Source: Microbacterium oxydans (GTDB lineage: Bacteria; Actinomycetota; Actinomycetes; Actinomycetales; Microbacteriaceae). From it: a DNA stretch of 64,000 nt. Of this stretch, positions 1 through 64,000 are shown in pieces; position 1 is the stretch's first letter; every line of letters begins with the position of its first letter. The stretch covers positions 62,001 to 126,000 of the forward strand of contig NZ_JYIV01000027.1 in assembly GCF_000956405.1 (NCBI RefSeq), in the 5' to 3' direction. Position numbers and translations under genes: made by a program. The notes under the pieces were generated by a model. It had not been told where the DNA came from. It ran no database searches and saw only the letters and a list, made by a program, of their open reading frames with translations.

Positions 1-1
1 C

Positions 2-478
2 CTGAACGGCTCGTCCCTGCTCGCGGCGAGCATGCTCATGTTCGTCGGCGGCGGCTCGGCCTCGACCGCGGGCGGGATCAAGGTGACCACCCTCGCCGTC
101 CTCGCCATCGCCGTCTGGTCCGAGGCGAAGGGACGCCAGTCCGTCGAGGCCTTCGGCCGCCGCATCCCCAGCGACGTGCAGCGCGTCGCCCTCAGCGTCG
201 TCGCGTGGGGAGCCACGATCGTCGCGCTGTCGACCATCGTGATCGCACAGATCACCAAGGCCGACATCAGTCATGTGCTCTTCGACGTGATCTCCGCGTT
301 CGGCACCGTCGGCCTTTCAACGGGCCTCACCGGGGAGCTCCCGGATTCCGCCTCCTACGTCATGGCCGCGACGATCTTCATGGGCCGCGTTGGTACAGTG
401 ACTCTCGCCGCGGCGGTCGCCGCGACGTCGCGAACGCAGTACTACTCACTGCCCGTGGAAAGGCCGATCGTTGGTTGA
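2..478 (+). CDS. TrkH/KtrB-family potassium transporter, C-terminal part
   Basis: This is the C-terminal 158 codons of the membrane, ion-translocating subunit of a Trk/Ktr potassium uptake system; the reading frame is open to the left edge, so the start lies outside the window. It contains the family's glycine-rich filter-like segment GGGSASTAGGIK, followed by hydrophobic helices and a second filter-like stretch around FGTVGLSTGLT. The gene overlaps the following TrkA-type gene by 8 bp, so the two are almost certainly co-translated. Family assignment is strong; Trk versus Ktr naming cannot be settled from a fragment. Confidence 0.9.
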   Translation: MNGSSLLAASMLMFVGGGSASTAGGIKVTTLAVLAIAVWSEAKGRQSVEAFGRRIPSDVQRVALSVVAWGATIVALSTIVIAQITKADISHVLFDVISAFGTVGLSTGLTGELPDSASYVMAATIFMGRVGTVTLAAAVAATSRTQYYSLPVERPIVG

Positions 479-1142
479 AGTCCTCCGGGGCGACGCTCCC
501 GTCCTCGTCATCGGCCTCGGCCGGTTCGGTGCCGCCTGCGCCGGTGAGCTCGACCGCCTCGACCGCGAGGTGCTCGCGATCGACGACAACCTCGAGCTCG
601 TGCAGAAGTGGTCCGACCGCGTCACGCACACCGTCCAGGCCGACGCGAAGAACATCGACGCCCTGCGCCAGATCGGTGCGCAGGACTTCCAGGTCGCGGT
701 CGTCGCCGTCGGATCCTCGATCGAGGCTTCGGTGCTCATCACGGCGAACCTCGTCGACCTCAAGGTTCCGCAGATCTGGGCCAAAGCGGTCTCGCAGTCG
801 CACGGCAAGATCCTGGCGCGCGTCGGCGCCAACCACGTCATCTACCCCGAACGCGAGGCCGGCGAGCGCGTCGCGCACCTCGTGAGCGGGCGGATGCTCG
901 ACTTCATCCGCTTCGACGACGACTTCGTCCTGGCGAAGATGTACCCGCCGAAGTTCATCCGCGGCGTCGGCCTGAACGAGTCCGGCGTGCGCTCCAAGTA
1001 CAAGGTGACCGTCGTGGGTGTGAAGAGCCCGGGCAAGCCGTTCCGCTACGCCGAGGCCAACACGATCGTCACCAACCACGACCTCATCATCGTGTCCGGC
1101 ACCAACAGCGACATCGAGCGGTTCGCCGGCCTCGACCGCTGA
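471..1142 (+). CDS. TrkA/KtrA-type potassium uptake regulatory subunit
   Basis: A 223-residue cytosolic gating subunit of the potassium transporter. An N-terminal RCK_N Rossmann domain (about residues 10-130) opens with the nucleotide-binding motif GLGRFG, and a C-terminal RCK_C domain (about 140-220) follows, which is the usual length and order for single-RCK KtrA/TrkA proteins. The start is a TTG at 471 inside the end of the TrkH gene. That 8-bp overlap fits translational coupling of channel and regulator. In this family the subunit binds NAD(H)/ATP or c-di-AMP; which ligand acts here is not visible. Confidence 0.92.
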   Translation: MVEVLRGDAPVLVIGLGRFGAACAGELDRLDREVLAIDDNLELVQKWSDRVTHTVQADAKNIDALRQIGAQDFQVAVVAVGSSIEASVLITANLVDLKVPQIWAKAVSQSHGKILARVGANHVIYPEREAGERVAHLVSGRMLDFIRFDDDFVLAKMYPPKFIRGVGLNESGVRSKYKVTVVGVKSPGKPFRYAEANTIVTNHDLIIVSGTNSDIERFAGLDR

Positions 1143-1219
1143 CGCCTCCCTCCCGCCTTCCGGGCGACTCCCCCTCGCGGCGGATGCGCGACGCCCGGCG
1201 GCCGTGGTGGGATGGGGCC

Positions 1220-1996
1220 ATGACCGACCCCACAGCGGCCCCGCCCGTCCTCGCCCTTCGTGGGCTTCGCAAGCAGTTCGGGCAGAAGGTAGCGGTCGAC
1301 AGCCTCTCTCTCGACGTGCCGCCCGGATCCATGCTGGGGCTGCTCGGGCCGAACGGCGCAGGCAAGACCACGACACTCGCGATGGCGACCGGCCTTCTCC
1401 GCCCGGATGCGGGAACCGCCTGGGTGCTCGGCGCCGACGTCTGGCAGAACCCCGCCGAGGCGAAAGCCCGCATGGGCGTGCTCCCCGACGGCATCCGCAT
1501 GCTCGATCGCCTCAGCGGAGCGGAACTGCTGAGATACACGGGACTGCTGCGCGGCATGCCCGAGGCCGACGTCGTCTCGCGGACCGGCGACCTGCTCGAG
1601 GCACTGGGGCTCGCCGATGCGCGAGACACCCTCGTGGTGGACTACTCCGCCGGCATGCGCAAGAAGATCGGTCTGGCCTGCGCACTGATCCACGCGCCCC
1701 GACTGCTCATCCTCGACGAGCCGCTGGAGGCGGTCGATCCGGTGTCGGGCGAGACGATCCGCCAGATCCTGCGCTCGTTCGTCGACGGAGGCGGCACCGT
1801 CGTGCTGTCGAGCCACGTGATGGAGCTGGTCGAGTCGATGTGCGACCGGGTGGCCATCGTCGCCGAGGGACGCCTGCTCGCGCACGGTCCGCTCGACGAG
1901 GTGCGCGCCGGCCTCTCGCTCCAACAGCGGTTCCTCACGCTCGTGGGGGCGCACGACCTCGGGACGGAGACGCTCGCATGGTTGCGCTCCTCGTAG
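1220..1996 (+). CDS. ABC transporter ATP-binding protein
   Basis: A 258-residue ATPase subunit of an ABC exporter. It has the Walker A motif GPNGAGKTT (about residues 44-52), a signature region in which YSAGMRKKIGLACAL replaces the classical LSGGQ, and Walker B LLILDEPLEAVDP. The sequence upstream in the same frame is a shadow, and the ATG at 1220 gives the typical N-terminus. The stop overlaps the ATG of the permease gene at 1978 by 19 bp, so the two subunits form one transcription unit. The ABC-2-like organisation suggests export; the substrate is unknown. Confidence 0.9.
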   Translation: MTDPTAAPPVLALRGLRKQFGQKVAVDSLSLDVPPGSMLGLLGPNGAGKTTTLAMATGLLRPDAGTAWVLGADVWQNPAEAKARMGVLPDGIRMLDRLSGAELLRYTGLLRGMPEADVVSRTGDLLEALGLADARDTLVVDYSAGMRKKIGLACALIHAPRLLILDEPLEAVDPVSGETIRQILRSFVDGGGTVVLSSHVMELVESMCDRVAIVAEGRLLAHGPLDEVRAGLSLQQRFLTLVGAHDLGTETLAWLRSS

Positions 1997-3570
1997 GTCT
2001 GCGCTGGCGGCAGCTGCGCCATCAGCTGTCGCGGAACCCCTGGATGATCGTCACCCTGATCATCACCGGCATGATCGCCCTCGGGCTCCTCGCCGGACTG
2101 GCGGCGGGTCTCATCGCTCTGCGCCTGGCCGCGCCCGAGGGGGCCGTCACTGCCATCGTGCTCACCGGCTCCGTGCTGGTGCTCGGATGGTGGATCGGAT
2201 CCATCCTGGTCAGTGCCGACGACTCCCTCGCCCCCGAGCGTTTCGCCCTGCTACCGGTGACCGCGCCGACACTGCTGCCCGGCTTCGTCGTCGCAGGAGC
2301 CACGACCATCGGCGGCATCGGCACCACGCTCGCCCTGCTGCTGATGCTCCTCGGGTGGTCGGTGAGCCTGCCCGCGCTGCTCTCCGCGGTGATCATGATC
2401 CCCGTGGCGGTCGTGACCTGCGTGCTCGGTGCCCGTGTGGTGAGCGGACTGCTCGCCGGATGGCTGGCCCGACGCAGCACCCGCGACCTGGTGCTGACCC
2501 TCGGGGTGCTGCTCGCCGCCTCGTCCGGCCTCATCCTCAACCTCGGGATCGGTGCGCTCACCACTGTGACGGACGTCGGGGGTGCGTTCGCTGCGGCGGC
2601 CGACATCGTCGCGTGGACGCCGGTCGGCGCAGTGTTCGGGGTGTCGGCATCGGCAGCGCAGGGCGACGTGCTCACCGCAACGCTGCGCCTGCTGATCGCC
2701 CTCGCGACAGTCGTGGTCCTGTGGTGGGCGTCTCAGCGGCTGCTCGCCGCCCGGCTCGTCTCCCCCATCCAGAGCAGCGGCGGTGGACGGGTCCGCTCCG
2801 GCGGTCTGCTCGATCGACTGCTGCCGGCGAACCCGATGGGCGCGATCGCCGCACGATCCCTGCACTACTACCGCCGCGACCCACGGCAGCTCGTCAACAT
2901 CGTGATGCTGCTGCTGTTGCCGGCGATCTTCATCGGCATCGCGCTCATGAACGGCCTGCAGGAGGAGTCCATCGGCTTCGCCCCCGCGATCACGTTGATC
3001 CCGGCCATCAACGCCCTCCTCGCCGGGACGATCGTGCAGATGTCGATCGCCTACGACAACGACGCCGTCGCGGCGCACATCCTCACCGGCGTCACCGGGG
3101 CGGCCGACCGCGCGGGGCGTCTCCTCGGCTTCGGGCTGATCGCGGTGCCGGTGACGGTCGCGCTGTGCGTGGCGACCTGCCTCCTCGCGGGGAGGCCCGA
3201 CCTGCTCCCCGGCAGCATCGGAGCGTCACTCGGCCTCACGGCGATCGCTGCCGGAGCCGGAGCCTGGGTGGGGAGCTTCCTTCCCGGGCGTGCACCCGCC
3301 CCGGAAGCCAATCCCTTCGGACGTGGATCCTCCGGCGGGGTGCAATCACTGCTCGCGATGATCATCATCGGACCCATCACGCTCGTCCTCGGAGCACCCG
3401 CGTTCGGGTTCGCCATCGCGGCGATCTGGAATCCCACGCTCGGCTGGATCAGCCTCGTGTGCGGAATCGCGTTCGGCGGTCTGGCCCTCTGGGGAGGAAC
3501 CGTGCTGGGCGGGAAGATCCTGGATCGCCGCTGGCCCGAGGTGCTCGCCGACGTGTCCAGCGAGAGCTGA
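1978..3570 (+). CDS. ABC-2-like transporter permease
   Basis: A 530-residue polytopic membrane protein encoded directly after, and overlapping, the ATPase gene. At least ten strongly hydrophobic segments alternate with short charged loops; a central hydrophilic stretch (around residues 255-300, including LHYYRRDPRQL) splits it into two halves of similar size, as in large single-chain exporter permeases. The ATG at 1978 is chosen because the upstream frame is the antisense-like shadow of the ATPase gene. The substrate cannot be told from sequence. Confidence 0.85.
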   Translation: MVALLVGLRWRQLRHQLSRNPWMIVTLIITGMIALGLLAGLAAGLIALRLAAPEGAVTAIVLTGSVLVLGWWIGSILVSADDSLAPERFALLPVTAPTLLPGFVVAGATTIGGIGTTLALLLMLLGWSVSLPALLSAVIMIPVAVVTCVLGARVVSGLLAGWLARRSTRDLVLTLGVLLAASSGLILNLGIGALTTVTDVGGAFAAAADIVAWTPVGAVFGVSASAAQGDVLTATLRLLIALATVVVLWWASQRLLAARLVSPIQSSGGGRVRSGGLLDRLLPANPMGAIAARSLHYYRRDPRQLVNIVMLLLLPAIFIGIALMNGLQEESIGFAPAITLIPAINALLAGTIVQMSIAYDNDAVAAHILTGVTGAADRAGRLLGFGLIAVPVTVALCVATCLLAGRPDLLPGSIGASLGLTAIAAGAGAWVGSFLPGRAPAPEANPFGRGSSGGVQSLLAMIIIGPITLVLGAPAFGFAIAAIWNPTLGWISLVCGIAFGGLALWGGTVLGGKILDRRWPEVLADVSSES

Positions 3571-3639
3571 GCGCGGGCAGTCACCACGCGACGCCCAGGC
3601 CCCGGGCGCAAGGGTCCCCGCGAGATCAGGCGCCCGCGA

Positions 3640-3815
3640 CAGCAGCCACCCGCGAGAGCAGCCACCCGCGAGATCAGGCGATCACTCGGAATCAGGCCGA
3701 ACGTGCTCGAATCGGCCTGATTCCGCGTGTGCGCCTGAGTTCACGTGTGCGCCGTTCGCGGGTGAGCCCGCATCCTCGGGTGAGCCCGCATCCTCGTGTG
3801 AGCCCGCATCCTCGT
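3640..3815. repeat. Intergenic repeat and palindrome cluster
   Basis: The gap between two convergent genes is built from short repeats. Two copies of AGCAGCCACCCGCGAG lie near 3640-3672. A perfect inverted repeat has 13-bp arms GGAATCAGGCCGA (3688-3700) and TCGGCCTGATTCC (3712-3724) with an 11-nt loop. Three tandem 18-bp copies of GTGAGCCCGCATCCTCGK occupy 3762-3815. The hairpin is well placed to end both converging transcripts, although it lacks a T-tract. Confidence 0.8.
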
Positions 3816-3829
3816 GTAACCCAGACGGG

Positions 3830-4117
3830 TCAGGCGTCGATGTCGAGGACGACCTCGATCACGTCGTCCGCCCCGAGGCCCTCGCTGTCCTGCAGCGTCT
3901 TCTTGATCGGCACGATGTAGCCGCCGTCCTTCGGCCACAGCGCCGTGGTGACGGTGGTGGCGCCTACGGAAACCGTGGCCGGGATCATGCCCCAGCCATA
4001 GGTCACGACAGAGGCGATCTCGTGGATCATCTCGCTCTCGGCAGGCGGCACGGTGACGAAGTGGAAAGGCGCGGGCCCGCGCCAGTACCAGATGGGTCCC
4101 TCGATCCGCAGCCGCAT
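3830..4117 (-). CDS. DUF1905 domain protein
   Basis: A 95-residue small soluble protein matching the DUF1905 family: an N-terminal strand with IEGPIWYWRGPAPFHFVTVP, a GWGMIPATVSVG core, and an acidic C-terminus with a DDVIEVVLDID-like ending. Its biochemical role is not established. It lies only 3 nt downstream of proC on the same strand, so it is probably co-transcribed with it. It converges on the ABC exporter genes across the repeat-rich gap. Confidence 0.85.
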   Translation of the reverse strand: MRLRIEGPIWYWRGPAPFHFVTVPPAESEMIHEIASVVTYGWGMIPATVSVGATTVTTALWPKDGGYIVPIKKTLQDSEGLGADDVIEVVLDIDA

Positions 4118-4120
4118 GGC

Positions 4121-4960
4121 TCAGGCTCCGGCGGCGAGCTCCTTGGCACGCGCGAGCGCAGCGTCCGCGGCGTCCGCGAAGGTGCGATCGAGGTGTGCTT
4201 CCTGGAGCACGGCGACCGCCCGCTCCGTCGTACCCTTCGGACTCGTGACCCGACGGCGCAGTTCTGCAGGAGCCTCACCGGAGGCGTCGAGCAGGGCCGT
4301 CGCCCCGATGAAGGTCTGCTCGACCATGAGACGCGCATCCGCGTCGGTGAAGCCCATACCGACCGCAGCCTTGGTGAGCTCCTCGATCAGCAGGTACACG
4401 TACGCCGGGCCCGAGCCCGAGATCGTGGACAGCGCGTCGATCTGAGACTCCGGAACCTCGACGACGGCGCCGACGGTCTCGAACAGACGACGGACGAGGG
4501 CGACGTCTTCGGCGGGAACCGCGGCACCGGCGGCGAGCCCCGTCACTCCCTTGCGCACCGTCGACGGCGTGTTCGGCATCGAGCGGATCACCTTCGCCTC
4601 CGAACCCAGCACATCGGCGAAGGTCTGCAGAGTGACCCCGGCGGCGACACTCACCACGATCGCATCAGCGGCGAGGTGCGAGGCGATCTCGCGGAGCAGG
4701 TCCGGCACCATCGCCGGCTTCACGCCGACGAGCACGATCCGCGCACCGGCAGCCGCCTCGACGTTGCCCTCCGGCCGATCGGCGAGCGCGATGCTGGTGA
4801 CCCCGTCGATGTCGGCGAACGCCTCTGCCTTCTCCGCCGTGCGGTTCGTCGCGGTGATCCCGCCATCGACGCGGACACCCGAGGCGACCACTCCACGGAG
4901 GATCGCACCACCCATCGAGCCGGCACCGAGGAAAGCGAGCGAAGGAAGCGAGTCAGCCAT
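4121..4960 (-). CDS. proC: Pyrroline-5-carboxylate reductase
   Basis: A 279-residue enzyme that reduces 1-pyrroline-5-carboxylate to L-proline with NAD(P)H, the last step of proline synthesis. The N-terminus carries the Rossmann motif FLGAGSMGGAI. The C-terminal dimerisation domain contains the family signature region from SGSGPAYVYLLIEELTKAAV through the conserved RRRVTSPKGTT segment. Length is normal for ProC. It is followed after 3 nt by the DUF1905 gene. Confidence 0.97.
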   Translation of the reverse strand: MADSLPSLAFLGAGSMGGAILRGVVASGVRVDGGITATNRTAEKAEAFADIDGVTSIALADRPEGNVEAAAGARIVLVGVKPAMVPDLLREIASHLAADAIVVSVAAGVTLQTFADVLGSEAKVIRSMPNTPSTVRKGVTGLAAGAAVPAEDVALVRRLFETVGAVVEVPESQIDALSTISGSGPAYVYLLIEELTKAAVGMGFTDADARLMVEQTFIGATALLDASGEAPAELRRRVTSPKGTTERAVAVLQEAHLDRTFADAADAALARAKELAAGA

Positions 4961-5019
4961 GTGGTCATCCTACGGCGGGCACTCCGACATCCTCGGGCGG
5001 GCGGTTCTAGACTCGTCCC

Positions 5020-5991
5020 ATGAGTGCATCCGGAGGCAACAAGGCCATCGTCGCGGCGTTCCTGGCGAACATGGGCATCGCCCTCGCGAAGTTCATCGCC
5101 TGGGCACTCTCCGGCTCCGCCTCGATGCTCGCCGAGGCCATCCACTCCGTCGCGGACTCCGGCAACCAGCTGCTCCTGATGCTGGGCGGACGCAAGGCTC
5201 GGCGCGAGGCCGACCGCGCACACCCGTTCGGCTACGGCCGCGAGCGCTATGTCTATGCGTTCGTCGTGTCGATCATCCTCTTCTCGGTCGGTGGCCTCTT
5301 CGCGATCTACGAGGGCGTCGAGAAGCTCACCAATCCGCACGAGCTCGACAAGACGTGGTGGTGGCTCCCGCTCGTGGTGCTCGTCATCGCGATCGGACTC
5401 GAGTCGTTCTCGCTGCGCACCGCCGTGCGCGAGAGCAACCTCGTGCGCGAGAAGGGGCAGTCGTGGGTGTCGTTCGTGCGCCGCTCCAAAGCACCCGAGC
5501 TCCCTGTCGTGCTGCTGGAAGACGTGGGTGCCCTGACCGGTCTCACCTTCGCTCTGCTCGGTGTCGGTCTCACCCTCATCACGGGAAACCCGATGTTCGA
5601 CGCACTCGGCACGGTGATGATCGGTGTGCTGCTGGTGCTGATCGCGATCGTGCTGGGCGTCGAGACGAAGAGCCTCCTGGTCGGCGAGGGTGCCACTCAG
5701 GCCGACTACGACCGCATCGTCGACGCGATCAACGCGGGTGATGAGATCGAGAAGATCATCCACATGAAGACGCTCTACCTCGGTCCGGACGAGCTGATGG
5801 TGGCGGCGAAGATCGCCCTGAACGCCGACAAGCCGCTGCGGGAAGCCGCAGACGACATCAACGCGATCGAGGCGCGGATCAGGGACGCCGTTCCGGTGGC
5901 GCGAGTCGTCTACATCGAGCCCGACGTGTACCGCCCGGCGATCGACCCTGAGCCCTCCACGGACGTCTTCGTGCTGAAGTCGTCGGACTGA
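5020..5991 (+). CDS. Cation diffusion facilitator family transporter
   Basis: A 323-residue inner-membrane metal/proton antiporter of the CDF family. The second helix has [13 protein letters not shown] and the fifth has [10 protein letters not shown], positions that carry the metal-coordinating His/Asp and Glu/Asp residues in this family. A cytoplasmic C-terminal domain (about residues 220-300) follows six helices. It reads away from proC. Zn2+, Fe2+ or Mn2+ are the usual substrates, and the sequence alone does not choose between them. Confidence 0.93.
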
Positions 5992-6019
5992 ACGTCTTCG
6001 AATTGAACGTCGTCGGCGT

Positions 6020-6475
6020 TCAGCGCCGCTGCTCGAAGAACGATCTCAGCAGCGCGGTCGCCGCCTCTGTCTCGACGCCGCCGATGACCTCGGCACGGTA
6101 AGGCAATCGCCGATCACGCAGCACGTCGTACATGGAGCCGGCAGCACCGGCCTTGTCGTCCCAGGCGCCGAACACCACTCGACCGATGCGCGCCTGCAGG
6201 ACGGCACCGGCGCACATGATGCACGGTTCGAGGGTGACCACGAGAGTGTGACCTTCGAGATTCCAGGACCCGACCGCTGCTGCCGCGCGCCGGAGCGCCT
6301 CGACCTCGGCGTGCCCCGTCGGGTCGTGGGTCTCCTCGCGGGTGTTGCGTCCCTCAGCGATGATCCGGCCTTCGGGATCGAGGACCACGGCACCGACAGG
6401 GATCTCGGATGCCGTGGCCGCTTCGGCGGCGAGCTCGAGGGCACGCGCCATCGCGGGTCGGTCGGCTGCGGTCAT
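6020..6475 (-). CDS. tadA: tRNA-specific adenosine deaminase
   Basis: A 151-residue zinc enzyme that converts A34 to inosine in the tRNA-Arg(ACG) anticodon. It shows the cytidine/deoxycytidylate deaminase signature: GHAEVEAL supplies the first zinc ligand and the catalytic Glu, and [10 protein letters not shown] supplies the two Cys ligands. Length and the downstream [14 protein letters not shown] segment fit TadA better than guanine or cytosine deaminases. It converges with the CDF gene. Confidence 0.95.
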
Positions 6476-6556
6476 GCGTCGAGCCTACGACAGCCGTGGA
6501 GGCCGTTGCCGGGGCCCGATGTCGTGCCTGACCGCGCAGCGCATTACCCTGTATTC

Positions 6557-7189
6557 ATGCGTGTTCACGTGGCCGACCACCCTCTCATCACTCACAAGCT
6601 CTCGGTGCTGCGCGACGCGCGCACGCCGTCACCGGTGTTCCGGCAGCTCACGGAGGAACTCGTGACGCTGCTCGCGTACGAGGCGACCCGCAACGTGAAG
6701 GTCAGCCCGATCGAGATCACGACTCCGGTGACCACCACGACAGGTGTGAAGATCTCGGAGCCCCGTCCGATCGTGGTGCCGATCCTGCGTGCCGGCCTCG
6801 GCATGCTCGAAGGTCTCGTGAAGCTGCTGCCGACCGCTGAGGTCGGTTTCCTCGGCATGGTGCGCGATGAGACGACGTTCGAGCCGACGACCTACGCCGA
6901 GCGACTGCCCGACGACCTGAGCGACCGCCAGTGCTTCGCGATCGACCCCATGCTCGCGACCGGCGGCTCGCTCGCTGCGGCGATCCAGTTCCTGTTCGAC
7001 CGCGGAGCCAAGGATGTCACGGCCATCTGCCTGCTCGGTACGCCGGAGGGCGTCGCTGCGATCGAGGCGATGGCGGGCGACCGCGACGTGACGCTCGTGC
7101 TCGGAGCCCTCGACGAGCGTCTCGACGAGAAGGGCTACATCGTGCCCGGCCTCGGCGACGCGGGCGACCGGCTCTACGGCACCGTCTGA
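6557..7189 (+). CDS. upp: Uracil phosphoribosyltransferase
   Basis: A 210-residue salvage enzyme forming UMP from uracil and PRPP. It begins with the family-typical [18 protein letters not shown] and contains [11 protein letters not shown], the PRPP-binding loop [15 protein letters not shown], and the uracil-binding end [17 protein letters not shown]. The ATG at 6557 is chosen over an upstream in-frame start that would add about 100 unrelated residues. It is divergent from tadA. Confidence 0.97.
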
Positions 7190-7228
7190 TCCGCGGCACC
7201 GTTCGATCTCTTCGGAGCGTCTTTCGCC

Positions 7229-8002
7229 TCAGAGCGTGAGGCGGTAGACGCGCTCGTCTCCGTGGTGAGTGAAGCCCGCGCGGGCGAGGATGGGCGCTGA
7301 CGTCGAGACGCGTCCCTTCACCAGGGCCGTCTTCGCTCCCCATGCCGCCCCCTGCCGCAGTCTCTCGGCCAGCACTGCGCGGTAGGCGCCGCGACCGCGG
7401 TGGTTTTCCAGTGTGGATGCGCCCCAGAGCCGCACGAACCCGTCTTCGATCGTGCATCCTCCGGTGCTGACGGCGCGTCCGTCGATGCGCGCGAGCACAC
7501 GGACGCCGGTCTGCGCCTCGAGCGCCGCAGACACCTCGTCGAGTTCGGCCCGGAGACCCTCCTCATCGAGGGGCTGCTGGTGCCACACGGGCACATTGAC
7601 GCCGTCGAGGTCTCGTACCTGATCGAGGGTGCGAACGATCTCCGTCGACACGTCGGACGGTACCTCGACCTCCACTTCGTCGACGGGTCGTGCGAACACC
7701 GCCACCGTGTCGATGTGCTCTGCCCCGCGTCGCCGAAGCTCGTCCTCGAGGTCGGGCCGGTCGGAGGGATTCGTCCAGAACGTGACCTGCGAGGCACCCC
7801 ATGCTCTGGTCCGTGCCAGTGCGCCATCCACCACATCGGCGGCCGACAGCGCGGAGTCGACCTGCGAACCTCGCACTCCCCCGCCGAACCGTGCCGGATC
7901 CCGCACGAGGAGCAGCTGCTCGCGCTCGTGCTCGCTGTCGCGGGGAAACCACACCCACGCTGCCGCGGCGCGCAGGATCTGGTCGGGGGTGTGGGCGCTC
8001 AC
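7229..8002 (-). CDS. GNAT-family N-acetyltransferase
   Basis: A 257-residue protein with a C-terminal GNAT fold: an acyl-CoA-binding segment ENHRGRGAYRAVLAERLR near residue 195, followed by ALVKGRVSTSAPILARAGFTHHGDERVY. The N-terminal half resembles a degenerate second GNAT lobe. The acceptor substrate is unknown. The GTG start overlaps the stop of the nuclease-helicase gene by 4 bp (GTGA), so the two are translationally coupled. Confidence 0.85.
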   Translation of the reverse strand: MSAHTPDQILRAAAAWVWFPRDSEHEREQLLLVRDPARFGGGVRGSQVDSALSAADVVDGALARTRAWGASQVTFWTNPSDRPDLEDELRRRGAEHIDTVAVFARPVDEVEVEVPSDVSTEIVRTLDQVRDLDGVNVPVWHQQPLDEEGLRAELDEVSAALEAQTGVRVLARIDGRAVSTGGCTIEDGFVRLWGASTLENHRGRGAYRAVLAERLRQGAAWGAKTALVKGRVSTSAPILARAGFTHHGDERVYRLTL

Positions 8003-11000
8003 TCTGCCGCTCCGACGAGCCGGGCGAACGCGCTGAGCCTGGCGACGCCCTCAGGCGTATACGGCAGGTCGTCGAGCAGCGCGGGCGAGTGGATCAGGTA
8101 GGCGACGACCTGTGCTCGGGAGATCGCGACGTTGAGGCGGTTCTGGAGCAGCAGGAACTCCGGACCGCGCGGCGCATCCCGACCGCTCGACGCCGCGAGC
8201 GAGGTGATGGAGACCACTGCCTCCTTGCCCTGGAAGTTGTCGACCGTGCCGACAGGGACGTCAGGGAAGCCGGCGTCGGTGAGCGCGTCGAGCACCAGCT
8301 GACGCTGCGCGTTGTAGGGCGTGACCACGATGATGTCGGACTGCGCGAGCGGACGCGTCGACGCCTCGGGGTCGTTGTCGGTGAAGACCCGGCCGACCAG
8401 ATCGGCGACCAGTCGGACGACCTCTGCCGCTTCCTCGGGCGATTGGGTCGCGTTTCCGCGGTGGCGCAGCGGGACGACGTGGAGACCCGCGTCGACACCC
8501 TCGAGCGACCGGAGTTCGGTTCCGGGTGCCGAGGCGAGCTGTCCCGCGTAGGCGAGCTTCGACACCGGAGCGGCCACGAACGGATGCATCCGCCACGACC
8601 GGGCGAGGAAGTAGCCGTACTCGGGCCGCACGACCGGGTCGCCGTCCATCACCCAGCCGAGAGCGGACGTGTCCACCGGTTCGGGGTGGGCGCCCTGGCT
8701 CACCTGCGGGAGCTGCTGCGGGTCGCCGAGGAGCAGCAACCGCTTCGCCCCGGCCGCCACCGCGATCGTCGAGGCGAGCGAGAACTGTCCCGCCTCGTCG
8801 ATCACGAGGAGGTCGAGACCCGCGCGTCCCACGCGCTGCGTGTTGCTGAAGTCCCAGGCCGTCCCGCCCACGACCGCGCCCTCGGCGGAATGCTCGGCGA
8901 GGAACGACGCCATGCCGTTCTTCGGGATCACGGTGTACGGCGGCTCCGCGTCGGGGTCCTTCGGCGCCTTCGCAACCTGGGCGGGCGAGACGCCGTCGGC
9001 GACGATCCGCTCGAGAAGCGTTTCGATGATGGCGTGCGACTGCGCCACGACACCGACCTTGAAGCCGTGCTCGTTGACCAGGCGCGCGATCACGCGTGAC
9101 CCCGTATACGTCTTGCCCGTCCCTGGAGGGCCCTGCACGGCGAGGTAGCTGCGATCGAGGTCGAGCACTCCGCGCACGATGGCATCGATCGTGTCGTCGC
9201 CCGCATCTGGGAGCACTCCCCCCGAGACGGTCCGAGGGGGGAGCCGGCGCAGGATGTCGGTCGCCGCGTCCTGAGGGAAGCCCGGCGCGGCCAGGTGCAC
9301 CGCGTCGGCCCACTCGTCGATCGCGCCCTGCAGCGACACCACCCGAGGCGGAGCTGCCGGAGTGAGCGCGAGCGGCAGCTCATCCCAGGTCTGTCCCTGC
9401 ACAGCCGCTTCGGTGACGAGGTAGCCGTCATCGAGCACCTCCGCGACCGTGACCGTGTGCGGCACGTGGACGGCGCGCGAGGGAACCTCGGTGTCGAACG
9501 GCGCCGGCACCTCATAGAGCGCGAACGGCTGCGCACCGGGACCGAGCGTGGTGCCGGGTGACACCTCGCCGCGGATCTCGATATCGCGGGACATCACCCG
9601 TCGCCCCTCGCCGATGCTCCACTCCCGGCGCACCGACGACGATGGCCGGTCGACCTTCACCACGTCGCGCGTGCCGTCCCACATGGTGACCGGTTCACGC
9701 AGCCGCTGGAAGTGCGACACCCAGAAGCTCTTCGCCTCCCGCGGGAAGTAGTCGATCGCTGCGGCGGCGATGCGGTGGACCTGCCCGTCACCGCCGGTCT
9801 CGACCGCTCGCTCCGCATCGGCGAGCAGCGCGACCGACCGGGGAGACGGCTCGTAGATGACCTCGTCCGCATCGTCGGGCGGTGCGGGCGTGACGCCCTT
9901 CTCCCTGGCGATGTCGATCAGCCAGTTGCGCAGCCGCCGCGTCGAGACGCAGTCATAGCGGTTGTAGTCGGCGAGGTCGGCGAAGACCGCGTCCGCCTCG
10001 GAGCGGTGTCCGGCCGCGGCCAGCTCACGCGCCGCGACATACTGCACGATCGAGTCATCGCCCTTCTGCACGTCGCTCGTGCGGACGTCGTCACCCATGT
10101 AGAGCGGCTCGAGCTTCTTGATCGAGTACGACCGGGAGCCCACCCTGACCGTCCGCAGGACGAGCGGGTAGAGGTCGACGAACACCCCCTCGCGGAGCAG
10201 CCGATCGACTTCGCCCTCGCGCACCCCGTGTCGCGCGGCCATGGCCACCAGATGCGAGGTCTCATACGGCGCGTAGTGGTAGATGTGCATTCCCGGGTGC
10301 GCAGCCCTGCGGGCACTCACGAAGTCGAGGAACGTCTCGAGCGCACGCCTCTCGTCGGCGAACGTGTGCGCCCACAGTGCCGAGTACTGATCTGTGTTGT
10401 CGACCCAGCCGAAGAGGTAGTCGATCCCCCAGTGCGCCTCGCCGTCGGGAACGGGCTCCGTGTACAGCGGGTCGCCCTCGAAGTCGAAGAAGATGTCGCC
10501 GTGACTCGGGAGCGGGAGGGTATGGATCGCCTGCGCGTAGTGCACGTCGAAGGTCGGCACTCCTTCGGCGTCCGCCCTCAGCTGAAGACGCGCCTGGGCG
10601 CGGAGCATCTCGAATGTGTCGGCGTTCATCCCCGTCGGAGCCTCGATCGCTTCGGCGAGGGCGTCGATCGTCTCGATGCCGGCAGCCCTGAGCCGAGCTC
10701 GCTGCACCGGACGCATCCGCGCCACCATCAGCAGGTCCCGGTGCGCGAGCACCTGCTCCTCGCAGGTCGCACAGCGCCCGCAGGCCACCACCTGCAAGTC
10801 ACCGCGGTCGTCGCCCCAGCCCAGAGGGGCGCCCGCAGCACCGTCGGCGATGCGTCGATCGGCGATGAGGGCGCGCAGTCGGGCCCGTCGCACCTGGAAC
10901 AGCGGAAGCAGATCGTCGACGGCGTGTGTGCTGAGCGTGCCGTCGCCGAGGATGAGGTCGACCTCGTCGGAACGGGGGATTCCCAGGCGGTCGAGCTGGT

Positions 11001-11469
11001 CGACATATGCCGCGAGCTGCATGAGAGCTGTCACACGAGCCTTGCGGGCGAGCTTCGAGTCCTGCACACGCCAGCGGCCGTCGTCGTCCTTGCGTAGAAA
11101 GTCGGCGAATCCGACGAACTCCTCTGTCGCGAAAGCCGCCTGGAACACGACGAGCGCATCCGAACGCAGCGCAGCCACCGTCTCGTCGACTGCCGCGGCG
11201 AGTGCTTCCGCGTCGACCGAGGAGACCTTCTCGACGCGGTGCACCCTTGCGTCACCGAGGTCGTGGATGTATCGGTCGAGCACGTTCTGCTCGTGCACGT
11301 CACCGAGCTCGGCTGCGCGCTTCAGGGTCGCATCCTCCGGCTCTTCCACCGCGGGGACGCGCCCCAGCTTCGCGTCGATCGCCCGGCCCCACGCGAACTC
11401 GCACTCGGCAGCGGCCTTGAGGTCGCTCGCGCTCCAGATGACGCGCTGCGCCTGAGTGTCGATCCGCAC
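7999..11469 (-). CDS. TM0106-family RecB-like nuclease fused to superfamily 1 helicase
   Basis: A 1156-residue two-part protein. The N-terminal half (about residues 1-550) is the TM0106-type RecB-like nuclease with a CGRCATCEEQ cysteine pattern near residue 225 and a following DNA polymerase-like RNase H segment (DIFFDFEGDPL). The C-terminal half is an SF1 helicase with Walker A GPPGTGKT near residue 780, LLVIDEAGQ near 888, GDPQQLPQVSQG, TVDNFQGKEAVV, and LNVAISRAQ. Such fusions are seen in actinobacteria and are presumed to act in DNA repair or nucleic-acid processing; no substrate is established from sequence. Start is GTG with GGGAG upstream. Confidence 0.9.
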   Translation of the reverse strand: MRIDTQAQRVIWSASDLKAAAECEFAWGRAIDAKLGRVPAVEEPEDATLKRAAELGDVHEQNVLDRYIHDLGDARVHRVEKVSSVDAEALAAAVDETVAALRSDALVVFQAAFATEEFVGFADFLRKDDDGRWRVQDSKLARKARVTALMQLAAYVDQLDRLGIPRSDEVDLILGDGTLSTHAVDDLLPLFQVRRARLRALIADRRIADGAAGAPLGWGDDRGDLQVVACGRCATCEEQVLAHRDLLMVARMRPVQRARLRAAGIETIDALAEAIEAPTGMNADTFEMLRAQARLQLRADAEGVPTFDVHYAQAIHTLPLPSHGDIFFDFEGDPLYTEPVPDGEAHWGIDYLFGWVDNTDQYSALWAHTFADERRALETFLDFVSARRAAHPGMHIYHYAPYETSHLVAMAARHGVREGEVDRLLREGVFVDLYPLVLRTVRVGSRSYSIKKLEPLYMGDDVRTSDVQKGDDSIVQYVAARELAAAGHRSEADAVFADLADYNRYDCVSTRRLRNWLIDIAREKGVTPAPPDDADEVIYEPSPRSVALLADAERAVETGGDGQVHRIAAAAIDYFPREAKSFWVSHFQRLREPVTMWDGTRDVVKVDRPSSSVRREWSIGEGRRVMSRDIEIRGEVSPGTTLGPGAQPFALYEVPAPFDTEVPSRAVHVPHTVTVAEVLDDGYLVTEAAVQGQTWDELPLALTPAAPPRVVSLQGAIDEWADAVHLAAPGFPQDAATDILRRLPPRTVSGGVLPDAGDDTIDAIVRGVLDLDRSYLAVQGPPGTGKTYTGSRVIARLVNEHGFKVGVVAQSHAIIETLLERIVADGVSPAQVAKAPKDPDAEPPYTVIPKNGMASFLAEHSAEGAVVGGTAWDFSNTQRVGRAGLDLLVIDEAGQFSLASTIAVAAGAKRLLLLGDPQQLPQVSQGAHPEPVDTSALGWVMDGDPVVRPEYGYFLARSWRMHPFVAAPVSKLAYAGQLASAPGTELRSLEGVDAGLHVVPLRHRGNATQSPEEAAEVVRLVADLVGRVFTDNDPEASTRPLAQSDIIVVTPYNAQRQLVLDALTDAGFPDVPVGTVDNFQGKEAVVSITSLAASSGRDAPRGPEFLLLQNRLNVAISRAQVVAYLIHSPALLDDLPYTPEGVARLSAFARLVGAAE

Positions 11470-11482
11470 GATGCTCCCGTTC

Positions 11483-11518
11483 TGTCGGATGCTTCGACAC
11501 TATCCGCGGCATCCGACA
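11483..11518. promoter_or_regulatory. 10-bp inverted repeat upstream of the nuclease-helicase gene
   Basis: TGTCGGATGC (11483-11492) and GCATCCGACA (11509-11518) form a perfect inverted repeat with a 16-nt spacer, 14 bp from the GTG of the nuclease-helicase gene and 31 bp from the nadE stop. It may end the nadE transcript or be an operator or hairpin in the 5' UTR of the next gene. Confidence 0.5.
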
Positions 11519-11549
11519 CGAGCGAAAGCGGGTGGCTCCTCGACGCGGT

Positions 11550-12368
11550 TCAGCGCCACCAGGTGTCGTCGGGCGTCACCGGGAGGTGCCGCTTGTGCTG
11601 CGTCGCGAGATACCTGGCCTCGATGCGGCCGGCGACGTCCGGATCGACCTCGCGTCCTTCCAGGAAGTCGTCGATCTGCTCGTACGTGAGGCCGAGCTCG
11701 TCCTCGTCAGCGCGTCCCGGCTGGCCGTCCAGCAGATCGGCGGTCGGCACCTTGAAGGCGAGTCGGTCCGGAGCGTCGAGGAACTGCAGCAGCGAGCGTC
11801 CCTGCCGCTTGCTGAGCCCGGACAGCGGCAGGATGTCGGCGGCACCGTCACCGAACTTCGTATAGAAGCCGGTCACCGCTTCCGCCGCGTGATCCGTGCC
11901 GATCACCAGCAGTCCGTCGTGACCGGCGAGCGCGTACTGCGTGACCATGCGGACGCGCGCCTTGATGTTGCCTCGGTTGAAGTCGCTGATGTCACTCGTG
12001 ACCGCGAACTCGATGTCTTCCTCCACTCCGTCGACACCGTTCTGGATGTTGACCTCGACGGAGGAGTCTGGTGCGATGAACGCCAGTGCAGCTTCCGCGT
12101 CTTCTGCATCGTGCTGCACCCGATAGGGCAGGCGCACGGCGAGGAACTTCGCCTCGCCCCCCTCGGCGCGCACACGCTCCACCGCGAGCTGTGCGAGACG
12201 GCCGGCCAACGTGGAGTCCTGCCCTCCCGAGATGCCGAGCACGAACCCCTTCGCTCCCGTGGAACGCAGGTAGTCGGCGAGGAAACCGACTCGACGGTCG
12301 GTCTCGGCTTCGGGGTCGATCTCGGGCCGGACGCCGAGGTCTTCAGAGATCTGCTTCTGCAACGACAT
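11550..12368 (-). CDS. nadE: Ammonia-dependent NAD+ synthetase
   Basis: A 272-residue enzyme amidating nicotinate adenine dinucleotide to NAD+. The P-loop-like ATP pyrophosphatase motif is [19 protein letters not shown] near residue 45. The short length and lack of an N-terminal nitrilase/glutaminase domain make it the NH3-dependent form. Later conserved segments include [32 protein letters not shown] (about 160-190). It is divergent from the nucleosidase gene. Confidence 0.96.
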
Positions 12369-12475
12369 GTGATCCTCCGTCTTGTCCTCGACCAGTATCG
12401 CCCCTGCGTGTTACGTCCGGGTGACGCCGCGGCGTTCGCATGCGCCTGCCGGCGAAAGCCTGACAGAATGGACCG

Positions 12476-13033
12476 GTGAAGCTCCTCGTCGCTGCCCTCG
12501 ATTCCGAACTGTCCGCATTCCCGGAGGAGCTCGACGGCTTCGACCGTCTCGTGACCGGTCCCGGAAAGCTGCCGGCCACGTACGGCCTGACCCGAGCGCT
12601 CGATGCCAAGGTCTATGACGAGATCGTGGTCGTCGGAACGGCCGGAGCCATCGAGCCGGGTCTCGAGGCGACCGTCCACGAGGTCGGCAGCGCTTTCCAG
12701 CATGACGTCACCGATCTCGAGGGCGTTCGCGGGCAGCACGTCTCGCTCCCGGCGCGCGTCTCCACCGGACGCGACGGCGTGTTGATCGCGACTGGTGACC
12801 ACTTCGTCGAGGACGCCGAGGTCACGGCCGTGATCCGCCCCTTCGGTGCTGCGCTTGTCGACATGGAGACCTACGCCTTCATCTGGGTCGCCGGGCAGTT
12901 CGGCATCCCGATCCGCGTGTTGCGGGCGGTGTCCGACCAGGCGGAGGACGGCGCATTGACCGATTGGCGCGAGGCCGTCGCCCGCTGCAGTGTGCAGCTG
13001 CGTGACGTCATCCGCCGCGAGTACGGCGTCTGA
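12476..13033 (+). CDS. Nucleosidase, MTA/SAH nucleosidase-like
   Basis: A 185-residue member of the nucleoside phosphorylase/hydrolase superfamily. It shows VVVGTAGAIEPGLE (ribose/phosphate-binding region), the base-side segment ALVDMETYAFIWVAGQFGIPIRVLRAVSDQAEDGAL with the family's catalytic-type Met-Glu and Ser-Asp pairs, and is shorter than canonical MtnN. Start is a GTG at 12476. Precise substrate (methylthioadenosine, S-adenosylhomocysteine or another purine nucleoside) is uncertain. Confidence 0.8.
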   Translation: MKLLVAALDSELSAFPEELDGFDRLVTGPGKLPATYGLTRALDAKVYDEIVVVGTAGAIEPGLEATVHEVGSAFQHDVTDLEGVRGQHVSLPARVSTGRDGVLIATGDHFVEDAEVTAVIRPFGAALVDMETYAFIWVAGQFGIPIRVLRAVSDQAEDGALTDWREAVARCSVQLRDVIRREYGV

Positions 13034-13064
13034 GCCCGGCGCGCCCGGTCATCCGCGGCTCGCG

Positions 13065-16049
13065 TCAGCGCGCTTCGATGACGCTGGGCCCGTTCGGCAG
13101 CGCGCGCACCGTCAGCTGAGCGGGGATCTGCTCCTGCATGGCCTCGACGTGGCTGATCACCCCGACGGTCCTCCCGCCCTGCCGCAACTCGTCGAGTGTG
13201 CGCATGGCCACGTCGAGCGTGTCCCCGTCGAGGGAGCCGAATCCCTCGTCGATGAAGAGCGTGTCCAAGCGGATGCCGCCCGCGCGTGCCGTCACGACCT
13301 CGGCCAATCCCAGCGCCAGCGCCAGCGACGTGAGGAAGGTCTCGCCCCCTGACAGCGATTGTGGTGGGCGGGTCTGACCCGTGAACGCGTCGAAGACCAC
13401 GATGCCGAGTCCGGAAGCCGCACCCCGGGCCGCGAGCGCGTCTGAGTGCTGCAGCTGATATCGCCCCGTCGACATCTCATGCAGTCGACGGTTGGCCGCC
13501 CCGACGATCTCCTCGAGCTCTGCCGCGAGCACGAACGTCTCCAGCGTCATCTTGTGGGTGTTGACCCCCCTGCCCGCGATCGTGTCCGCGAGGTTCTGCA
13601 GCACCTCGAACTCCGCGGCTTCGTCGGCACTCCGAGCCTGCTCGGTCGCGGCCGAATCGATCAGCCCTCCGAGCCGTTCTGCGGTACCAGTGGCTCTGGC
13701 TGCCTCGCCGACTGCCGCGGTCCACGCGCCGCGAGCTTCCGCCGATGCTCGTTCCACCGGTGCCAGGTCGATGGGCTCTTCGGGCAGCGTGCGCAGTTCG
13801 AGGTCGAACAGCACGGCACGCTCCTTCTCCCGCTGCACCGAGTGCTGTGTGATCCTCGCATCCAGGGCTTCCTGGACCTTGAGCGGGCGCAACGCCATTT
13901 CGGCAGCCGTCTCGTCCGCGAAGACGGAGTCAGTGAGGCCGACATCGCGCTGCGCCTCTGCCTCGACGAGAGCCTCGGCCCTGCGCACGCGCTCGGAGAT
14001 CGCCTGGCTCAGTGCACGCGCGGCGGCGACTTTGGCCTCGTTGTCCGCCAGCCGCTCGGCGACCGTGGGGAACGCGCCTCGCGCCTCTGTGATCAGGTTC
14101 TGCGCCTCGACGCGACGTTGACGCAGGAGCGCATGCTGTTCGCGCGCATCCGCCAGAACTTTCGCGTCGTCTTCCCGTTCGGCGTCGAGATGCTCGAGCC
14201 GGGTCAGGAGCTCGGCGAGCTGCAGGTCGAGCGCAGCCAGAGTCTCGACGGCCGCAAGACTGCTCGCGAGCGCCGCAGTGGCCTCCGCATGCTCGGCCTC
14301 GGCACGGGAGACGTCGCGACCGTCGGCGCGCGCGGTGAGACCGGCGAGTTCGGCGCGCAGTGCCGCGGACCGGGATGACAGCTCGCGTTCGCGCTGCGCG
14401 GCGACGTCGCGAGCATCTTCCGCGAGCGCGATGTCCTCCGGGGAGACGGGGTCGGCGTGCGTGGCCGGCATCGGATGCTCGAGCGAGCCGCAGACCGGAC
14501 AGGCCTGTCCGTGCCGGAGGGTCGATGCCAGCTCGCCCGCCATGCCGTCCGTGCGACGTCGACGCAGCTCCGCCAGGTTCGACTGGGCAGCCTCGTGCAG
14601 GGTCGTCGCCTGTGTGAGCTCGAGGTCGAGTGCGCGCTCCACTGCCTCTAGCCGCTCCGCCTCCAGCGCCGCCACGCGACGTGCTTCTGCGCTCTCTTGC
14701 GCAGCCCGTCTGTCGTCGATCCGGTCGGCCAGACTGCGCGCGATGTCGCGCGACGCGTTCAGTGTGGCGATCTCATCGGGAAGGGCGGCGCGCTTTCCGT
14801 CGGCTGTTTCGATGCGAGAGGTCGCTGCCGCGACCTCCTCCTCGGCTGCACGCACCTCGGCGTCGAGGCTCGGAGCGTTCTCCTCGAGTTCCCGAGCCCG
14901 CTGCCAGGCACCGCTCTCCCTGGTGCGCTCCGCTGACCAGGCGTCGAGGTCGTCGTCGACCGGGAGCTCCATCGTCTCCCCGACCGTGCGGGCGTTCTGC
15001 TCGTCCTGAACAGCGACTCCGAGCGCTGCAGCTGCCCGCGTCGCGGCGGCGATCGTCGTACGGAGAGACTCGGCTGCGCGCGCAGCCGCGAGTTCTGCAC
15101 GAGCCTGCTCGATCGAGGGCGACTCGGCATCGAGGCGTTCGAGCGCAGATCTCGCTCGGTCGCGCTCCTGCTGCGCTCGTCGCTCCTCCCGAGCGGTGGC
15201 GAGCTCGGTGTCGGCCGCGGTCGACCGCAGCTCGGCGTCGGCGCGCTCGGAGGCCCGACGGTCCGCGCGATAGTCGGCGCGAGCTTTCGCCCGCCGGAGA
15301 GCCTCCAGGCGCTCGTCGACCGATGCGGGTGCCTGCGACGTCTCCACCGCGGTCTCGTCGCCGTCTCCCGACAGCCCGCTTGCGACCACGAGGTTCTCGG
15401 CCTCGTCGATGCGCGCCTCGACGGCCGCGAGACGACTGCCGAGGGCCTGTTCGGCCGCACGACGACGGTCGTCGAACCGCGCCTGAACGTCTTCGAATCT
15501 CTGGGTGCCGAACAGCCGCCGCAGCAGCGCCTGGCGCTCCCGGCTTCCCGCGAGCAGGAACTCGGAGAACCGGTTCTGTGCGAGCAGGATCACCTGCAGG
15601 AACTGCTCTCGGCTGAGCTGCAGGATCTCATCGAGTTCGTTGCCCACGTCGACCGCCCGCGCGGCTCGTCCGGTCCACCCGGCATCCGTCCACTCGTCGA
15701 GGGAGACGCCGGCCGCCTGCTTGGTCATGCCTCCGCCGCGCTTGGCCGGGCGGAGATACTCGGGTGACCGAGTGACGCGGAATCGGCCGGCGGGCGTGCT
15801 GAACTCGACGACCACCTCCGAAGGATCGTCAGGCTCGCAATGATCGCTCCGGAGGCGCTTCTCCCCGCCGTCGTACCGCGGCACTCCCCCATACAGCCCG
15901 AAGCAGACCGCGTCGAGGATGCTCGACTTCCCCGCTCCGGTCCGTCCGGCGATCAGGAAGATGCCGTCGTCGGCGAACGCGTCGAAGTCCACGGTCTGTC
16001 GCGACCGGAACGGACCGAAGCCCTCGATCTCCAGACGATGAAGACGCAT
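13065..16049 (-). CDS. sbcC: Exonuclease SbcC, SMC-like ATPase subunit
   Basis: A 994-residue ATPase of the SbcCD (Rad50-Mre11-like) nuclease that processes hairpins and blocked DNA ends. The N-terminal Walker A is AGRTGAGKSSILDA, a long coiled coil rich in Ala/Glu/Arg runs through the middle, the zinc hook CPVCGSLEHP sits near residue 516, and the C-terminus has SLSGGETFLTSLALALGLAEV with Walker B LDTLFIDEGFGSLD. It begins directly after the sbcD stop (no gap). Confidence 0.95.
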   Translation of the reverse strand: MRLHRLEIEGFGPFRSRQTVDFDAFADDGIFLIAGRTGAGKSSILDAVCFGLYGGVPRYDGGEKRLRSDHCEPDDPSEVVVEFSTPAGRFRVTRSPEYLRPAKRGGGMTKQAAGVSLDEWTDAGWTGRAARAVDVGNELDEILQLSREQFLQVILLAQNRFSEFLLAGSRERQALLRRLFGTQRFEDVQARFDDRRRAAEQALGSRLAAVEARIDEAENLVVASGLSGDGDETAVETSQAPASVDERLEALRRAKARADYRADRRASERADAELRSTAADTELATAREERRAQQERDRARSALERLDAESPSIEQARAELAAARAAESLRTTIAAATRAAAALGVAVQDEQNARTVGETMELPVDDDLDAWSAERTRESGAWQRARELEENAPSLDAEVRAAEEEVAAATSRIETADGKRAALPDEIATLNASRDIARSLADRIDDRRAAQESAEARRVAALEAERLEAVERALDLELTQATTLHEAAQSNLAELRRRRTDGMAGELASTLRHGQACPVCGSLEHPMPATHADPVSPEDIALAEDARDVAAQRERELSSRSAALRAELAGLTARADGRDVSRAEAEHAEATAALASSLAAVETLAALDLQLAELLTRLEHLDAEREDDAKVLADAREQHALLRQRRVEAQNLITEARGAFPTVAERLADNEAKVAAARALSQAISERVRRAEALVEAEAQRDVGLTDSVFADETAAEMALRPLKVQEALDARITQHSVQREKERAVLFDLELRTLPEEPIDLAPVERASAEARGAWTAAVGEAARATGTAERLGGLIDSAATEQARSADEAAEFEVLQNLADTIAGRGVNTHKMTLETFVLAAELEEIVGAANRRLHEMSTGRYQLQHSDALAARGAASGLGIVVFDAFTGQTRPPQSLSGGETFLTSLALALGLAEVVTARAGGIRLDTLFIDEGFGSLDGDTLDVAMRTLDELRQGGRTVGVISHVEAMQEQIPAQLTVRALPNGPSVIEAR

Positions 16050-17219
16050 CTAGACGAGTGCCTCGGCACGCACGCGCTCATCGAGCACCGCGCGGATCAG
16101 CTCGCTCTCGGCCTCGGTCGGCCCGTGCCCCGCTCGCACGTGCTCGAGGAAGGCATCGATTCGGTCAGCGTCGGTGACCGCGGTACGAAGCCGCTGCACG
16201 TACGAGCGATCGTCGACCTCTGCCTTCCCCTCCGGCTGATGCTGCACCATGGCGCAGTGCGGATAGCTCTCGCGAAGGCGCCGCATGGGCTCGCGCTGCG
16301 GCACCGCATCGGTGTAGACGGCGCAGACCCAGTCCCCCGCATGTGCCGAGACCGACTCGGCGGACAGGATCTCGTCGAGCGGGCCGGTGAGGGTGACGAG
16401 ACGCCGTGGCACCGGCAACTCCAACCACTCCACCTCGGCGAGCCCGTCGGCGTCGAGGTCGATGAGCCAGGAGCCGCGGGGCTTGTGCTGCTCTCCGAAG
16501 CTGTAGTGGAGAGGTGCGCCCGCGTAGCGCACCCGGTCGCTGAGCTGCTGGCGTCCGTGGATGTGTCCGAGCGCCACGTAGTCGGGTCCGTCGAAGACAC
16601 TCAGCGGGACGACGTCGAGACCGCCCTGTCGCACCTCGCGCTCGAGCCCGGCGGTGGCATCGACACCCGCAGCGAAGCAGTGAGCGATCGCGACGGCTCG
16701 GCCCCCATGCTGGTCCATGCCGGCGCGGACCAGGTCCATCGCATGGGCCATGGTCTGCGCCTGCGTACGCAACTGACGTCCGGAGGCATCGCCCTCTGGC
16801 CAGTGCTGACGCACGATGGCGGGCTCGAGGTAGGGGATGCCGTAGAAGTGCACCGGTCCGTACTCGTCGGCGAGAGTCACCGGCACGCCCACGGCGAGGG
16901 GGTCGGTCAGCACATGAATGCCGTCGCGGAGCAGGCGCGCTTGAAAACCCAATCGCGCGGCGGAGTCGTGGTTGCCGCTCGTGACGATGACGCGGGCGCC
17001 CCTCTCGTGCAGAGCGACCAGCGCATCGCCGAGCAGCGTGTAGGCCGCACCGGATGGAGTGGCGGAATCGAACACGTCTCCCGCGACGATGACGACGTCG
17101 ACCCCGTTGTCGCGAACCTGCGCGGTGAGCGCCCCGAGCACCTCGCCGAGCGCGTCCATGGTCGAGTTGCCATGGAACGTCCGGCCGATGTGCCAGTCCG
17201 AGGTGTGCAGGATCCGCAT
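16050..17219 (-). CDS. sbcD: Exonuclease SbcD, Mre11-like nuclease subunit
   Basis: A 389-residue metallophosphoesterase partner of SbcC. It begins MRILHTSDWHIGRTFHG, the first phosphodiesterase motif (D and H metal ligands), followed by VVIVAGDVFDSATPS, VTSGNHDSAARLGF and GHIHGRQQL. The ATG at 17219 is preferred; a start 40 codons upstream would add unrelated residues. The TAG stop abuts the ATG of sbcC, so the pair is an operon. Confidence 0.96.
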   Translation of the reverse strand: MRILHTSDWHIGRTFHGNSTMDALGEVLGALTAQVRDNGVDVVIVAGDVFDSATPSGAAYTLLGDALVALHERGARVIVTSGNHDSAARLGFQARLLRDGIHVLTDPLAVGVPVTLADEYGPVHFYGIPYLEPAIVRQHWPEGDASGRQLRTQAQTMAHAMDLVRAGMDQHGGRAVAIAHCFAAGVDATAGLEREVRQGGLDVVPLSVFDGPDYVALGHIHGRQQLSDRVRYAGAPLHYSFGEQHKPRGSWLIDLDADGLAEVEWLELPVPRRLVTLTGPLDEILSAESVSAHAGDWVCAVYTDAVPQREPMRRLRESYPHCAMVQHQPEGKAEVDDRSYVQRLRTAVTDADRIDAFLEHVRAGHGPTEAESELIRAVLDERVRAEALV

Positions 17220-17474
17220 ACTCACACCGTACGAACCCCCTCCGACATTCCGTCCGAGGCGTGCCGTCCCCGGCGCGCACCCGGCACGCAGGAGGAAGCG
17301 GAAGGTCCCCTGACCCACCCTCGTCGCGACGATCGGCACGCGGTGATGCGAGATGCTGCGTGCACCTTCACCTGTGCGGCGTGCGGGGCTGCGCGATGCG
17401 AGATCGGGGCTGCCCTCCGCCCGACAGGTGCCGGCTTGCCCCGCCGGCTGAGGGTTGTGCCCGCTCCGTCGTGA

Positions 17475-17957
17475 CTACCGACTTCCGCTCTCCTCCTCGA
17501 GGTCGTTCGACCAGTTCGCCTGCTGGATCCGGTTGTCGAGCTCGCGGAGTTCCTGTGCGACGGCGTCTGCGCGCGAACGCAGCTGCGCGACGGGAAGCGC
17601 GGAGACCTGACGAAGCTCCGATCTCATCTGTCGGAGGAACTGGTCGTTGGCGCCCGAGGCGGCGGCGGCGGCATCCGTCAGCACCGAATGCCGCAGACGC
17701 AGCACGTCGCGGGCAGCGAGGGCATCCGTCATGGTGCCGTCCGCGCCCAGATCGAGACGCGCATTGGTGGCGTTGATGCGACGGATGAGGTCGCGAAGCT
17801 GCGTCAGCGCGGCGTCAGTCTCGACGATCAGGCCGGCCGCATCCTCCGCAGGCTCCTCCCCCTCCTGGTACCGGGCGTTCGCGACGATGCGTGCCCGCAA
17901 CTGCTCGATGCGGCGCTGCAGGTCGGCACGTGCGGTGAGGGCTTCGGCGAGCTTCAT
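17475..17957 (-). CDS. DIP1984-family protein
   Basis: A 160-residue, mostly helical protein matching the DIP1984 family (once annotated septicolysin-like): KLAEALTARADLQRRIEQLRARI at the N-terminus, a long coiled-coil-like centre rich in Arg, Leu and Ala, and QELRELDNRIQQANWSNDL near the end. There are no Cys residues, signal peptide or membrane segments. Function is not established. It is separated from sbcD by a 255-bp gap in which I see no gene. Confidence 0.85.
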   Translation of the reverse strand: MKLAEALTARADLQRRIEQLRARIVANARYQEGEEPAEDAAGLIVETDAALTQLRDLIRRINATNARLDLGADGTMTDALAARDVLRLRHSVLTDAAAAASGANDQFLRQMRSELRQVSALPVAQLRSRADAVAQELRELDNRIQQANWSNDLEEESGSR

Positions 17958-18009
17958 GTGTTCATCCTCGCAAAGGGCGCGCGTAACAGTTCGTCACACG
18001 ACCGGAGAG

Positions 18010-18318
18010 TCAGCGGGAGCGGAGCAACCCGGCACGCTCGGGGTGCGCGGCGAACCACTCGGAGACGTACCAGCACACGGCATCGACCTTGCGGTCACCG
18101 CGTTCCTCGATGTCGGCCACCGCGCCTTCGACGACCTTCCCCGCGTAGCCGTTCCCGCGGAAAGTCGGGATGGTGAAGGCTCGAGTGAGGGCGATCGTAT
18201 GACCGTCGTCCCGGTAGTCGAGCACGCTCACGAGCTTGCCGTCGCGCATGAGCGTGTAACGCGAGGCGTCCTTCTCGTCGGTCAGGATGAAGCCGCCGAC
18301 AGTGTGCGAGGTCGTCAT
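18010..18318 (-). CDS. Small GNAT-type N-acetyltransferase domain protein
   Basis: A 102-residue minimal acetyltransferase of the YjdJ-like type. It contains LVSVLDYRDDGHTIALTRAFTIPTFRGNGYAGKVVEGAVADIE, where RGNGYAGKV is the acetyl-CoA-binding loop, and ends CWYVSEWFAAHPERAGLL. The ATG at 18318 gives the normal family length. It is transcribed away from the strong promoter at 18357-18386. Substrate unknown. Confidence 0.87.
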   Translation of the reverse strand: MTTSHTVGGFILTDEKDASRYTLMRDGKLVSVLDYRDDGHTIALTRAFTIPTFRGNGYAGKVVEGAVADIEERGDRKVDAVCWYVSEWFAAHPERAGLLRSR

Positions 18319-18356
18319 TGGAACCACGTTACGCCCGCACGGGATGCCCGGGCGTT

Positions 18357-18386
18357 TTGACATGAGGCGTCACGATCGGACATAAT
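18357..18386 (+). promoter_or_regulatory. Strong sigma-70-type promoter of a leaderless micro-ORF
   Basis: A perfect -35 TTGACA (18357-18362) and a -10 CATAAT (18381-18386) are spaced by 18 bp. The A of the ATG at 18393 lies 7 nt after the -10, exactly where transcription should start, so the micro-ORF is predicted to be translated from a leaderless mRNA. Confidence 0.75.
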
Positions 18387-18392
18387 CCCCCC

Positions 18393-18494
18393 ATGACTAC
18401 CAACGCAAGCCCTTTGTCCGCCCAGGAGGCGAACAGGACTGCCGGGATGATGATGCCCGGTCGCGTTGGCATGTGTTGCCGAATGTGTCGCTGA
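18393..18494 (+). CDS. Cys-rich 33-residue leader-like peptide
   Basis: An open frame from the predicted transcription start to TGA at 18492, ending GMCCRMCR with three Cys codons in the last six. There is no ribosome-binding site before 18393, which fits leaderless translation; an alternative internal ATG at 18447 has AGGAGG 17 nt upstream. Cysteine clusters at the end of short upstream ORFs are known in actinobacteria from cysteine-responsive attenuation. Hairpins follow the stop. Expression is inferred, not shown. Confidence 0.55.
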   Translation: MTTNASPLSAQEANRTAGMMMPGRVGMCCRMCR

Positions 18495-18511
18495 ACGAAC
18501 AGCCACCCCGC

Positions 18512-18588
18512 CTGACCTGAATCCCTCGCGATCTGCGAGGTCAGTGTCACCGAGCATCCACCCTCTGCTCGATTCCCGGCTCCGCCGG
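18512..18588 (+). promoter_or_regulatory. Hairpin series between Cys micro-ORF and winged-helix gene
   Basis: CTGACCT (18512-18518) can pair with AGGTCAG (18538-18544), while CCTCGC (18524-18529) can pair with GCGAGG (18535-18540); the two right arms share 18538-18540. A CGAGCA/TGCTCG stem (18551-18571) and a CCGGC/GCCGG stem (18576-18588) follow. The arrangement resembles an attenuator downstream of the Cys-rich peptide. Confidence 0.5.
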
Positions 18589-18651
18589 TCATTCATGCAA
18601 CGCATCAGAGCCCCTCTCGATCCGGGCTCACGTCCTGAGGACTTCATCATC

Positions 18652-19371
18652 ATGTCGAACACCGCACTTCTCGAGCGTCCCGCCGCCACCACCGCTCCCG
18701 CCGCCGCAGTCCGCTCGCAGCCCGAGACCGCCGCCCCGCTCGCCCCCGCCGGAGCCGACCTCCCCGCCGTGCGCTCGCCCCGTGGCTTCGCCCTCTACGT
18801 CGGCTTGGACGAGATCAAGGCAGCCGAAGCCGGCGTCAGCCTCCCCCTTCTCGTGGACGCGCTCCGCCGCACGCTGGCCGAGCTCGCGCCGGGCGCCGAG
18901 ACGCACGCCACCGTCGCCCTCGCGCCTCATGGCTCGGGCGGGCGAGACCTCGACGTCGTGCGCCTCGCGCTGCAGGAGCCCGGCGCCATCGCGCGCACCA
19001 AGGCAGCAGCCGAGGAAGAGACCGCCGAGGAAGAGAGCGGCGTCACGGTCGACATCTCCCGCAAGCGTGTGCTCATCGACGGCGAATCCGCTGCTTTCAC
19101 CTACAAGGAGTTCGAGCTGCTGCAGTACCTCGTGCTGCGCGAGGGACGCACCATCGAGCGCAGCGAGCTGGTCTCCGCGCTCTGGCAGGCACAGGACGAC
19201 GAGACCCCCGGCGAGCGCACGATCGACGTGCATGTGCGTCGTCTCCGGGCGAAGCTCGGCCGCTACGAGGATATCGTCCGCACCGTGCGCGGCATCGGAT
19301 ACCGCTTCGATCGTCACGCCGACGTCGTCATCCGTTACGGTCACGGCACACCCTCCCCCGACCGCTTCTGA
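18652..19371 (+). CDS. Winged-helix regulator without receiver domain
   Basis: A 239-residue protein with a C-terminal OmpR/PhoB-type winged helix (about residues 140-225: VTVDISRKRVLIDGESAAFTYKEFELLQYLVLREGRTIERSELV, then RTIDVHVRRLRAKLG and VRGIGYRF). The N-terminal 40 residues are low-complexity Ala/Pro; residues 45-105 form a small unknown domain in place of a phosphoacceptor receiver, with no conserved aspartate pocket. The ATG at 18652 is preferred over one at 18595. The unusual 5' region suggests control by translation of the upstream Cys-rich ORF. Confidence 0.85.
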   Translation: MSNTALLERPAATTAPAAAVRSQPETAAPLAPAGADLPAVRSPRGFALYVGLDEIKAAEAGVSLPLLVDALRRTLAELAPGAETHATVALAPHGSGGRDLDVVRLALQEPGAIARTKAAAEEETAEEESGVTVDISRKRVLIDGESAAFTYKEFELLQYLVLREGRTIERSELVSALWQAQDDETPGERTIDVHVRRLRAKLGRYEDIVRTVRGIGYRFDRHADVVIRYGHGTPSPDRF

Positions 19372-19415
19372 GCATCGGGGACTCCGGTGTCAGAACCGGA
19401 GCGTAGGGTGGGCGC

Positions 19416-20375
19416 ATGACCCTGACGGCGGAACCAGCCGCGGCAGAAGCCGCTCGCTCGGAGACCGCACGGGAGACCGTCTACCGCCCGCCGCATGAGC
19501 TCGATCTGCGCAGTACCGTGGGCATGCTGCGACGCGGCGGCAACGACCCGACGATGGTCATCGACGGCGCGGTCATCTGGCGTGCGATGCGCACTCCGCT
19601 CGGACCTGCCACCCTGGCGCTGCGCATGAGCGGCGGCGAAGTGCGCGCAACGGCGTGGGGTCCCGGGGCGGGCCAGGCCCTCGACCTCGTCCCGACGCTG
19701 TGCGGCGCTCACGACGACGTCGGGGACTTCGACGCGTCGCATCACCCTCTCATCGCCGATTCCGCGCGACGGCATCCGGGACTGCGACTGACGCGCACCG
19801 ACGAGGTGTTCGACGCGCTCGCGTGCGCCATCATCGAGCAGAAGGTGACCGGCATGCAGGCGTTCGGCGCCTGGCGCTGGCTGGTCAGCCGTTTCGGCAC
19901 CCGCGCGCCGGGACCGACACCGCGCCCGATGTTCGCCGCGCCCGCGCCCGAGCAGTGGTACCGCATCCCCTCCTGGGCCTGGCATCGAGCCGGAGTCGAA
20001 CCGCCGCAGTCCCGCACCATCGTGCGTGCGGCGGAGCGCGGAGACCGCATCGCCCGCGCCGTGCGCGCGGCGTCCACCGGAGCTGATCGCGACCGCGTGC
20101 TCACGAGCCTTCCCGGTGTGGGCGTGTGGACATCGGCAGAGACCCGCATCCGCTCGCTCGGCGATCCCGATGCGGTGAGCGTCGGCGACTACCACCTCGC
20201 CCACCAGGTCGGCTACGCACTCACGGGCGCGCGCACCGATGACGACGGGATGATCGAGCTCCTCTCACCCTGGTCCGGACAACGGCAACGCGTCGTGCGC
20301 CTCATCCATGCCAGCGGGGTGCAGGAACCACGGCGGGGACCTCGTCTCGCCCCGGAAGACCATCGCCGCCGCTGA
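19416..20375 (+). CDS. DNA-3-methyladenine glycosylase II-type (AlkA-like, HhH-GPD)
   Basis: A 319-residue base-excision repair glycosylase. The HhH-GPD domain has the helix-hairpin-helix LTSLPGVGVWTSAE near residue 230 and the catalytic Asp in AVSVGDYHLAHQVG. An N-terminal AlkA-like domain lies upstream, with ALACAIIEQKVTGMQAF (about 137-155) marking the start of the helical core. It removes alkylated purines. It follows the winged-helix gene on the same strand after a 44-bp gap. Confidence 0.9.
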   Translation: MTLTAEPAAAEAARSETARETVYRPPHELDLRSTVGMLRRGGNDPTMVIDGAVIWRAMRTPLGPATLALRMSGGEVRATAWGPGAGQALDLVPTLCGAHDDVGDFDASHHPLIADSARRHPGLRLTRTDEVFDALACAIIEQKVTGMQAFGAWRWLVSRFGTRAPGPTPRPMFAAPAPEQWYRIPSWAWHRAGVEPPQSRTIVRAAERGDRIARAVRAASTGADRDRVLTSLPGVGVWTSAETRIRSLGDPDAVSVGDYHLAHQVGYALTGARTDDDGMIELLSPWSGQRQRVVRLIHASGVQEPRRGPRLAPEDHRRR

Positions 20376-20397
20376 CGCCGCCACCTATGCTGGTGCC

Positions 20398-20595
20398 ATG
20401 TCCCGTTCCCTGCTGCGCATCCTCGTCACCGTCGGCCTGCTGATCGCCGGCATCGTGATCGGGTTGATCTTCCAGAACGTGTGGCTCGGCGTGCTGCTGG
20501 CGGCGATCCTGTGGCTCGGCTGGTTCCTCGGCTACGAGTCGCGCCGAGGCAACAATGCGGGCGTCAACGACGAGGACCACGGCATCGAGCTCTGA
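20398..20595 (+). CDS. Small two-helix membrane protein
   Basis: A 65-residue protein with two adjacent hydrophobic segments (LLRILVTVGLLIAGIVIGLIF and VWLGVLLAAILWLGWFLGY) and a short acidic tail ending DEDHGIEL. The ATG at 20398 is chosen; the longer frame overlaps the glycosylase. No family function recognised. It lies on the same strand as the glycosylase and converges with the siderophore operon. Confidence 0.7.
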   Translation: MSRSLLRILVTVGLLIAGIVIGLIFQNVWLGVLLAAILWLGWFLGYESRRGNNAGVNDEDHGIEL

Positions 20596-20611
20596 TCCTC
20601 GGGGCGACGGG

Positions 20612-21367
20612 TCAGTAATAGACCGCAAGCGGTCCCGACGGACCGTCGACGACCCGAACGGGAGTGTCGAACACCCTCGTGAGCACGTCATCCGTCATGA
20701 TCGCGGCCGGCGTTCCGAACTCCACGACCGCTCCGTCCTTCATGGCGCAGATGTGGTCGGCATAGTGGCTCGCGAAGTTGATGTCGTGCAGCACGATGAC
20801 GATCGTGCGTCCGAGCTCCTCCGACGCACGCCGCAGGTGCTTCATCATCTGCACCGCATGCCGCATGTCGAGGTTGTTGAGCGGCTCGTCCAGCAGCACG
20901 AACTCGGTGTCCTGCGCGAGGACCATCGCCACGTAGGCTCGCTGGCGCTGCCCTCCGGAGAGCTCGTCGAGATACCTGCCTTCCAGGGCACCGAGGTCGA
21001 GGAAGTCGATCGCCTGACTGATGATCTCCTCGTCTGCACGGTTCAGCCGTCCCTTCGAATGCGGGAAGCGCCCGAAGCCGACCAGCTGACGCACGGTGAG
21101 GCGCGTGACGAAGTGGTTCTCCTGGCGCAGGATCGACACGACCTTCGCCAGATCCTTCGACTTGGTGGAGGCCACATCGAGTCCGGCGATCTCGATCGCT
21201 CCGGCGTCCATCCCGCTCAGACGCCCGATCATCGTGAGCAGGGTCGACTTGCCTGCACCGTTCGGCCCGATGAGGGCGGTGATGCCGCCGGCGGGGATCT
21301 CGAGGTCGACGGGGCCGATCGCGACCTCGCTGCTGTAGTCACGGCGGACGCCGTCGAGTGCGATCAC
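20612..21367 (-). CDS. Iron-siderophore ABC transporter ATP-binding protein
   Basis: A 251-residue FepC/FecE-type ATPase: Walker A GPNGAGKST (about residues 36-44), signature LSGGQRQRAYVAMVLAQ, Walker B FVLLDEPLNNLD, and switch His in VIVLHDINFA. Its GTG start overlaps the upstream permease stop by 4 bp. It is the last gene of the SBP-permease-permease-ATPase operon and powers import of a ferric siderophore. Confidence 0.94.
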   Translation of the reverse strand: MIALDGVRRDYSSEVAIGPVDLEIPAGGITALIGPNGAGKSTLLTMIGRLSGMDAGAIEIAGLDVASTKSKDLAKVVSILRQENHFVTRLTVRQLVGFGRFPHSKGRLNRADEEIISQAIDFLDLGALEGRYLDELSGGQRQRAYVAMVLAQDTEFVLLDEPLNNLDMRHAVQMMKHLRRASEELGRTIVIVLHDINFASHYADHICAMKDGAVVEFGTPAAIMTDDVLTRVFDTPVRVVDGPSGPLAVYY

Positions 21368-22419
21368 AGCCTGCCCTTTCTGAGGATGACGATGAGGAAC
21401 ACGGTGCCGCCGACGAGCTCGATCAGGATCGACACCATGCCCTGCGCGTAGAAGACGTTCTTCATCACGAAGTACGCCCCGGCCAGGATCGTGAAGGCCG
21501 TGAGCACCGCGACCGGGAAGATCAGCCGGTGATCGTGGGTATCGGCGAACTGGTACGCGAGCGTCGCAACCAGGAAGCCCAGGAACGTCATCGGCCCGAC
21601 CATCGCGGTCGAGGTCGCCATGAGCACAGCGACCAGGAACAGCACGATGAACAGCTCACGCCGATGATCGACGCCGAGTGAGCGCGCGGCATCCGGGCCC
21701 AGCGCCATCAGGTTGAGCCGGCGCGAGCGCATCCACAGCAGCGCCGAGGCCGCGACCACCAGCGGGATCGCCAAAGGCAGGTACGAGGGGTCGGCGTTGG
21801 ACACGTTGCCGAAGAGTCGGGCGGCGAGCACGTCGAACTCGCTGGGAGTGAGCAGGCGCTGCATGAAGGTGGCGATCGCGCCGAGACCGCCTCCGATCAC
21901 GATGCCGACCAGCAGCATGATCTGCAGATTGCCGTAGCGCCCCGAGAGCAGCCAGCCGTAGAGCGCGACGGCGAGTGCGACCATGATCGCGACCTGGATC
22001 GCGAACTGTCCGACGCCCTGGATGGCCACGATGCCCGCCACACCGAACAGGTACACGGTGGAGGTCTGCACCACCCGGTACAGCGACTCGAAGCCCATGA
22101 TCGACGGCGTGATGATGCGGTTGTTGGTGACGGTCTGGAAGCTCACCGTCGCGACGGCCTGGGCGACCGCGACCAGTGCCATCACGGTGACGTCAGTAGC
22201 CCGATGCTGGGCGATGCGCCAGAAGCCAGCGGAACCGACGGGCATCGGATTCGCCCACGCGAGCAGACCGAAACCGGAACCGAGGGCAAGGACGACGAGG
22301 ACCCCGAGAACGAGGAAGTACCGACGGCGCGCCCGCGGGGTCGTGAACGAGCCAGCCGAGCGGAGCCCCCCGACGTTCGCCGCGTCGCTCATCGCGTCGC
22401 TCATGGCCCCGCTAGCCAC
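21364..22419 (-). CDS. Iron-siderophore ABC transporter permease (second)
   Basis: A 351-residue FecCD-family membrane subunit with about nine hydrophobic helices; MALGPDAARSLGVDHRR is the family's cytoplasmic loop that contacts the ATPase. A GTG at 22419 gives the longest N-terminus; ATGs 5 and 9 codons later are also possible. It overlaps the preceding permease gene by 8 bp and the ATPase gene by 4 bp. Confidence 0.92.
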   Translation of the reverse strand: MASGAMSDAMSDAANVGGLRSAGSFTTPRARRRYFLVLGVLVVLALGSGFGLLAWANPMPVGSAGFWRIAQHRATDVTVMALVAVAQAVATVSFQTVTNNRIITPSIMGFESLYRVVQTSTVYLFGVAGIVAIQGVGQFAIQVAIMVALAVALYGWLLSGRYGNLQIMLLVGIVIGGGLGAIATFMQRLLTPSEFDVLAARLFGNVSNADPSYLPLAIPLVVAASALLWMRSRRLNLMALGPDAARSLGVDHRRELFIVLFLVAVLMATSTAMVGPMTFLGFLVATLAYQFADTHDHRLIFPVAVLTAFTILAGAYFVMKNVFYAQGMVSILIELVGGTVFLIVILRKGRL

Positions 22420-23398
22420 GTCGCCGCTGCCTGAGCAGGAGAAGGACGAAGACCACGGCGCCCACGACGCCGAGGATCAGCGAGACCGGGACCTCGAAGG
22501 GCATGATGATCGTGCGTCCGATGATGTCGCAGACCGTGACGATCGCGATCCCCAGCAGACACACCCAGGGCAGGTTGCTGCGCAGATCGTCGCCGCGCAC
22601 CATCGAGACGATGTTCGGCACGATCAGCCCGAGGAAGGGAAGGTTGCCCACGACGACGGTGACCACGCCGGTGGTGACCGCGATCAGCACCGTACCGAGC
22701 AGGATGATGCGGTTGTAGTTCACCCCGACGTTGGTCGCGATCTCCTCACCGAGGCCCGCGATCGTGAGGCGATCGGCGACGATGAAGACGACCACACCGA
22801 TGAGGGCCACGATCCAGAGCATCTCGTACTGGCCGCGCATCACGGAGGTGAAGCTGCCGGCGAACCACACGCCGATGATCTGCAGCGAGTTCGTGGCCAG
22901 AGCGAGGTAGGTCGACAGAGCGCCCACCACCGCACCGAGCATGATGCCGACGATCGGGACGATCAGGGATGACTTGAGCGCCACCCGCCGCAGGAAGGCG
23001 AAGAACACCATCGTGCCGACGAAGGCTGCCAGCACCGCACCGGCCATCCGGAGCGACAGGGAGGGCTGCGGCACGAGGATCATGACGGCGAGGAGGCCGA
23101 GCCCGGCCCACTCCGTGGTTCCCGTCGTCGTCGGCTCGACGAACCGGTTCTGGGTGAGCAGCTGCATCACGAGACCAGCCATGGCCATCGAGGCACCGGC
23201 GAGGACGAGGGCGATCGTGCGAGGGACGCGTGTGATCTGGAACATCTGCGCGCCGTCGTCCGCTCCGCCGATGTCGTACACACCCGTGAAGAGCGAGATG
23301 ACGAGCAGCGCAGCGACGACGAGCACGCCGATGAGCAGTTTCACGTCGAAGAGCCGCCCGGCGTTGCGAGGCGGCGAAGCGATGTCTGTGGAGACCAT
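22412..23398 (-). CDS. Iron-siderophore ABC transporter permease (first)
   Basis: A 328-residue FecCD-family permease. Hydrophobic segments cover almost the whole length; LTIAGLGEEIATNVGVNYNR is the ATPase-contact loop. It is separated from the binding-protein gene by a 48-bp gap containing a 14-bp-stem hairpin, and overlaps the second permease gene. It forms a heterodimeric channel with the next gene's product. Confidence 0.92.
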   Translation of the reverse strand: MVSTDIASPPRNAGRLFDVKLLIGVLVVAALLVISLFTGVYDIGGADDGAQMFQITRVPRTIALVLAGASMAMAGLVMQLLTQNRFVEPTTTGTTEWAGLGLLAVMILVPQPSLSLRMAGAVLAAFVGTMVFFAFLRRVALKSSLIVPIVGIMLGAVVGALSTYLALATNSLQIIGVWFAGSFTSVMRGQYEMLWIVALIGVVVFIVADRLTIAGLGEEIATNVGVNYNRIILLGTVLIAVTTGVVTVVVGNLPFLGLIVPNIVSMVRGDDLRSNLPWVCLLGIAIVTVCDIIGRTIIMPFEVPVSLILGVVGAVVFVLLLLRQRRRG

Positions 23399-23407
23399 GG
23401 TGGTGCG

Positions 23408-23440
23408 GCGGCGGCATCCGGATCACCCGGATGCCGCCGC
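23408..23440 (-). promoter_or_regulatory. Intercistronic hairpin, binding protein to permease
   Basis: A perfect 14-bp stem GCGGCGGCATCCGG / CCGGATGCCGCCGC with a 5-nt loop lies between the substrate-binding-protein stop and the permease start. It has no T-tract. It could terminate part of the transcripts or protect the 3' end of the upstream message, giving more binding protein than permease. Confidence 0.7.
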
Positions 23441-23446
23441 GTCAGC

Positions 23447-24442
23447 TCAGTTCTTCGCGCTCTTCTCGAGGGCGTCGGCGAGGTCGTTCAAGAACGTGGT
23501 GTACGTCTGGATGCCCTCGTTCAGGTAGGTGTCGGTGGGCATGTAGACGATCTGCTTCTCCTTCACGGCGGTGACCGAGGCGAGGGCTTCAGAGCTCTCG
23601 AGGATCTCGGCCGCCTGCACGTAGTCGGGCGTCTCAGCGGCGAACACGGCGTCGCGGTCGAGCACGAGGATCCAGTCCGGGTTCGAGGAGGCGATGGCTT
23701 CGACGGAGATCTCGTCGCCCTGGTGGTCATCACTCGCATCGTCCACCTCGAGAGCGGGGGTCAGTCCGAGGATGTCGTAGATCGGTCCCAGCGATCGGCC
23801 GACGGTCGGCGCGAGGTAGCCGATCTGGCCTCCCGACGTGTTGACGGCCATGACCGTGTCGGCGTCATCATATGCGGCCTTCGCGCGCTCGACGGCGGCA
23901 TCGAAGTCATCCACGAGCTTCTTGGCGTCGTCCTGCTTGCCGAAGATCTCGCCGAGCACGGTGACCTGGCGCTTGAGCTCCTCGTCGAAGGGCTCGCCCT
24001 CGCGAGGATCGAGGTCGACGATCGTGGCATCGGGGACGAGATCCGCGATCGCCGCGTTGTGCTGCGTGAACCGCTGACCGCTGATGATGAGGTCGGGCTC
24101 GACCGCGACGACGGCTTCGAGGTTCGGCTCGCTGTGCAGGCCGATGTCGACGATCCCGTCGTCCTTCACGTACGACACGGTCTCCGGCATGAGTGCCACG
24201 GCCCCGGCGGAGAGCTCGACGCCCCAGTCGGAGAGCGTCTGGAAGGTGCGGTTGTCGAGGGCGACGACCGATGCGGGCGGCGTGGGGATCTTCTTCGTGC
24301 CCGTGTTGTCCTCGATGGTGACGGTGGCCGCTGCGGGTTCGGTCTTCTCCGCTCCGGCCGAGCCGCCGGAGGTGCACCCGGCGAGGGCGAGGAGGCCGAC
24401 GAGAGCGGCGCTCGTGGCGGTGAGGGTTCTGGGCACGGACAT
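23447..24442 (-). CDS. Siderophore ABC transporter substrate-binding lipoprotein
   Basis: A 331-residue FepB/FhuD-like lipoprotein. The ATG at 24442 has AGGAG 8 nt upstream and gives a signal peptide ending in the lipobox LALAGC, so Cys lies near residue 21. The mature part has VEPDLIISGQRFTQHNAAI and SNPDWILVLDRDAVF, typical of two-lobed helical-backbone binding proteins. First gene of the iron-import operon, opposite the iron box and the SIP gene. Confidence 0.94.
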   Translation of the reverse strand: MSVPRTLTATSAALVGLLALAGCTSGGSAGAEKTEPAAATVTIEDNTGTKKIPTPPASVVALDNRTFQTLSDWGVELSAGAVALMPETVSYVKDDGIVDIGLHSEPNLEAVVAVEPDLIISGQRFTQHNAAIADLVPDATIVDLDPREGEPFDEELKRQVTVLGEIFGKQDDAKKLVDDFDAAVERAKAAYDDADTVMAVNTSGGQIGYLAPTVGRSLGPIYDILGLTPALEVDDASDDHQGDEISVEAIASSNPDWILVLDRDAVFAAETPDYVQAAEILESSEALASVTAVKEKQIVYMPTDTYLNEGIQTYTTFLNDLADALEKSAKN

Positions 24443-24523
24443 GGAGAGACTCCTGTTCTGCGAGATCGGTGCGCACACGACGGGCGCCGGGGCGACGGGC
24501 GGGGATCACCCGCTCCGCCCCGT

Positions 24524-24542
24524 TTAGGTTAGCCTTACTTTA
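24524..24542. promoter_or_regulatory. DtxR/IdeR-type iron box
   Basis: TTAGGTTAGCCTTACTTTA matches the IdeR/DtxR consensus (TTAGGTTAGGCTAACCTAA) at 15 of 19 positions. It touches the ATG of the siderophore-interacting-protein gene at 24542 and lies about 80 bp from the binding-protein start, so an iron-loaded repressor could control both directions. TAGGTT within the box could also be a -10 for a leaderless SIP transcript. Confidence 0.8.
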
Positions 24543-25309
24543 TGAGCGATACGAAATCCGGCTTCTCCATCGAGCGTCGCGGCCTCGAGCTGCGGTTCCG
24601 GAATGTCACGATGAGCGCACGCGAATGGCTGGCTCCGGACTTCGTGCGGGTGCGACTGACCGGCTCGGATCTCGTCGGCTTCGACTCGCCCGGCTCCGAC
24701 GACCACATGCGCCTGTTCTTCCCCGCCGGCCCGACGAATTCCGTCGAGGAGCTGCGCGCCTCGCCGAGCCGCGAGTACACCCCGCTCGCCTGGGGCGATG
24801 ACTGGCTCGACGTCGAGTTCGCCGTGCACGGCGATCAGGGTGTCGCAGCGCCTTGGGCGGCGACTGCGCCGCTCGGTTCCACGATCGGCGTCGGCGGTCC
24901 CCGCGGGTCGGCCGTGTTGGTCGGCGAGCCCGGATCATGGCTGCTGGTCGGCGACGAGACCGCCATCCCCGCCATCCGTCGTTTCGCCGCGCTGATCCCC
25001 GCGGACACCCCGGCACGCATCGTGATCGAGACCGTCGACTCCGGCCGGGAGGTCGAGCTCGAGGCCCCGGTCGAGGTCGAGTGGCTGCACCGGGAAGGGA
25101 AGCCCTCCGGCTCCGCCCTCATCGCCTTCCTCGAGGGGCTGACGGCCGACGACGCGGTCGGCTCCGACCCGTTCGTCTTCATCGCCGCCGAGCAGTCGAT
25201 CGTCAAGCCGGGCAGGGCACTGCTCGAACGCTGGGGCGTCGACAGTGCGAAAGCCGTCGTGAAGGGGTACTGGAAGCGCGGCGAGGCGGAGTACCACGCG
25301 CCGCACTAG
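24542..25309 (+). CDS. Siderophore-interacting protein, flavin ferric reductase
   Basis: A 255-residue SIP/ViuB-family protein releasing iron from imported ferric siderophores by reduction. It has the FAD-binding SREYTPLAWGDDWLDVEFAVHG region (about 77-100), a nucleotide-binding region GSWLLVGDETAIPAIRRF, and the C-terminal KAVVKGYWKRGEAEYH motif typical of the family. The ATG follows the iron box directly, with no room for a ribosome-binding site, so it is probably translated leaderless. Confidence 0.95.
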   Translation: MSDTKSGFSIERRGLELRFRNVTMSAREWLAPDFVRVRLTGSDLVGFDSPGSDDHMRLFFPAGPTNSVEELRASPSREYTPLAWGDDWLDVEFAVHGDQGVAAPWAATAPLGSTIGVGGPRGSAVLVGEPGSWLLVGDETAIPAIRRFAALIPADTPARIVIETVDSGREVELEAPVEVEWLHREGKPSGSALIAFLEGLTADDAVGSDPFVFIAAEQSIVKPGRALLERWGVDSAKAVVKGYWKRGEAEYHAPH

Positions 25310-25342
25310 TGCGACGTCGGCCGTTGCTGGAAGACTCGGCAC

Positions 25343-25747
25343 ATGGCACTTCTGGATCACCTCGGCATCACCGTGACCGACCTCGAACGCGGCAGGGCAC
25401 AGTTCCATCCCGTGCTCTCCGCCCTCGGATATGTCACCGGCGGGGCGAACGACCACTCGATCTCGTGGAACAACGGCGACGAGACCGAGATCATCCTCTA
25501 CACCTGGGATGACGACGCCACTCCGCACCGCCACGGCCGCGTCGGCTGGCAGCACATCGCGTTCGCGGTGCCCTCGCGTGAAGACGTCGAACGCCTGCAC
25601 GCGATCGCGGAGGACGCCGGCTGGACGGCCGTGCGCGCCCCCAAGGAGTATCCGCGCTATTCGGAGCGCTACTTCGCCTCCTTCGTCGAAGACGCCGACG
25701 GCATCCGGATCGAGTTCATGTACAACCCTCCTCGCGAGGCGGCTTGA
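25343..25747 (+). CDS. VOC-family glyoxalase-like protein
   Basis: A 134-residue single-module vicinal-oxygen-chelate protein: LLDHLGITVTDLERGRAQFHPVLSALGY at the start, HIAFAVPSREDVERLHAIAEDAG in the middle, and DADGIRIEFMYN with the terminal metal-ligand Glu. It follows the SIP gene after 33 bp. Substrate unknown. Confidence 0.9.
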   Translation: MALLDHLGITVTDLERGRAQFHPVLSALGYVTGGANDHSISWNNGDETEIILYTWDDDATPHRHGRVGWQHIAFAVPSREDVERLHAIAEDAGWTAVRAPKEYPRYSERYFASFVEDADGIRIEFMYNPPREAA

Positions 25748-25773
25748 CCCCCGGGCGTGTCGCGCCCTAGGGT
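25744..25773 (+). promoter_or_regulatory. Promoter of the 32-codon micro-gene
   Basis: TTGACC (25744-25749) and TAGGGT (25768-25773) with an 18-bp spacer sit about 48 bp upstream of the micro-ORF ATG at 25822. The -35 overlaps the stop of the VOC gene. Confidence 0.5.
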
Positions 25774-25821
25774 GGCAAAGCTGTGCCGATCGGCGCAGCA
25801 CACCAGCCGAGGAGTCGACGG

Positions 25822-25920
25822 ATGACCGCGCAGCGGAATCTCCCCATCGCAGCGGTCTTGCAGCTTCAGCACAAGCGCAATGACCGCTTCGAGTCGTACC
25901 CTCCGGCACGCGCCGTGTGA
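25822..25920 (+). CDS. Putative 32-residue micro-protein upstream of rtcB
   Basis: An ATG preceded by GAGGAG at 7-nt spacing opens a 32-codon frame with an Arg/Gln-rich, basic and hydrophilic product that ends SYPPARAV. A promoter-like pair lies upstream and a rho-independent terminator follows 16 bp after the stop, so it can be a free-standing transcription unit. I recognise no family. It may instead serve as a leader for rtcB, which starts 102 bp after its stop. Confidence 0.5.
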   Translation: MTAQRNLPIAAVLQLQHKRNDRFESYPPARAV

Positions 25921-25936
25921 CAGCATCCGCTCTCGC

Positions 25937-25970
25937 AACGCCCCGTACCGTCAGGTCCGGGGCGTTTTCC
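25937..25970 (+). terminator. Rho-independent terminator between micro-gene and rtcB
   Basis: A perfect 8-bp stem AACGCCCC (25937-25944) / GGGGCGTT (25959-25966) with a 14-nt loop, followed by TT. It would stop transcription before rtcB unless read through, so it could also act as an attenuator. Confidence 0.75.
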
Positions 25971-26021
25971 GTAGGAGACACCCCTGACCTGTGGCTGAAC
26001 ACCACCACAAGGAAAGGAATC

Positions 26022-27191
26022 ATGGAGAGGCTCTCCGCACGGCTGCTGTCGTGGGCGTCACTAATCGACGAGAAGACACTCGCTCAGGCGCACACCACGG
26101 CCCGCATGCCGTTCATCCACCCGCACCTGGCGCTGATGCCGGATGCGCACCTCGGCAAGGGGGCGACAGTCGGCTCGGTCATCCCGACGCTCGGCGCGAT
26201 CATCCCCGCGGCCGTCGGCGTCGACATCGGCTGCGGCATGATCGCCGTCCGCACGCAGTTCACGAGGACCGACCTCGACGGTCGCGAACTCGCCGCACTC
26301 CGGGAGCAGATCGAACGCGCCATCCCGCTGTCGGCCGGTCGGTACAACCGCAAGGTCGTGGCGACCGCTGAGCCGCGCATCACCGAGCTCGAGCAGCTGG
26401 CAGAGAAGAACGGATTCGACCCCGCGCAGTACGCCGGGAACTGGCGCCTGCAGCTGGGCACGTTGGGATCAGGGAACCACTTCATCGAGGTGTCGGTGGA
26501 CGAGCTCGACCGGGTGTGGCTCTTCCTGCACTCCGGGTCGCGAGGGGTCGGCAACAAGATCGCCACCCACCACATCGGTGTCGCGCAGCGGCTGGCGAAG
26601 CAGTGGTGGATCGAGCTCCCCGACCCCGACCTGGCGTATCTCGTCGAAGGCACACCGGAGTTCACGCGATACATCCGGGAACTGCGGTGGGCACAGCACT
26701 TCGCTCTGCTGAACCGGGAGGAGATGATGGATCGGGTCATCCGCCAGGTGTCGGAGTTCCTCGGCACTCCGGTCGAGGAACAGGAGCGCATCAACTGCCA
26801 CCACAACTTCACCGAGTCGGAGAAGCACTACGGCACGCAGGTGTGGGTGTCCCGGAAGGGCGCCATCCAGGCGGACGCCGGTCGTCCAGGGCTGATCCCG
26901 GGATCGATGGGAACCGCCTCGTACGTGGTGGAAGGGCTCGGTGACCCGCAGTCGCTGAACTCCTCGCCGCACGGTGCCGGCCGGGAGTACTCACGGTCTG
27001 CGGCGCGACGGACGTTCACCCACGAGCAGCTGCGCGCGGCGATGGCCGGCATCGAGTTCCGTGACACCGACGCGTTCATCGACGAGATCCCCCAGGCGTA
27101 TAAGCCGATCGACCGGGTGTTGGCGGATGCCGCGAGCCTCGTGTCGATCCGGCACACGCTGCGGCAGATCGTCAACGTGAAGGGCGATTGA
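26022..27191 (+). CDS. rtcB: RtcB-family RNA ligase
   Basis: A 389-residue RtcB-type GTP- and Mn-dependent RNA ligase, joining 2',3'-cyclic-phosphate or 3'-phosphate ends to 5'-OH ends in RNA repair or tRNA splicing. It has MPDAHLGKGATVGSVIPT, AVGVDIGCGMIAVRT (Asp/Cys metal ligands), LGSGNHFIEV (Asn/His), NCHHNF and the C-terminal SSPHGAGREYSRSAA containing the His that is guanylylated in studied homologues. The ATG at 26022 has AAGGAAAGG upstream. It is followed by a strong terminator and has no archease gene next to it. Confidence 0.95.
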   Translation: MERLSARLLSWASLIDEKTLAQAHTTARMPFIHPHLALMPDAHLGKGATVGSVIPTLGAIIPAAVGVDIGCGMIAVRTQFTRTDLDGRELAALREQIERAIPLSAGRYNRKVVATAEPRITELEQLAEKNGFDPAQYAGNWRLQLGTLGSGNHFIEVSVDELDRVWLFLHSGSRGVGNKIATHHIGVAQRLAKQWWIELPDPDLAYLVEGTPEFTRYIRELRWAQHFALLNREEMMDRVIRQVSEFLGTPVEEQERINCHHNFTESEKHYGTQVWVSRKGAIQADAGRPGLIPGSMGTASYVVEGLGDPQSLNSSPHGAGREYSRSAARRTFTHEQLRAAMAGIEFRDTDAFIDEIPQAYKPIDRVLADAASLVSIRHTLRQIVNVKGD

Positions 27192-27193
27192 CC

Positions 27194-27226
27194 AGGACTG
27201 GGCGGGGTGTTCCCCCGCCCAGTCCT
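27194..27226 (+). terminator. Terminator of rtcB
   Basis: Directly after the rtcB stop, AGGACTGGGCGGGG (27194-27207) pairs perfectly with CCCCGCCCAGTCCT (27213-27226) around a 5-nt loop and is followed by TCCT. A 14-bp stem marks the end of the unit. Confidence 0.85.
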
Positions 27227-27342
27227 TCCTGCACCGACGCGTCGGAGAGCGTGTCATCCACGGATCGTGCGCAACCGATATCTTCGACTCCTGTGCTCTG
27301 GCAGGCTTGCCGGATCGATGCGACGATGAGGGAGTGGGAGTC

Positions 27343-27642
27343 ATGAACGACGCGCAGATCTGGACGATGATCGCGTCGTTCACCGTGCTGATGTTCAGCA
27401 CGCTCACGGTTGTCTCGACGCTGTTCGTCCGGATCCTGCGCAGCGAGATCGGTGGACTGCGTACGGAGATGAACGGCCAGATCGATGGGCTGCGCACCGA
27501 GATGAATGCCCGCTTCGATTCCGTGAACACCCGCTTCGATTCCGTGAACACCCGCTTCGATTCCGTGAACACCCGCATCGACGGTCTCGACCGCGACGTG
27601 CAGGCGCTCGTCAAACGCACGTTCGGCCTCGACCGCGAGTGA
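27343..27642 (+). CDS. Membrane-anchored heptad-repeat coiled-coil protein
   Basis: A 99-residue protein with one N-terminal transmembrane segment (about residues 5-27) followed by a coiled coil. The coil contains DGLRTEMN-type half-repeats and then three identical copies of RFDSVNT followed by RIDGLDRDVQALVKR. The DNA of the three copies is exactly repeated. Such stalks anchor partner proteins at membranes, but no function is known here. Its TGA overlaps the GTG of the hydrolase gene (GTGA). Confidence 0.75.
   Translation: MNDAQIWTMIASFTVLMFSTLTVVSTLFVRILRSEIGGLRTEMNGQIDGLRTEMNARFDSVNTRFDSVNTRFDSVNTRIDGLDRDVQALVKRTFGLDRE
27511..27573 (+). repeat. Three exact 21-bp tandem repeats in a coiled-coil gene
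   Basis: Three contiguous 21-bp units (27511-27531, 27532-27552, 27553-27573) are identical and each encodes RFDSVNT, one heptad. Because the unit is a whole heptad, gain or loss of copies would lengthen or shorten the stalk in frame. Confidence 0.9.
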
Positions 27643-28469
27643 CGACGACGCCTCGACACAGCATCGGGGTGCACCCGGCCGACCACCACGATGCCTTCCC
27701 GGAACACCCGTGCGGCACGGCCGTCCTACTGCTCGCCGGATCCAGCGGGCGCATGGAGGCCGAGCGGGCGGAGATGCTGGCACGGCACGGCGCCCGTGTG
27801 AGGGCCATCCGCTGGTTCGGCGGCGTCGGCCAGCGCCCTGCCCCGCACGAGGTGCCGATCGAGACCTTCGCCGAAGAGGTGGAGCTGCTGCGTCGTGACG
27901 CCGATCGCGTGGCGATCGTCGGGACATCGTTCGGAGCGGAGGCGGCGCTGGTGACCGCGTCCCTGCACCCGATCGATGTGACGGTCGCCGTCGCCCCGTC
28001 CTCTGTCGTCTGGGCTGGCAACTCCGAGGGGACCTGGTCGTCGCACTGGACCCATCGGGGCGCTCCGCTGCCGTTCGTCCCGTTCGCCCCGTCGTGGGTG
28101 TCGTCGACCGACCCGCCCGAGTATCGCGCCCTGTACGAGTCGAGCGTCGATCGCGACGCTTCAGCCGCCGCAGCCGCCGCGATCCGGTCGGAGGACATCG
28201 ACGGCGTCGTCATGCTCATCGCCGGCGGCGACGACCGGGTCTGGCCCAGCACCCGATTCGCCCGCGAGCTCGCCGAGCGCCGCACGGCGAAGGGCTTGGA
28301 GACGACGACGATCACTCACCCGGGCGCGGGGCACCGGCTGCTGCTTCCCGGCGAATCGGTCGTGACCGCAGGAGTGACGATGGCACGGGGAGGCTCCCCC
28401 TCCGCGGACGCGAAGCTCGGCGCACTCGCGTGGCCGAAGATCGCGAAGGCGCTCCAGCTGCGGGCGTGA
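27639..28469 (+). CDS. Alpha/beta hydrolase, acyl-CoA thioesterase/BAAT C-terminal type
   Basis: A 276-residue alpha/beta-hydrolase. The nucleophile elbow is GTSFGAEAAL, the acid region is IAGGDDRVWPSTRFA, and the catalytic His lies in HPGAGHRLLLPG, the order and spacing of the BAAT C-terminal family. No N-terminal BAAT domain is present. The GTG start overlaps the upstream stop by 4 bp. Substrate unknown. Confidence 0.85.
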   Translation: MTTTPRHSIGVHPADHHDAFPEHPCGTAVLLLAGSSGRMEAERAEMLARHGARVRAIRWFGGVGQRPAPHEVPIETFAEEVELLRRDADRVAIVGTSFGAEAALVTASLHPIDVTVAVAPSSVVWAGNSEGTWSSHWTHRGAPLPFVPFAPSWVSSTDPPEYRALYESSVDRDASAAAAAAIRSEDIDGVVMLIAGGDDRVWPSTRFARELAERRTAKGLETTTITHPGAGHRLLLPGESVVTAGVTMARGGSPSADAKLGALAWPKIAKALQLRA

Positions 28470-28472
28470 TGC

Positions 28473-29933
28473 TCAGAGCGCCGGCGCGACCTCGACTTCC
28501 GGCGCACGATCGGTGAATGCGGTCTTCGGGACGAACACGAGGATCACGGCCGCGACGAGCGCCGTCACACCGCAGACGATCCACACCGTGAAGTATCCGG
28601 CGAGCGAACCGGCGGTGGCGTCCGTGGCGCCGGCGGTGCTCGCGACGCCGTGCAGGAGCGCGATGCCGAAGACGCACGACGCGATCGCCCCGCCCACGGT
28701 CTTCACCGAGTTCGTCAGGCCGGTCGCGACGCCGGTCTGCGTGGCCGGAGCCGCGGAGGCCGCCGCCGCAGGGAGCGCAGCGACCAGTGCCCCGGACCCG
28801 AGCCCCACGACCACCATGTTCGTGATGACCTGCGCATAGGAGTCGTGGAACGGCAGGAAGAGGAGGAAGCCGATGCCGACCAGCATCGACGCCCCCATGA
28901 GCGTCACCCGCGGTGTGGCGTGACGGGCGACCGTCGGGAACAGGAGCGCTCCCGTGATCATCGCGATGAGGTAGACGCCGATGATCAACGACGTGGCGAA
29001 GCCGGTCGTGCCCAGACCGTAGCCGTACACCGACGGGTCGGTGCGCGCGAACGTCGACAGCGGGGCCTGTGCGCCGAGCACGCTGACGCCGAAGAGCCCG
29101 GCCGTGAGGAACACCGGGCCGAGCGCCGGCGAGCGGAACATGCGCACATCGATCAGCGGGTCTGCGCAGCGCAGCTCCCAGAGCACGAACGGCACCACGA
29201 GCAGCACTCCGAGGATCACCACCGCCCAGGACCACGGGTTGATCAGGCCGCCCTCCAGACGGAGCAGGCTGAGACCACCGGTGAAGCAGACGAGGGCGAG
29301 GGAGATGAGCACGAGGCCGACCGTGTCGAAGACACCGCCCGTGGGCTCGGGCGATTCCTTGACGCCGAAGAGGATCACGAAGAAGCACACCACGATGAGC
29401 ACGGCCGGGACCAGCAGCACCACGGTGAGGGGCAGCACGTCGATGAGCGCACCACCGACCAGGGCGCCGATGATCGCGCCGCCCTCGAGAGCGGCGACGA
29501 GCAGCCCCGCAGCCTTCGCGGTGATCGAGGAACGCCCCTCCATGCGACGCGAACGCGACCAGATCAGGGCGATCTCGAGCGGAAGCCAGACGACATAGAA
29601 GCCCATCAGCGCCCACGCGGCGAGGAACACCGGGAACGAATCCGTGAACGGCAGCACCAGCGCCGCGGCCGCCGTGACCGCAGTGGAGATCAGCAGCATG
29701 CGCTTGTGCCCGACTATGTCGCCCAGCTTCGCGAAGGCCGGCACCACGAGTGCCGACAGCATCAGCTGCGTGCCCTCGAGCCAGTTCACATCGGCGTCAT
29801 GGATGCCCAGATGGCGGGCGATGTCCGTGAGCATCGGGGTGTAGTACCCCCGCAGCACGCCACTCGTGAACTCCACGAAGGCGAGGAAGCCGACCACGAC
29901 GGCGAGGGTGCCCAGGGTGCGGGTGCGCGTCAT
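28473..29933 (-). CDS. MFS transporter, DHA2-type
   Basis: A 486-residue major-facilitator protein with about 14 hydrophobic segments. KLGDIVGHKRMLLIS is the conserved loop 2-3 motif; WLEGTQLMLSALVVPAF marks helix 2. The length and extra helices fit the drug:H+ antiporter-2 group. It lies alone, converging with the hydrolase gene. Exported compound unknown. Confidence 0.88.
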   Translation of the reverse strand: MTRTRTLGTLAVVVGFLAFVEFTSGVLRGYYTPMLTDIARHLGIHDADVNWLEGTQLMLSALVVPAFAKLGDIVGHKRMLLISTAVTAAAALVLPFTDSFPVFLAAWALMGFYVVWLPLEIALIWSRSRRMEGRSSITAKAAGLLVAALEGGAIIGALVGGALIDVLPLTVVLLVPAVLIVVCFFVILFGVKESPEPTGGVFDTVGLVLISLALVCFTGGLSLLRLEGGLINPWSWAVVILGVLLVVPFVLWELRCADPLIDVRMFRSPALGPVFLTAGLFGVSVLGAQAPLSTFARTDPSVYGYGLGTTGFATSLIIGVYLIAMITGALLFPTVARHATPRVTLMGASMLVGIGFLLFLPFHDSYAQVITNMVVVGLGSGALVAALPAAAASAAPATQTGVATGLTNSVKTVGGAIASCVFGIALLHGVASTAGATDATAGSLAGYFTVWIVCGVTALVAAVILVFVPKTAFTDRAPEVEVAPAL

Positions 29934-29988
29934 CGCGTCTCCTGCTTCTGCTTCGGGTCCCCCGGCAGGCTCCGAGGGGAGGGTGAGA

Positions 29989-31350
29989 TCACCCTAGCCG
30001 TTCGAGCAGCGCCCTGTGGAACCGCTCTCCCCGTTCCAGCGCGGCGATCTCCACGCTCTCGTCGACGCCATGGATCGACGCGCGCTGCGCATTCGACATG
30101 TCCAGCGGCGCGAAGCGATAGACGGCGGGTGAGAAGCGATGGAAGTGTCGCGAGTCGGTGGCCGCCATCATCACGTACGGCACAGCGGGCACGCCGGGGA
30201 ACGCGACCTCGAGCGCGTCGGCCAGCAGCGCGAACTGAGCGTTCTCGGTCGGCGATTCCGGCGACGGCTCGCTCGCCTCGACGACCTCGACCGAGACGAG
30301 CGGATCGCGGATGCGCCGACGCACCCGGAACACCGTCTGCTGCGTCGTCTCCCCGAGTGCGATGCGCAGGTTGACGGTCGCCGACGCCTGCGACGGCAGC
30401 ACGTTCGCCGCGGTTCCGCCGGACTGCATGGTCGGCGCGACGGTCGTGCGCACGAGAGCTGCCGGTTCACCGCCCAGCGCGGCGAAGACCTGCGCGGTCA
30501 GCAGCGGTGCGGAGCCGAGGAACCGCAGCAGGTGGCGAGCCGGGCCCGGCGTCTGCGCGGCCAGCTGCGACAGCATCCGGAGGATCGCCTTCGAGGCGTG
30601 GGGGGGGAAGGTCGTCGGCCCGAGTCGGTCGACGGCCCTGGCGATGCGCCTGACCGCGGTGATGGTCGGCGGGGCTGAGGCATGGCCGCCATCGCCCCTT
30701 GCGGAGAGTCGCAGCGTCATCACGCCCTTCTCTCCGACACCGATCATCCCCGCCCGCCCGGGCACGAAGGGCAGGGGCGCATCGACCACTGCTCCGCCCT
30801 CGTCGACCACGAGCCAGGGGACGACACCGCGGTCGCGTAGGACCCGCGCGATCTCCTCGGCGGCGCGTCCATAGGTCTCCTCGTTGCCGCCGAAGGAGAG
30901 GTACACGTCGCGAGGGGGGACGAACCCCTCGGCGAGCAGATTCTCGACCGCTTCGAGGATCACGATCAGCGGACCCTTGTCGTCGAGCGCACCGCGACCG
31001 TAGACGGAGCCGTCGGCGATCACACCCGCGAAGGGCGGGTGCGTCCAGGCGTCGCTCTCGTCGACGGGGACGACGTCGTAGTGCGCCATCAGTACGACGG
31101 GTTCCTCGACGACCGCAGCGCTCCCGTCCTTGCGCCCCTTCCAGTGGAACAGCAGTCCGAACTCGGTGTGCCGTTCGAGACTCAGTGTCTCGTGCGTCAG
31201 CGGGTAGAGCTCGGCGATCAGTGCGACGAACTCCTCGAACGGGGCAGAGCCGCGTTCATCGAGTTCAGCCGAGACCGTCGGGATACGGATCATCTGCGAA
31301 AGCCTCTCGGCGATGCCGGGGCGCACGGTCGATGTGGTCACAGTCGTCAT
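29989..31350 (-). CDS. M20/M25/M40-family peptidase
   Basis: A 453-residue zinc amidohydrolase/dipeptidase. Metal-site motifs appear in order: LMAHYDVVPVD (His, Asp), YGRGALDDKGPL (Asp), FGGNEETYG (Glu-Glu catalytic pair) and the late ATDSRHFHRFSPAVYRFAP (terminal His). The dimerisation domain sits between about residues 210 and 330. The ATG at 31350 is chosen; longer versions read through the divergent SDR promoter region. Confidence 0.92.
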   Translation of the reverse strand: MTTVTTSTVRPGIAERLSQMIRIPTVSAELDERGSAPFEEFVALIAELYPLTHETLSLERHTEFGLLFHWKGRKDGSAAVVEEPVVLMAHYDVVPVDESDAWTHPPFAGVIADGSVYGRGALDDKGPLIVILEAVENLLAEGFVPPRDVYLSFGGNEETYGRAAEEIARVLRDRGVVPWLVVDEGGAVVDAPLPFVPGRAGMIGVGEKGVMTLRLSARGDGGHASAPPTITAVRRIARAVDRLGPTTFPPHASKAILRMLSQLAAQTPGPARHLLRFLGSAPLLTAQVFAALGGEPAALVRTTVAPTMQSGGTAANVLPSQASATVNLRIALGETTQQTVFRVRRRIRDPLVSVEVVEASEPSPESPTENAQFALLADALEVAFPGVPAVPYVMMAATDSRHFHRFSPAVYRFAPLDMSNAQRASIHGVDESVEIAALERGERFHRALLERLG

Positions 31351-31420
31351 CGTACCGAGCGGCGGATCCGTCCACCGGGGCGAAAAGGACGAGGATGGAC
31401 CCGGACGAAGGAGAGCGCAC

Positions 31421-32161
31421 ATGAGGATCGCCGTCGCAGGAGGAACCGGGACCGTCGGTCGACACACGGTCGAGGCTCTGCAGTCGGCCGGCCACGACGC
31501 CGTCGTCCTCAGCCGATCCCGAGGAGTGGACCTCGTGACAGGACAGGGCGTGGACGAGGCGCTCGCCGGTGCGGATGCGGTGATCGATGTCATGAGCGTC
31601 GAGACCCTCAAGGCGAGCACGGCGATCGAGTTCTTCACTGCGGCGACCGGAAACCTGTCCGCGGCGGCCGCCGACGCGGGGGTCGGTCATCTCGTGCTGC
31701 TGTCGATCGTCGGGATCGACCGCATCCCCTACGACTACTACGCGGGCAAGGTCGCCCAGGAGAAGATCGTCGAGGCCTCCCGCGTGCCGTCGACGATCCT
31801 GCGAGCGACGCAGTTCCACGAGTTCGCCGGGCAGATCTTCGAGCGGGCCAAGGTCGGGCCGCTGCACCTCGCCCCGAACGCCCGCACCCAGCCCGTGGCG
31901 GCTCGCGAGGTGGCTGCGCGCCTCGCAGCCCTCGCGGCGGCGGAACCGCAGGGCCGGGTGCGCGACCTCGCCGGCCCTCGCGAAGAGCAGTTGGCGGACA
32001 TGATCCGCGCGTTCGCTCGACGCCGCGGATATCGAGGATGGGTGCCCGCCGTGAACGTGCCGGGACCGCAGATGGCGGGAATGAGGGCGGGCCATGCCCT
32101 CCCCGGCCCTGACGCCGAGCTCGGGCACCAGAGCTTCACCGAGTGGCTCGCCGCGCAGTAG
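31421..32161 (+). CDS. NAD(P)-binding SDR-type epimerase-like protein
   Basis: A 246-residue atypical short-chain dehydrogenase/NmrA-like protein. The N-terminus MRIAVAGGTGTVGRHTVEAL has the GxxGxxG dinucleotide motif. A YYAGKVAQEKIV segment carries a Tyr-x-x-x-Lys-like pair (about residues 106-112). GAAGGAGAG precedes the ATG at 31421. Reaction unknown. Divergent from the M20 peptidase. Confidence 0.85.
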   Translation: MRIAVAGGTGTVGRHTVEALQSAGHDAVVLSRSRGVDLVTGQGVDEALAGADAVIDVMSVETLKASTAIEFFTAATGNLSAAAADAGVGHLVLLSIVGIDRIPYDYYAGKVAQEKIVEASRVPSTILRATQFHEFAGQIFERAKVGPLHLAPNARTQPVAAREVAARLAALAAAEPQGRVRDLAGPREEQLADMIRAFARRRGYRGWVPAVNVPGPQMAGMRAGHALPGPDAELGHQSFTEWLAAQ

Positions 32162-32247
32162 CGTTCCGCGAACCTGCCGGGGAACACGACGAACCGGGCG
32201 GAGGTTGCATCCATGGTGATGACGCGAGCGCGTCCGAGGAGGTGCGG

Positions 32248-32514
32248 ATGGAACTGACCCTGGTGTCGTCGTCGTTCTGCGGCGCGTGCGCACGGACCAG
32301 GACCGTGCTGGCCGAGGCGGCGCGCTTCCTTCCCGACACGACCGTCACGGAGATCGACGTCGCACTCGCCCCGGATACCGCCGAGGATCTCGACATCGAG
32401 GCCACTCCGACGGTGATCATCCGTGACGCCCAGGGCGTCGAGGTCTTCCGCGCCACCGGCGTGCCGACCGTGCCGCAGGTACTCACCGCCGCGGTCAGAG
32501 CGCTCCCGGACTGA
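32248..32514 (+). CDS. Thioredoxin-family protein
   Basis: An 88-residue minimal thioredoxin fold: MELTLVSSSFCGACARTR with redox Cys11 and Cys14, ATPTVII containing the cis-proline near residue 52, and a short C-terminal helix. GAGGAGG precedes the ATG at 32248. It is shorter than housekeeping thioredoxins, closer to glutaredoxin-like or TrxA-like accessory proteins. Confidence 0.85.
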   Translation: MELTLVSSSFCGACARTRTVLAEAARFLPDTTVTEIDVALAPDTAEDLDIEATPTVIIRDAQGVEVFRATGVPTVPQVLTAAVRALPD

Positions 32515-32599
32515 ACCTCTTGCGGGTGCGACCACCGCGGCGCAGACTGAGCCTCAGCGGCGCCGGCCGTGACGTCCGTGTCACTTCTCTGGAGTTCTC

Positions 32600-33013
32600 A
32601 TGCCTGCTCTCAACCCGTACCTGTCCTTCCGCACCGAAGCCCGCGCGGCGATGGAGTTCTATCAGAGCGTCCTCGGGGGCGACCTCGTGGTGAACACGTT
32701 CGGGGAGTTCCCCGACATGGTGCAGGATCCGAGCCAGAGGGACCTCATCATGCATGCGCAGCTGGACACCCCGGACGGCCTGGTGCTGATGGCCTCGGAT
32801 ACCCCCGATGGCATGCCCTACGAGAAGCCGCAGGGATTCTCGGTCTCGCTGAGCGGCAACTCGCAGGAGACCACCCGCGCCGTGTGGGACAGGCTCTCGG
32901 ACGGGGCGACGATCACCATGCCGCTCGACGTGCCTCCGTGGGGTGGCCTGTTCGGGATGCTCGTGGACCGGTTCGGCATCCCGTGGATGCTGCACGGCGA
33001 CCCGGAGGAGTGA
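32600..33013 (+). CDS. VOC-family protein, PhnB-like
   Basis: A 137-residue glyoxalase/dioxygenase-superfamily protein of the PhnB/3-demethylubiquinone type: LNPYLSFRTEARAAMEFYQSVLGGDL, then IMHAQLDTPDGLVLMASDTPD, and WGGLFGMLVDRFGIPWMLHGDPEE. It may bind a small ligand or metal; no substrate is indicated. It converges with the PucR-type regulator gene 12 bp away. Confidence 0.9.
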   Translation: MPALNPYLSFRTEARAAMEFYQSVLGGDLVVNTFGEFPDMVQDPSQRDLIMHAQLDTPDGLVLMASDTPDGMPYEKPQGFSVSLSGNSQETTRAVWDRLSDGATITMPLDVPPWGGLFGMLVDRFGIPWMLHGDPEE

Positions 33014-33025
33014 ACACTGCGCGGT

Positions 33026-34540
33026 TCAACGCGGCTGCACCGCGCGACATGCGAGGTGCAGGGCGAGGCGCGCCTCCGGGTCGGTCAGATCGATCCCGAG
33101 AAGCTCCTGCACGCGTCTGATCCGCATCGTCACGGTGTTGCGGTGCAGGCCCAGCGCAGTCGCGGTCGCGGCGATGCCCGATTCGTGGTCGAGGTAGGCC
33201 GCGAGGGTGACGAGCAGCTCACCTCCTCCCTCCCGCAGCGGGGCCAACAGCGATTCCGCCGCGGGAACGAACGTGTCATTGCCGGTCCACGCGAGAAGCA
33301 GCTGCTCCAGTCCGAGACTGTCCACCCTTACGAACCATCCCGTCGCTGACCGCGATGCCGCGATGCGCGCCGCGTCGCCCGCCTCGTCGAGCGTCGTGGC
33401 GAGGCCTTCCGAACCGCCCTGGAGCGAGCCGACCCCGGTGGCGACGGCGAAATCGCGCAGCACCCCGAGATGCAGTTCCCGCAGAGCGGCGACGGCCCGC
33501 TCCACCTGGTCCGGATCCGGCGACTCGGCGAAGGTCAGCCATCCGCTCAGACCACGACCGGCCGTCGTCGCGTGCGCCTCGCCGTCGATGGCGCTGAGCC
33601 CGGCGCTGACCGTGCGCAGCAGCGAGAAGGAGTCGAGCCGGCCCCGTGCCACCATCCGGAAGCCGAGGTGGTGTCCGCTGGTGCGCCATCCTCGCTCGAG
33701 CATCCGCCGTTCGACGTCGGCGTCCGCCGCACCGTGCAGGTCGACGAAGTCCCGGAGCAGTCCGGACGACACCGCCACGTCGTTCACCGCCGCGACTTCG
33801 TCGATCAGGATGCGTGCGGCGACGGCGGGCATCGCGACCTCGGCCGCGACAGACAGCGACTGCACCTGCGCCTCGCCGAGCCCCCGGCCGAACAGCACGA
33901 GCCGCAGACCGCTGCGACCGGGGCTGTCCACTCGCACCGATGCGGCCGCGCTGTCGCCTACGGTCGCGCGATCCAACCACGAGTCGAAGCCGATCGCCGC
34001 ATGAAGCCGCTCATCCAGATGAGCACCCGCTTCCTGGAGCACGCCGGACGAGTCGATCAGTGCCGCTCCGACGCCGAGGTTCGCGGCGATGTGGCCGAGC
34101 AGGTCGGCAAGGTCGTCGGCCGCGTACTCGAAGGACTGGGCGACCTTGCGCACCTGACTGAGCGTCAACGCGTCCCGCGCCTCGATCAGCATCCAGCAGG
34201 CCCTCGCGAGCTGGATCGGTCGCTCGACGTCGAGCAGGCACAGGCCGATGCGGTCTGCGAGACGGAACGCGCCCGCATCGAACGAGGCGGCTCCGGGGAG
34301 GGCGAGCCCCGTGTATCCGCGATCGCGCAGGCGGCGCAGCAGTGCATCCTGCTGCCAGGTCGATGTCGGCGCTGCCGCCGTGATGATCGCGAGTCGGCCC
34401 GTGCCGGCGTCGACCAGCTCCGCCTCACTCGCCCCCACCGCCACGGCATCCCACAGTGCATCTTCGGGTCCTGCGACACGTCTGAGGGCGCCGTTCTCGG
34501 AGTGGGCGAGCAGCGCGCTCAGCTGCAGTCTCTCGTTCAC
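33026..34540 (-). CDS. PucR-family transcriptional regulator
   Basis: A 504-residue regulator with an N-terminal PucR-like sensory part (about residues 1-150), a GGDEF-like middle region, and a C-terminal PucR helix-turn-helix: LVTLAAYLDHESGIAATATALGLHRNTVTMRIRRVQELLGIDLTDPEARLALHLACRA. It starts with a GTG overlapping the upstream DUF917 stop by 4 bp (GTGA). As the last gene of a permease-hydantoinase-DUF917 operon it is the obvious candidate to sense that pathway's substrate. Confidence 0.93.
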   Translation of the reverse strand: MNERLQLSALLAHSENGALRRVAGPEDALWDAVAVGASEAELVDAGTGRLAIITAAAPTSTWQQDALLRRLRDRGYTGLALPGAASFDAGAFRLADRIGLCLLDVERPIQLARACWMLIEARDALTLSQVRKVAQSFEYAADDLADLLGHIAANLGVGAALIDSSGVLQEAGAHLDERLHAAIGFDSWLDRATVGDSAAASVRVDSPGRSGLRLVLFGRGLGEAQVQSLSVAAEVAMPAVAARILIDEVAAVNDVAVSSGLLRDFVDLHGAADADVERRMLERGWRTSGHHLGFRMVARGRLDSFSLLRTVSAGLSAIDGEAHATTAGRGLSGWLTFAESPDPDQVERAVAALRELHLGVLRDFAVATGVGSLQGGSEGLATTLDEAGDAARIAASRSATGWFVRVDSLGLEQLLLAWTGNDTFVPAAESLLAPLREGGGELLVTLAAYLDHESGIAATATALGLHRNTVTMRIRRVQELLGIDLTDPEARLALHLACRAVQPR

Positions 34541-35565
34541 GCGGCGTCCAGACCCTCGAGGCCGTACGCCGAGGGCAGCACCTTCGCGCGCCGGTCCGCT
34601 TTGGCGTTCCACCAGGGAGGCGCCGGGATCGCGAGCACCGCCACCGTGCGCGCGAGCCGGAGCTCGGTCACCTCGAGGATCTCGCGTGATATCGCGTCGA
34701 CGACGACGATGATCTCGGGCGCCGACGCCACGAGACGCCCGTCTGTGAGCACCGCGAGCGTCTCCGAGCGGCTGACCACCCGATGGACGGCGCCGGTGAG
34801 ACCGCTGATCTCGACCGCGTTCACGTGCGGATCGTGCGCCCAGGACGACACCGAGATGATGCGGCCCTCCGCGAGCAGTTCCGCCCCGAGGACGTCCGCG
34901 AGAAGAGGGAGGGGTGCCGCCGAGGCTGCGAGGTAGGCCCTCCCCAGGTCGAGCGCGTAGGCGAGATGTCCACCGATCGCGTGCTCGGTGAGATCGCCGA
35001 CCGTGAACCCGCCGAGCACGGCACACCCGACCCCGCCCGCCTGGACGATCGCCGATCGCACCACCCGCTCGGCGTCGATCGCGCGGTGCGCCTCGACGAG
35101 TGCGACGCCGTCGGCTCCCGTGTCGCATGCGAACACGAGACCGGGGACCTGGTCCACGAACAGCGACATCTGGTCGAGCCCTGGCACCGCGCGACCTGTG
35201 CAATCCGCGTCGACGATCACGTGTGAGCCCGCGAGCGTCAGCGGAGCGAGACCGTTCATGCCACCGCCCTCGAGGGAGCAGACGGCGGGTACCGGATGCC
35301 CGATCCAGCGCTCGACCGCAGCCAGCAGCCGGGCGAACGGATTCGCCCCCGGGAGCCGCTCCCCGAGCAGCATCGTGGAGCCGACGAATGCGACGCCCAG
35401 GCACGGCGTGGAAGGGTCCAGCTCCCCGATGGCTGAGACCTCGATCGGCCAGCCTTCGGCTCCGGCGAGCATCAGCTCGAGCATGGTCGTGGAGCCGCCG
35501 CCGCCGGCCCCGAGGAGCGCGTAACCGCGGGCGAGCGCGGTGACGTCGTCGCGCTGCAGCATCAT
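34537..35565 (-). CDS. DUF917/S-Me-THD-family protein A (divergent paralogue)
   Basis: A 342-residue member of PF06032, the family renamed S-methyl-thiohydantoin desulfurase. It keeps GAGGGGSTTM, LEGGGMNGL and DADCTGRAVPGL, equivalents of the GGGGDPY, GGINS and DADGMGRAFPEL motifs in paralogues B and C, but has replaced the Asp-Pro-Tyr and Glu-Cys-Gly residues. It is about 25-30 residues shorter. It lies 10 bp after paralogue B and overlaps the PucR gene. It may have a different substrate or a non-catalytic role. Confidence 0.82.
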   Translation of the reverse strand: MMLQRDDVTALARGYALLGAGGGGSTTMLELMLAGAEGWPIEVSAIGELDPSTPCLGVAFVGSTMLLGERLPGANPFARLLAAVERWIGHPVPAVCSLEGGGMNGLAPLTLAGSHVIVDADCTGRAVPGLDQMSLFVDQVPGLVFACDTGADGVALVEAHRAIDAERVVRSAIVQAGGVGCAVLGGFTVGDLTEHAIGGHLAYALDLGRAYLAASAAPLPLLADVLGAELLAEGRIISVSSWAHDPHVNAVEISGLTGAVHRVVSRSETLAVLTDGRLVASAPEIIVVVDAISREILEVTELRLARTVAVLAIPAPPWWNAKADRRAKVLPSAYGLEGLDAA

Positions 35566-35575
35566 GCGCTCCAGC

Positions 35576-36694
35576 CTAGGGAGAAACGCCCTCACCCGCG
35601 GCGAGCTCCTCAATCGGGACGAACTCCGCTGCGAGGCCGAACGCCGAAGGTCCGAAGGCGGCGAGCGCATCGGGCGTGCGCATCATCTCCGGCGTGGAGA
35701 TGCCCAGCACCCGGACGCGCTGACCGTAGCGGAGCCCTTCCGTCGTGATCGGCTCCGCCGTCTCGTGATCGACAACGCAGATCAGGTCGGGGACGATCGC
35801 GACGAGAACCTCCCCGCGGTGCGCGGTGAGGTTCTCGTTCTGGAAGGAGATCTCGAACGTGTCGCCCTCGTCGGCGCCCAGCGGTGCGATGACGGCCCGT
35901 CCCTTCGCGAAGCCCTCGGTCGTGCGGCGTTCGACGTCGATGACCTTGCCGACGCAGAGTTCACGCAGGTGCGGGTACAGGGTGGTCGACAGCGTCTCGG
36001 CGATCGCCTCGAACGGTGAGCGATGCTCCTCGCGGGCGAGGCGGATCGCGCGACCGAGCGCGAGCGCCATCGAGATCGTCCGCGGCACGGCGGTCCTCCG
36101 CACGTCGGCTCCGGTCATCGCGTACTCGGCGATATGCCCGACGCCGCCGAGACGGATGGTGATCCCGCGGGCGAGCCACTCCATCTGCCGGTCGTCGTCG
36201 CCCGTGTCGATCACGACCTTCTCGCCCCGTTCGCCGGCGAGGGCGAGAGGCGATCCGTGCACGCCGTACACGGCGAAGGTCTCCATCGACAGCTCGGGGA
36301 AGGCCCTCCCCATTCCGTCGGCGTCGACCACGGGCAGCCCGGTCTCCGCGGCGACGATGAGCGGGATCATGGAGTTGATGCCTCCGCATTCGATCGGCAT
36401 CGTCGCATCGGCCTTCCGCCCCAGGTGCTCTTCGAGCGTGCGCAGGGCGAGTGTGGGCTCCGTGCCCGCGGGGATCTTCTCGATCATCACGGTCGGCGCC
36501 CCCATCTGGGCGGTCGGGATCACGAACAGGTCGTCGGGGAGCTCGTCCGGGTCGAGGATCGTGATGCTTCCCTCGCCGAGAACGCGTTCGACGAGCATCT
36601 TGCCGATGTAGGGGTCGCCTCCCCCGCCGGTGCCGAGCAGCGTCGCACCCCGGGCGAGATCGGGCAGGTCAGCCGCCGTGAGCTGCCAGCTCAT
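35576..36694 (-). CDS. DUF917/S-Me-THD-family protein B
   Basis: A 372-residue DUF917 protein with LLGTGGGGDPYIGK, PIECGGINSMIPL, VVDADGMGRAFPEL and the C-terminal PITTEGLRYGQRVRVLGIS. Its ATG overlaps the stop of paralogue C by 4 bp (ATGA). Similar length and motifs to C suggest a heteromeric pair or two related substrates. Family members act with hydantoinase/oxoprolinase-type ATPases. The name rests on family knowledge, and the reaction here is inferred. Confidence 0.9.
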   Translation of the reverse strand: MSWQLTAADLPDLARGATLLGTGGGGDPYIGKMLVERVLGEGSITILDPDELPDDLFVIPTAQMGAPTVMIEKIPAGTEPTLALRTLEEHLGRKADATMPIECGGINSMIPLIVAAETGLPVVDADGMGRAFPELSMETFAVYGVHGSPLALAGERGEKVVIDTGDDDRQMEWLARGITIRLGGVGHIAEYAMTGADVRRTAVPRTISMALALGRAIRLAREEHRSPFEAIAETLSTTLYPHLRELCVGKVIDVERRTTEGFAKGRAVIAPLGADEGDTFEISFQNENLTAHRGEVLVAIVPDLICVVDHETAEPITTEGLRYGQRVRVLGISTPEMMRTPDALAAFGPSAFGLAAEFVPIEELAAGEGVSP

Positions 36695-37791
36695 GCCGTG
36701 GCTCCCGCCGCAACGGTTCCCACGGAGACGCTGCCATCGAAGCGGTGCGCGGCCATGTCGTACCCGAAGTACCCGGGACCGACCATCGCGAGCGCCGCTT
36801 CCGAGTGCCAGCGCTCGTCGGCGGGAGCGGCGATGACTCGCACCCGCTGTCCGTAGCGCAGTGCCTCGGTCGTGATCGGCTCACCGGACTCGCCGTCGAG
36901 CACCATGATCAGGTCGGGCGTGGTCGCGAGGACGACGCCGTCGGCCTCGGCCACCAGGTGCTCGTTCTGGAACTGCAGGGTCAGCGTCGCCCCGCCGTCC
37001 CCGTCGATGCGCGCGCGCCCCCGGGCGAAGCCGGTCGTGGTGGCCCGGTGCACGTCGACGACCTTGCCGTCGAACAGCTCCCGCCCGCCGAGCAGATCGA
37101 CGACCCCCTCGACCGGGTCGGTCTTCTCGTCGCGCGCCGCGGTGATGCGCTCGCCGATCTCGATGCAGCGGGAGAGCGAGCCCGCCACCAGCGACTCGCG
37201 AGCGGCCGAGCCCGACATCGAGAACCCGGAGATCATGACCGAGCAGCCCATCTCCACGCAGGCCACGCGGGCGATGCGCTCGGTCCAGGAGTTGTCGACC
37301 GTCTGCAGCACGCCGGTGTTGCCCTTCTCGTCGCTGAACGCGAGAGGGGAGGCGGTCACTCCGTAGAGGGTCGGGAGCACCATCTGCAGTTCAGGGAAAG
37401 CGCGTCCCATGCCGTCGGCGTCCACCAGCGGGAGACCGAGCGCTGCGGCGGCCGCGATGGGGATGGTCGAGTTGACCCCGCCGACCTCGGCGCACGCGAT
37501 GTGGGTGATCGGACGGCCGAGATGGATGCTGAGCGCCTTGACCGGCTCGATGACCTCGGCGAGGCTCGGCAGCTTCTCGACCATGACGGTCGGTGCGCCC
37601 ATCATCGCGACGAAGAGCACGAGAGCGTCGTCCGGCACCTCGTCGAGCGCTACGACTGTGACATCGCCGGAAGCGAGGGCCTGGCGGGCGAGGAGTGCTC
37701 CGATGTAGGGGTCTCCTCCCCCACCCGTGCCGAGGACGGCAGCACCGCGGGCGAGTCCGTCGATGTGCGCGGACGTGATGGTCCAGCTCAT
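36691..37791 (-). CDS. DUF917/S-Me-THD-family protein C
   Basis: A 366-residue DUF917 protein: VLGTGGGGDPYIGALL, CAEVGGVNSTIPI, LVDADGMGRAFPELQM, and PITTEALRYGQRVRVIAAP. It starts 1 nt after the hydantoinase stop and overlaps paralogue B at its end. It is close to B in layout, so the two arose by duplication; A is more distant. Confidence 0.9.
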   Translation of the reverse strand: MSWTITSAHIDGLARGAAVLGTGGGGDPYIGALLARQALASGDVTVVALDEVPDDALVLFVAMMGAPTVMVEKLPSLAEVIEPVKALSIHLGRPITHIACAEVGGVNSTIPIAAAAALGLPLVDADGMGRAFPELQMVLPTLYGVTASPLAFSDEKGNTGVLQTVDNSWTERIARVACVEMGCSVMISGFSMSGSAARESLVAGSLSRCIEIGERITAARDEKTDPVEGVVDLLGGRELFDGKVVDVHRATTTGFARGRARIDGDGGATLTLQFQNEHLVAEADGVVLATTPDLIMVLDGESGEPITTEALRYGQRVRVIAAPADERWHSEAALAMVGPGYFGYDMAAHRFDGSVSVGTVAAGATA

Positions 37792-37792
37792 G

Positions 37793-39340
37793 TCACGCTC
37801 CCATGTCGAGGTCGCCGACGGCCTTCACGCGGATGCGCGTCGCGTTGCCGGGAAGGTATGGGATCGGCACCTCGTCGAAGTCGATGACCGACACGGTCGA
37901 GGGCCTCGCGCCCGCCGCGATGGCCTTGTCGACGGCTTCGGCGCGGACCTCGGCGATCGTCTCATCGCGACGACCGGGCTCGATCGCATAGACCTTGTCG
38001 ATCTCGCCGCCGACCTGCGCGATCGAGGCGCCGATGGCGTTCGCGACCGCATAGTTCTCGGGGCGGTGCACGGTGCCGAACAGGGGAAGCTCGTCGGGCA
38101 GCAGGATGGATCCGCCGCCGACGGCCACCACAGCGATGGGCTCCGGCGAGGTGCGCATGCGATCCACCGCCTCCGACACGCGCTCGGCGATGCGGGCGAG
38201 CACCCGCTGCACGAACGCCGGGTCGAGGTGGGCGACCTTGCTCGCATCGCCCACCTGGGCGCGACCCGCCGCCACCGCGATGTCCGTGGCGGTGAGTGTG
38301 GAACCGCCGAAGACCAGCGCCTCGGTGGTCAGCTTGTACCCCACCGATGCGGGTCCGACCTCCGCGGTCTCCTCATCCACGATGCTGCCACCGCCGATGC
38401 CGAGAGAGAGCACGTCGGGCATCCGGAAGTTGGTGCGGATGCCCGCGACCTTCACCTCGTTCGCCGTCTCCCGTGGGAAGCCGTTGATCAGCAGCCCGAT
38501 GTCGGCGGTCGTGCCACCGACATCGATCACGGCACAGTCGTCGAGGCCGCTGGTGGCTGCTGCTCCACGCATCGAGTTCGTCGGTCCGGAGGCGAAGGTG
38601 GCGACCGGGTAGCGGCGCACGTACTCCTCGTCCATGAGCGTACCGTCGTTCTGGCTGAGGAAGATCGGCGCCTCGATGCCCTGGGCGCGCACGGCGGAGG
38701 TGAGCCCGTCGACGATCTCGGAGGCGAGCTCGCGCAGCGCGGCGTTGATGATCGTCGCGTTCTCGCGCTCCAGCAGCCCGATGCGTCCGATCTCGTGCGA
38801 CAGCGAGATGGCTGCATCATCCCCCAGCACCGACGCGACGATCTCCGCGGCCTGCACTTCGAGATCGTGGTTGACCGGGCTGAACACCGAGGAGATGGCG
38901 ACGGACCGGATCCCGTGCGCCTTCATGTCTTCGGCGTGGGCGCGGATCTCCTCGGGGTCGAGCGGCGAGATCGGCCTGCCGTCGAACTCGTAGCCACCGT
39001 GGGCGAGGTAGCTGCGGGCCTGCGTCGCCTCGACCAGCACCTCAGGCCAGTCCACCAGTGGTGGCAGTGCCCGCGTGGCGGGCAGTCCGAGGCGCAGGGC
39101 GGCGACAGGCGCGAGGCGGCTGGCCTGCACCAGGGCGTTGATGAAGTGCGTCGTACCGATCATCACGGCGTCGATGTCCGCGCCCGCGAAGGCGTGTCCG
39201 GCCCGCAGGTCCTCGATCGCCTGGATGATGCCGCTCGTCACATCGGGCGTGGTCGAGTGCTTCACCCCCGCCAGGGTGCGGGTGCCGTCCATGAGGACCG
39301 CATCGGTGTTGGTGCCGCCGACGTCGATGCCGATGTGCAT
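37793..39340 (-). CDS. ATP-dependent hydantoinase/oxoprolinase-family protein (HyuA-like)
   Basis: A 515-residue ASKHA-fold protein. It begins MHIGIDVGGTNTDAVLMDG and has a second phosphate-binding motif AVIDVGGTTADIGLL near residue 275 and a later GIGGGSIVD. The family hydrolyses five-membered cyclic amides (hydantoins, 5-oxoproline) with ATP, commonly with a HyuB partner; no HyuB gene is present here, and three DUF917 genes occupy that place. It lies 39 bp after the permease gene. Confidence 0.92.
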   Translation of the reverse strand: MHIGIDVGGTNTDAVLMDGTRTLAGVKHSTTPDVTSGIIQAIEDLRAGHAFAGADIDAVMIGTTHFINALVQASRLAPVAALRLGLPATRALPPLVDWPEVLVEATQARSYLAHGGYEFDGRPISPLDPEEIRAHAEDMKAHGIRSVAISSVFSPVNHDLEVQAAEIVASVLGDDAAISLSHEIGRIGLLERENATIINAALRELASEIVDGLTSAVRAQGIEAPIFLSQNDGTLMDEEYVRRYPVATFASGPTNSMRGAAATSGLDDCAVIDVGGTTADIGLLINGFPRETANEVKVAGIRTNFRMPDVLSLGIGGGSIVDEETAEVGPASVGYKLTTEALVFGGSTLTATDIAVAAGRAQVGDASKVAHLDPAFVQRVLARIAERVSEAVDRMRTSPEPIAVVAVGGGSILLPDELPLFGTVHRPENYAVANAIGASIAQVGGEIDKVYAIEPGRRDETIAEVRAEAVDKAIAAGARPSTVSVIDFDEVPIPYLPGNATRIRVKAVGDLDMGA

Positions 39341-39379
39341 GATTCTCGCTTTCGGTGAGGGTTGTCTGTCCGGGGCCGC

Positions 39380-40717
39380 TCAGGCCGCTGCTGCTTCTTC
39401 GATCGGAGCCGCCTGCCGCGTGGTCGCGACTCCGACCCCGCGTACCCAGCCCAGCTTGCCTGCCACGATGTACAGCGCCATCGAGAGGAAGAGGCTGAGC
39501 AGCGACGGGATGCCCCACGTGACGAAGTAGCCGACGAGCGCGGAGACCAGCCACACGATGATCGTCGCGGGAACGATGCGCGGAGCGGTCGCAGGGAGGG
39601 TGCCCGCCTCCCGGGTGGCGTCGAGGTCGGGCCTCCAGCGGCGCACCACGTAGTACTCGGCGACCATGATGCCCGCGATCGGCGGGAACGCGACGCTCAG
39701 CACGATCAGGAACTCGGTGAACTGGCCGAGAATGCCGACGGCGGCGAGGATCGAGCCCACGACGCCGAGCACGATCGTCGTGGTGACGCGGTGCAGGTTC
39801 TTGCCGAACGCGGTGGAGATGAAGTTCACCAGGCCGAGTGTGGAGGAGTACAGGTTCCAGTCGTTGATCTTCAGCGTGCCGGTGAGCACGATGAACAGTC
39901 CGACGAACCCGACGGACGAGGTGACGATCGCGACGATGTCGCCGGTCGCAGCCGCGTGGGCCAGCAGCACGCCGGCCAGGCCGATCACGAACTCGCCGAG
40001 GGAGACGCCGACCACGGTCTGCTTGATCACGTCGGCACGGGAGCGGTTGAAGCGGGTCATGTCGCCCGTGATGATGGCGCCGACGATGAGACCGCCGGCC
40101 ACGATGCCGGTGCCGGCCCAGACGCTCATGGTCGGTCCGGGCGCGGGGCCGGTGAGCAGCTCGCCGATGTCGTGGCGGGTGAGCTCGGAGATGACGGACC
40201 AGCCGACCAGGATCAGGAACAGGGGCACGGTGATGTTCGCGAGCCACTGCATGCCGACGAACCCGAAGGCGACGATCGCGGTGACGGCGAGGCCGAAGAT
40301 GAGGCTCCATGCCCAGACCGGCAGAGCACCGGGCATGAGCGCGTCGAGCGACTGGGCCGAGATCGCGGACTGGATGCCGAACCAGCCGATCAGGCTGATG
40401 CCGATCGCGAGGCCGACCAGCGAGGCGCCGATCTCGCCGAAGCCCGTCCAGCGTGCCAGGAGGGCGGTGTTCAGGCCTTCGCGCTGGCCGATGAAGCCGA
40501 CCACGCACATGATCACCTCGAGGATGAGCGAGCCGAAGAGGAAGGCGAGGACGGCCTCGCCGAAGGTCATGCTGTAACCGAGGGTCGCGCCGAGGAGGAA
40601 CTGCGAGAGAGCCGAGACCTGTCCGAATCGCTGCACCGCGATTCCGAACCAGGGTCTGCGGGCCTCGGGAGTCACTCGGGAGAGCGCGAAGTCGTCTGCG
40701 TGCGCCGTGCGTGCCAT
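39380..40717 (-). CDS. NCS1-type cytosine/hydantoin/allantoin-like permease
   Basis: A 445-residue twelve-helix transporter of the nucleobase:cation symporter-1 family: FLLGATLGYSMTFGEAVLAFLFGSLILEVIMCVVGFIGQREGLNTALLARWTGFGEIGASL and GAIITGDMTRFNRSRADVIKQTVVG are typical. The ATG at 40717 has AAGGA upstream; the longer frame runs through the operator region. As the first gene of the operon it supplies the substrate, probably a cyclic ureide or related heterocycle. Confidence 0.9.
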   Translation of the reverse strand: MARTAHADDFALSRVTPEARRPWFGIAVQRFGQVSALSQFLLGATLGYSMTFGEAVLAFLFGSLILEVIMCVVGFIGQREGLNTALLARWTGFGEIGASLVGLAIGISLIGWFGIQSAISAQSLDALMPGALPVWAWSLIFGLAVTAIVAFGFVGMQWLANITVPLFLILVGWSVISELTRHDIGELLTGPAPGPTMSVWAGTGIVAGGLIVGAIITGDMTRFNRSRADVIKQTVVGVSLGEFVIGLAGVLLAHAAATGDIVAIVTSSVGFVGLFIVLTGTLKINDWNLYSSTLGLVNFISTAFGKNLHRVTTTIVLGVVGSILAAVGILGQFTEFLIVLSVAFPPIAGIMVAEYYVVRRWRPDLDATREAGTLPATAPRIVPATIIVWLVSALVGYFVTWGIPSLLSLFLSMALYIVAGKLGWVRGVGVATTRQAAPIEEAAAA

Positions 40718-40786
40718 GAGGGTTCCTTCGGGAGGAGGAGGACGGGTTGTGCGCCACAGTAGCGACGCTTCCCACACCCCCGACAT

Positions 40787-40829
40787 GTGCATATTGCACG
40801 AGAATCGCCCGTGGATGTGCAAGTCGCAC
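40787..40829. promoter_or_regulatory. Paired palindromic operator sites upstream of the permease operon
   Basis: GTGCATATTGCAC (40787-40799) and GTGCAAGTCGCAC (40817-40829) share the pattern GTGCA-N3-YGCAC and are centred 30 bp apart, about three helical turns, on the same DNA face. The second is embedded in TGTGC-N5-GCACA. They lie 70-112 bp upstream of the permease start, a normal place for a PucR-type activator or repressor. Confidence 0.7.
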
Positions 40830-40868
40830 ACCCGCGAGTGCTCGCTCCCTCCCCGGTCCCACTGATGA

Positions 40869-40946
40869 CGAGACCCACCCTCCACGACGAGACCCACTCG
40901 CGCCGACGTCGGCAGGAGTGGGTCTCGGTTCGAAGCGTGGGTCTCG
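40869..40946. repeat. Nested palindrome with four GTGGGTCTCG words
   Basis: CGAGACCCAC occurs at 40869-40878 and 40888-40897, and its complement GTGGGTCTCG at 40918-40927 and 40937-40946. Copies on each side are 19 bp apart, so outer pairs with outer and inner with inner, and the apex contains the self-complementary GCCGACGTCGGC. The whole forms a long, interrupted stem-loop after the thrC stop and may be its terminator or a REP-like element. Confidence 0.75.
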
Positions 40947-40973
40947 ACGCCCTCGGAGCGCGAGGTCGCGGGG

Positions 40974-42377
40974 TCAGTGCAGAGCGTTGGTCTCGATGAA
41001 GGCGCGGAGGGCCTGGTCGTCGTCGGCCATCTCGGTCACATGCTGGGGCGCATCGAGCATCTCCTGCAGCTCGGGGGCGTAGCCGAGCTCGACGCCGATG
41101 GCCTCGTGGATGGTCTCCGCGAACTTCTCGGGCTTGGCGGTCTCCAGCACGAGCATCGGCACACCGGACTCGACGTGCTCCCGCGCGACCTTGACACCGT
41201 CGGCCGTGTGCGGATCGATGACCTCACCGGTCTCCTCGTACACCGAACGGATCGTGGCGAGGCGGTCGGCGTGGGTCGAGGTGCCGCTGACGATCCCGAA
41301 CTCCTCGACGAAGCGCTCGGTGTCGGCGGAGAAGTCGAAATACCCCTGTGCCTCGAGGTCGTCCCACGCTCCGACGACCCTGCCGGGGTCGCGTCCGACG
41401 AGCTCGAAGATGAAGCGCTCCAGGTTCGAGGCCTTCGAGATGTCCATCGAGGGGCTGGAGGTCGCGAGCGTCTGAGCGGCACTGCGGGGGCGATACACAC
41501 CGGTGCGGAAGAACTCATCGAGCACGTTGTTCTCGTTCGCGGCGAGCACGAGACGACGGATGGGGAGTCCCATCTGCTTCGCGAAGAACCCCGACAGGAT
41601 GTTGCCGAAGTTTCCGGAGGGCACGGTGAAGGACACTTCGGTCCATCCTCCCGCGTCGGTCGCGCGGAGCCACGCCCAGAAGTAGTAGACGGTCTGCGCC
41701 GTGATGCGTGCCAGGTTGATGGAGTTCACCGCGCCGAGGTGCTGGGCACGCTTGAACTCGAGGTCGCCGGCCAGCTTCTTCACGAGGTTCTGGCAGTCGT
41801 CGAAGACACCGTCGACCGCGATGTTGTGCACGTTCGCGTCGTCGAGCGAGAACATCTGTGCGCGTTGGAATGCGCTCATCCGACCCTGCGGCGAGAGCAT
41901 GAACACGGCCACGCGCTCCTTGCCGCGAAGGGCGTGCTCGGCCGCCGATCCGGTGTCACCCGACGTGGCGCCGAGGATGTTGAGCACGGCGTCCTTGCGC
42001 TCCAGCGTGTATTCGAGCACCTGGCCGAGGAACTGCATGGCCATGTCCTTGAACGCGAGCGTCGGGCCCTCGGAGAGACCGACCAGCGTCAGATCGCCGC
42101 CGATCGCCCGCAGCGGCACCACATCGTCGGGGAAGTCGGCGTAGGCCGCGTCCGTCATCTTCGCCAGATCCGCACGGGGGATGTCGGTGGCGAACAGGCC
42201 GAGCACCTCTGTGGCGAGCTGCGGATAGGTCAGCGCGCGCCAGCGCTCGAGCGTCTCGCCGTCGACCGTCGGCATTGCCTCTGGAACGGCGAGTCCCCCG
42301 TCGGGCGCGAGGCCCTCCAGAAGAGTCTCGCTGAACGGCTGCGGCTGCATGCCGCCGCGGGTGGAGATGAACTGCAC
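40974..42377 (-). CDS. thrC: Threonine synthase
   Basis: A 467-residue pyridoxal-phosphate enzyme making threonine from O-phosphohomoserine. It starts with a GTG (MQFISTRGG) preceded by GAGGAG at 6-nt spacing; longer versions add unrelated residues. The PLP-Lys lies in EGPTLAFKDMAMQFLGQVLEY, and ILGATSGDTGSAAEHALRG is the phosphate-binding loop. It belongs to the long-form ThrC with the N-terminal QPQPFSETLLEGLAPDGGL segment. It lies outside any homoserine operon here. Confidence 0.96.
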   Translation of the reverse strand: MQFISTRGGMQPQPFSETLLEGLAPDGGLAVPEAMPTVDGETLERWRALTYPQLATEVLGLFATDIPRADLAKMTDAAYADFPDDVVPLRAIGGDLTLVGLSEGPTLAFKDMAMQFLGQVLEYTLERKDAVLNILGATSGDTGSAAEHALRGKERVAVFMLSPQGRMSAFQRAQMFSLDDANVHNIAVDGVFDDCQNLVKKLAGDLEFKRAQHLGAVNSINLARITAQTVYYFWAWLRATDAGGWTEVSFTVPSGNFGNILSGFFAKQMGLPIRRLVLAANENNVLDEFFRTGVYRPRSAAQTLATSSPSMDISKASNLERFIFELVGRDPGRVVGAWDDLEAQGYFDFSADTERFVEEFGIVSGTSTHADRLATIRSVYEETGEVIDPHTADGVKVAREHVESGVPMLVLETAKPEKFAETIHEAIGVELGYAPELQEMLDAPQHVTEMADDDQALRAFIETNALH

Positions 42378-42465
42378 GTTGGCTCCTCGGCTCGGGACTC
42401 GGCGGTTCCATTCTCGCAGGGTGTTCTCGGTCGAGCGGACGCCATGACGAGGGCGACGGCTCTGC

Positions 42466-42972
42466 TCAGAACAGGGAGGTGGGCAATGCCCCCTCGTGCT
42501 CCAGCAGCCAGCGCTTAGTCTCGAGTCCGCGTCCGACGTCGCCGCCCGAATAGCCACCGATACCATCGCCGGCGACGACTCGATGACACGGGACGATCAA
42601 CGGCACCGGGTTGGCCCCCATGATCGATCCGATGCCCCTGGCGGGGACCGCGGTGCCGCTTCGCGAGGCCAAGCCCCCGTACGTGATCGTCTCTCCATGC
42701 GCGACGGTCTCGTGCAGGGCGACGAGCACCGCCTTGGTCGCCGCGGTCTGCACGCCGAGATCGACCGGCACGTCGAAGTGCTGCAGCGTGCCGTCGAAGT
42801 AGGCGCGCAGTTGCGAGAGGGCTTCGGCGAGCAGCGGATCGACGCCGATATCCGGCACGAGAGTACTTCCTTCGGGCGGGGTCGAACGCCATGTCACGCG
42901 GGTGATCGCCGCTCCGTCGCTGACGACTCCGACGACGCCGACCGGAGTCGCGAGCGTTCCGAAGGCCGACAT
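42466..42972 (-). CDS. Methylated-DNA-protein-cysteine methyltransferase
   Basis: A 168-residue suicide repair protein removing O6-alkyl groups from guanine. The active-site region IVPCHRVVAGDGIGGYSGG carries the acceptor Cys, preceded by the helix-turn-helix and GSIMGANPVPL. An N-terminal domain of about 75 residues is present, as in Ogt. The ATG at 42972 is used because the upstream frame is antisense to the next region. Confidence 0.94.
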   Translation of the reverse strand: MSAFGTLATPVGVVGVVSDGAAITRVTWRSTPPEGSTLVPDIGVDPLLAEALSQLRAYFDGTLQHFDVPVDLGVQTAATKAVLVALHETVAHGETITYGGLASRSGTAVPARGIGSIMGANPVPLIVPCHRVVAGDGIGGYSGGDVGRGLETKRWLLEHEGALPTSLF

Positions 42973-43116
42973 GCGTCGAGAGTACCCCGGTCGCGACCCC
43001 GCGTATCCTCGGGAACACCGCAGGGGGTATGGCGTCGCGCTCTCTCGGGCGGGACTCTGGATGGCGACCATCGCCGCGTCCCACGCGACGACCATCGCGA
43101 TGACAAGGAGCACCCC

Positions 43117-43929
43117 ATGAGCACCCGCACGGCAGTCCTGGATCTCGCCGACGTCCGCCTGCACTACGAACTCCGCGGCCAGGGGCCGCTGCTCGTCCTG
43201 ATCGGCGCCCCCATGGATGCCGACGCGTTCGCCCCCTTCGCCGATGAGCTCGCCACGGATCGCACCGTCCTCACCACCGACCCGCGCGGCGCGAAGCGGA
43301 GCATTCTGCACGACCGCTCGCAGGGATCGAGCCCCGAGCAGCGAGCCGACGATCTCGCGGCGCTCATCGAGCAGGTCGATCAGGGACCGGCGACCGTGTT
43401 CGGCTCCAGTGGCGGCGCCGTGACCGCCCTGGCGCTCCTCCAGTCGCACGGCGAGCTCGCATCCGTCGTCATCGCCCACGAGCCCCCGCTCCTCGAGCTG
43501 CTTCCCGACCGCGTCGACCAGCGCCGCCTCACCGACGAGCTCCGGTCGGCGGCCCTCTCCGGCGACCGCGTTGGCGCCTGGAGAATCTTCTTCGCCCAGG
43601 CGAACATCGCGATGCCGGAGGAGGCACTCGTCCAGTGGTTCGGCGGTGAGGTGGATCCGCAGCATCACGACGACGAGCAGTTCTGGTTCCGTCACGAACT
43701 GCCGGCGACCGTGCGCTGGGAGCCCGACCTGGAGACGCTGCGCGCACGCGCGGGCGACCTCGTGCTCGGAATCGGCGAGCAGTCGGTCGGCCAGTTGTGC
43801 GATCGCACGACGACCGCGCTGGGGGAACGGCTCGGCATCGAACCGACCCGGTTCCCCGGCGCCCACACCGGGTTCGTCGATCATCCGGCGGAGTTCGCCG
43901 CACGTCTTCGTGAGGTGCTCGCCCGCTGA
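43117..43929 (+). CDS. Alpha/beta hydrolase
   Basis: A 270-residue hydrolase: RLHYELRGQGPLLVLIGAPMDADAF (oxyanion region), ATVFGSSGGAVTALALLQ (nucleophile elbow with GSSGG), and a late FPGAHTGFVDHPAEFAARL containing the catalytic His. AAGGAG precedes the ATG. Substrate unknown. Convergent with the Erm gene 8 bp away. Confidence 0.87.
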   Translation: MSTRTAVLDLADVRLHYELRGQGPLLVLIGAPMDADAFAPFADELATDRTVLTTDPRGAKRSILHDRSQGSSPEQRADDLAALIEQVDQGPATVFGSSGGAVTALALLQSHGELASVVIAHEPPLLELLPDRVDQRRLTDELRSAALSGDRVGAWRIFFAQANIAMPEEALVQWFGGEVDPQHHDDEQFWFRHELPATVRWEPDLETLRARAGDLVLGIGEQSVGQLCDRTTTALGERLGIEPTRFPGAHTGFVDHPAEFAARLREVLAR

Positions 43930-43937
43930 GGAGCACC

Positions 43938-44702
43938 TCACGCGCGCGAGACCTCTCGCCAGAGCGCGGCCCAGTGCTCCGGGCGCAGATCACGGGGAAG
44001 GCGACGGTCCCCCGCGCCGGCCACTGCCACCACGCGTCGTGCCCTGGCCATCGGGATGCGTGCGGCGACGGCCACGACCGCGGCGAGACTCCCGCCGCGC
44101 CCCGTGAACATCGCGCGGACGAAGGTCTCGTATCGCTGCCGATCCGATACCGGGACGAGGGGCGACCCCCGACGGGTGATGGCGAGCAGGCCGCCGTCGA
44201 CGCTCGGCTGCGGCGAGAAGCCTCTGGCAGGGACCCGCCCTTCCAGGGAGAACTCGAACCAGGGCGCGGACTGCGCCGTCATCATGGTGCCGCCCCCGAC
44301 GCCGGCTCGCTTGCGCGCCACCTCCCACTGCGTGAGCAGCATCGCGTCGCTCCAGCGGCCGCGCGCGAGCAGTCGCCGCAGAATGGGCGTCGTCACGTGG
44401 AAGGGGATGTTGCCGACCACGGTGTCCGCATCGAGCGGGTGCCGTGTGGCGTCGGCGATCTCGACGCGCACACCGGGCAGCGCCGTGCGCAGTCGGTGCA
44501 CGCGGTGCTCGTCGACGTCGATCGCGGTGAGCGGTCTGCCCAGATCCGCGAGCACACGGGTCAGTGCTCCGTCGCCGCAGCCGAGTTCGAGGATCGAGCC
44601 GGAGGTGCGCCCGACGAGGGCGGAGATGCGGGTGAGGGTCGGACGGTGGATGAGGAAGTTCTGGCCGAGTTCGTGACGGCCGCCATGGATTGAACGAGGC
44701 AT
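43938..44702 (-). CDS. erm: Erm-family 23S rRNA (adenine-N6) methyltransferase
   Basis: A 254-residue rRNA methyltransferase of the Erm/KsgA family, predicted to dimethylate A2058 (E. coli numbering) and give macrolide-lincosamide-streptogramin B resistance. It has RHELGQNFL at the N-terminus, SILELGCGDGALTRVLADLG for S-adenosylmethionine, and the catalytic GNIPFHVTTPILRRLL. This pattern and length distinguish it from housekeeping KsgA. The ATG at 44702 has GGAG 7 nt upstream. Its leader ORF and hairpins suggest drug-induced translation. Confidence 0.9.
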   Translation of the reverse strand: MPRSIHGGRHELGQNFLIHRPTLTRISALVGRTSGSILELGCGDGALTRVLADLGRPLTAIDVDEHRVHRLRTALPGVRVEIADATRHPLDADTVVGNIPFHVTTPILRRLLARGRWSDAMLLTQWEVARKRAGVGGGTMMTAQSAPWFEFSLEGRVPARGFSPQPSVDGGLLAITRRGSPLVPVSDRQRYETFVRAMFTGRGGSLAAVVAVAARIPMARARRVVAVAGAGDRRLPRDLRPEHWAALWREVSRA

Positions 44703-44708
44703 GAGTGC

Positions 44709-44844
44709 GCTCCAGAGGAAGAATCGGAGCACCTCGGAGGAGGGAGACGACGCGAAGAGGCGTCAGTGAGGACTGCCCGTCCCGAGGTGCGATGACATCT
44801 CGGTGGACGGCGCGCAGATGCGTGCGGAGAGCGAGCGCGCCGTC
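44709..44844 (-). promoter_or_regulatory. Attenuator-like hairpins in the erm leader
   Basis: Three pairings can be read on the mRNA: 44835-44844 with 44806-44815 (10 bp, beginning at the leader stop codon), 44782-44790 with 44729-44737 (9 bp), and 44726-44730 with 44709-44713 (GCTCC with the GGAGC that holds the ribosome-binding site). The last two compete for 44729-44730. A ribosome stalled in the leader could shift the balance and free the erm start, as in known erm genes. Confidence 0.6.
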
Positions 44845-44881
44845 AGGCGCGGCGGTCGCGGAACACGAGAGTGCGCCCCAT
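44843..44881 (-). CDS. Erm leader peptide, MGRTLVFRDRRA
   Basis: A 12-codon frame starting ATG at 44881 and stopping at 44843, about 140 nt upstream of erm. It contains Arg-Asp-Arg at residues 8-10, an R-x-R (+X+) pattern of the kind at which macrolide-bound ribosomes stall. The stop codon falls in the first hairpin arm. It is too short for statistical ORF evidence; position and motif are the support. Confidence 0.55.
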   Translation of the reverse strand: MGRTLVFRDRRA

Positions 44882-44928
44882 CACGGGCGCTGCGCATATT
44901 GTTCCCATGCCTGCCAGCATATCCGCCC

Positions 44929-45531
44929 TCAGATCCAGCCGCGCTCCTCGGCGATCAGCACGGCCTGCTGCCGCGTGCCGACGGAGAGCTTCCCGAGGAT
45001 CACCGAGATGTGGTTGCGCACGGTGCCTGGCGCGAGGGAGAGAGCGCGCGCGATCTGCCCGGTCGTCTCCCCGCGCCGGCCCGCTCGCAGCACATCGAGC
45101 TCGCGGTCGGTGAGCGGTGAGCGTTCGTCGCTGAGGGCGTCGGCCGCGATCTCCGGATCGACGTAGCGGGCACCCGCGGCGACGCGACGGATCACCGCGG
45201 CGACCTCGTCGGCGCCGCGCGATTTGGGGAGGAATCCGGAGACGCCGGAGGCGAGGGCACGTCGCAGCACTCCAGGGCGTGCGTGGCGGGTCACCACCAC
45301 GCAGCGCGTCGCGATCGCCCTGTTCAGCTTCTCGGCCACCTGCACGCCGTCGAGGGCAGGCATCTCCAGATCGAGCAGGCAGACGTCCGGCTGCAGCCGC
45401 ATAGCCTCGGCCACGGCCTGCTCCCCGTCGGCGCACTCGGCGACGACCTCGATGTCGGGTTCGAGCCGCAGCAGCGCGGCGAGCGCGGAACGGATCATCC
45501 CCTCGTCATCGGCCAGCAGCACCCGGATCAT
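44929..45531 (-). CDS. NarL/DesR-type response regulator
   Basis: A 200-residue two-component regulator. The receiver domain has Asp-Asp near residue 8 and the phosphorylated Asp54 in CLLDLEMPALDG; the LuxR-type helix-turn-helix is LTDRELDVLRAGRRGETTGQIARALSLAPGTVRNHISVILGKL at about residues 140-182. Its start overlaps the kinase stop by 4 bp (ATGA), so the two genes are coupled. The erm gene lies 3' of it in the same direction. Confidence 0.95.
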   Translation of the reverse strand: MIRVLLADDEGMIRSALAALLRLEPDIEVVAECADGEQAVAEAMRLQPDVCLLDLEMPALDGVQVAEKLNRAIATRCVVVTRHARPGVLRRALASGVSGFLPKSRGADEVAAVIRRVAAGARYVDPEIAADALSDERSPLTDRELDVLRAGRRGETTGQIARALSLAPGTVRNHISVILGKLSVGTRQQAVLIAEERGWI

Positions 45532-46742
45532 CGGACCTCCTCCGGCGCCGACGGCACCGTCACGACCACGAGGAACTCGTCAGGACCTCGCCGCACATCG
45601 AGCGTCCCCTGTGCCTCTTCGATCCGCCGCCGCACACCCTCGAGACCCGACCCGTCGAGGTCGACCGCTTCAGGCTCGGAGCCGGTGTGCAGCACCAGGT
45701 CGTTCGCGATCTCATAGCGCCAGACGTGGCCGGCGCGAACCAGCAGGAGACGTACACGCCCTCCACCACCATGACGCAGGACGTTCGTCGTCGTCTCCCG
45801 GATCACAGGGCCCAGAGCCGACGCCGGCGCCGAATCGGCATCCGCATCGATGACGGCATCCACGTCCAGGCCCGCCGCGGCGAGCAGATCTCTGGCATTG
45901 GCCAGTTCGTCGCCCAGCGGCACCGAGCGGAAGCGCGTCGCCAGGTCCCTGGTGCCCTGACGCGCCTCGTCCACACTGATGCGGGCGGCGCGGAGCTGCT
46001 CCATCCCCGCCTCGGGATCGCTCGGCAGCAGGCGTTCGGCCAGTTCCAGCTGGAGTGCGATGACCTGGAGGTGGTGACCTTGCAGGTCGTGCACGTCCGT
46101 GGCGACGCGCAGGCGCTCCTGGGTTGCCGCGAGCTTGGCCTCCGAGGTGCGGGCGCGGTCCAGGGTGACCAGCACATCCCACCACCACAGCGAGCTCACG
46201 GTCGTCCCGGGGAGCAGCACCCCGTAGATGGCCGGCAGCCACCAGGGCAGATCGACCCCGAAACTGGTCGTCGTCGAGTCGATCAGCCCCAGCGCGATCA
46301 GCACGAGGGTGGCCGCACCGACGACGCGCACGCGCACGCCCCGCGGCCAGCTCAGCAGCACGAAGAACTGCATCACCGGCATGGCGCCGAGCTGCCAGCT
46401 GCCCACCAGCAGACCTGCTGTGAGTCCGTAGCCGACCGCGACGAGGAAGGGGACGGTCAGACGACCCCATGCCACCCTCGGTGCGACGTCGACGTGGCGA
46501 CGGTAGTCGTCGAGCAGCAGCAGCGTCGAGGCACACCACCCCAGTCCGCCGAGGCCGACGACGAGGAGGACCTCGCCGCGCAGATCGTCCGCCGCCGCGA
46601 TGCCGGTCCATGCCCCGACGAGCATCAGCTCGATGAACAGCACGCCCGCCACCGTGTACCACCAGGTCGCCGTGATGCCGCGCGCCAGCTGACGCGATCC
46701 GGGTGTCGGCTCAGCGGCGGTGTCGGGGGGTACGCGGGTCAC
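45528..46742 (-). CDS. DesK/NarX-type sensor histidine kinase
   Basis: A 404-residue kinase with an N-terminal membrane region (about six hydrophobic segments, residues 20-190), a dimerisation domain with the phosphorylated His in DVHDLQGHHLQVIALQLELAERLL (near residue 216), and an HATPase_c domain (ETTTNVLRHGGGG, LDGSGLEGVRRRIEEAQG). It has no large extracytoplasmic domain, so it probably senses a membrane or intramembrane cue. A palindromic operator lies in front of it. Confidence 0.93.
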   Translation of the reverse strand: MTRVPPDTAAEPTPGSRQLARGITATWWYTVAGVLFIELMLVGAWTGIAAADDLRGEVLLVVGLGGLGWCASTLLLLDDYRRHVDVAPRVAWGRLTVPFLVAVGYGLTAGLLVGSWQLGAMPVMQFFVLLSWPRGVRVRVVGAATLVLIALGLIDSTTTSFGVDLPWWLPAIYGVLLPGTTVSSLWWWDVLVTLDRARTSEAKLAATQERLRVATDVHDLQGHHLQVIALQLELAERLLPSDPEAGMEQLRAARISVDEARQGTRDLATRFRSVPLGDELANARDLLAAAGLDVDAVIDADADSAPASALGPVIRETTTNVLRHGGGGRVRLLLVRAGHVWRYEIANDLVLHTGSEPEAVDLDGSGLEGVRRRIEEAQGTLDVRRGPDEFLVVVTVPSAPEEVR

Positions 46743-46756
46743 GCTCCCACGATAGG

Positions 46757-46824
46757 GCCGTGACAGTTGTCACGGCAGCCGCGTGCGATCCACCCGGCAG
46801 TCGGTGACGGGCTGACACTGCCGG
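46757..46824. promoter_or_regulatory. Two palindromes in the divergent kinase/efflux promoter region
   Basis: GCCGTGACAGTTGTCACGGC (46757-46776) is a perfect 20-bp palindrome. CCGGCAGT (46794-46801) and ACTGCCGG (46817-46824) form a second inverted repeat. They lie between the kinase start and the small efflux gene and are candidate binding sites for the NarL-type regulator, controlling both directions. Confidence 0.65.
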
Positions 46825-46896
46825 TTCGGAACGCTCTCGGCTGGACTGGGGTCATCGCGGCGGAGACTCCGTCCACACCGACAACCGGGAGCATCC

Positions 46897-47439
46897 ATGA
46901 ACCTCATCGAGACCTTCCAGAACCTGGTCGCGCAGGTCCCCGAACTCGTGCAGCCCCTCATCGTCGCGCTCGCCGGCGCGGTCCCCTTCGTCGAGGGCGA
47001 AGGGGCGGTGAGCATCGGCATCATCGGCGGCATCTCCCCGGTGATCGCCGCCATCGCCGCGATCGTCGGGAACTTCCTCTGCGTGCTCGTCGTCGTGCTG
47101 GTGAGCTCGAGCGCCCGGCAGGCCGTCGTGAACCGCTCTCGCGCCAAGACCGCGGCACTCGCCGGAGGGGGCACGACCGAGATCGAGGCTGCGGACGCCG
47201 GGGGCGCCGGTCGCGGCACCGCTCGTCGCGAGAAGTTCCAGCGGGCGTTCGAGCGCTACGGCGTGCCGGGGGTCAGCCTGCTGGGGCCGCTCCTGCTGCC
47301 GACGCAGTTCACCGCGACGATGCTCGCGGCGTCCGGGATCGGTCGAGCACGCATCCTGTTCTGGCAGGCTCTCGCCATCATCGGATGGACCACGATCATC
47401 GCCGTCATCGTCGGGAGCGCGGTGTACGCGATCCGATGA
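46897..47439 (+). CDS. Small multidrug export protein-like membrane protein
   Basis: A 180-residue protein of PF06695 (small multi-drug export): an N-terminal LIVALAGAVPFVEGEGAVSIGIIGGISPVIAAIAAIVGNFLCVLVVV membrane block, a soluble centre, and FERYGVPGVSLLGPLLLPTQFTATMLAASGIGRARILFWQALAIIGWTTI. Substrate unknown. Divergent from the two-component genes and possibly their target. Confidence 0.85.
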   Translation: MNLIETFQNLVAQVPELVQPLIVALAGAVPFVEGEGAVSIGIIGGISPVIAAIAAIVGNFLCVLVVVLVSSSARQAVVNRSRAKTAALAGGGTTEIEAADAGGAGRGTARREKFQRAFERYGVPGVSLLGPLLLPTQFTATMLAASGIGRARILFWQALAIIGWTTIIAVIVGSAVYAIR

Positions 47440-47455
47440 GCGCACGCTCCTCCGG

Positions 47456-47502
47456 AAACAGCTGAATTCAGACTTTCTTGAATTCAGCTGTTTCTGTATC
47501 GT
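47456..47502. promoter_or_regulatory. Palindromic operator and promoter of the CmtR-like repressor
   Basis: AAACAGCTGAATTCA (47456-47470) and TGAATTCAGCTGTTT (47479-47493) form a perfect 15-bp inverted repeat with an 8-nt spacer. A -10 TATCGT lies at 47497-47502, 6 nt before the GTG at 47509, pointing to leaderless translation. The palindrome covers the expected -35, as for an autorepressing ArsR-family operator; as an RNA hairpin it may also end the upstream transcript. Confidence 0.65.
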
Positions 47503-47508
47503 GGTGTC

Positions 47509-47853
47509 GTGACCACCGCCCCGACCCACACGGCCTCGCTCACGCACACGGCCGCCGTCGCCCGCCTCGGGCACGCCCTCTCCGACCCCACGCGGGCCGG
47601 GGTGCTGCTCGCGCTGCGGGAGGCACCGCACTACCCCGCCGATCTCGCCGACGCACTCGGGGTCTCGCGCCAGACGATGTCGAACCATCTCGCGTGCCTC
47701 CGCGGTTGCGGCCTGGTCGAGAGCGTGCAGGACGGGCGCCGCAGCAGCTACCGGCTTGCCGACAGGCACCTCGCACCGGCACTCGACATGCTCATGCGGG
47801 TCACCCTCATCGTCGAGCCCGACTGCTGCTCCGGCGAAGGCTGCACCTGCTGA
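47509..47853 (+). CDS. ArsR/SmtB-family metal-responsive repressor, CmtR-like
   Basis: A 114-residue winged-helix repressor. The recognition helix is VSRQTMSNHLACLRGCGLV with Cys63 and Cys67 in the position of the CmtR Cd/Pb site, and the C-terminus carries four more Cys (residues 106, 107, 112, 114) in CCSGEGCTC. This favours a soft divalent metal (Cd, Pb, Zn). The start is GTG at 47509. Its stop overlaps the ATG of the efflux gene (ATGA). Confidence 0.92.
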   Translation: MTTAPTHTASLTHTAAVARLGHALSDPTRAGVLLALREAPHYPADLADALGVSRQTMSNHLACLRGCGLVESVQDGRRSSYRLADRHLAPALDMLMRVTLIVEPDCCSGEGCTC

Positions 47854-48524
47854 TGAGCACCACGGCGACCGGTTCACGTCGGGAGACACTGCACCGCCGC
47901 ATCCGCCTGCTCGTCGGCATCACGATCGGCTACAACCTGATCGAGGCCGTCGTCGCGATCGCCGCAGGGTCGGTCGCGTCCTCCGCGGCTCTGATCGGTT
48001 TCGGGCTGGATTCCACGATCGAGGTGCTCTCCGCCGCCGCGGTCGCCTGGCAGTTCACCCGCCGTGATCCGGAACGCTGGGAGAAGCCGACCCTGCGCGT
48101 GATCGCGGTCGCCTTCTTCGCCCTCGCGATCTATGTGACGGCGACGTCCGTGACCGCGCTGGTCACGGCCGAGCGGCCCGAGCACAGCACGATCGGCATC
48201 ATCCTGACCGCGATCAGCGTCGCCGTCATGCCCTTCCTCTCCTTCGCCGAACGCCGGGCGGGACGAGAGCTGGGTTCGGCCACGGCGGTCGCCGACTCGA
48301 AGCAGACCCTCATCTGCACGTACCTCTCCGCCGCGGTGCTGGTCGGGCTGGTCGCAAACTCGCTGCTCGGCTGGTGGTGGGCGGATGCGGTGGCCGGCCT
48401 CGTGATCGCCGCCTTCGCGGTGCGCGAGGGCATCGAGGCGTGGAAGGGCGATGCCTGCGCCACCTCGGTCGGGATGCTCCTCGAGGACGACGCCGACGAG
48501 CATGACCACCACGAGGCGGACTGA
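47853..48524 (+). CDS. CDF-like heavy-metal efflux transporter, short form
   Basis: A 223-residue membrane protein with about six hydrophobic segments, ALIGFGLDSTIEVLSAAAVAWQ holding the Asp-bearing helix 2 motif and LLGWWWADAVAGLVIAAFAVREG helix 5. It lacks the usual cytoplasmic domain and ends in DDADEHDHHEAD, a His/Asp-rich metal-binding tail. It is coupled to the CmtR-like repressor and is its likely target. Confidence 0.9.
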   Translation: MSTTATGSRRETLHRRIRLLVGITIGYNLIEAVVAIAAGSVASSAALIGFGLDSTIEVLSAAAVAWQFTRRDPERWEKPTLRVIAVAFFALAIYVTATSVTALVTAERPEHSTIGIILTAISVAVMPFLSFAERRAGRELGSATAVADSKQTLICTYLSAAVLVGLVANSLLGWWWADAVAGLVIAAFAVREGIEAWKGDACATSVGMLLEDDADEHDHHEAD

Positions 48525-48558
48525 CCCCTTCCACCCGGTCGAGACCTAGGCTGAGGGG

Positions 48559-49467
48559 ATGGATGCCGCTCCCCCGACGCCGACTCGAGATCTTCTCGGT
48601 CGAACCGTTCTCGTCACGGGCGCGAACGCGGGTATCGGCTACTGGTGCGCGGAGCAGCTCGCCGCCCGGGGAGCACGCGTCGTCCTCGGATGCCGCTCCC
48701 CCGAGCGCGCGAGCACGGCGGTCTCGGCGATCCGCGGCCGGGTGCCGGAGGCCGACCTGGGTGTGCTGGAGCTCGACCTCGGATCGCTCGACAGCGTGTC
48801 CGAGGCAGCCGCCCGAGTCGACGAACGCCTCGATGCGATCATCTGCAACGCCGGGGTGAAGGCGGCAGATCGCGCAGCGCGCACCAGCGACGGCCACGAC
48901 CTCATGGTGGGCACGAACTTCCTCGGGCATTTCGCCCTGGTCGCACAACTCGAGTCAGTGCTCGCCCCCGCAGCCCGCGTGGTCGCCGTCGGCTCGATCG
49001 CCCACCGTTTCGCACGCCTCGACCCGGCGACGCTCGACGACCCGTGGACCGGTTCCTCACTGCAGCAGTACGGGCGGTCGAAGGCGTCTCTGATGGCCTT
49101 TGCGTTCGAGCTGGCGCGACGCTGGGCCGACTCATCCCGCTCGGCGGTCTGCGCGCACCCGGGCTATGCGGTCGACCCGCTCACCCTTCCGCGCCCCGGC
49201 TTGGCGTCGGTGTCCGGCATCGCCCGCGCCCTGGCAGCACCGACCAGGCTTCTGGTGCAGGGCAAGGACGGCGGGGCGCTGCCGATCGTCCATGCGGCCA
49301 CCTCGACCGAGGTCGTCAGCGGCGATTACTGGGGGCCGGGCGGTCTGCTCGAGTTCCGCGGAGCCCCCGCGCGGGTGTCGGCTTCGGACGAGGTGCGCTC
49401 ATCTGACGTGGGCGCAGCGCTGTGGGCGGCGGCGGAGCGCCTCACCGGGGTGCCTTTCCCGACGTGA
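48559..49467 (+). CDS. Short-chain dehydrogenase/reductase
   Basis: A 302-residue SDR: TVLVTGANAGIGYWCAEQLAARGARVVLGCRSPE carries the TGxxxGIG nucleotide motif, ICNAGVKAADRA the NNAG-like segment, and the YGRSKASLMAF part has the catalytic Tyr-x-x-x-Lys. Resembles retinol-dehydrogenase-like SDRs. Substrate unknown. Confidence 0.92.
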   Translation: MDAAPPTPTRDLLGRTVLVTGANAGIGYWCAEQLAARGARVVLGCRSPERASTAVSAIRGRVPEADLGVLELDLGSLDSVSEAAARVDERLDAIICNAGVKAADRAARTSDGHDLMVGTNFLGHFALVAQLESVLAPAARVVAVGSIAHRFARLDPATLDDPWTGSSLQQYGRSKASLMAFAFELARRWADSSRSAVCAHPGYAVDPLTLPRPGLASVSGIARALAAPTRLLVQGKDGGALPIVHAATSTEVVSGDYWGPGGLLEFRGAPARVSASDEVRSSDVGAALWAAAERLTGVPFPT

Positions 49468-49506
49468 CGGCATCGGAGTGTCAGCACCCCGAGACAGGAT
49501 GAAACC

Positions 49507-50412
49507 ATGATCACGCTGCTCTCCGCACCGTCGAACCTCGGTCTCCGTCCACCGCAGCCCGGCGCGGTCCCCGGTGCGGCGAAGGCGCCGGAAGCACTGC
49601 GCGAGGCCGGGCTGTTCCGCCGATTCGCCACGCTCGGCGCCACGGACTCCGGTGTCGTCCTCCCCGGGAGGTATGTCGACGACGCCGCGACAAGGCTCCC
49701 CGGGCACGTGCGGAACGAGGTCGCCATGATCGAGCATGCGCGAGGCCTCGCCGCCCGTATCGGCGAGGCGTTCGGCCGGGGTGAGGCGCCGCTCGTGCTG
49801 GGCGGTGACTGCTCGATCCTCCTGGGCGCAGGCATCGCCTCCGCTCATCGCGGCGGCATCGGACTCGTGCACATCGACGGCCATACCGACTTCCGACACC
49901 CCGGCAACGACCCCGAGTGCGCGAGCGTGGCCGGTGAAGATCTCGCGGCGGCCGTAGGACTGCACTGGCCGGCCATCGCCGACATCGACGGATATGGACC
50001 CTACTTCCGTCCGGCCCGCACGGCGCACATCGGCCACCGCGACGACGACGAGCAGCAGGAGGAGGCGCGAGCCGTCCTGGGGCGGGTGGCACCCGCCGCC
50101 GAGGTCCTGGCCCTCGGAGCGCAGCGGGTCGGCGCGGAGTGTGCCACCGTGGCAGGGCCCGCCTACTGGCTGCAGCTCGACGTGGATGTGCTCGACCCCT
50201 CCGTCATGCCCGCCGTCGACAGCCCCGACCCGGGAGGGATCGGCGCGGCGGAGCTCATCGCCCTGCTGCGGGAGCTCGCGCCGCGCGCCGTCGGGGCCTC
50301 CGTCACGGTGTTCGATCCCGACCTCGACCCCGACGGGCGCTACGCCCGCCTGCTGGTCGACGTCCTCTCCGAAGGGCTCGGCGACCTGGGCACCGGGGTG
50401 CCGCGCACCTGA
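49507..50412 (+). CDS. Arginase/agmatinase/formiminoglutamase-family protein
   Basis: A 301-residue ureohydrolase: VLGGDCSILLG, GLVHIDGHTDFRHP and LQLDVDVLDPSVMPAVDSPDPGG carry the binuclear manganese ligands (His, Asp, Asp, Asp). N- and C-terminal parts are unlike those of classical agmatinase. The guanidino substrate is not determined. Confidence 0.9.
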   Translation: MITLLSAPSNLGLRPPQPGAVPGAAKAPEALREAGLFRRFATLGATDSGVVLPGRYVDDAATRLPGHVRNEVAMIEHARGLAARIGEAFGRGEAPLVLGGDCSILLGAGIASAHRGGIGLVHIDGHTDFRHPGNDPECASVAGEDLAAAVGLHWPAIADIDGYGPYFRPARTAHIGHRDDDEQQEEARAVLGRVAPAAEVLALGAQRVGAECATVAGPAYWLQLDVDVLDPSVMPAVDSPDPGGIGAAELIALLRELAPRAVGASVTVFDPDLDPDGRYARLLVDVLSEGLGDLGTGVPRT

Positions 50413-50428
50413 GGGCGCAAGCGCGGGA

Positions 50429-51709
50429 TCAAACCTCCGGCTCGGCGACGGGGTCTGTCATGACCCGCACACGCGCGATGCGGCGGCGGTCCAGCTCGGC
50501 GACCTGGATCGTCGCACCGGGCACCTCCACGGTGTCTCCGACCACGGCGAGGCGTCCCAGCTGCTCGGTCACGAATCCGGCGATGGTGTCGGACGATCCG
50601 CGCGGCATCGCCAACCCCGTCGCCTCTTCGAAGTCCTGCAGGTTGAGTCGTCCATCGATGCCGTCGTCCGCCGAGATGAACACCTCTGCGTCGTACTCGT
50701 CGAAGATCTCGCCGACCACCTCCTCCACGAGGTCTTCGAGCGTGACGAGACCGTCCGTCCCGCCGTACTCGTCGACGACCACCGCGATGTGATGCCCGTC
50801 GGCCCGCATCCGGGTCAAGGTCGGCAGCACGCCCGCGGTCGACGGGATGTACGGGATGTCGCGCATGAGCGCGCTCAGCGGGCGGGTCGAATCGTCGGCT
50901 GCCGCGTCGAACAGGTCGCGCACGTGCACGAATCCGGTGATGTCGTCGATCGAGGTGTCGGACACGGGGTAGCGAGAGAACGGCAGCTCGCGCACCTGCG
51001 CGATCACCTCTCCGACGCTCGCAGCCTCGTCGAGCGCGACGACCTCCGGCCGCGGACGCATGACCTCGCTGACCTGTCGGCCACGTAGCGAGAGCACGTC
51101 ATCGAGGATGCGCCGTTCGTCATCCGGGAGCCCCTGGTGACTGGCCACGATGTCGCGCACCTCCTCGTCGGTCATCTCGTCGCTGGTCTTGTGCGGATCC
51201 CCGCCGAGCAACCGGACGAGGGCGTTGGTCGAGACCGAGAGCAGCCAGATCACCGGACGCATGATCGTCGCGAACCCGTTGAGGGCGGGGGCGACCGCGT
51301 AGGCGAACTGCGAATTGCGCTGGATCGCGAGACGCTTGGGCACGAGCTCGCCGAGCACGAGCGACAGGTACGCGATCACGAGGGTGAGCACGAGTGTCGC
51401 GATGGTCAGCGAGAGGGCAGGCGTCAGCCCCCACGACTCGAGGACCGGCGCCAGGGATGGCGCGATCGACGTCGCACCGTATGCCGCCGACGCGAAGCCC
51501 GCGACGGTCACCCCGATCTGCACGGCTGACAGGAAGGTGTTGGGATTGCGAGCGAGGGCGGCGACCTTCGCTCCGCGGCGACCACGTTGGCCGATCGCGT
51601 TGATCTGACTCTCACGCAGCGTGACCAGCGCCATCTCCGTCGCAGCGAAGACACCGCCGATCAGCACGAACGCGAGGACGAGGGCGATGTTCCAGAGCAG
51701 GTCGCCCAT
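50429..51709 (-). CDS. CorC/HlyC-type membrane protein with CNNM and CBS domains
   Basis: A 426-residue protein: an N-terminal CNNM/DUF21 membrane domain with about four helices (residues 1-190), a CBS pair (about 200-330; VMRPRPEVVALDEAASVGEVIAQVRE and RADGHHIAVVVDEYGGTDGLVTLEDLVEEVVGEIFDEYD), and a CorC_HlyC domain (about 340-420). Family members affect Mg/Co transport and membrane integrity. Confidence 0.93.
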   Translation of the reverse strand: MGDLLWNIALVLAFVLIGGVFAATEMALVTLRESQINAIGQRGRRGAKVAALARNPNTFLSAVQIGVTVAGFASAAYGATSIAPSLAPVLESWGLTPALSLTIATLVLTLVIAYLSLVLGELVPKRLAIQRNSQFAYAVAPALNGFATIMRPVIWLLSVSTNALVRLLGGDPHKTSDEMTDEEVRDIVASHQGLPDDERRILDDVLSLRGRQVSEVMRPRPEVVALDEAASVGEVIAQVRELPFSRYPVSDTSIDDITGFVHVRDLFDAAADDSTRPLSALMRDIPYIPSTAGVLPTLTRMRADGHHIAVVVDEYGGTDGLVTLEDLVEEVVGEIFDEYDAEVFISADDGIDGRLNLQDFEEATGLAMPRGSSDTIAGFVTEQLGRLAVVGDTVEVPGATIQVAELDRRRIARVRVMTDPVAEPEV

Positions 51710-51737
51710 CAGCGGGCCGCCTCGTCTGTGGTGGGGT

Positions 51738-51763
51738 GAGCGCCCGGGACGAACCGGGCGCTC
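51738..51763 (-). terminator. Hairpin after the TerC gene
   Basis: GAGCGCCCGG (51738-51747) and CCGGGCGCTC (51754-51763) form a perfect 10-bp stem with a 6-nt loop in the 94-bp gap between the TerC-family stop and the CorC-type gene. It is a candidate terminator of the TerC transcript. Confidence 0.6.
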
Positions 51764-51803
51764 GTACTGTCAGAGTCCGAAGAGTCAGAACAGCGCTGCG
51801 CGC

Positions 51804-52844
51804 TCAAGAGTGCTCCTTGTTGTCGGTGGTGTTGTTGGGGGTGGTGGATTCGGTGGATGAGACTGCGTGGGCCGAGGAAGCCGGGGCGCGGCGGGTCTTG
51901 ATCAGACTCGCCACGGTGGCCACGGCGATCGTCGCGCCGATGAAGAGCAGCGAGAACCAGATCGGGATCTCGGGGGCCCATTCGACGCCCTGACCGCCGT
52001 TGACGAACGGCAGCTCGTTGACGTGCAGCGCGTGCAGGACCAGCTTGACGCCGATGAACGCGAGGATGACGGCGAGGCCCTGAGCCAGGTAGACGAGCCG
52101 CTCGAGGAGTCCGCCGATGAGGAAGTACAGCTGACGCAGACCCATGAGCGCGAAGGCGTTCGCCGTGAAGACGATGTAGGCCTGGTCGGTGAGGCCGTAG
52201 ATCGCGGGGATCGAGTCGACAGCGAACACCAGGTCGATGAACCCGATCGCGATGATCGTGAGGAGCATCGGGGTCACGAAGCGCTTGCCGTTCTTCACGA
52301 CGGTGAGCTTGTCCCCGTTGTACTCGTCGCTGACCGGCAGGTGGCGGCGCACGAAGGTCATGAACCGCCCGTTGGCGGGGTTGCTCTCATGGTTGCTGAA
52401 GGCCTGACGGTAGGCCAGCACGAGCAGCAGAGCACCGAACAGGTAGAAGATCCACGAGAAGTTCTCGATGAGCGTCGCGCCGACCGCGATGAAGATGCCG
52501 CGAAGGATCAGCGCGATCACGATGCCGATCATCAGCACCTTCTGCTGATACTTCTTCGGCACGGCGAAGCCGGTCATCACGATGAGGAAGACGAAGAGGT
52601 TGTCGATCGACAGCGCCTTCTCCGTGAGGTAGCCGGCGAAGTACTCGCCGCCGTATGTCCAGCCGGAGACGACGCCGATGCCGACGCCGAACAGCAGCGC
52701 GAGGCTGATGTAGAAGATCGACCAGCGGGCGGATTCACCGATGGTCGGCTCGTGCGGCGTGCGCACGTGCGCGAAGAACTCGTACACGAAGAACGCGATC
52801 GTGACGGCGATCGTGATGATCCAGATCAGGGGGGTGACGTCCAA
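51804..52844 (-). CDS. TerC-family membrane protein, probable manganese exporter
   Basis: A 346-residue TerC-type transporter with about nine helices: SIDNLFVFLIVMTGFAVP and GFIDLVFAVDSIPAIYGLT have the acidic residues conserved in the family. The best start is a TTG at 52844 with GGAG 6 nt upstream; a longer frame would run through the riboswitch. TerC proteins under yybP-ykoY control export Mn2+ or load it onto exoenzymes, so this is the expected role here. Confidence 0.9.
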   Translation of the reverse strand: MDVTPLIWIITIAVTIAFFVYEFFAHVRTPHEPTIGESARWSIFYISLALLFGVGIGVVSGWTYGGEYFAGYLTEKALSIDNLFVFLIVMTGFAVPKKYQQKVLMIGIVIALILRGIFIAVGATLIENFSWIFYLFGALLLVLAYRQAFSNHESNPANGRFMTFVRRHLPVSDEYNGDKLTVVKNGKRFVTPMLLTIIAIGFIDLVFAVDSIPAIYGLTDQAYIVFTANAFALMGLRQLYFLIGGLLERLVYLAQGLAVILAFIGVKLVLHALHVNELPFVNGGQGVEWAPEIPIWFSLLFIGATIAVATVASLIKTRRAPASSAHAVSSTESTTPNNTTDNKEHS

Positions 52845-52878
52845 ATTCGGGCTCCAGACTCGGGGTACGACAGTACCG

Positions 52879-52977
52879 CCAAAGTCTTCTCCATTCCATC
52901 GAACATGGAACCGGTGGCCCGGGATGCGACATGCATCCGTAATGACGACCCCACCGTGTCGGAGTACTCCCCTTGGG
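52879..52977 (-). ncRNA. yybP-ykoY manganese riboswitch
   Basis: On the minus strand the 5' side has AAGGGGAGTA, the middle has GTCGTCATTACGG followed by a stem and CCCGGGCCACC, and the 3' side has GAGAAGACTTTGGCGG. These match the conserved features of the yybP-ykoY aptamer (GGGGAGUA, GUCGUCA...CCGG, AAGACYUU). It precedes a TerC-family gene, its classical target. A short GGTAC/GTACC hairpin lies between the aptamer and the TTG start and could be the expression platform. Confidence 0.85.
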
Positions 52978-53078
52978 TGCCTCCAGAGTAGGAGAACACC
53001 CTTTGCGCTTCCTGTGGATCTGCCGGGAACGGCCAACCACGGGCGAGGACGGAACGTCGGCGAGCGACGCGGGAGCTG

Positions 53079-53732
53079 CTAGTCCCGGATGTCGGAGCGG
53101 GTGAGCTCCTGCTTCTCCGCACGATCGATGATCGCGGGGAGCACCTCGTCGAAGAAGGTCACGAGCACGGCGCGGGTCTCCACGGCATCGCGCTCGAGGA
53201 TGGCGTTGCGCAAGGACGCGACGAATCCGCCGACGACCTCCCAGTCGAAGGCGTCTCTCGCGTGCTGACTGAACCGGCGGATCTGCGGCCCGAGCCGTTC
53301 GATGATGACCGCCCGCGACGCGTTGCCCTCGATACGCGCGAAGCCCGTCGCCGTGCCACGCAGCGCGATGCCGAAGCCGGCGACGTCTCGCGCCTTGATC
53401 GCGGCGGTCATCTCATCCGCGAGTTCGGCGAGGTACGCGAGATCGTCATCCTGGATGAGCGGCATCACGTGGCGCACCGATCCGATCCAGATGTCTCCGA
53501 AGAGGTCCACCGCGTTGCGGACCTGGTCGAGATCGATCGGCGCGACCCGGGTGTAACGGTTGCGCTGCATCTCCACGAGGCCGTGGTCGGCCAGTCGATC
53601 GAGCGCGTGGCGGATCGGCGTCTTCGAGGTTCCGAGGCGTTCGGCGAGCTCGTAGTCGCGCAGGCGCTCGCCCGGGCGAAGCTCGCCGCTGATGATCGCG
53701 TCCTGCAGCCTGTTGTAGGCCTCGTCGCTCAT
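53079..53732 (-). CDS. GntR/FadR-family transcriptional regulator
   Basis: A 217-residue regulator from ATG 53732 (a TTG 21 codons upstream is an alternative). The winged helix is YNRLQDAIISGELRPGERLRDYELAERLGTSKTPIRHALDRLADHGLVEM; the C-terminal half is an FCD-like helical ligand domain (about 90-210). Divergent from a transporter gene with inverted repeats between them, it probably controls that transporter and itself. Confidence 0.9.
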   Translation of the reverse strand: MSDEAYNRLQDAIISGELRPGERLRDYELAERLGTSKTPIRHALDRLADHGLVEMQRNRYTRVAPIDLDQVRNAVDLFGDIWIGSVRHVMPLIQDDDLAYLAELADEMTAAIKARDVAGFGIALRGTATGFARIEGNASRAVIIERLGPQIRRFSQHARDAFDWEVVGGFVASLRNAILERDAVETRAVLVTFFDEVLPAIIDRAEKQELTRSDIRD

Positions 53733-53796
53733 CGATCTGCGCTCAAGGGGTCCGCCTGAGAGTGCCACTGCCTTGTCCTCCACTCGAGCACGCAAA

Positions 53797-53834
53797 TGTA
53801 GTAGAGCCTGAAGTTCTACCTACACTGCAATGTA
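53797..53834. promoter_or_regulatory. Operator-like inverted repeats between GntR gene and transporter
   Basis: TGTAGTAGA (53797-53805) and TCTACCTACA (53815-53824) form an inverted repeat with one extra base, and TACACTGCAATGTA (53821-53834) is a near-palindrome overlapping it. Both lie between divergent genes, about 50-85 bp from the transporter start. Confidence 0.6.
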
Positions 53835-53882
53835 TCGCATCCCGCGTAATCGCCGTGAGAAAACAGGGTCTTGGAGGTGGTG

Positions 53883-54845
53883 ATGCGCGAGCTGACAGCA
53901 TGGGGCGAGCGACACCAGGTGATGTTGTACCTGACGTCCATCGTCGTCGGCGCCGCGATCGGCCTGTGGGCACCTGCGAGCGCTCCGTGGTGGGAGTCTG
54001 CGATGACCCCTGCCCTGGGGCTGCTGCTCTACGCCACGTTCCTGAGCGTGCCGTTCTCACGCGTCGGGCGGGCCTTCACCGACTGGCGCTTCCTCGTGAC
54101 GCTGCTGATCGTGAACTTCGCCGTCGTGCCGCTCGTGGTGTTCGGCATGAGCAGGTTCGTCGCCGCCGACGAAGCCGTGCTCCTCGGTGTACTGCTCGTG
54201 CTGCTCACTCCCTGCGTGGACTACGTGATCGTGTTCACCGGCCTCGCCGGTGGCGACCGCGCCCGGCTGCTGGCGGCGACTCCCCTGCTCATGCTGGTGC
54301 AGACCCCCCTGCTCCCCGTCTACGTCTCCCTCATCATGGGGCCGGGCGTTCTGCGTTCGTTCGATGCCCGCCCTTTCGTCGACGCGTTCCTCCTCCTGAT
54401 CGTGCTGCCTCTCGGGCTGGCCGCGCTGACGCAGCTGACGGCGAGGAGACACGCATTCGCCCGTGCCGTCGAGGCGGGATCGGCAGGGGGAATGGTGCCG
54501 CTCATGATGCTCACCCTGTTCACCGTCGTCGCCTCGCAGGTGGCGAACCTCGGCGACGCATGGGCAGGCGTGCTCATGACGGTTCCCCTCTTCCTGGGGT
54601 TCGCCGCGATCGTCGGCCCGCTGGCAGCCTTGGCGGCGCGCGTCGCACGACTCGACGTTGCGGGCCGGCGTGCCGCGGTGTTCAGCGCCGTCACACGCAA
54701 CTCGCTCGTGGTGCTGCCGCTCGCCCTGGCGCTGCCGAGCACCTTCGCGATCACCCCGCTCGTCGTCGTGACGCAGACGATGGTGGAGCTGATCCTCATG
54801 GTCGCGCTGGTCGCCGTGATCCCGCGCCTGGTCCGGAACCGCTGA
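53883..54845 (+). CDS. Arsenite/bile-acid:sodium-symporter-family transporter
   Basis: A 320-residue protein with about ten hydrophobic helices in the BASS/ACR3-like superfamily: LLLYATFLSVPFSRVGRAF, LLVLLTPCVDYVIVFTGLAGGDRARLLAATPLLMLVQTPLLP (with the conserved Cys of arsenite carriers) and VFSAVTRNSLVVLPLALALP. The ATG at 53883 has GGAGGTG upstream. Arsenite export is a guess from family; an organic anion is also possible, and no other ars genes are near. Confidence 0.85.
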   Translation: MRELTAWGERHQVMLYLTSIVVGAAIGLWAPASAPWWESAMTPALGLLLYATFLSVPFSRVGRAFTDWRFLVTLLIVNFAVVPLVVFGMSRFVAADEAVLLGVLLVLLTPCVDYVIVFTGLAGGDRARLLAATPLLMLVQTPLLPVYVSLIMGPGVLRSFDARPFVDAFLLLIVLPLGLAALTQLTARRHAFARAVEAGSAGGMVPLMMLTLFTVVASQVANLGDAWAGVLMTVPLFLGFAAIVGPLAALAARVARLDVAGRRAAVFSAVTRNSLVVLPLALALPSTFAITPLVVVTQTMVELILMVALVAVIPRLVRNR

Positions 54846-54928
54846 CCGCGCGCTGCTCTCGGGCGATATCGCGACCGTATCGGAAACGGCATACGCTCCC
54901 GCAACCGCCTCTGCCGTGGGCTGGAGAC

Positions 54929-56125
54929 ATGAACGATCTCGCTCCACCCTCTGCGGCACCCGACACCGCATCCTCCCCCCGTCGCATCGCCTCGCTCGAC
55001 GTCATCCGAGGAGTGGCCATCCTCGGCACTCTCGCGAGCAACATCTGGCTCTTCCGTGCGTTCTTCGGCGAACGGGTCATCGACATCTGGTGGGACGACC
55101 TGCTGTCGGCCGCCTCGAACGGGAAATTCCTCGGCCTGCTGACGATCATGTTCGGGATCGGACTCGAGATCCAACGCCAGGCGGCCCTGCGTCGGGGAAG
55201 CCGATGGCCCGGCACCTATCTGATCCGCACCGGGCTGCTGTTCCTCGACGGGATGCTGAACTACATCTTCGTGGTGCAGTTCGACGTGCTCCGCGCCTAC
55301 GCGATCCTCGGCTTCGTGGTCGCCTTCGTGCTGCTGCTGCCCGAGAAGCGCCAGTGGATCTTCATCGGTGTCGCACTGACCGCGCACGTGACCCTCATGC
55401 TCATGCCGCTGTTCACCGCCGATGGCACCTTCATGCTCCCGGGGATCGTGTTCCCCGGCGACGCAGGCGATTCGAGCGGGCAGTCGGGTTACTGGGCAAC
55501 GGTGCAGGCGAACACCCTCACCGTGTTCTCCGACCTCACCATCGGCACCGACACCGGATCGATCATGACTCTCGGACTCGTCCTCTTCACGCTGGGCGCG
55601 ATGCTGTACCGCCACGGGCTGTTCGAGACCCGAGGCGCGCGCCTGAGGAAGTGGGTCATGATCATCGGACTCGGCATCGGCCTTCCGTTGGAGCTCACCT
55701 TCTTCCTCGCGCAGGATCAGATCGGCCTTGATAGGTTCCTCTCCGCTCCCTTCGTCGCCTTCGGCATCCTCGCCCTCATGGCGGACTTCTATCAGCGACG
55801 CCCCATCGGCTTCGTCGGTGGGCAGCTCTCCCTCGTCGGACGGATGGCGTTGAGCTGCTACGTGCTGCAGAACATCCTCGGCAGAGTCGCACAGCAGGTG
55901 ATCGGTCACTCGCCCCTGTCGTCGGCGCTCGACCCGCTCGTGGGCACGCTCGTGATGTTCGTCGGCATCGCCGGCGCCGTCGTCCTCTTCGCGAACCTCT
56001 GGTCCCGCCGGTTCCGTAAGGGACCCCTCGAGTACATCTGGGACGTCAGCTTCCGATTCCTCACTCGCCGGCGCTCGGTATCCGCCTGGACGACGACGCC
56101 GAAAGCCTCCCTCCCGCGCTCCTAG
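54929..56125 (+). CDS. DUF418 membrane protein
   Basis: A 398-residue protein with about ten hydrophobic helices: RIASLDVIRGVAILGTLASNIWLF at the N-terminus and SLVGRMALSCYVLQNILGRV near the C-terminal DUF418 segment are diagnostic. GGAG precedes the ATG at 54929. DUF418 proteins resemble acyltransferase-3-type membrane proteins but their role is not known. Confidence 0.88.
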   Translation: MNDLAPPSAAPDTASSPRRIASLDVIRGVAILGTLASNIWLFRAFFGERVIDIWWDDLLSAASNGKFLGLLTIMFGIGLEIQRQAALRRGSRWPGTYLIRTGLLFLDGMLNYIFVVQFDVLRAYAILGFVVAFVLLLPEKRQWIFIGVALTAHVTLMLMPLFTADGTFMLPGIVFPGDAGDSSGQSGYWATVQANTLTVFSDLTIGTDTGSIMTLGLVLFTLGAMLYRHGLFETRGARLRKWVMIIGLGIGLPLELTFFLAQDQIGLDRFLSAPFVAFGILALMADFYQRRPIGFVGGQLSLVGRMALSCYVLQNILGRVAQQVIGHSPLSSALDPLVGTLVMFVGIAGAVVLFANLWSRRFRKGPLEYIWDVSFRFLTRRRSVSAWTTTPKASLPRS

Positions 56126-56147
56126 GGGTGGCGTTCCGGTTGCGCCT

Positions 56148-57293
56148 CTATCCGCGGCAGGTCGCGACGTCGGTCGGCGCAGCGTCGACGACCGACGTCG
56201 TCACGGCGGTCCAGCTCGTCGTCGTCCCCGCGGGGAAACTGGCGTACGCGATGAGTGTGACCTCGCGTTCGCCGATGTATTGCCCGGTCTTCGGGTCGAT
56301 GATGATGTCGTACTGGACGTTGTTCGCCGGTTCGAGCCGGCCGATCGCGACACCGGTGGTGCCGTTCAAGGTCGCTTGCTGGTCCGTGATCGTCACTCCG
56401 GGGATCAACGCGGCCGCTTTGTACAGCGCCGACCGGAACTCGGCGGGCGCGGTCCCCCGCTCGAGAGCGGATGTGATCCACTCCAGTGCCTGTCCGTCGC
56501 GGGACTGCCCGGAGTGACCGTTCCACTCGTAGATCTTGCTCAGGAGCTGCGCCGGGTCACGAGGAAGTGCGCCGTAGTCGGCGCTCATGCCCGTCATCGT
56601 GCTGTACCCGACGACGCTGCGCCCGTTCGGACCTATCCCGCCAGGGAATCGTCGGATGACGCTCGAGTCGTACGCGTAGAAGTTCGCTGACTGTTCCCCG
56701 GCGAAAGCCTCCGACCTGGGACCGAACGTCTGCGACGGCCATCGTCCGCATTGGATCCATACCCAGTCGCCGTCGCGATCAGCGGGTACGTAAAGCTCGT
56801 CGTGATAGCCGTCGATCGTGGAGACAGCGTCTTCCGGCAGGATGTTCCCGTCGTTGGCTTCGATCTTCGCAGCATCCTTTTCGAGAGTTCCGACGGCAGC
56901 GAAAGCGCCATCCGTACGAACGAACAGATACTGCCCTGGCCCGACGACCGGGTCGCTGACCTCCATGGTCGCGAGCGCTGCAGTGTGGAGCGCGCTCGCC
57001 GCAGCGGGATCGGCTCCGCCATTCCAATCGGCAACGCCTAGGACGTTTGTGGCCACCAGCGCGACAGCGAGGCTGGCTGCGCCGAGAGCGGAGAACCCCG
57101 CCCACACGACTGCGCGTCGATGACGCGCCGGCGTGGGACGGAACCTCGTGTCCTCACCCAGCTGCGCGAAGAGCGCTACGGGCACCTCCCCGTCGACACG
57201 TGCGGCGAGAGCGGCGCGTCCTCTCGTCAGCGCCTCGGGGCTCGGCACACGGGAATCGTCACGCGTGCTGCGGAGAAGCGTCAGCTCGTCCAT
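56148..57293 (-). CDS. CU044_5270-family protein, putative anti-sigma partner
   Basis: A 381-residue protein with a cytoplasmic N-terminus (about 1-75), one transmembrane helix (VVWAGFSALGAASLAVALVATNVLG) and an extracellular part with no recognised enzyme motif. The first 35 bp overlap the end of the ECF sigma-factor gene. This layout is typical of sigma/anti-sigma pairs, but the anti-sigma role is inferred. Confidence 0.75.
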   Translation of the reverse strand: MDELTLLRSTRDDSRVPSPEALTRGRAALAARVDGEVPVALFAQLGEDTRFRPTPARHRRAVVWAGFSALGAASLAVALVATNVLGVADWNGGADPAAASALHTAALATMEVSDPVVGPGQYLFVRTDGAFAAVGTLEKDAAKIEANDGNILPEDAVSTIDGYHDELYVPADRDGDWVWIQCGRWPSQTFGPRSEAFAGEQSANFYAYDSSVIRRFPGGIGPNGRSVVGYSTMTGMSADYGALPRDPAQLLSKIYEWNGHSGQSRDGQALEWITSALERGTAPAEFRSALYKAAALIPGVTITDQQATLNGTTGVAIGRLEPANNVQYDIIIDPKTGQYIGEREVTLIAYASFPAGTTTSWTAVTTSVVDAAPTDVATCRG

Positions 57294-57852
57294 GATCCGT
57301 CTCCTGTTCGATCGAGGTGCGTGCAGCCGCGCGACGAAGCTTCCGCCGCGCGCGGTTGAGTCGTGACCGCACGGTGCCGACAGGTACCTGCATCGCCTGA
57401 GCGATCGACGCATAGTCGAGATCGCCCCAGGCGTAAAGCAGCAGAGTGTCCCGGTCTGCGACAGGCAGACGTCGAAGAGCCTTCTTCAACCGCCGAGTGA
57501 GTCGCTCCGCATCGATGCGGGCGCCTGCTTGCTCGATGAAATCGGGGGCGACCTGAGCGGCGAGGTCAGCGGACATCCCCTTCCATGCGATGGCCTCGAC
57601 CCGGGCATGTCTGCGAATGAGCCGGGTCGCGATGCCGAGAAGCCATGGTCGCGCACTCTGCACCGTGACGTCATACGCCGCGCGTCGGTCGAACGCCACG
57701 AGGAACGTCTCGGACATCACGTCGTCCGCCGCATGATCACCCAAGCGCTGAGCTGCATAGCGGTACACCGAGGTCGCATCACGTGCGTACAGCGTCTCGA
57801 AGACAGCAGGCTCGAGGATCGAGCGTTCAATCACCTCGTTGTCGGGGCTCAC
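57259..57852 (-). CDS. ECF-family RNA polymerase sigma factor
   Basis: A 197-residue sigma-70 family factor. Region 2 contains FETLYARDATSVYRYAAQRLGDHAADDVMSETFLVAFDRR, and region 4 has LPVADRDTLLLYAWGDLDYASIAQAMQVPVGTVRSRLNRARRKLR. It overlaps the CU044_5270-type gene by 35 bp. An 8-bp inverted repeat lies just upstream of its ATG. Confidence 0.93.
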   Translation of the reverse strand: MSPDNEVIERSILEPAVFETLYARDATSVYRYAAQRLGDHAADDVMSETFLVAFDRRAAYDVTVQSARPWLLGIATRLIRRHARVEAIAWKGMSADLAAQVAPDFIEQAGARIDAERLTRRLKKALRRLPVADRDTLLLYAWGDLDYASIAQAMQVPVGTVRSRLNRARRKLRRAAARTSIEQETDHGRADASPQHA

Positions 57853-57856
57853 ATCC

Positions 57857-57894
57857 GTATTGCTCGATTCGGTCGATCCGGTTCACAGCAATAC
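57857..57894. promoter_or_regulatory. Inverted repeat upstream of the ECF sigma gene
   Basis: GTATTGCT (57857-57864) and AGCAATAC (57887-57894) are perfect 8-bp complementary arms 22 bp apart, beginning 5 bp before the sigma-factor start codon. It is well placed as an operator in the sigma gene promoter. Confidence 0.5.
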
Positions 57895-58308
57895 TGCAAG
57901 AGGTCGTTCGACGTTGTCGGCACGAGCGATGAATTGGCCCTCGGCGCTGACTTCGCGTGGGTGGATGTCCGATCTCACGAAAGCTGTCGGTCGGTGAGAC
58001 AGAACATTCCCGGGAAGACGGGTGAGTGATGCACGGTCGAGGCTGCCGGCTGTCTCACGAAAGATGTCGTAAATCACCTTCCACTCTCACGCTGCCTAAA
58101 ACGTCGAACGGCCAGTTTCGGCGCATCTGGTTTCGGCAGGGGGTTTCGGCGGGTGCGCGATCGGCGTGTCGTGCGATCGGTGTAGATAGCAGTTGTAGGT
58201 GACGTTCTTTTCGCGGTGCTAAATGTCCCGGGATGAGAGCGCGAACGTGGATGTTCCGGCAGGAACTGGACGCTCTTAGACGCCATCCGACAGGCGAAGT
58301 GGCGGCCG
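57895..58308. other. Gene-free stretch carrying transposon-end-like repeats
   Basis: About 410 bp between the sigma-factor promoter and the LysE gene. It holds two copies of TCTCACGAAAGMTGTCG (57973-57989 and 58053-58069) exactly 80 bp apart and otherwise no supported gene; a 90-codon minus-strand frame with Arg-rich composition (58074-58346) is not convincing. Confidence 0.6.
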
Positions 58309-58956
58309 CTATGGGGCCACAGCGGGCGCCGGGGCATCAATCGCAAGCTTCACGCCGATTGCGCCCAGGAGTGTGCCCGTGACCCACTTCTGCCACCGCA
58401 TCCAGGCCGGCTTGCGTTGTAGAAACGTGGCGACTGATCCGGCGGCGATGATGATCGCGCCGTTCACGGCAACGCCGACGAGGATCTGGATCGCGCCGAG
58501 CTGGAATCCTTGGGCCACGATGCTGCCTGCGGTGGGGTCGATGAACTGCGGGATGAGCGCCAGGTAGAGGATCGCGACCTTCGGATTGAGGAGGTTCGTC
58601 AGGAGGCCCATGCGGAAGAGCTTGCCGAACGAGTCACGCGGAAGATCGTTGGTCTCGAACAGCGACTTCCCGCCCGGGCGAAGTGTCTTGTAGGCGAGCC
58701 AGAGAAGGTAGACGGCCCCCGCGACCTTCAGTGCGATGAACAGCCACGGCACGACGAGGAACACTGCCGCCAATCCCAGGTTGGCCATCACCATGTACAC
58801 CACGAAGCCAACGGCCGTGCCGGACAGCGACATCATTCCGGCACGCCATCCCTGGCTGATGCTGCGAGAGACCAGGTACATCATGTTCGGCCCGGGGGTG
58901 AGAGCGAGGCCGAGCTCGATGAGAGCGATGCCGACGGCGGCGGACAACGAGATCAT
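58309..58956 (-). CDS. LysE/RhtB-family amino-acid exporter
   Basis: A 215-residue six-helix exporter: IALIELGLALTPGPNMMYLVSRSISQGWRAG carries the family's GPNM-type signature, followed by LGLAAVFLVVPWLFIALKVAGAVYLLWLAYKTLR and LNPKVAILYLALIPQF. The ATG at 58956 is used. It sits between the left end repeats and the AAA ATPase gene, so it is passenger DNA. Substrate unknown. Confidence 0.9.
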   Translation of the reverse strand: MISLSAAVGIALIELGLALTPGPNMMYLVSRSISQGWRAGMMSLSGTAVGFVVYMVMANLGLAAVFLVVPWLFIALKVAGAVYLLWLAYKTLRPGGKSLFETNDLPRDSFGKLFRMGLLTNLLNPKVAILYLALIPQFIDPTAGSIVAQGFQLGAIQILVGVAVNGAIIIAAGSVATFLQRKPAWMRWQKWVTGTLLGAIGVKLAIDAPAPAVAP

Positions 58957-59105
58957 GCACGCTTCTTTCTTGTGGTGGGTTGCGAGGAGGCTTCCCCTCG
59001 ATGCCGAGCTGCACTCAGTCTTCCACTCCGTGAACTCAGCCAATCGAATCGGACGGGGTGGCCTCTGTCTATGTAAGGGCCCGGACGTCATGGTCTCAGC
59101 TGCGC

Positions 59106-60032
59106 TTAGCGCCCGATGAGGAGAGCCCCCTGGGCGGCGTCAACGGCCTCCGGGGTGAGGTGGGTGCGCTTGTTGATGTCAAGGATGCGATTCACCTGGG
59201 TGACGAGCCGGTCGGCGAGGCGAAAGTTCCCGTTGGTCGCGCGGACGATCGCGGCTAGAGCTGCCGTGTGCGCGAGCCCCGCGTCGTCAGGGTCGGGGTC
59301 CGGGAGGCGCTGCGCGACGACGGCCGTGAGTTCGTCGCTGCGGAGGGGCCGGTATTCGTGGGCGAAGCCGATGCGGCTGTAGAGCTGGGGGTAGCGGGCG
59401 AGGCGTTTCTCGATGCCGGGCATGCCGATGAGGATGACGCCCATTCGGTGGCGGTCATAGAAGTCGCGGACTTGTTCGAGGCCGGCAGTCTTGAGCCGGT
59501 CGGCTTCGTCGATGATGAGCAGCTCGGTGTTCCCGCTGTGCTGGGATTCGGCGTGAACGTAGGGGTCGACGTGGCCGTGCTGAGCGTAGTCGATGGCCCA
59601 GGAGATGTGCTGGCAGGCCCGGGGCAGGCCTTGATCGATCTGCTTGATGGTCGCGGCGACGGTAGGGGTGAAAAACGCGGTTCTGCTTCGTTGAACCGCT
59701 TCGGGCACGGGCGGCAGGGCACCGGTGCTGCGCGAGAGCGGGTGCCACTGCTCCCACTCGTCGGTGCCAGCGTAGTGGCGAGCAGAGAGCGTCTTGCCGA
59801 TCCCGGGTGGCCCGTAGCAAAGCCCGATGTAACGGTGGGAGCGGACGGTGTGTGCGAACTCCTGGAACCGGCGATGCTCCCGCGTGGTCACGAACGCCGC
59901 CCGCGTGTCTGCGTGCGGTGGCGCTGCCTCCTTGAATTCGTCGAAGTACCCGCTGAGGAACCGGCGCCCGTCGTCGCCTGGTTCGAAGAGCACGGAGCGA
60001 GGTTTGCCGTCGTCTGGCTCAGCCATTGGCAT
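59106..60032 (-). CDS. TniB-like AAA ATPase of a Tn5053/Tn552-type transposon
   Basis: A 308-residue ATPase that recruits the transposase and chooses the target, as MuB/TniB do. Walker A GPPGIGKT at residues 74-81, Walker B LLIIDEAD near 172-179, and sensor GVILIGMPGIEKRLARYPQLYSRIGFAHEY. Start at 60032 overlaps the transposase stop by 14 bp (an ATG two codons later would overlap by 8). Confidence 0.92.
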   Translation of the reverse strand: MPMAEPDDGKPRSVLFEPGDDGRRFLSGYFDEFKEAAPPHADTRAAFVTTREHRRFQEFAHTVRSHRYIGLCYGPPGIGKTLSARHYAGTDEWEQWHPLSRSTGALPPVPEAVQRSRTAFFTPTVAATIKQIDQGLPRACQHISWAIDYAQHGHVDPYVHAESQHSGNTELLIIDEADRLKTAGLEQVRDFYDRHRMGVILIGMPGIEKRLARYPQLYSRIGFAHEYRPLRSDELTAVVAQRLPDPDPDDAGLAHTAALAAIVRATNGNFRLADRLVTQVNRILDINKRTHLTPEAVDAAQGALLIGR

Positions 60033-61455
60033 AGGTCCTCAATCCGTGTCGGGCCGGGGGCGGCGTTGCGCGATCGGGTGCGCTCTCCGGTACCGGCGGT
60101 ATCTCGGGGCGGTGGCGGGTGTCTTCAGGTAGTGAGCCAGCGTGAGTGGTGAGCTCGCGGAGCTGCTGTTTCAGGGCGCGGCGTTGCGTGTTGCGCGCCG
60201 CCTGCAGGTCGGTGAAGGACACGGTCTCGGAGGAGCGTTCGGGCGCGATCGCGCGACACAAGAACGTGTTGTCGTGGAACACTCGCACTTCGCCCAGGTC
60301 GCGGGGGTCGTACCGCACCGTGACGTCTTCGCCGACGTATGCGGCGAGGACAGGTGAGATGTATCGGGTCGATGCGAAGCGGATGCCGTCGCGTTGCACA
60401 CGTCGCGTTGCCGCGGCAGTCAGCAGGAGCGAATCGATGTCTTCCGGGTGGGCGGGCATTCGAGGGATGAAGCTGTCGCTGCCCCAGCGATTATGCGGGG
60501 CTGCGCCGGTCGCTGAATGTGGTCGTTCGTTGTACTCGTTGACGATGAATCGCTCGAGCACGTCATCGAGTTGATGCAAGGTCAGCGTGGGTTCGCTGAC
60601 GGGTGACCCGCCGGTGCCGTGCGGGATGAACCCGGGCAGGTGCGGCAGCAGCTCGGTCGTGATGGTGCGGTAGAACCGTTCGATCTTGCCGCGCCCCTGC
60701 GGAACGCCGACCCGGGAGTGAATCAGGCGCACGTGTAGGTCGAGGCAGACGTGTTCGATCCTGGTCGAGGTGAAATCGGACCCGTGATCGCTGTAGAGGA
60801 CGTCCGGGAGCCCGGATACCACCCACTTCGGGTTTCGTTTCCGAGCGACCGCTTGATGGATCGCCAATGCGGAATGCTCGGCCGTGGGTGCTGAGACGCC
60901 GAGCGCGTAGCCGGCGATCGCTCGCGAGTAGTCGTCGAGCACGATCGTGAGCCAGGGTCGGACGGGTTGCTGCCGGTCGTTGAGGATCATCACATCGAGC
61001 AGTGTGTGGTCCATCTGCCACTGCTCATTCGGCGCGGAAGTCGAGCGGCGGTAGACCAGCTCGAACTTGTCGCGGTACGCCGCGTCCCCGCCGTCCGCGA
61101 GGGCCGTCAGGCCCGGGTCGAGCGCGTGCACGATCTCGCGGACCGTGGTGTATCCCGGGGTCGGCAATCCGCGGTCCCGGGCGATGTCACCGATGCGACG
61201 GTGGATATACGCGATCGTAGGCGCGGGCCGGCGCACAGCAAGTGCCTCGATTGCGGTGACAAGTTCGGCGGCAGTGCGAGTCGATCCCTTATCGCTGCGA
61301 GTTGCTCTCGCGAGCCGTCCCGTCTCCATCCGAGCTGCCCACCGTTGCAAGGTCCGCACCGCAACGCCGGATTGCTCCGCAAGACGCGTCCACGGCACAC
61401 CGTCCTGGTGTTGGCGCACAAGCTCGGCCTTTTGCCGGTCGCTGAGGTGCGCCAT
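60019..61455 (-). CDS. TniA-like DDE transposase (Mu-type integrase catalytic domain)
   Basis: A 478-residue transposase. An N-terminal helix-turn-helix (WTRLAEQSGVAVRTLQRW) precedes the rve catalytic core with Asp near 147 (WQMDHTLLD), Asp near 223 (VLYSDHGSDFTS) and Glu near 259 (GRGKIERFYRT), a DD35E spacing. A Mu-like C-terminal beta-barrel follows (about 370-430). It binds the repeated ends. Confidence 0.95.
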   Translation of the reverse strand: MAHLSDRQKAELVRQHQDGVPWTRLAEQSGVAVRTLQRWAARMETGRLARATRSDKGSTRTAAELVTAIEALAVRRPAPTIAYIHRRIGDIARDRGLPTPGYTTVREIVHALDPGLTALADGGDAAYRDKFELVYRRSTSAPNEQWQMDHTLLDVMILNDRQQPVRPWLTIVLDDYSRAIAGYALGVSAPTAEHSALAIHQAVARKRNPKWVVSGLPDVLYSDHGSDFTSTRIEHVCLDLHVRLIHSRVGVPQGRGKIERFYRTITTELLPHLPGFIPHGTGGSPVSEPTLTLHQLDDVLERFIVNEYNERPHSATGAAPHNRWGSDSFIPRMPAHPEDIDSLLLTAAATRRVQRDGIRFASTRYISPVLAAYVGEDVTVRYDPRDLGEVRVFHDNTFLCRAIAPERSSETVSFTDLQAARNTQRRALKQQLRELTTHAGSLPEDTRHRPEIPPVPESAPDRATPPPARHGLRTYANG

Positions 61456-61464
61456 GATCCCTCG

Positions 61465-62031
61465 TCAGGCCCGCTCGACGTGCTCGGCCAAGTGCCGATA
61501 GATCGTGGGCCGGGACACCCCGAACGTGTCTGCGATCTCCTGCACGGTGTGGCCGCCCTCGTCATACATCGCCCGGGCTTGCCGGATCTTCGTCGGCGTC
61601 ATCTTGAACTTCGGGCCACCCTTCCGTCCTCGAGCGCGGGCGGCCGCGAGGCCGTCGTGGGTGCGCTCCACGATGAGGTCGTGCTCGAACTCCGCGATCG
61701 CAGCGAGCATATGGAAGAACAACCGGCCACCAGGCGTGGTGGTGTCGATGCCCTGCGACAGGGCTTTCAACCCAACCCCACGCTGCTGCAGCTCATCCGC
61801 GACTTGCTTGAGGTTTCGCACAGATCGGCCGAGCCGGTCAAGCTTCGTCACCACGAGCGAGTCACCCTCTCGCAGATACCCGAGGGCATCCGTCAGCGCC
61901 GGCCTCTTCGCCAGGGTGCCAGATGCGTGTTCGACGAAGATCTTGTCGCACCCCGCAGCTTCGAGCGCATCGGTCTGGCCGTCCGGATTCTGGTCTCGGG
62001 TCGAGACACGGGCGTAACCGATCGTGGCCAT
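61465..62031 (-). CDS. Serine recombinase, transposon resolvase
   Basis: A 188-residue small serine recombinase with GYARVSTRDQNPDGQ (catalytic Ser10), KLDRLGRSVRNLKQVADEL, AIAEFEHDLIVERTHDGL and the C-terminal helix-turn-helix VQEIADTFGVSRPTIYRHL. It resolves cointegrates of the transposon and lies 9 nt before the transposase gene. Its res site should be in 62032-62158. Confidence 0.95.
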   Translation of the reverse strand: MATIGYARVSTRDQNPDGQTDALEAAGCDKIFVEHASGTLAKRPALTDALGYLREGDSLVVTKLDRLGRSVRNLKQVADELQQRGVGLKALSQGIDTTTPGGRLFFHMLAAIAEFEHDLIVERTHDGLAAARARGRKGGPKFKMTPTKIRQARAMYDEGGHTVQEIADTFGVSRPTIYRHLAEHVERA

Positions 62032-62070
62032 GCCTCAGCGTATCGCGAACGCCGCCTGCTTTACATAGAT

Positions 62071-62136
62071 CGTCGACACGAGTCATGAGACACGACTCGC
62101 CGAACTGAGCCAGTAGAGCGTCGGCTGACTCATGAA
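62071..62136. repeat. Right-end repeat/res-like region of the transposon
   Basis: CGACACGAGTCATGAGA (62074-62090) resembles the inverted form of the left-end repeats, CGAGTC/GACTCG form an inverted repeat around 62079-62099, and a further TCGGCTGACTCATGAA-type copy lies near 62121-62136. It is the gap between the resolvase start and the MFS stop and may combine transposase ends with a res site. Confidence 0.55.
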
Positions 62137-62158
62137 CGGTCGTTTACGGGATCTGGCG

Positions 62159-63505
62159 TCACGCTGATTCACGTCTGAGTTTCTGCGTCGACCAGGCGTG
62201 CGTTGCGAGGAGGGCGAGCGCGATAGCGCTGAGGATTAGCGTGGATACGAACCCTCCGGCGTAGTGGTTGGTCGGTATCTGCCCGTCGGCGGCAGCGACG
62301 ATGGCGAGGCCGAAGCTGTTTCCAAACTGCTGCGCGGTTGTGAGCACTCCGGAAGCAGCTCCGGCTAGTGCTGCGGGGAGCAGGTGAGTCGTGCCGTCAG
62401 CGATTGACGCCAGTGCGATACCCATGCCGATGCCGAAGATCCCGCTCGCCGCAATCAGGGCCGCGGGGAAGGGGGCAGCAGAGAAGGCCCAGATCGCGGC
62501 CAGACCGGTTGTCATGATGAGCGCGCCGAGCGCGGTCGTTCTGTCTGTCCCGAGCCGCCGCTGGAGCCGGTGACTGGTGGCTGCGGCGAGGAAAGCCCCG
62601 AGTGATAGGGGAAGGAATGAGAGACCGGTGGCGAGGGGGCTGAGCAGGTGGAACAACTGCAGGTTGAGGGTCATGAAGTAAAAAGTGGCTGTCATGGCTC
62701 CGCCGATGAACATCATCGCGGTAGCGGGCCGCCAGGCGCCGGTTCGACCGAGCGCTACAAAAGGGATCAGAGGTGATGCCGCGCGCTTCTCGATGAGCAC
62801 GAATGTGACGACACTGACCAGTCCAAGGAAGGCCCACCCGGCAGCGGTGAAAGAGTTCGAAACCGACATGACTGCCAGTACAAGTGATGCCGTAGCTACT
62901 AGGAACGCGGTGCTGCCGGCCAGGTCGAGATGGGGCCGTGCGGTGGGGTGCGGCGTCCGGTTACCGAAGATGAGCAACGCCAGAAGTGCGAGCCCGATCG
63001 GGACGTTCACCAGCAGAGTCCACCGCCACCCTAGGGTTTCGACGATGACTCCACCGCCAAGTACTCCGAGAGCGCCACCGCTGCCGGATGCCGCGCCCCA
63101 TAAGCCGAACGCTTGCGCGCGAGCTGGGCCCTGAGGAAAGGTCTGCGAAAGGAGTGCGAGGCATGCCGTCGTCATCAACGCCGCACCGACCCCCTGCCCG
63201 ACCCGACCGGCGATAAGTGCGTCGGCTGTGGGAGCGAGCCCTGCTCCCAGGCTGGTCAAAGTGAAGACCCCCACTCCGACGGCCAGGATTCTGCGCGACC
63301 CGAACCGATCGGATAGCCGTCCTGAGAACAGCAGAAGGCCTGCGATCGGAATGGCGAAGGCGTTCACGACCCAAGGCAACGTCTCAGCAGAGAACCCGAG
63401 CCCGGTTTTCAGTTCGGGAAGCGCCACAGCGAGAATTGAGCTATCGAGCGTGACCATCAGTTGTGCCAGGCAGCACAACAGGAGAGTGGTTCGGTTTCCT
63501 TTCAT
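62159..63505 (-). CDS. MFS drug exporter, DHA2-type
   Basis: A 448-residue major-facilitator protein with 12-14 helices: MVTLDSSILAVALPELKTGLGFSAETLPWVVNAFAIPIAGLLLFSGRLSDRFGSRRIL (motif A-like GRLSDRFGSRR) and LGGGVIVETLGWRWTLLVNVPIG, typical of DHA2/EmrB-like pumps. It ends directly beside the transposon and is divergent from a truncated regulator, likely its controller. Confidence 0.9.
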   Translation of the reverse strand: MKGNRTTLLLCCLAQLMVTLDSSILAVALPELKTGLGFSAETLPWVVNAFAIPIAGLLLFSGRLSDRFGSRRILAVGVGVFTLTSLGAGLAPTADALIAGRVGQGVGAALMTTACLALLSQTFPQGPARAQAFGLWGAASGSGGALGVLGGGVIVETLGWRWTLLVNVPIGLALLALLIFGNRTPHPTARPHLDLAGSTAFLVATASLVLAVMSVSNSFTAAGWAFLGLVSVVTFVLIEKRAASPLIPFVALGRTGAWRPATAMMFIGGAMTATFYFMTLNLQLFHLLSPLATGLSFLPLSLGAFLAAATSHRLQRRLGTDRTTALGALIMTTGLAAIWAFSAAPFPAALIAASGIFGIGMGIALASIADGTTHLLPAALAGAASGVLTTAQQFGNSFGLAIVAAADGQIPTNHYAGGFVSTLILSAIALALLATHAWSTQKLRRESA

Positions 63506-63613
63506 CGCTCGGATCTCGCGATGGCATTGTCTCGTAGCGTTCGCTCAGTCACGGGGCTTGCTCCCTGCATTTGTCACGTGGTGTGGGTGAGATCTGAGGG
63601 TAAGCACTGAGCC

Positions 63614-63628
63614 GGACAGTGTCTGTCC
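63614..63628. promoter_or_regulatory. GGACAG-N3-CTGTCC operator between exporter and regulator
   Basis: A perfect 6-bp inverted repeat, GGACAGTGTCTGTCC, lies in the 193-bp intergenic region between the MFS gene (start 63505) and the regulator (start 63699). It is a candidate binding site for the regulator. Confidence 0.6.
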
Positions 63629-63698
63629 TCCTTCCGTTGCGAAGGGGGGATCGCTCGCGGCGGACCGCTGGTGTCCTCATTCCGGGGATGATCGGTTC

Positions 63699-64000
63699 AT
63701 GTGGGATACGACATCGAGGACGTTCGAGCTACTAGGGATGCTTCAAAGGAACGGGTTCGTAAGCAGCATCCAGCTAGCGTCCGACCTGGGCGTGACGACC
63801 AGAACCGTCCGGCGCGACGTGGCAAGACTCCGGGATCTGGGGTACCCCGTTGACACACGTCTCGGTGTCGACGGCGGATACTCTCTCGAACCTGGGGCGG
63901 TCCTGCCGCCGATCTTTCTTTCCACAGATGAGGCGCTGGCATGTGCTCTCGCGCTTCGAAGGTGGAAGGAAAGCTCTGATCCAACCCTGACCGCCAGTTC
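63699..64000 (+). CDS. HTH/WYL-type (YafY-like) transcriptional regulator, N-terminal part
   Basis: The first 100 codons of a regulator that continues past the window edge. An HTH_11 winged helix (FELLGMLQRNGFVSSIQLASDLGVTTRTVRRDVARLRDLGYPVDTRLGVDGGYSLEPG) is followed by the start of a linker that precedes a WYL domain in homologues. Divergent from the DHA2 exporter, so probably its regulator. Confidence 0.85.
   Translation, partial: MWDTTSRTFELLGMLQRNGFVSSIQLASDLGVTTRTVRRDVARLRDLGYPVDTRLGVDGGYSLEPGAVLPPIFLSTDEALACALALRRWKESSDPTLTAS

Follow-up and report, generated by a model that had tools for sequence, protein, structure and literature searches.

In translational attenuators of the ermC type, four RNA segments form alternative hairpins that hide the Shine-Dalgarno sequence until a ribosome stalls in the leader. 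For the leader peptide ErmDL, which carries the +X+ motif Arg-Leu-Arg, one study describes an arrest in the presence of telithromycin during which the P site holds the middle residue and the A site the second arginine, both arginines being required; under erythromycin, the +X+ motif did not need to be intact, and other motifs, including XDK, occurred as well (PMC8298421). Inverse toeprinting was reported to yield an enrichment of +X(+) motifs under erythromycin (PMC6238534), and erythromycin-inducible translational attenuation through the leader has been proposed for erm(X) (PMC3350403). A survey published in 2024, which covered 35 known erm genes and homologs, reports no universal pattern of leader ORFs and palindromes, describes uORFs in part of the erm genes and proposes independent evolution (PMC11264731).

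Here, we analyzed a chromosomal erm gene of Microbacterium oxydans, contained in a DNA stretch of 64,000 nucleotides (hereafter called the window). This gene is quite likely under the control of a macrolide-inducible translational attenuator with a leaderless leader. Like ErmDL, the leader contains an R-x-R motif, and R-L-R itself is found in three leaders of the genus. However, the middle residue is usually Asp, the ORF is longer (21 codons), the motif is C-terminal, and the ORF is probably leaderless. Whereas the ermC-type attenuator comprises four segments, there are six in the present case, with the extra pair consisting of the last leader codons and the bases after the stop codon. A study by Canestrari in 2020 reportedly described leaderless polycysteine attenuator ORFs in mycobacteria; these are likewise short leaderless attenuators in an actinobacterium, but they sense cysteine rather than a drug. 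The features of the locus, in the order in which they would be transcribed, are as follows:

44916-44921, minus strand: -10-like element TATGCT, 7 nt before the leader ATG; putative leaderless promoter signature
44843-44908, minus strand: leader ORF of 21 codons, MGTICAAPVMGRTLVFRDRRA; homologous ORF in 104 of 105 loci
44852-44860, minus strand: Arg-Asp-Arg, leader codons 17-19; presumed macrolide arrest site (+X+), R-x-R in 104 of 105 loci
44846-44851, minus strand: segment P (CGCGCC) in the last leader codons; its helix with 44836-44841 spans the stop codon
44835-44844, minus strand: segment A (GACGGCGCGC), from the second base of the stop codon; partner P or B
44799-44815, minus strand: segment B (GCGCGCCGTCCACCGAG); 44806-44815 pair with A, 44799-44810 with C
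44777-44790, minus strand: segment C (GCACCTCGGGACGG); partner B or D, covariation with both
44726-44737, minus strand: segment D (CCGAGGTGCTCC); 44729-44737 pair with C, 44726-44732 with E
44707-44713, minus strand: segment E (GGAGCGC), erm Shine-Dalgarno sequence; GGAG in 99 of 102 loci
43938-44702, minus strand: erm, 254 codons; Erm-family 23S rRNA methyltransferase (NCBIfam NF000499)

A first-pass annotation of the window had assigned the gene product to the Erm family of methyltransferases, which is borne out by a score of 214.8 bits against NF000499 (cut-off 212), a narrow pass of a broad Erm model. By this curated model, the product is an Erm-family member, for which methylation of A2058 and MLS resistance can be predicted. 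Matches to this type of Erm (E <= 1e-40) are present in 106 of 366 Microbacterium genomes, including that of the window, and the proteins of named M. oxydans relatives are 86 and 88% identical to it. In two loci, L119 (G232) and L217 (G352), the erm gene is split, giving two matches in different frames, and the upstream leader is retained.

Upstream of erm, on the same strand, there is a conserved leader ORF that is predicted to be translated. The first-pass annotation had proposed an ORF of 12 codons at this site. Its frame (MGRTLVFRDRRA), its TGA stop codon (44845-44843) and its position 140 nt before the erm start codon (ATG, 44702) were correct, but the conserved leader comprises 21 codons and starts at 44908, with the frame being open upstream of the shorter version. 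Comparing the upstream regions of 107 loci, we searched for leaders with R-x-R within two residues of their end and a TAnnnT hexamer 5-9 nt before their start; where several starts fitted, the one with TAnnnT nearest to 7 nt was chosen. After removal of L065 (contig edge) and L124 (match without gene start), 105 usable loci remained, including the window's own. The leader proved to be conserved across these homologous regions, with 104 of the 105 loci containing an ORF of 19-22 codons whose C-terminus consists of R-x-R plus two residues, represented by 88 distinct nucleotide sequences and 81 distinct peptides. The start codon at the counterpart of window position 44908 is ATG in 86 and GTG in 18 of these 104 cases. 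At the internal start codon of the 12-codon version, 55 loci have ATG, 27 have ACG and 22 have other codons, and ATG, GTG or TTG is found at this codon or the one before it in 84 of the 104 loci, so that an additional internal start is possible. When the promoter requirement was dropped, a search for R-D-[R/Q/H]-R returned 93 of the 107 loci, and 11 of the remaining 14 were variants. The leader of L013, a locus from a different family of the same order, contains R-L-R, with TAnnnT being absent at 5-9 nt. An Rfam scan of the window returned nothing at gathering thresholds, and tblastn searches of plasmids with two leader peptides gave no matches, as expected for queries this short. A search of the open-access literature, with subscription papers mostly outside its scope, found no description of a Microbacterium erm leader or of a leaderless erm leader.

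The ends of these leaders read RDRRA in 82 of the 104 cases, RDRRS in eight, RERRA in five, RDRSA and RLRSA in two each, and RDRRF, RDRRP, RNRRA, RDRRD and RLRRA in one each. The middle residue is Asp in 95, Glu in five, Leu in three and Asn in one of them, and the residue after R-x-R is always Arg or Ser. The middle residue changed at least five times on the Erm tree, and the arginine codons show synonymous changes among the loci. This retention of R-x-R in the face of a varying middle residue is what a +X+ macrolide-arrest motif predicts, suggesting that drug-bound ribosomes may arrest at this site; the first-pass annotation had pointed to Arg-Asp-Arg as a stalling motif of the R-x-R type, and its conservation together with the two following residues in 104 of 105 loci agrees with this assignment. 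With R-D-R-R comprising three arginines in four residues, the leader could also be imagined to sense another stress, such as arginine shortage or other peptidyl-transferase drugs, through its arginine codons, and uORFs that sense several drug classes are said to exist. However, the downstream gene is erm, and since the fourth residue may be Ser and the middle one Asp, Glu, Asn or Leu, what is conserved is not a run of arginine codons. At least 146 of 366 genomes contain the pattern R-[D/E]-R-[R/S]-x-stop-CGGCG, and two of its matches away from erm (L215 and L216) were rejected as candidates, showing neither a leader nor an attenuator by eye. A sensor for other stresses thus appears extremely improbable.

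The leader probably constitutes the start of a leaderless mRNA. TAnnnT precedes its start by 6 nt in 31 and by 7 nt in 73 loci, i.e., in 104 of 105 loci overall, compared with 52 of 10350 other ATG or GTG codons in the same loci, as would be typical of a leaderless transcript. The 104 loci commonly have a G two bases ahead of TAnnnT, reminiscent of an extended -10 element, and neither a conserved nor an AT-rich -35 block is apparent upstream of the -10 element in them. This promoter architecture bears on a rival explanation, according to which the upstream region mainly stabilizes the mRNA or lowers expression and the leader plays a minor or drug-independent role, with erm being controlled by a WhiB7-like factor or the adjacent two-component system. 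Members of the WhiB7 regulon are marked by an AT-rich block adjoining the -35 element. M. tuberculosis erm(37) belongs to this regulon, according to a previous report (PMC4128351), and the response regulator gene ends only 20 nt upstream of the window leader ATG. However, the WhiB7 marker is missing at the erm leaders, with no conserved or AT-rich -35 region in the 104 loci, and in L007-L013, as judged by eye, other sequence replaces the regulator gene directly upstream. Moreover, control by a transcription factor would leave the constraint on R-x-R with its free middle residue unexplained. We therefore consider this explanation to be quite improbable.

The leader is followed by a series of complementary segments, for which the first-pass annotation had listed three stems, all with correct coordinates. 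The 10-bp stem (44835-44844 with 44806-44815) is present and includes the stop codon from its second base on, the 9-bp stem (44782-44790 with 44729-44737) exists as described, and GCTCC (44726-44730) is indeed complementary to GGAGC (44709-44713). In 2000 dinucleotide shuffles of the region from the stop codon to the Shine-Dalgarno sequence, the 10-bp A:B helix never arose, the 9-bp C:D helix arose in seven cases and both together in none; the P:A run was obtained in 57, B:C in 167 and the 5-bp D:E helix in 602 of them, so that each of these three alone may be due to chance. The RNA folds moderately better than shuffled sequences, with a z-score of -2.68 (0/200) when starting from 44920 and of -1.97 (9/200) when starting from the leader ATG.

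For the analysis of folding and covariation, L122 and L123 were left out (gene start unclear) and five duplicates were removed, reducing the set from 102 loci to 97 distinct sequences. In these, 95.2% of cells were paired for P:A, 96.3% for A:B, 80.6% for outer B:C, 94.5% for inner B:C, 95.9% for C:D and 99.3% for D:E, and no helix exceeded 69% when its 3' partner was slid by 1-3 columns. The comparison of homologs also revealed covariation in two of the helices. With gapped cells set aside, C:D displayed 43 double-change cells (shuffled mean 1.4) and inner B:C 36 (shuffled mean 13.9), values that were reached by 0 of 300 shuffles in either case. By contrast with the same 300 shuffles, no covariation in excess was detected for P:A, A:B, outer B:C and D:E across the 97 sequences; P:A, A:B and D:E are nearly invariant within the genus. 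Position 44785 in C pairs with both 44800 in B and 44734 in D, and among 102 loci this triple (44785/44800/44734) reads A-T-A in 43, G-C-G in 34, A-T-G in 10 and otherwise in 15. As 44785 co-varies with both of its partners, C appears to be complementary to B and D simultaneously. This key position varies essentially once on the tree. A test of independent pairs on the tree was uninformative, yielding one pair, or two on unsupported branches in one comparison.

Several of the helices are mutually exclusive, with C pairing with either B or D and D with either C or E, and one of them, D:E, contains the erm Shine-Dalgarno sequence. A leader peptide with mutually exclusive helices is also the signature of transcription attenuation, in which the arrested ribosome would decide between a terminator and an antiterminator, and actinobacterial terminators may lack a U tract, which counts in favor of this possibility. 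However, a scan requiring a T run found no terminator-like site in 44650-45050, and the last helix, D:E, which is paired in 99.3% of cells, holds the Shine-Dalgarno GGAG (99 of 102 loci), making transcription attenuation an unlikely alternative to the translational mechanism.

Starting from the leader, R-x-R, the -10 signature, all of the segments and the covariation of C with B and D, as found in the aligned DNA, we infer the arrest and its position, the order of the switch, induction and methylation as follows. Transcription would start at the leader ATG (44908) or one base before it, and the leader would be read from a leaderless mRNA. In the absence of drug, the ribosome would complete the leader and, at the stop codon, cover P and A; after its release, P:A would close, leaving B free for C and allowing D:E to hide the erm Shine-Dalgarno sequence. 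A macrolide-bound ribosome, on the other hand, would arrest at Arg17-Asp18-Arg19, with its P site occupied by Asp and its A site by Arg, so that P would be covered and A, beginning 13 nt past the first base of the P-site codon, would stay accessible. A:B could then form and C be released to D, thereby exposing the Shine-Dalgarno sequence and enabling the synthesis of Erm, which would methylate 23S rRNA. The downstream edge of a ribosome lies at roughly this spacing of 13 nt, counted from the start of the P-site codon. The A arm starts at this distance from the presumed P-site codon in the window, in erm(36), in erm(55) and in a Kocuria plasmid gene; the equivalent distance would be 10 nt in L013 and 18 nt in erm(X).

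In terms of modeled RNA states, we read the combination of A:B and C:D as the induced state and that of P:A with B:C and D:E as the repressed state. The first-pass annotation had regarded the locus as a complete attenuator by inspection. The leader and the conservation of its stems uphold this view, but the three listed stems alone give a switch of the wrong sign, because A:B plus C:D leaves the Shine-Dalgarno sequence freer. A reading based solely on A:B, C:D and D:E was rejected for this reason; inclusion of P:A and B:C restored the parity. Opening of the Shine-Dalgarno sequence was calculated to cost 4.8 kcal/mol with C:D and 9.25 kcal/mol with B:C (mean difference 4.45 kcal/mol), and the cost was higher with B:C in 93 of the 97 sequences. 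For the window RNA starting at the leader ATG (L001), the best folds of the two kinds have energies of -88.4 and -88.3 kcal/mol and thus lie within 0.1 kcal/mol of each other.

Simulations with a masked leader gave a mixed picture. In equilibrium folding, no placement of the mask within the leader released the Shine-Dalgarno sequence (mean unpaired probability 0.03-0.06), as determined for all sequences except L034, L120 and L121, which lack GGAG. Masking of A failed to raise the probability of B:C, which fell from a mean of 0.49 to 0.34-0.43 and, for the window, from 0.45 to at most 0.06. With a mask at +12, the best C:D fold of the window was 2.0 kcal/mol better than the best B:C fold, and it was 1.6 kcal/mol worse at +1. 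The latter two results are opposite to the model, indicating either a kinetic switch or a failure of the energy model. Support is likewise missing for an exclusion of B:C by A:B, with outer B:C being paired in 80.6% of cells and lacking covariation among the 97 sequences, and 7 bp of A:B are compatible with the rest of B:C and with D:E. In partial transcripts that extend no further than C, this segment was on average cheapest to free (6.0 kcal/mol) with a mask that stopped 2-4 nt short of the end of the stop codon, covering P and leaving A free. The corresponding cost was 7.0 kcal/mol for a ribosome at termination, with the arrest-site mask being lower in 72 and higher in 23 of 97 sequences, and 6.8 kcal/mol without a ribosome (lower in 61 and higher in 27 of 97). 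The window's own minimum is located elsewhere (5.4 kcal/mol at +5, compared with 6.6 at -2). This test, with an effect of about 1 kcal/mol, agrees weakly with a relay, and the two equilibrium tests disagree with it; the six-segment relay is a proposed mechanism.

How does this leader compare with those of other erm genes? The erm(36) leader from Micrococcus luteus plasmid pMEC2 (MGSPSIAVTRFRRF) has TAGGGT 7 nt before its ATG, the same R-x-R-R-x-stop ending and candidate P:A, A:B (from the second base of the stop codon), B:C, C:D and D:E helices, although its Erm is only 47.6% identical, its leader has 14 codons of other sequence and its arms differ in sequence. Similarly, the erm(X) leader from Corynebacterium striatum plasmid pTP10 (MLISGTAFLRLRTNR) has TATAAT 7 nt before its ATG, R-L-R and all five helices as candidate pairings, but every arm sequence differs, three rather than two residues separate R-x-R from the stop codon, and the A arm begins just after it. 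TAnnnT at 6-7 nt before a leader with R-x-R recurs in erm(36), erm(55), erm(X), erm(50), erm(51) and a Nocardioides plasmid gene, with the motif being positioned mid-peptide in erm(50) and erm(51) (both R-L-R) and in the Nocardioides gene. The endings of the erm(36) and erm(55) leaders are of the same kind as in the window, and that of erm(X) is similar. The remark of the first-pass annotation that the leader sequence was not recognizable from known erm genes hence does not extend to its ending. As for the arms, the stop codon's second base marks the start of A not only in the window but also in erm(36), erm(46), erm(55), L013 and a Kocuria plasmid gene, a hairpin of other sequence occupies the P:A position in erm(X), erm(36) and erm(46), and all five helices are candidate pairings in L013, again with other sequence. 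D:E is weak in erm(46), A:B and P:A are unconvincing in erm(51), and P:A and D:E are not clearly readable in erm(55). One erm(46) copy, on a Rhodococcus gordoniae plasmid (L208), has a leader (VGNTNIAVTEFRRF) that ends in E-F-R-R-F instead of R-F-R; with the first Arg of R-x-R replaced by Glu, this copy lacks +X+.

Natural variation extends to loci labeled with other taxa. Among the best 80 of 510 named loci, 34 carry a label other than Microbacterium, and 26 of these have a leader of the type described here, with Gordonia showing R-Y-R and two others R-E-R; the remaining eight failed the leader test. The two sets overlap, as 53 of the 80 named loci, including eight of the 34, are identical over 550 nt to a locus of the first set. 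L155 and L158, from Brevibacterium and a Propionibacterium MAG, carry related erm genes, and in both, what by eye resembles the end of an insertion sequence replaces the leader and part of the switch. As also judged by eye, a stop codon lies ahead of R-D-R in L166, L201 and L202 have an 8-codon leader without R-x-R, L196 has only ATG-TGA, and L189 keeps R-D-R in the absence of TAnnnT. In L185 (Desertihabitans), erm directly follows an apparent ABC-F ATPase gene, with no leader being visible by eye. Our guess would be that control of erm is lost in those named loci whose leader is absent or altered. In L151-L154, L156 and L157, labeled as Homoserinimonas, Microbacteriaceae, Kocuria, Intrasporangiaceae, Actinomycetota and Propioniciclava, 550 bases of erm and upstream DNA are identical to L071, and such identity across labeled taxa suggests recent transfer. 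As to the neighborhood of the leader, a two-component system (histidine kinase and response regulator) is located directly upstream at window position 44929-46742, on the minus strand; the end of the regulator gene is retained upstream of the leader in L002-L006, as judged by eye, and not in L007-L013.

Collectively, our findings indicate that the erm attenuator is real, conserved and probably macrolide-inducible. Attenuation of erm genes is known in kind; the leader, its probable leaderless start and the hairpin at its stop codon are new. In contrast to the survey mentioned above, the loci analyzed here point to one plan shared by many actinobacterial loci, with a -10 element right at the leader start, R-x-R near the leader end, A at the stop codon and C common to B and D. 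This plan is not universal, given the mid-peptide R-L-R of erm(50) and erm(51), the erm(46) copy without R-x-R and the eight of 34 named loci that fail the leader test. It is tempting to speculate, with more doubt than confidence, that a leaderless +X+ attenuator is ancestral across much of the Actinomycetota, usually with R-x-R near the leader end, the last codons as the first relay arm and a six-segment relay, and that its R-D-R branch may respond to both ketolides and cladinose macrolides, as R-D-R fits the +X+ rule as well as the Asp-then-basic pattern of ErmBL. Such leaders may escape notice partly because their starts are leaderless, and these loci would offer a case of drug sensing on a leaderless ORF. 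The variants R-D-R, R-E-R, R-N-R, R-L-R, R-Y-R, R-F-R and R-I-R represent a natural series in which to study the role of the middle residue. Moreover, our results predict that many chromosomal erm genes in environmental actinobacteria would be silent before induction.
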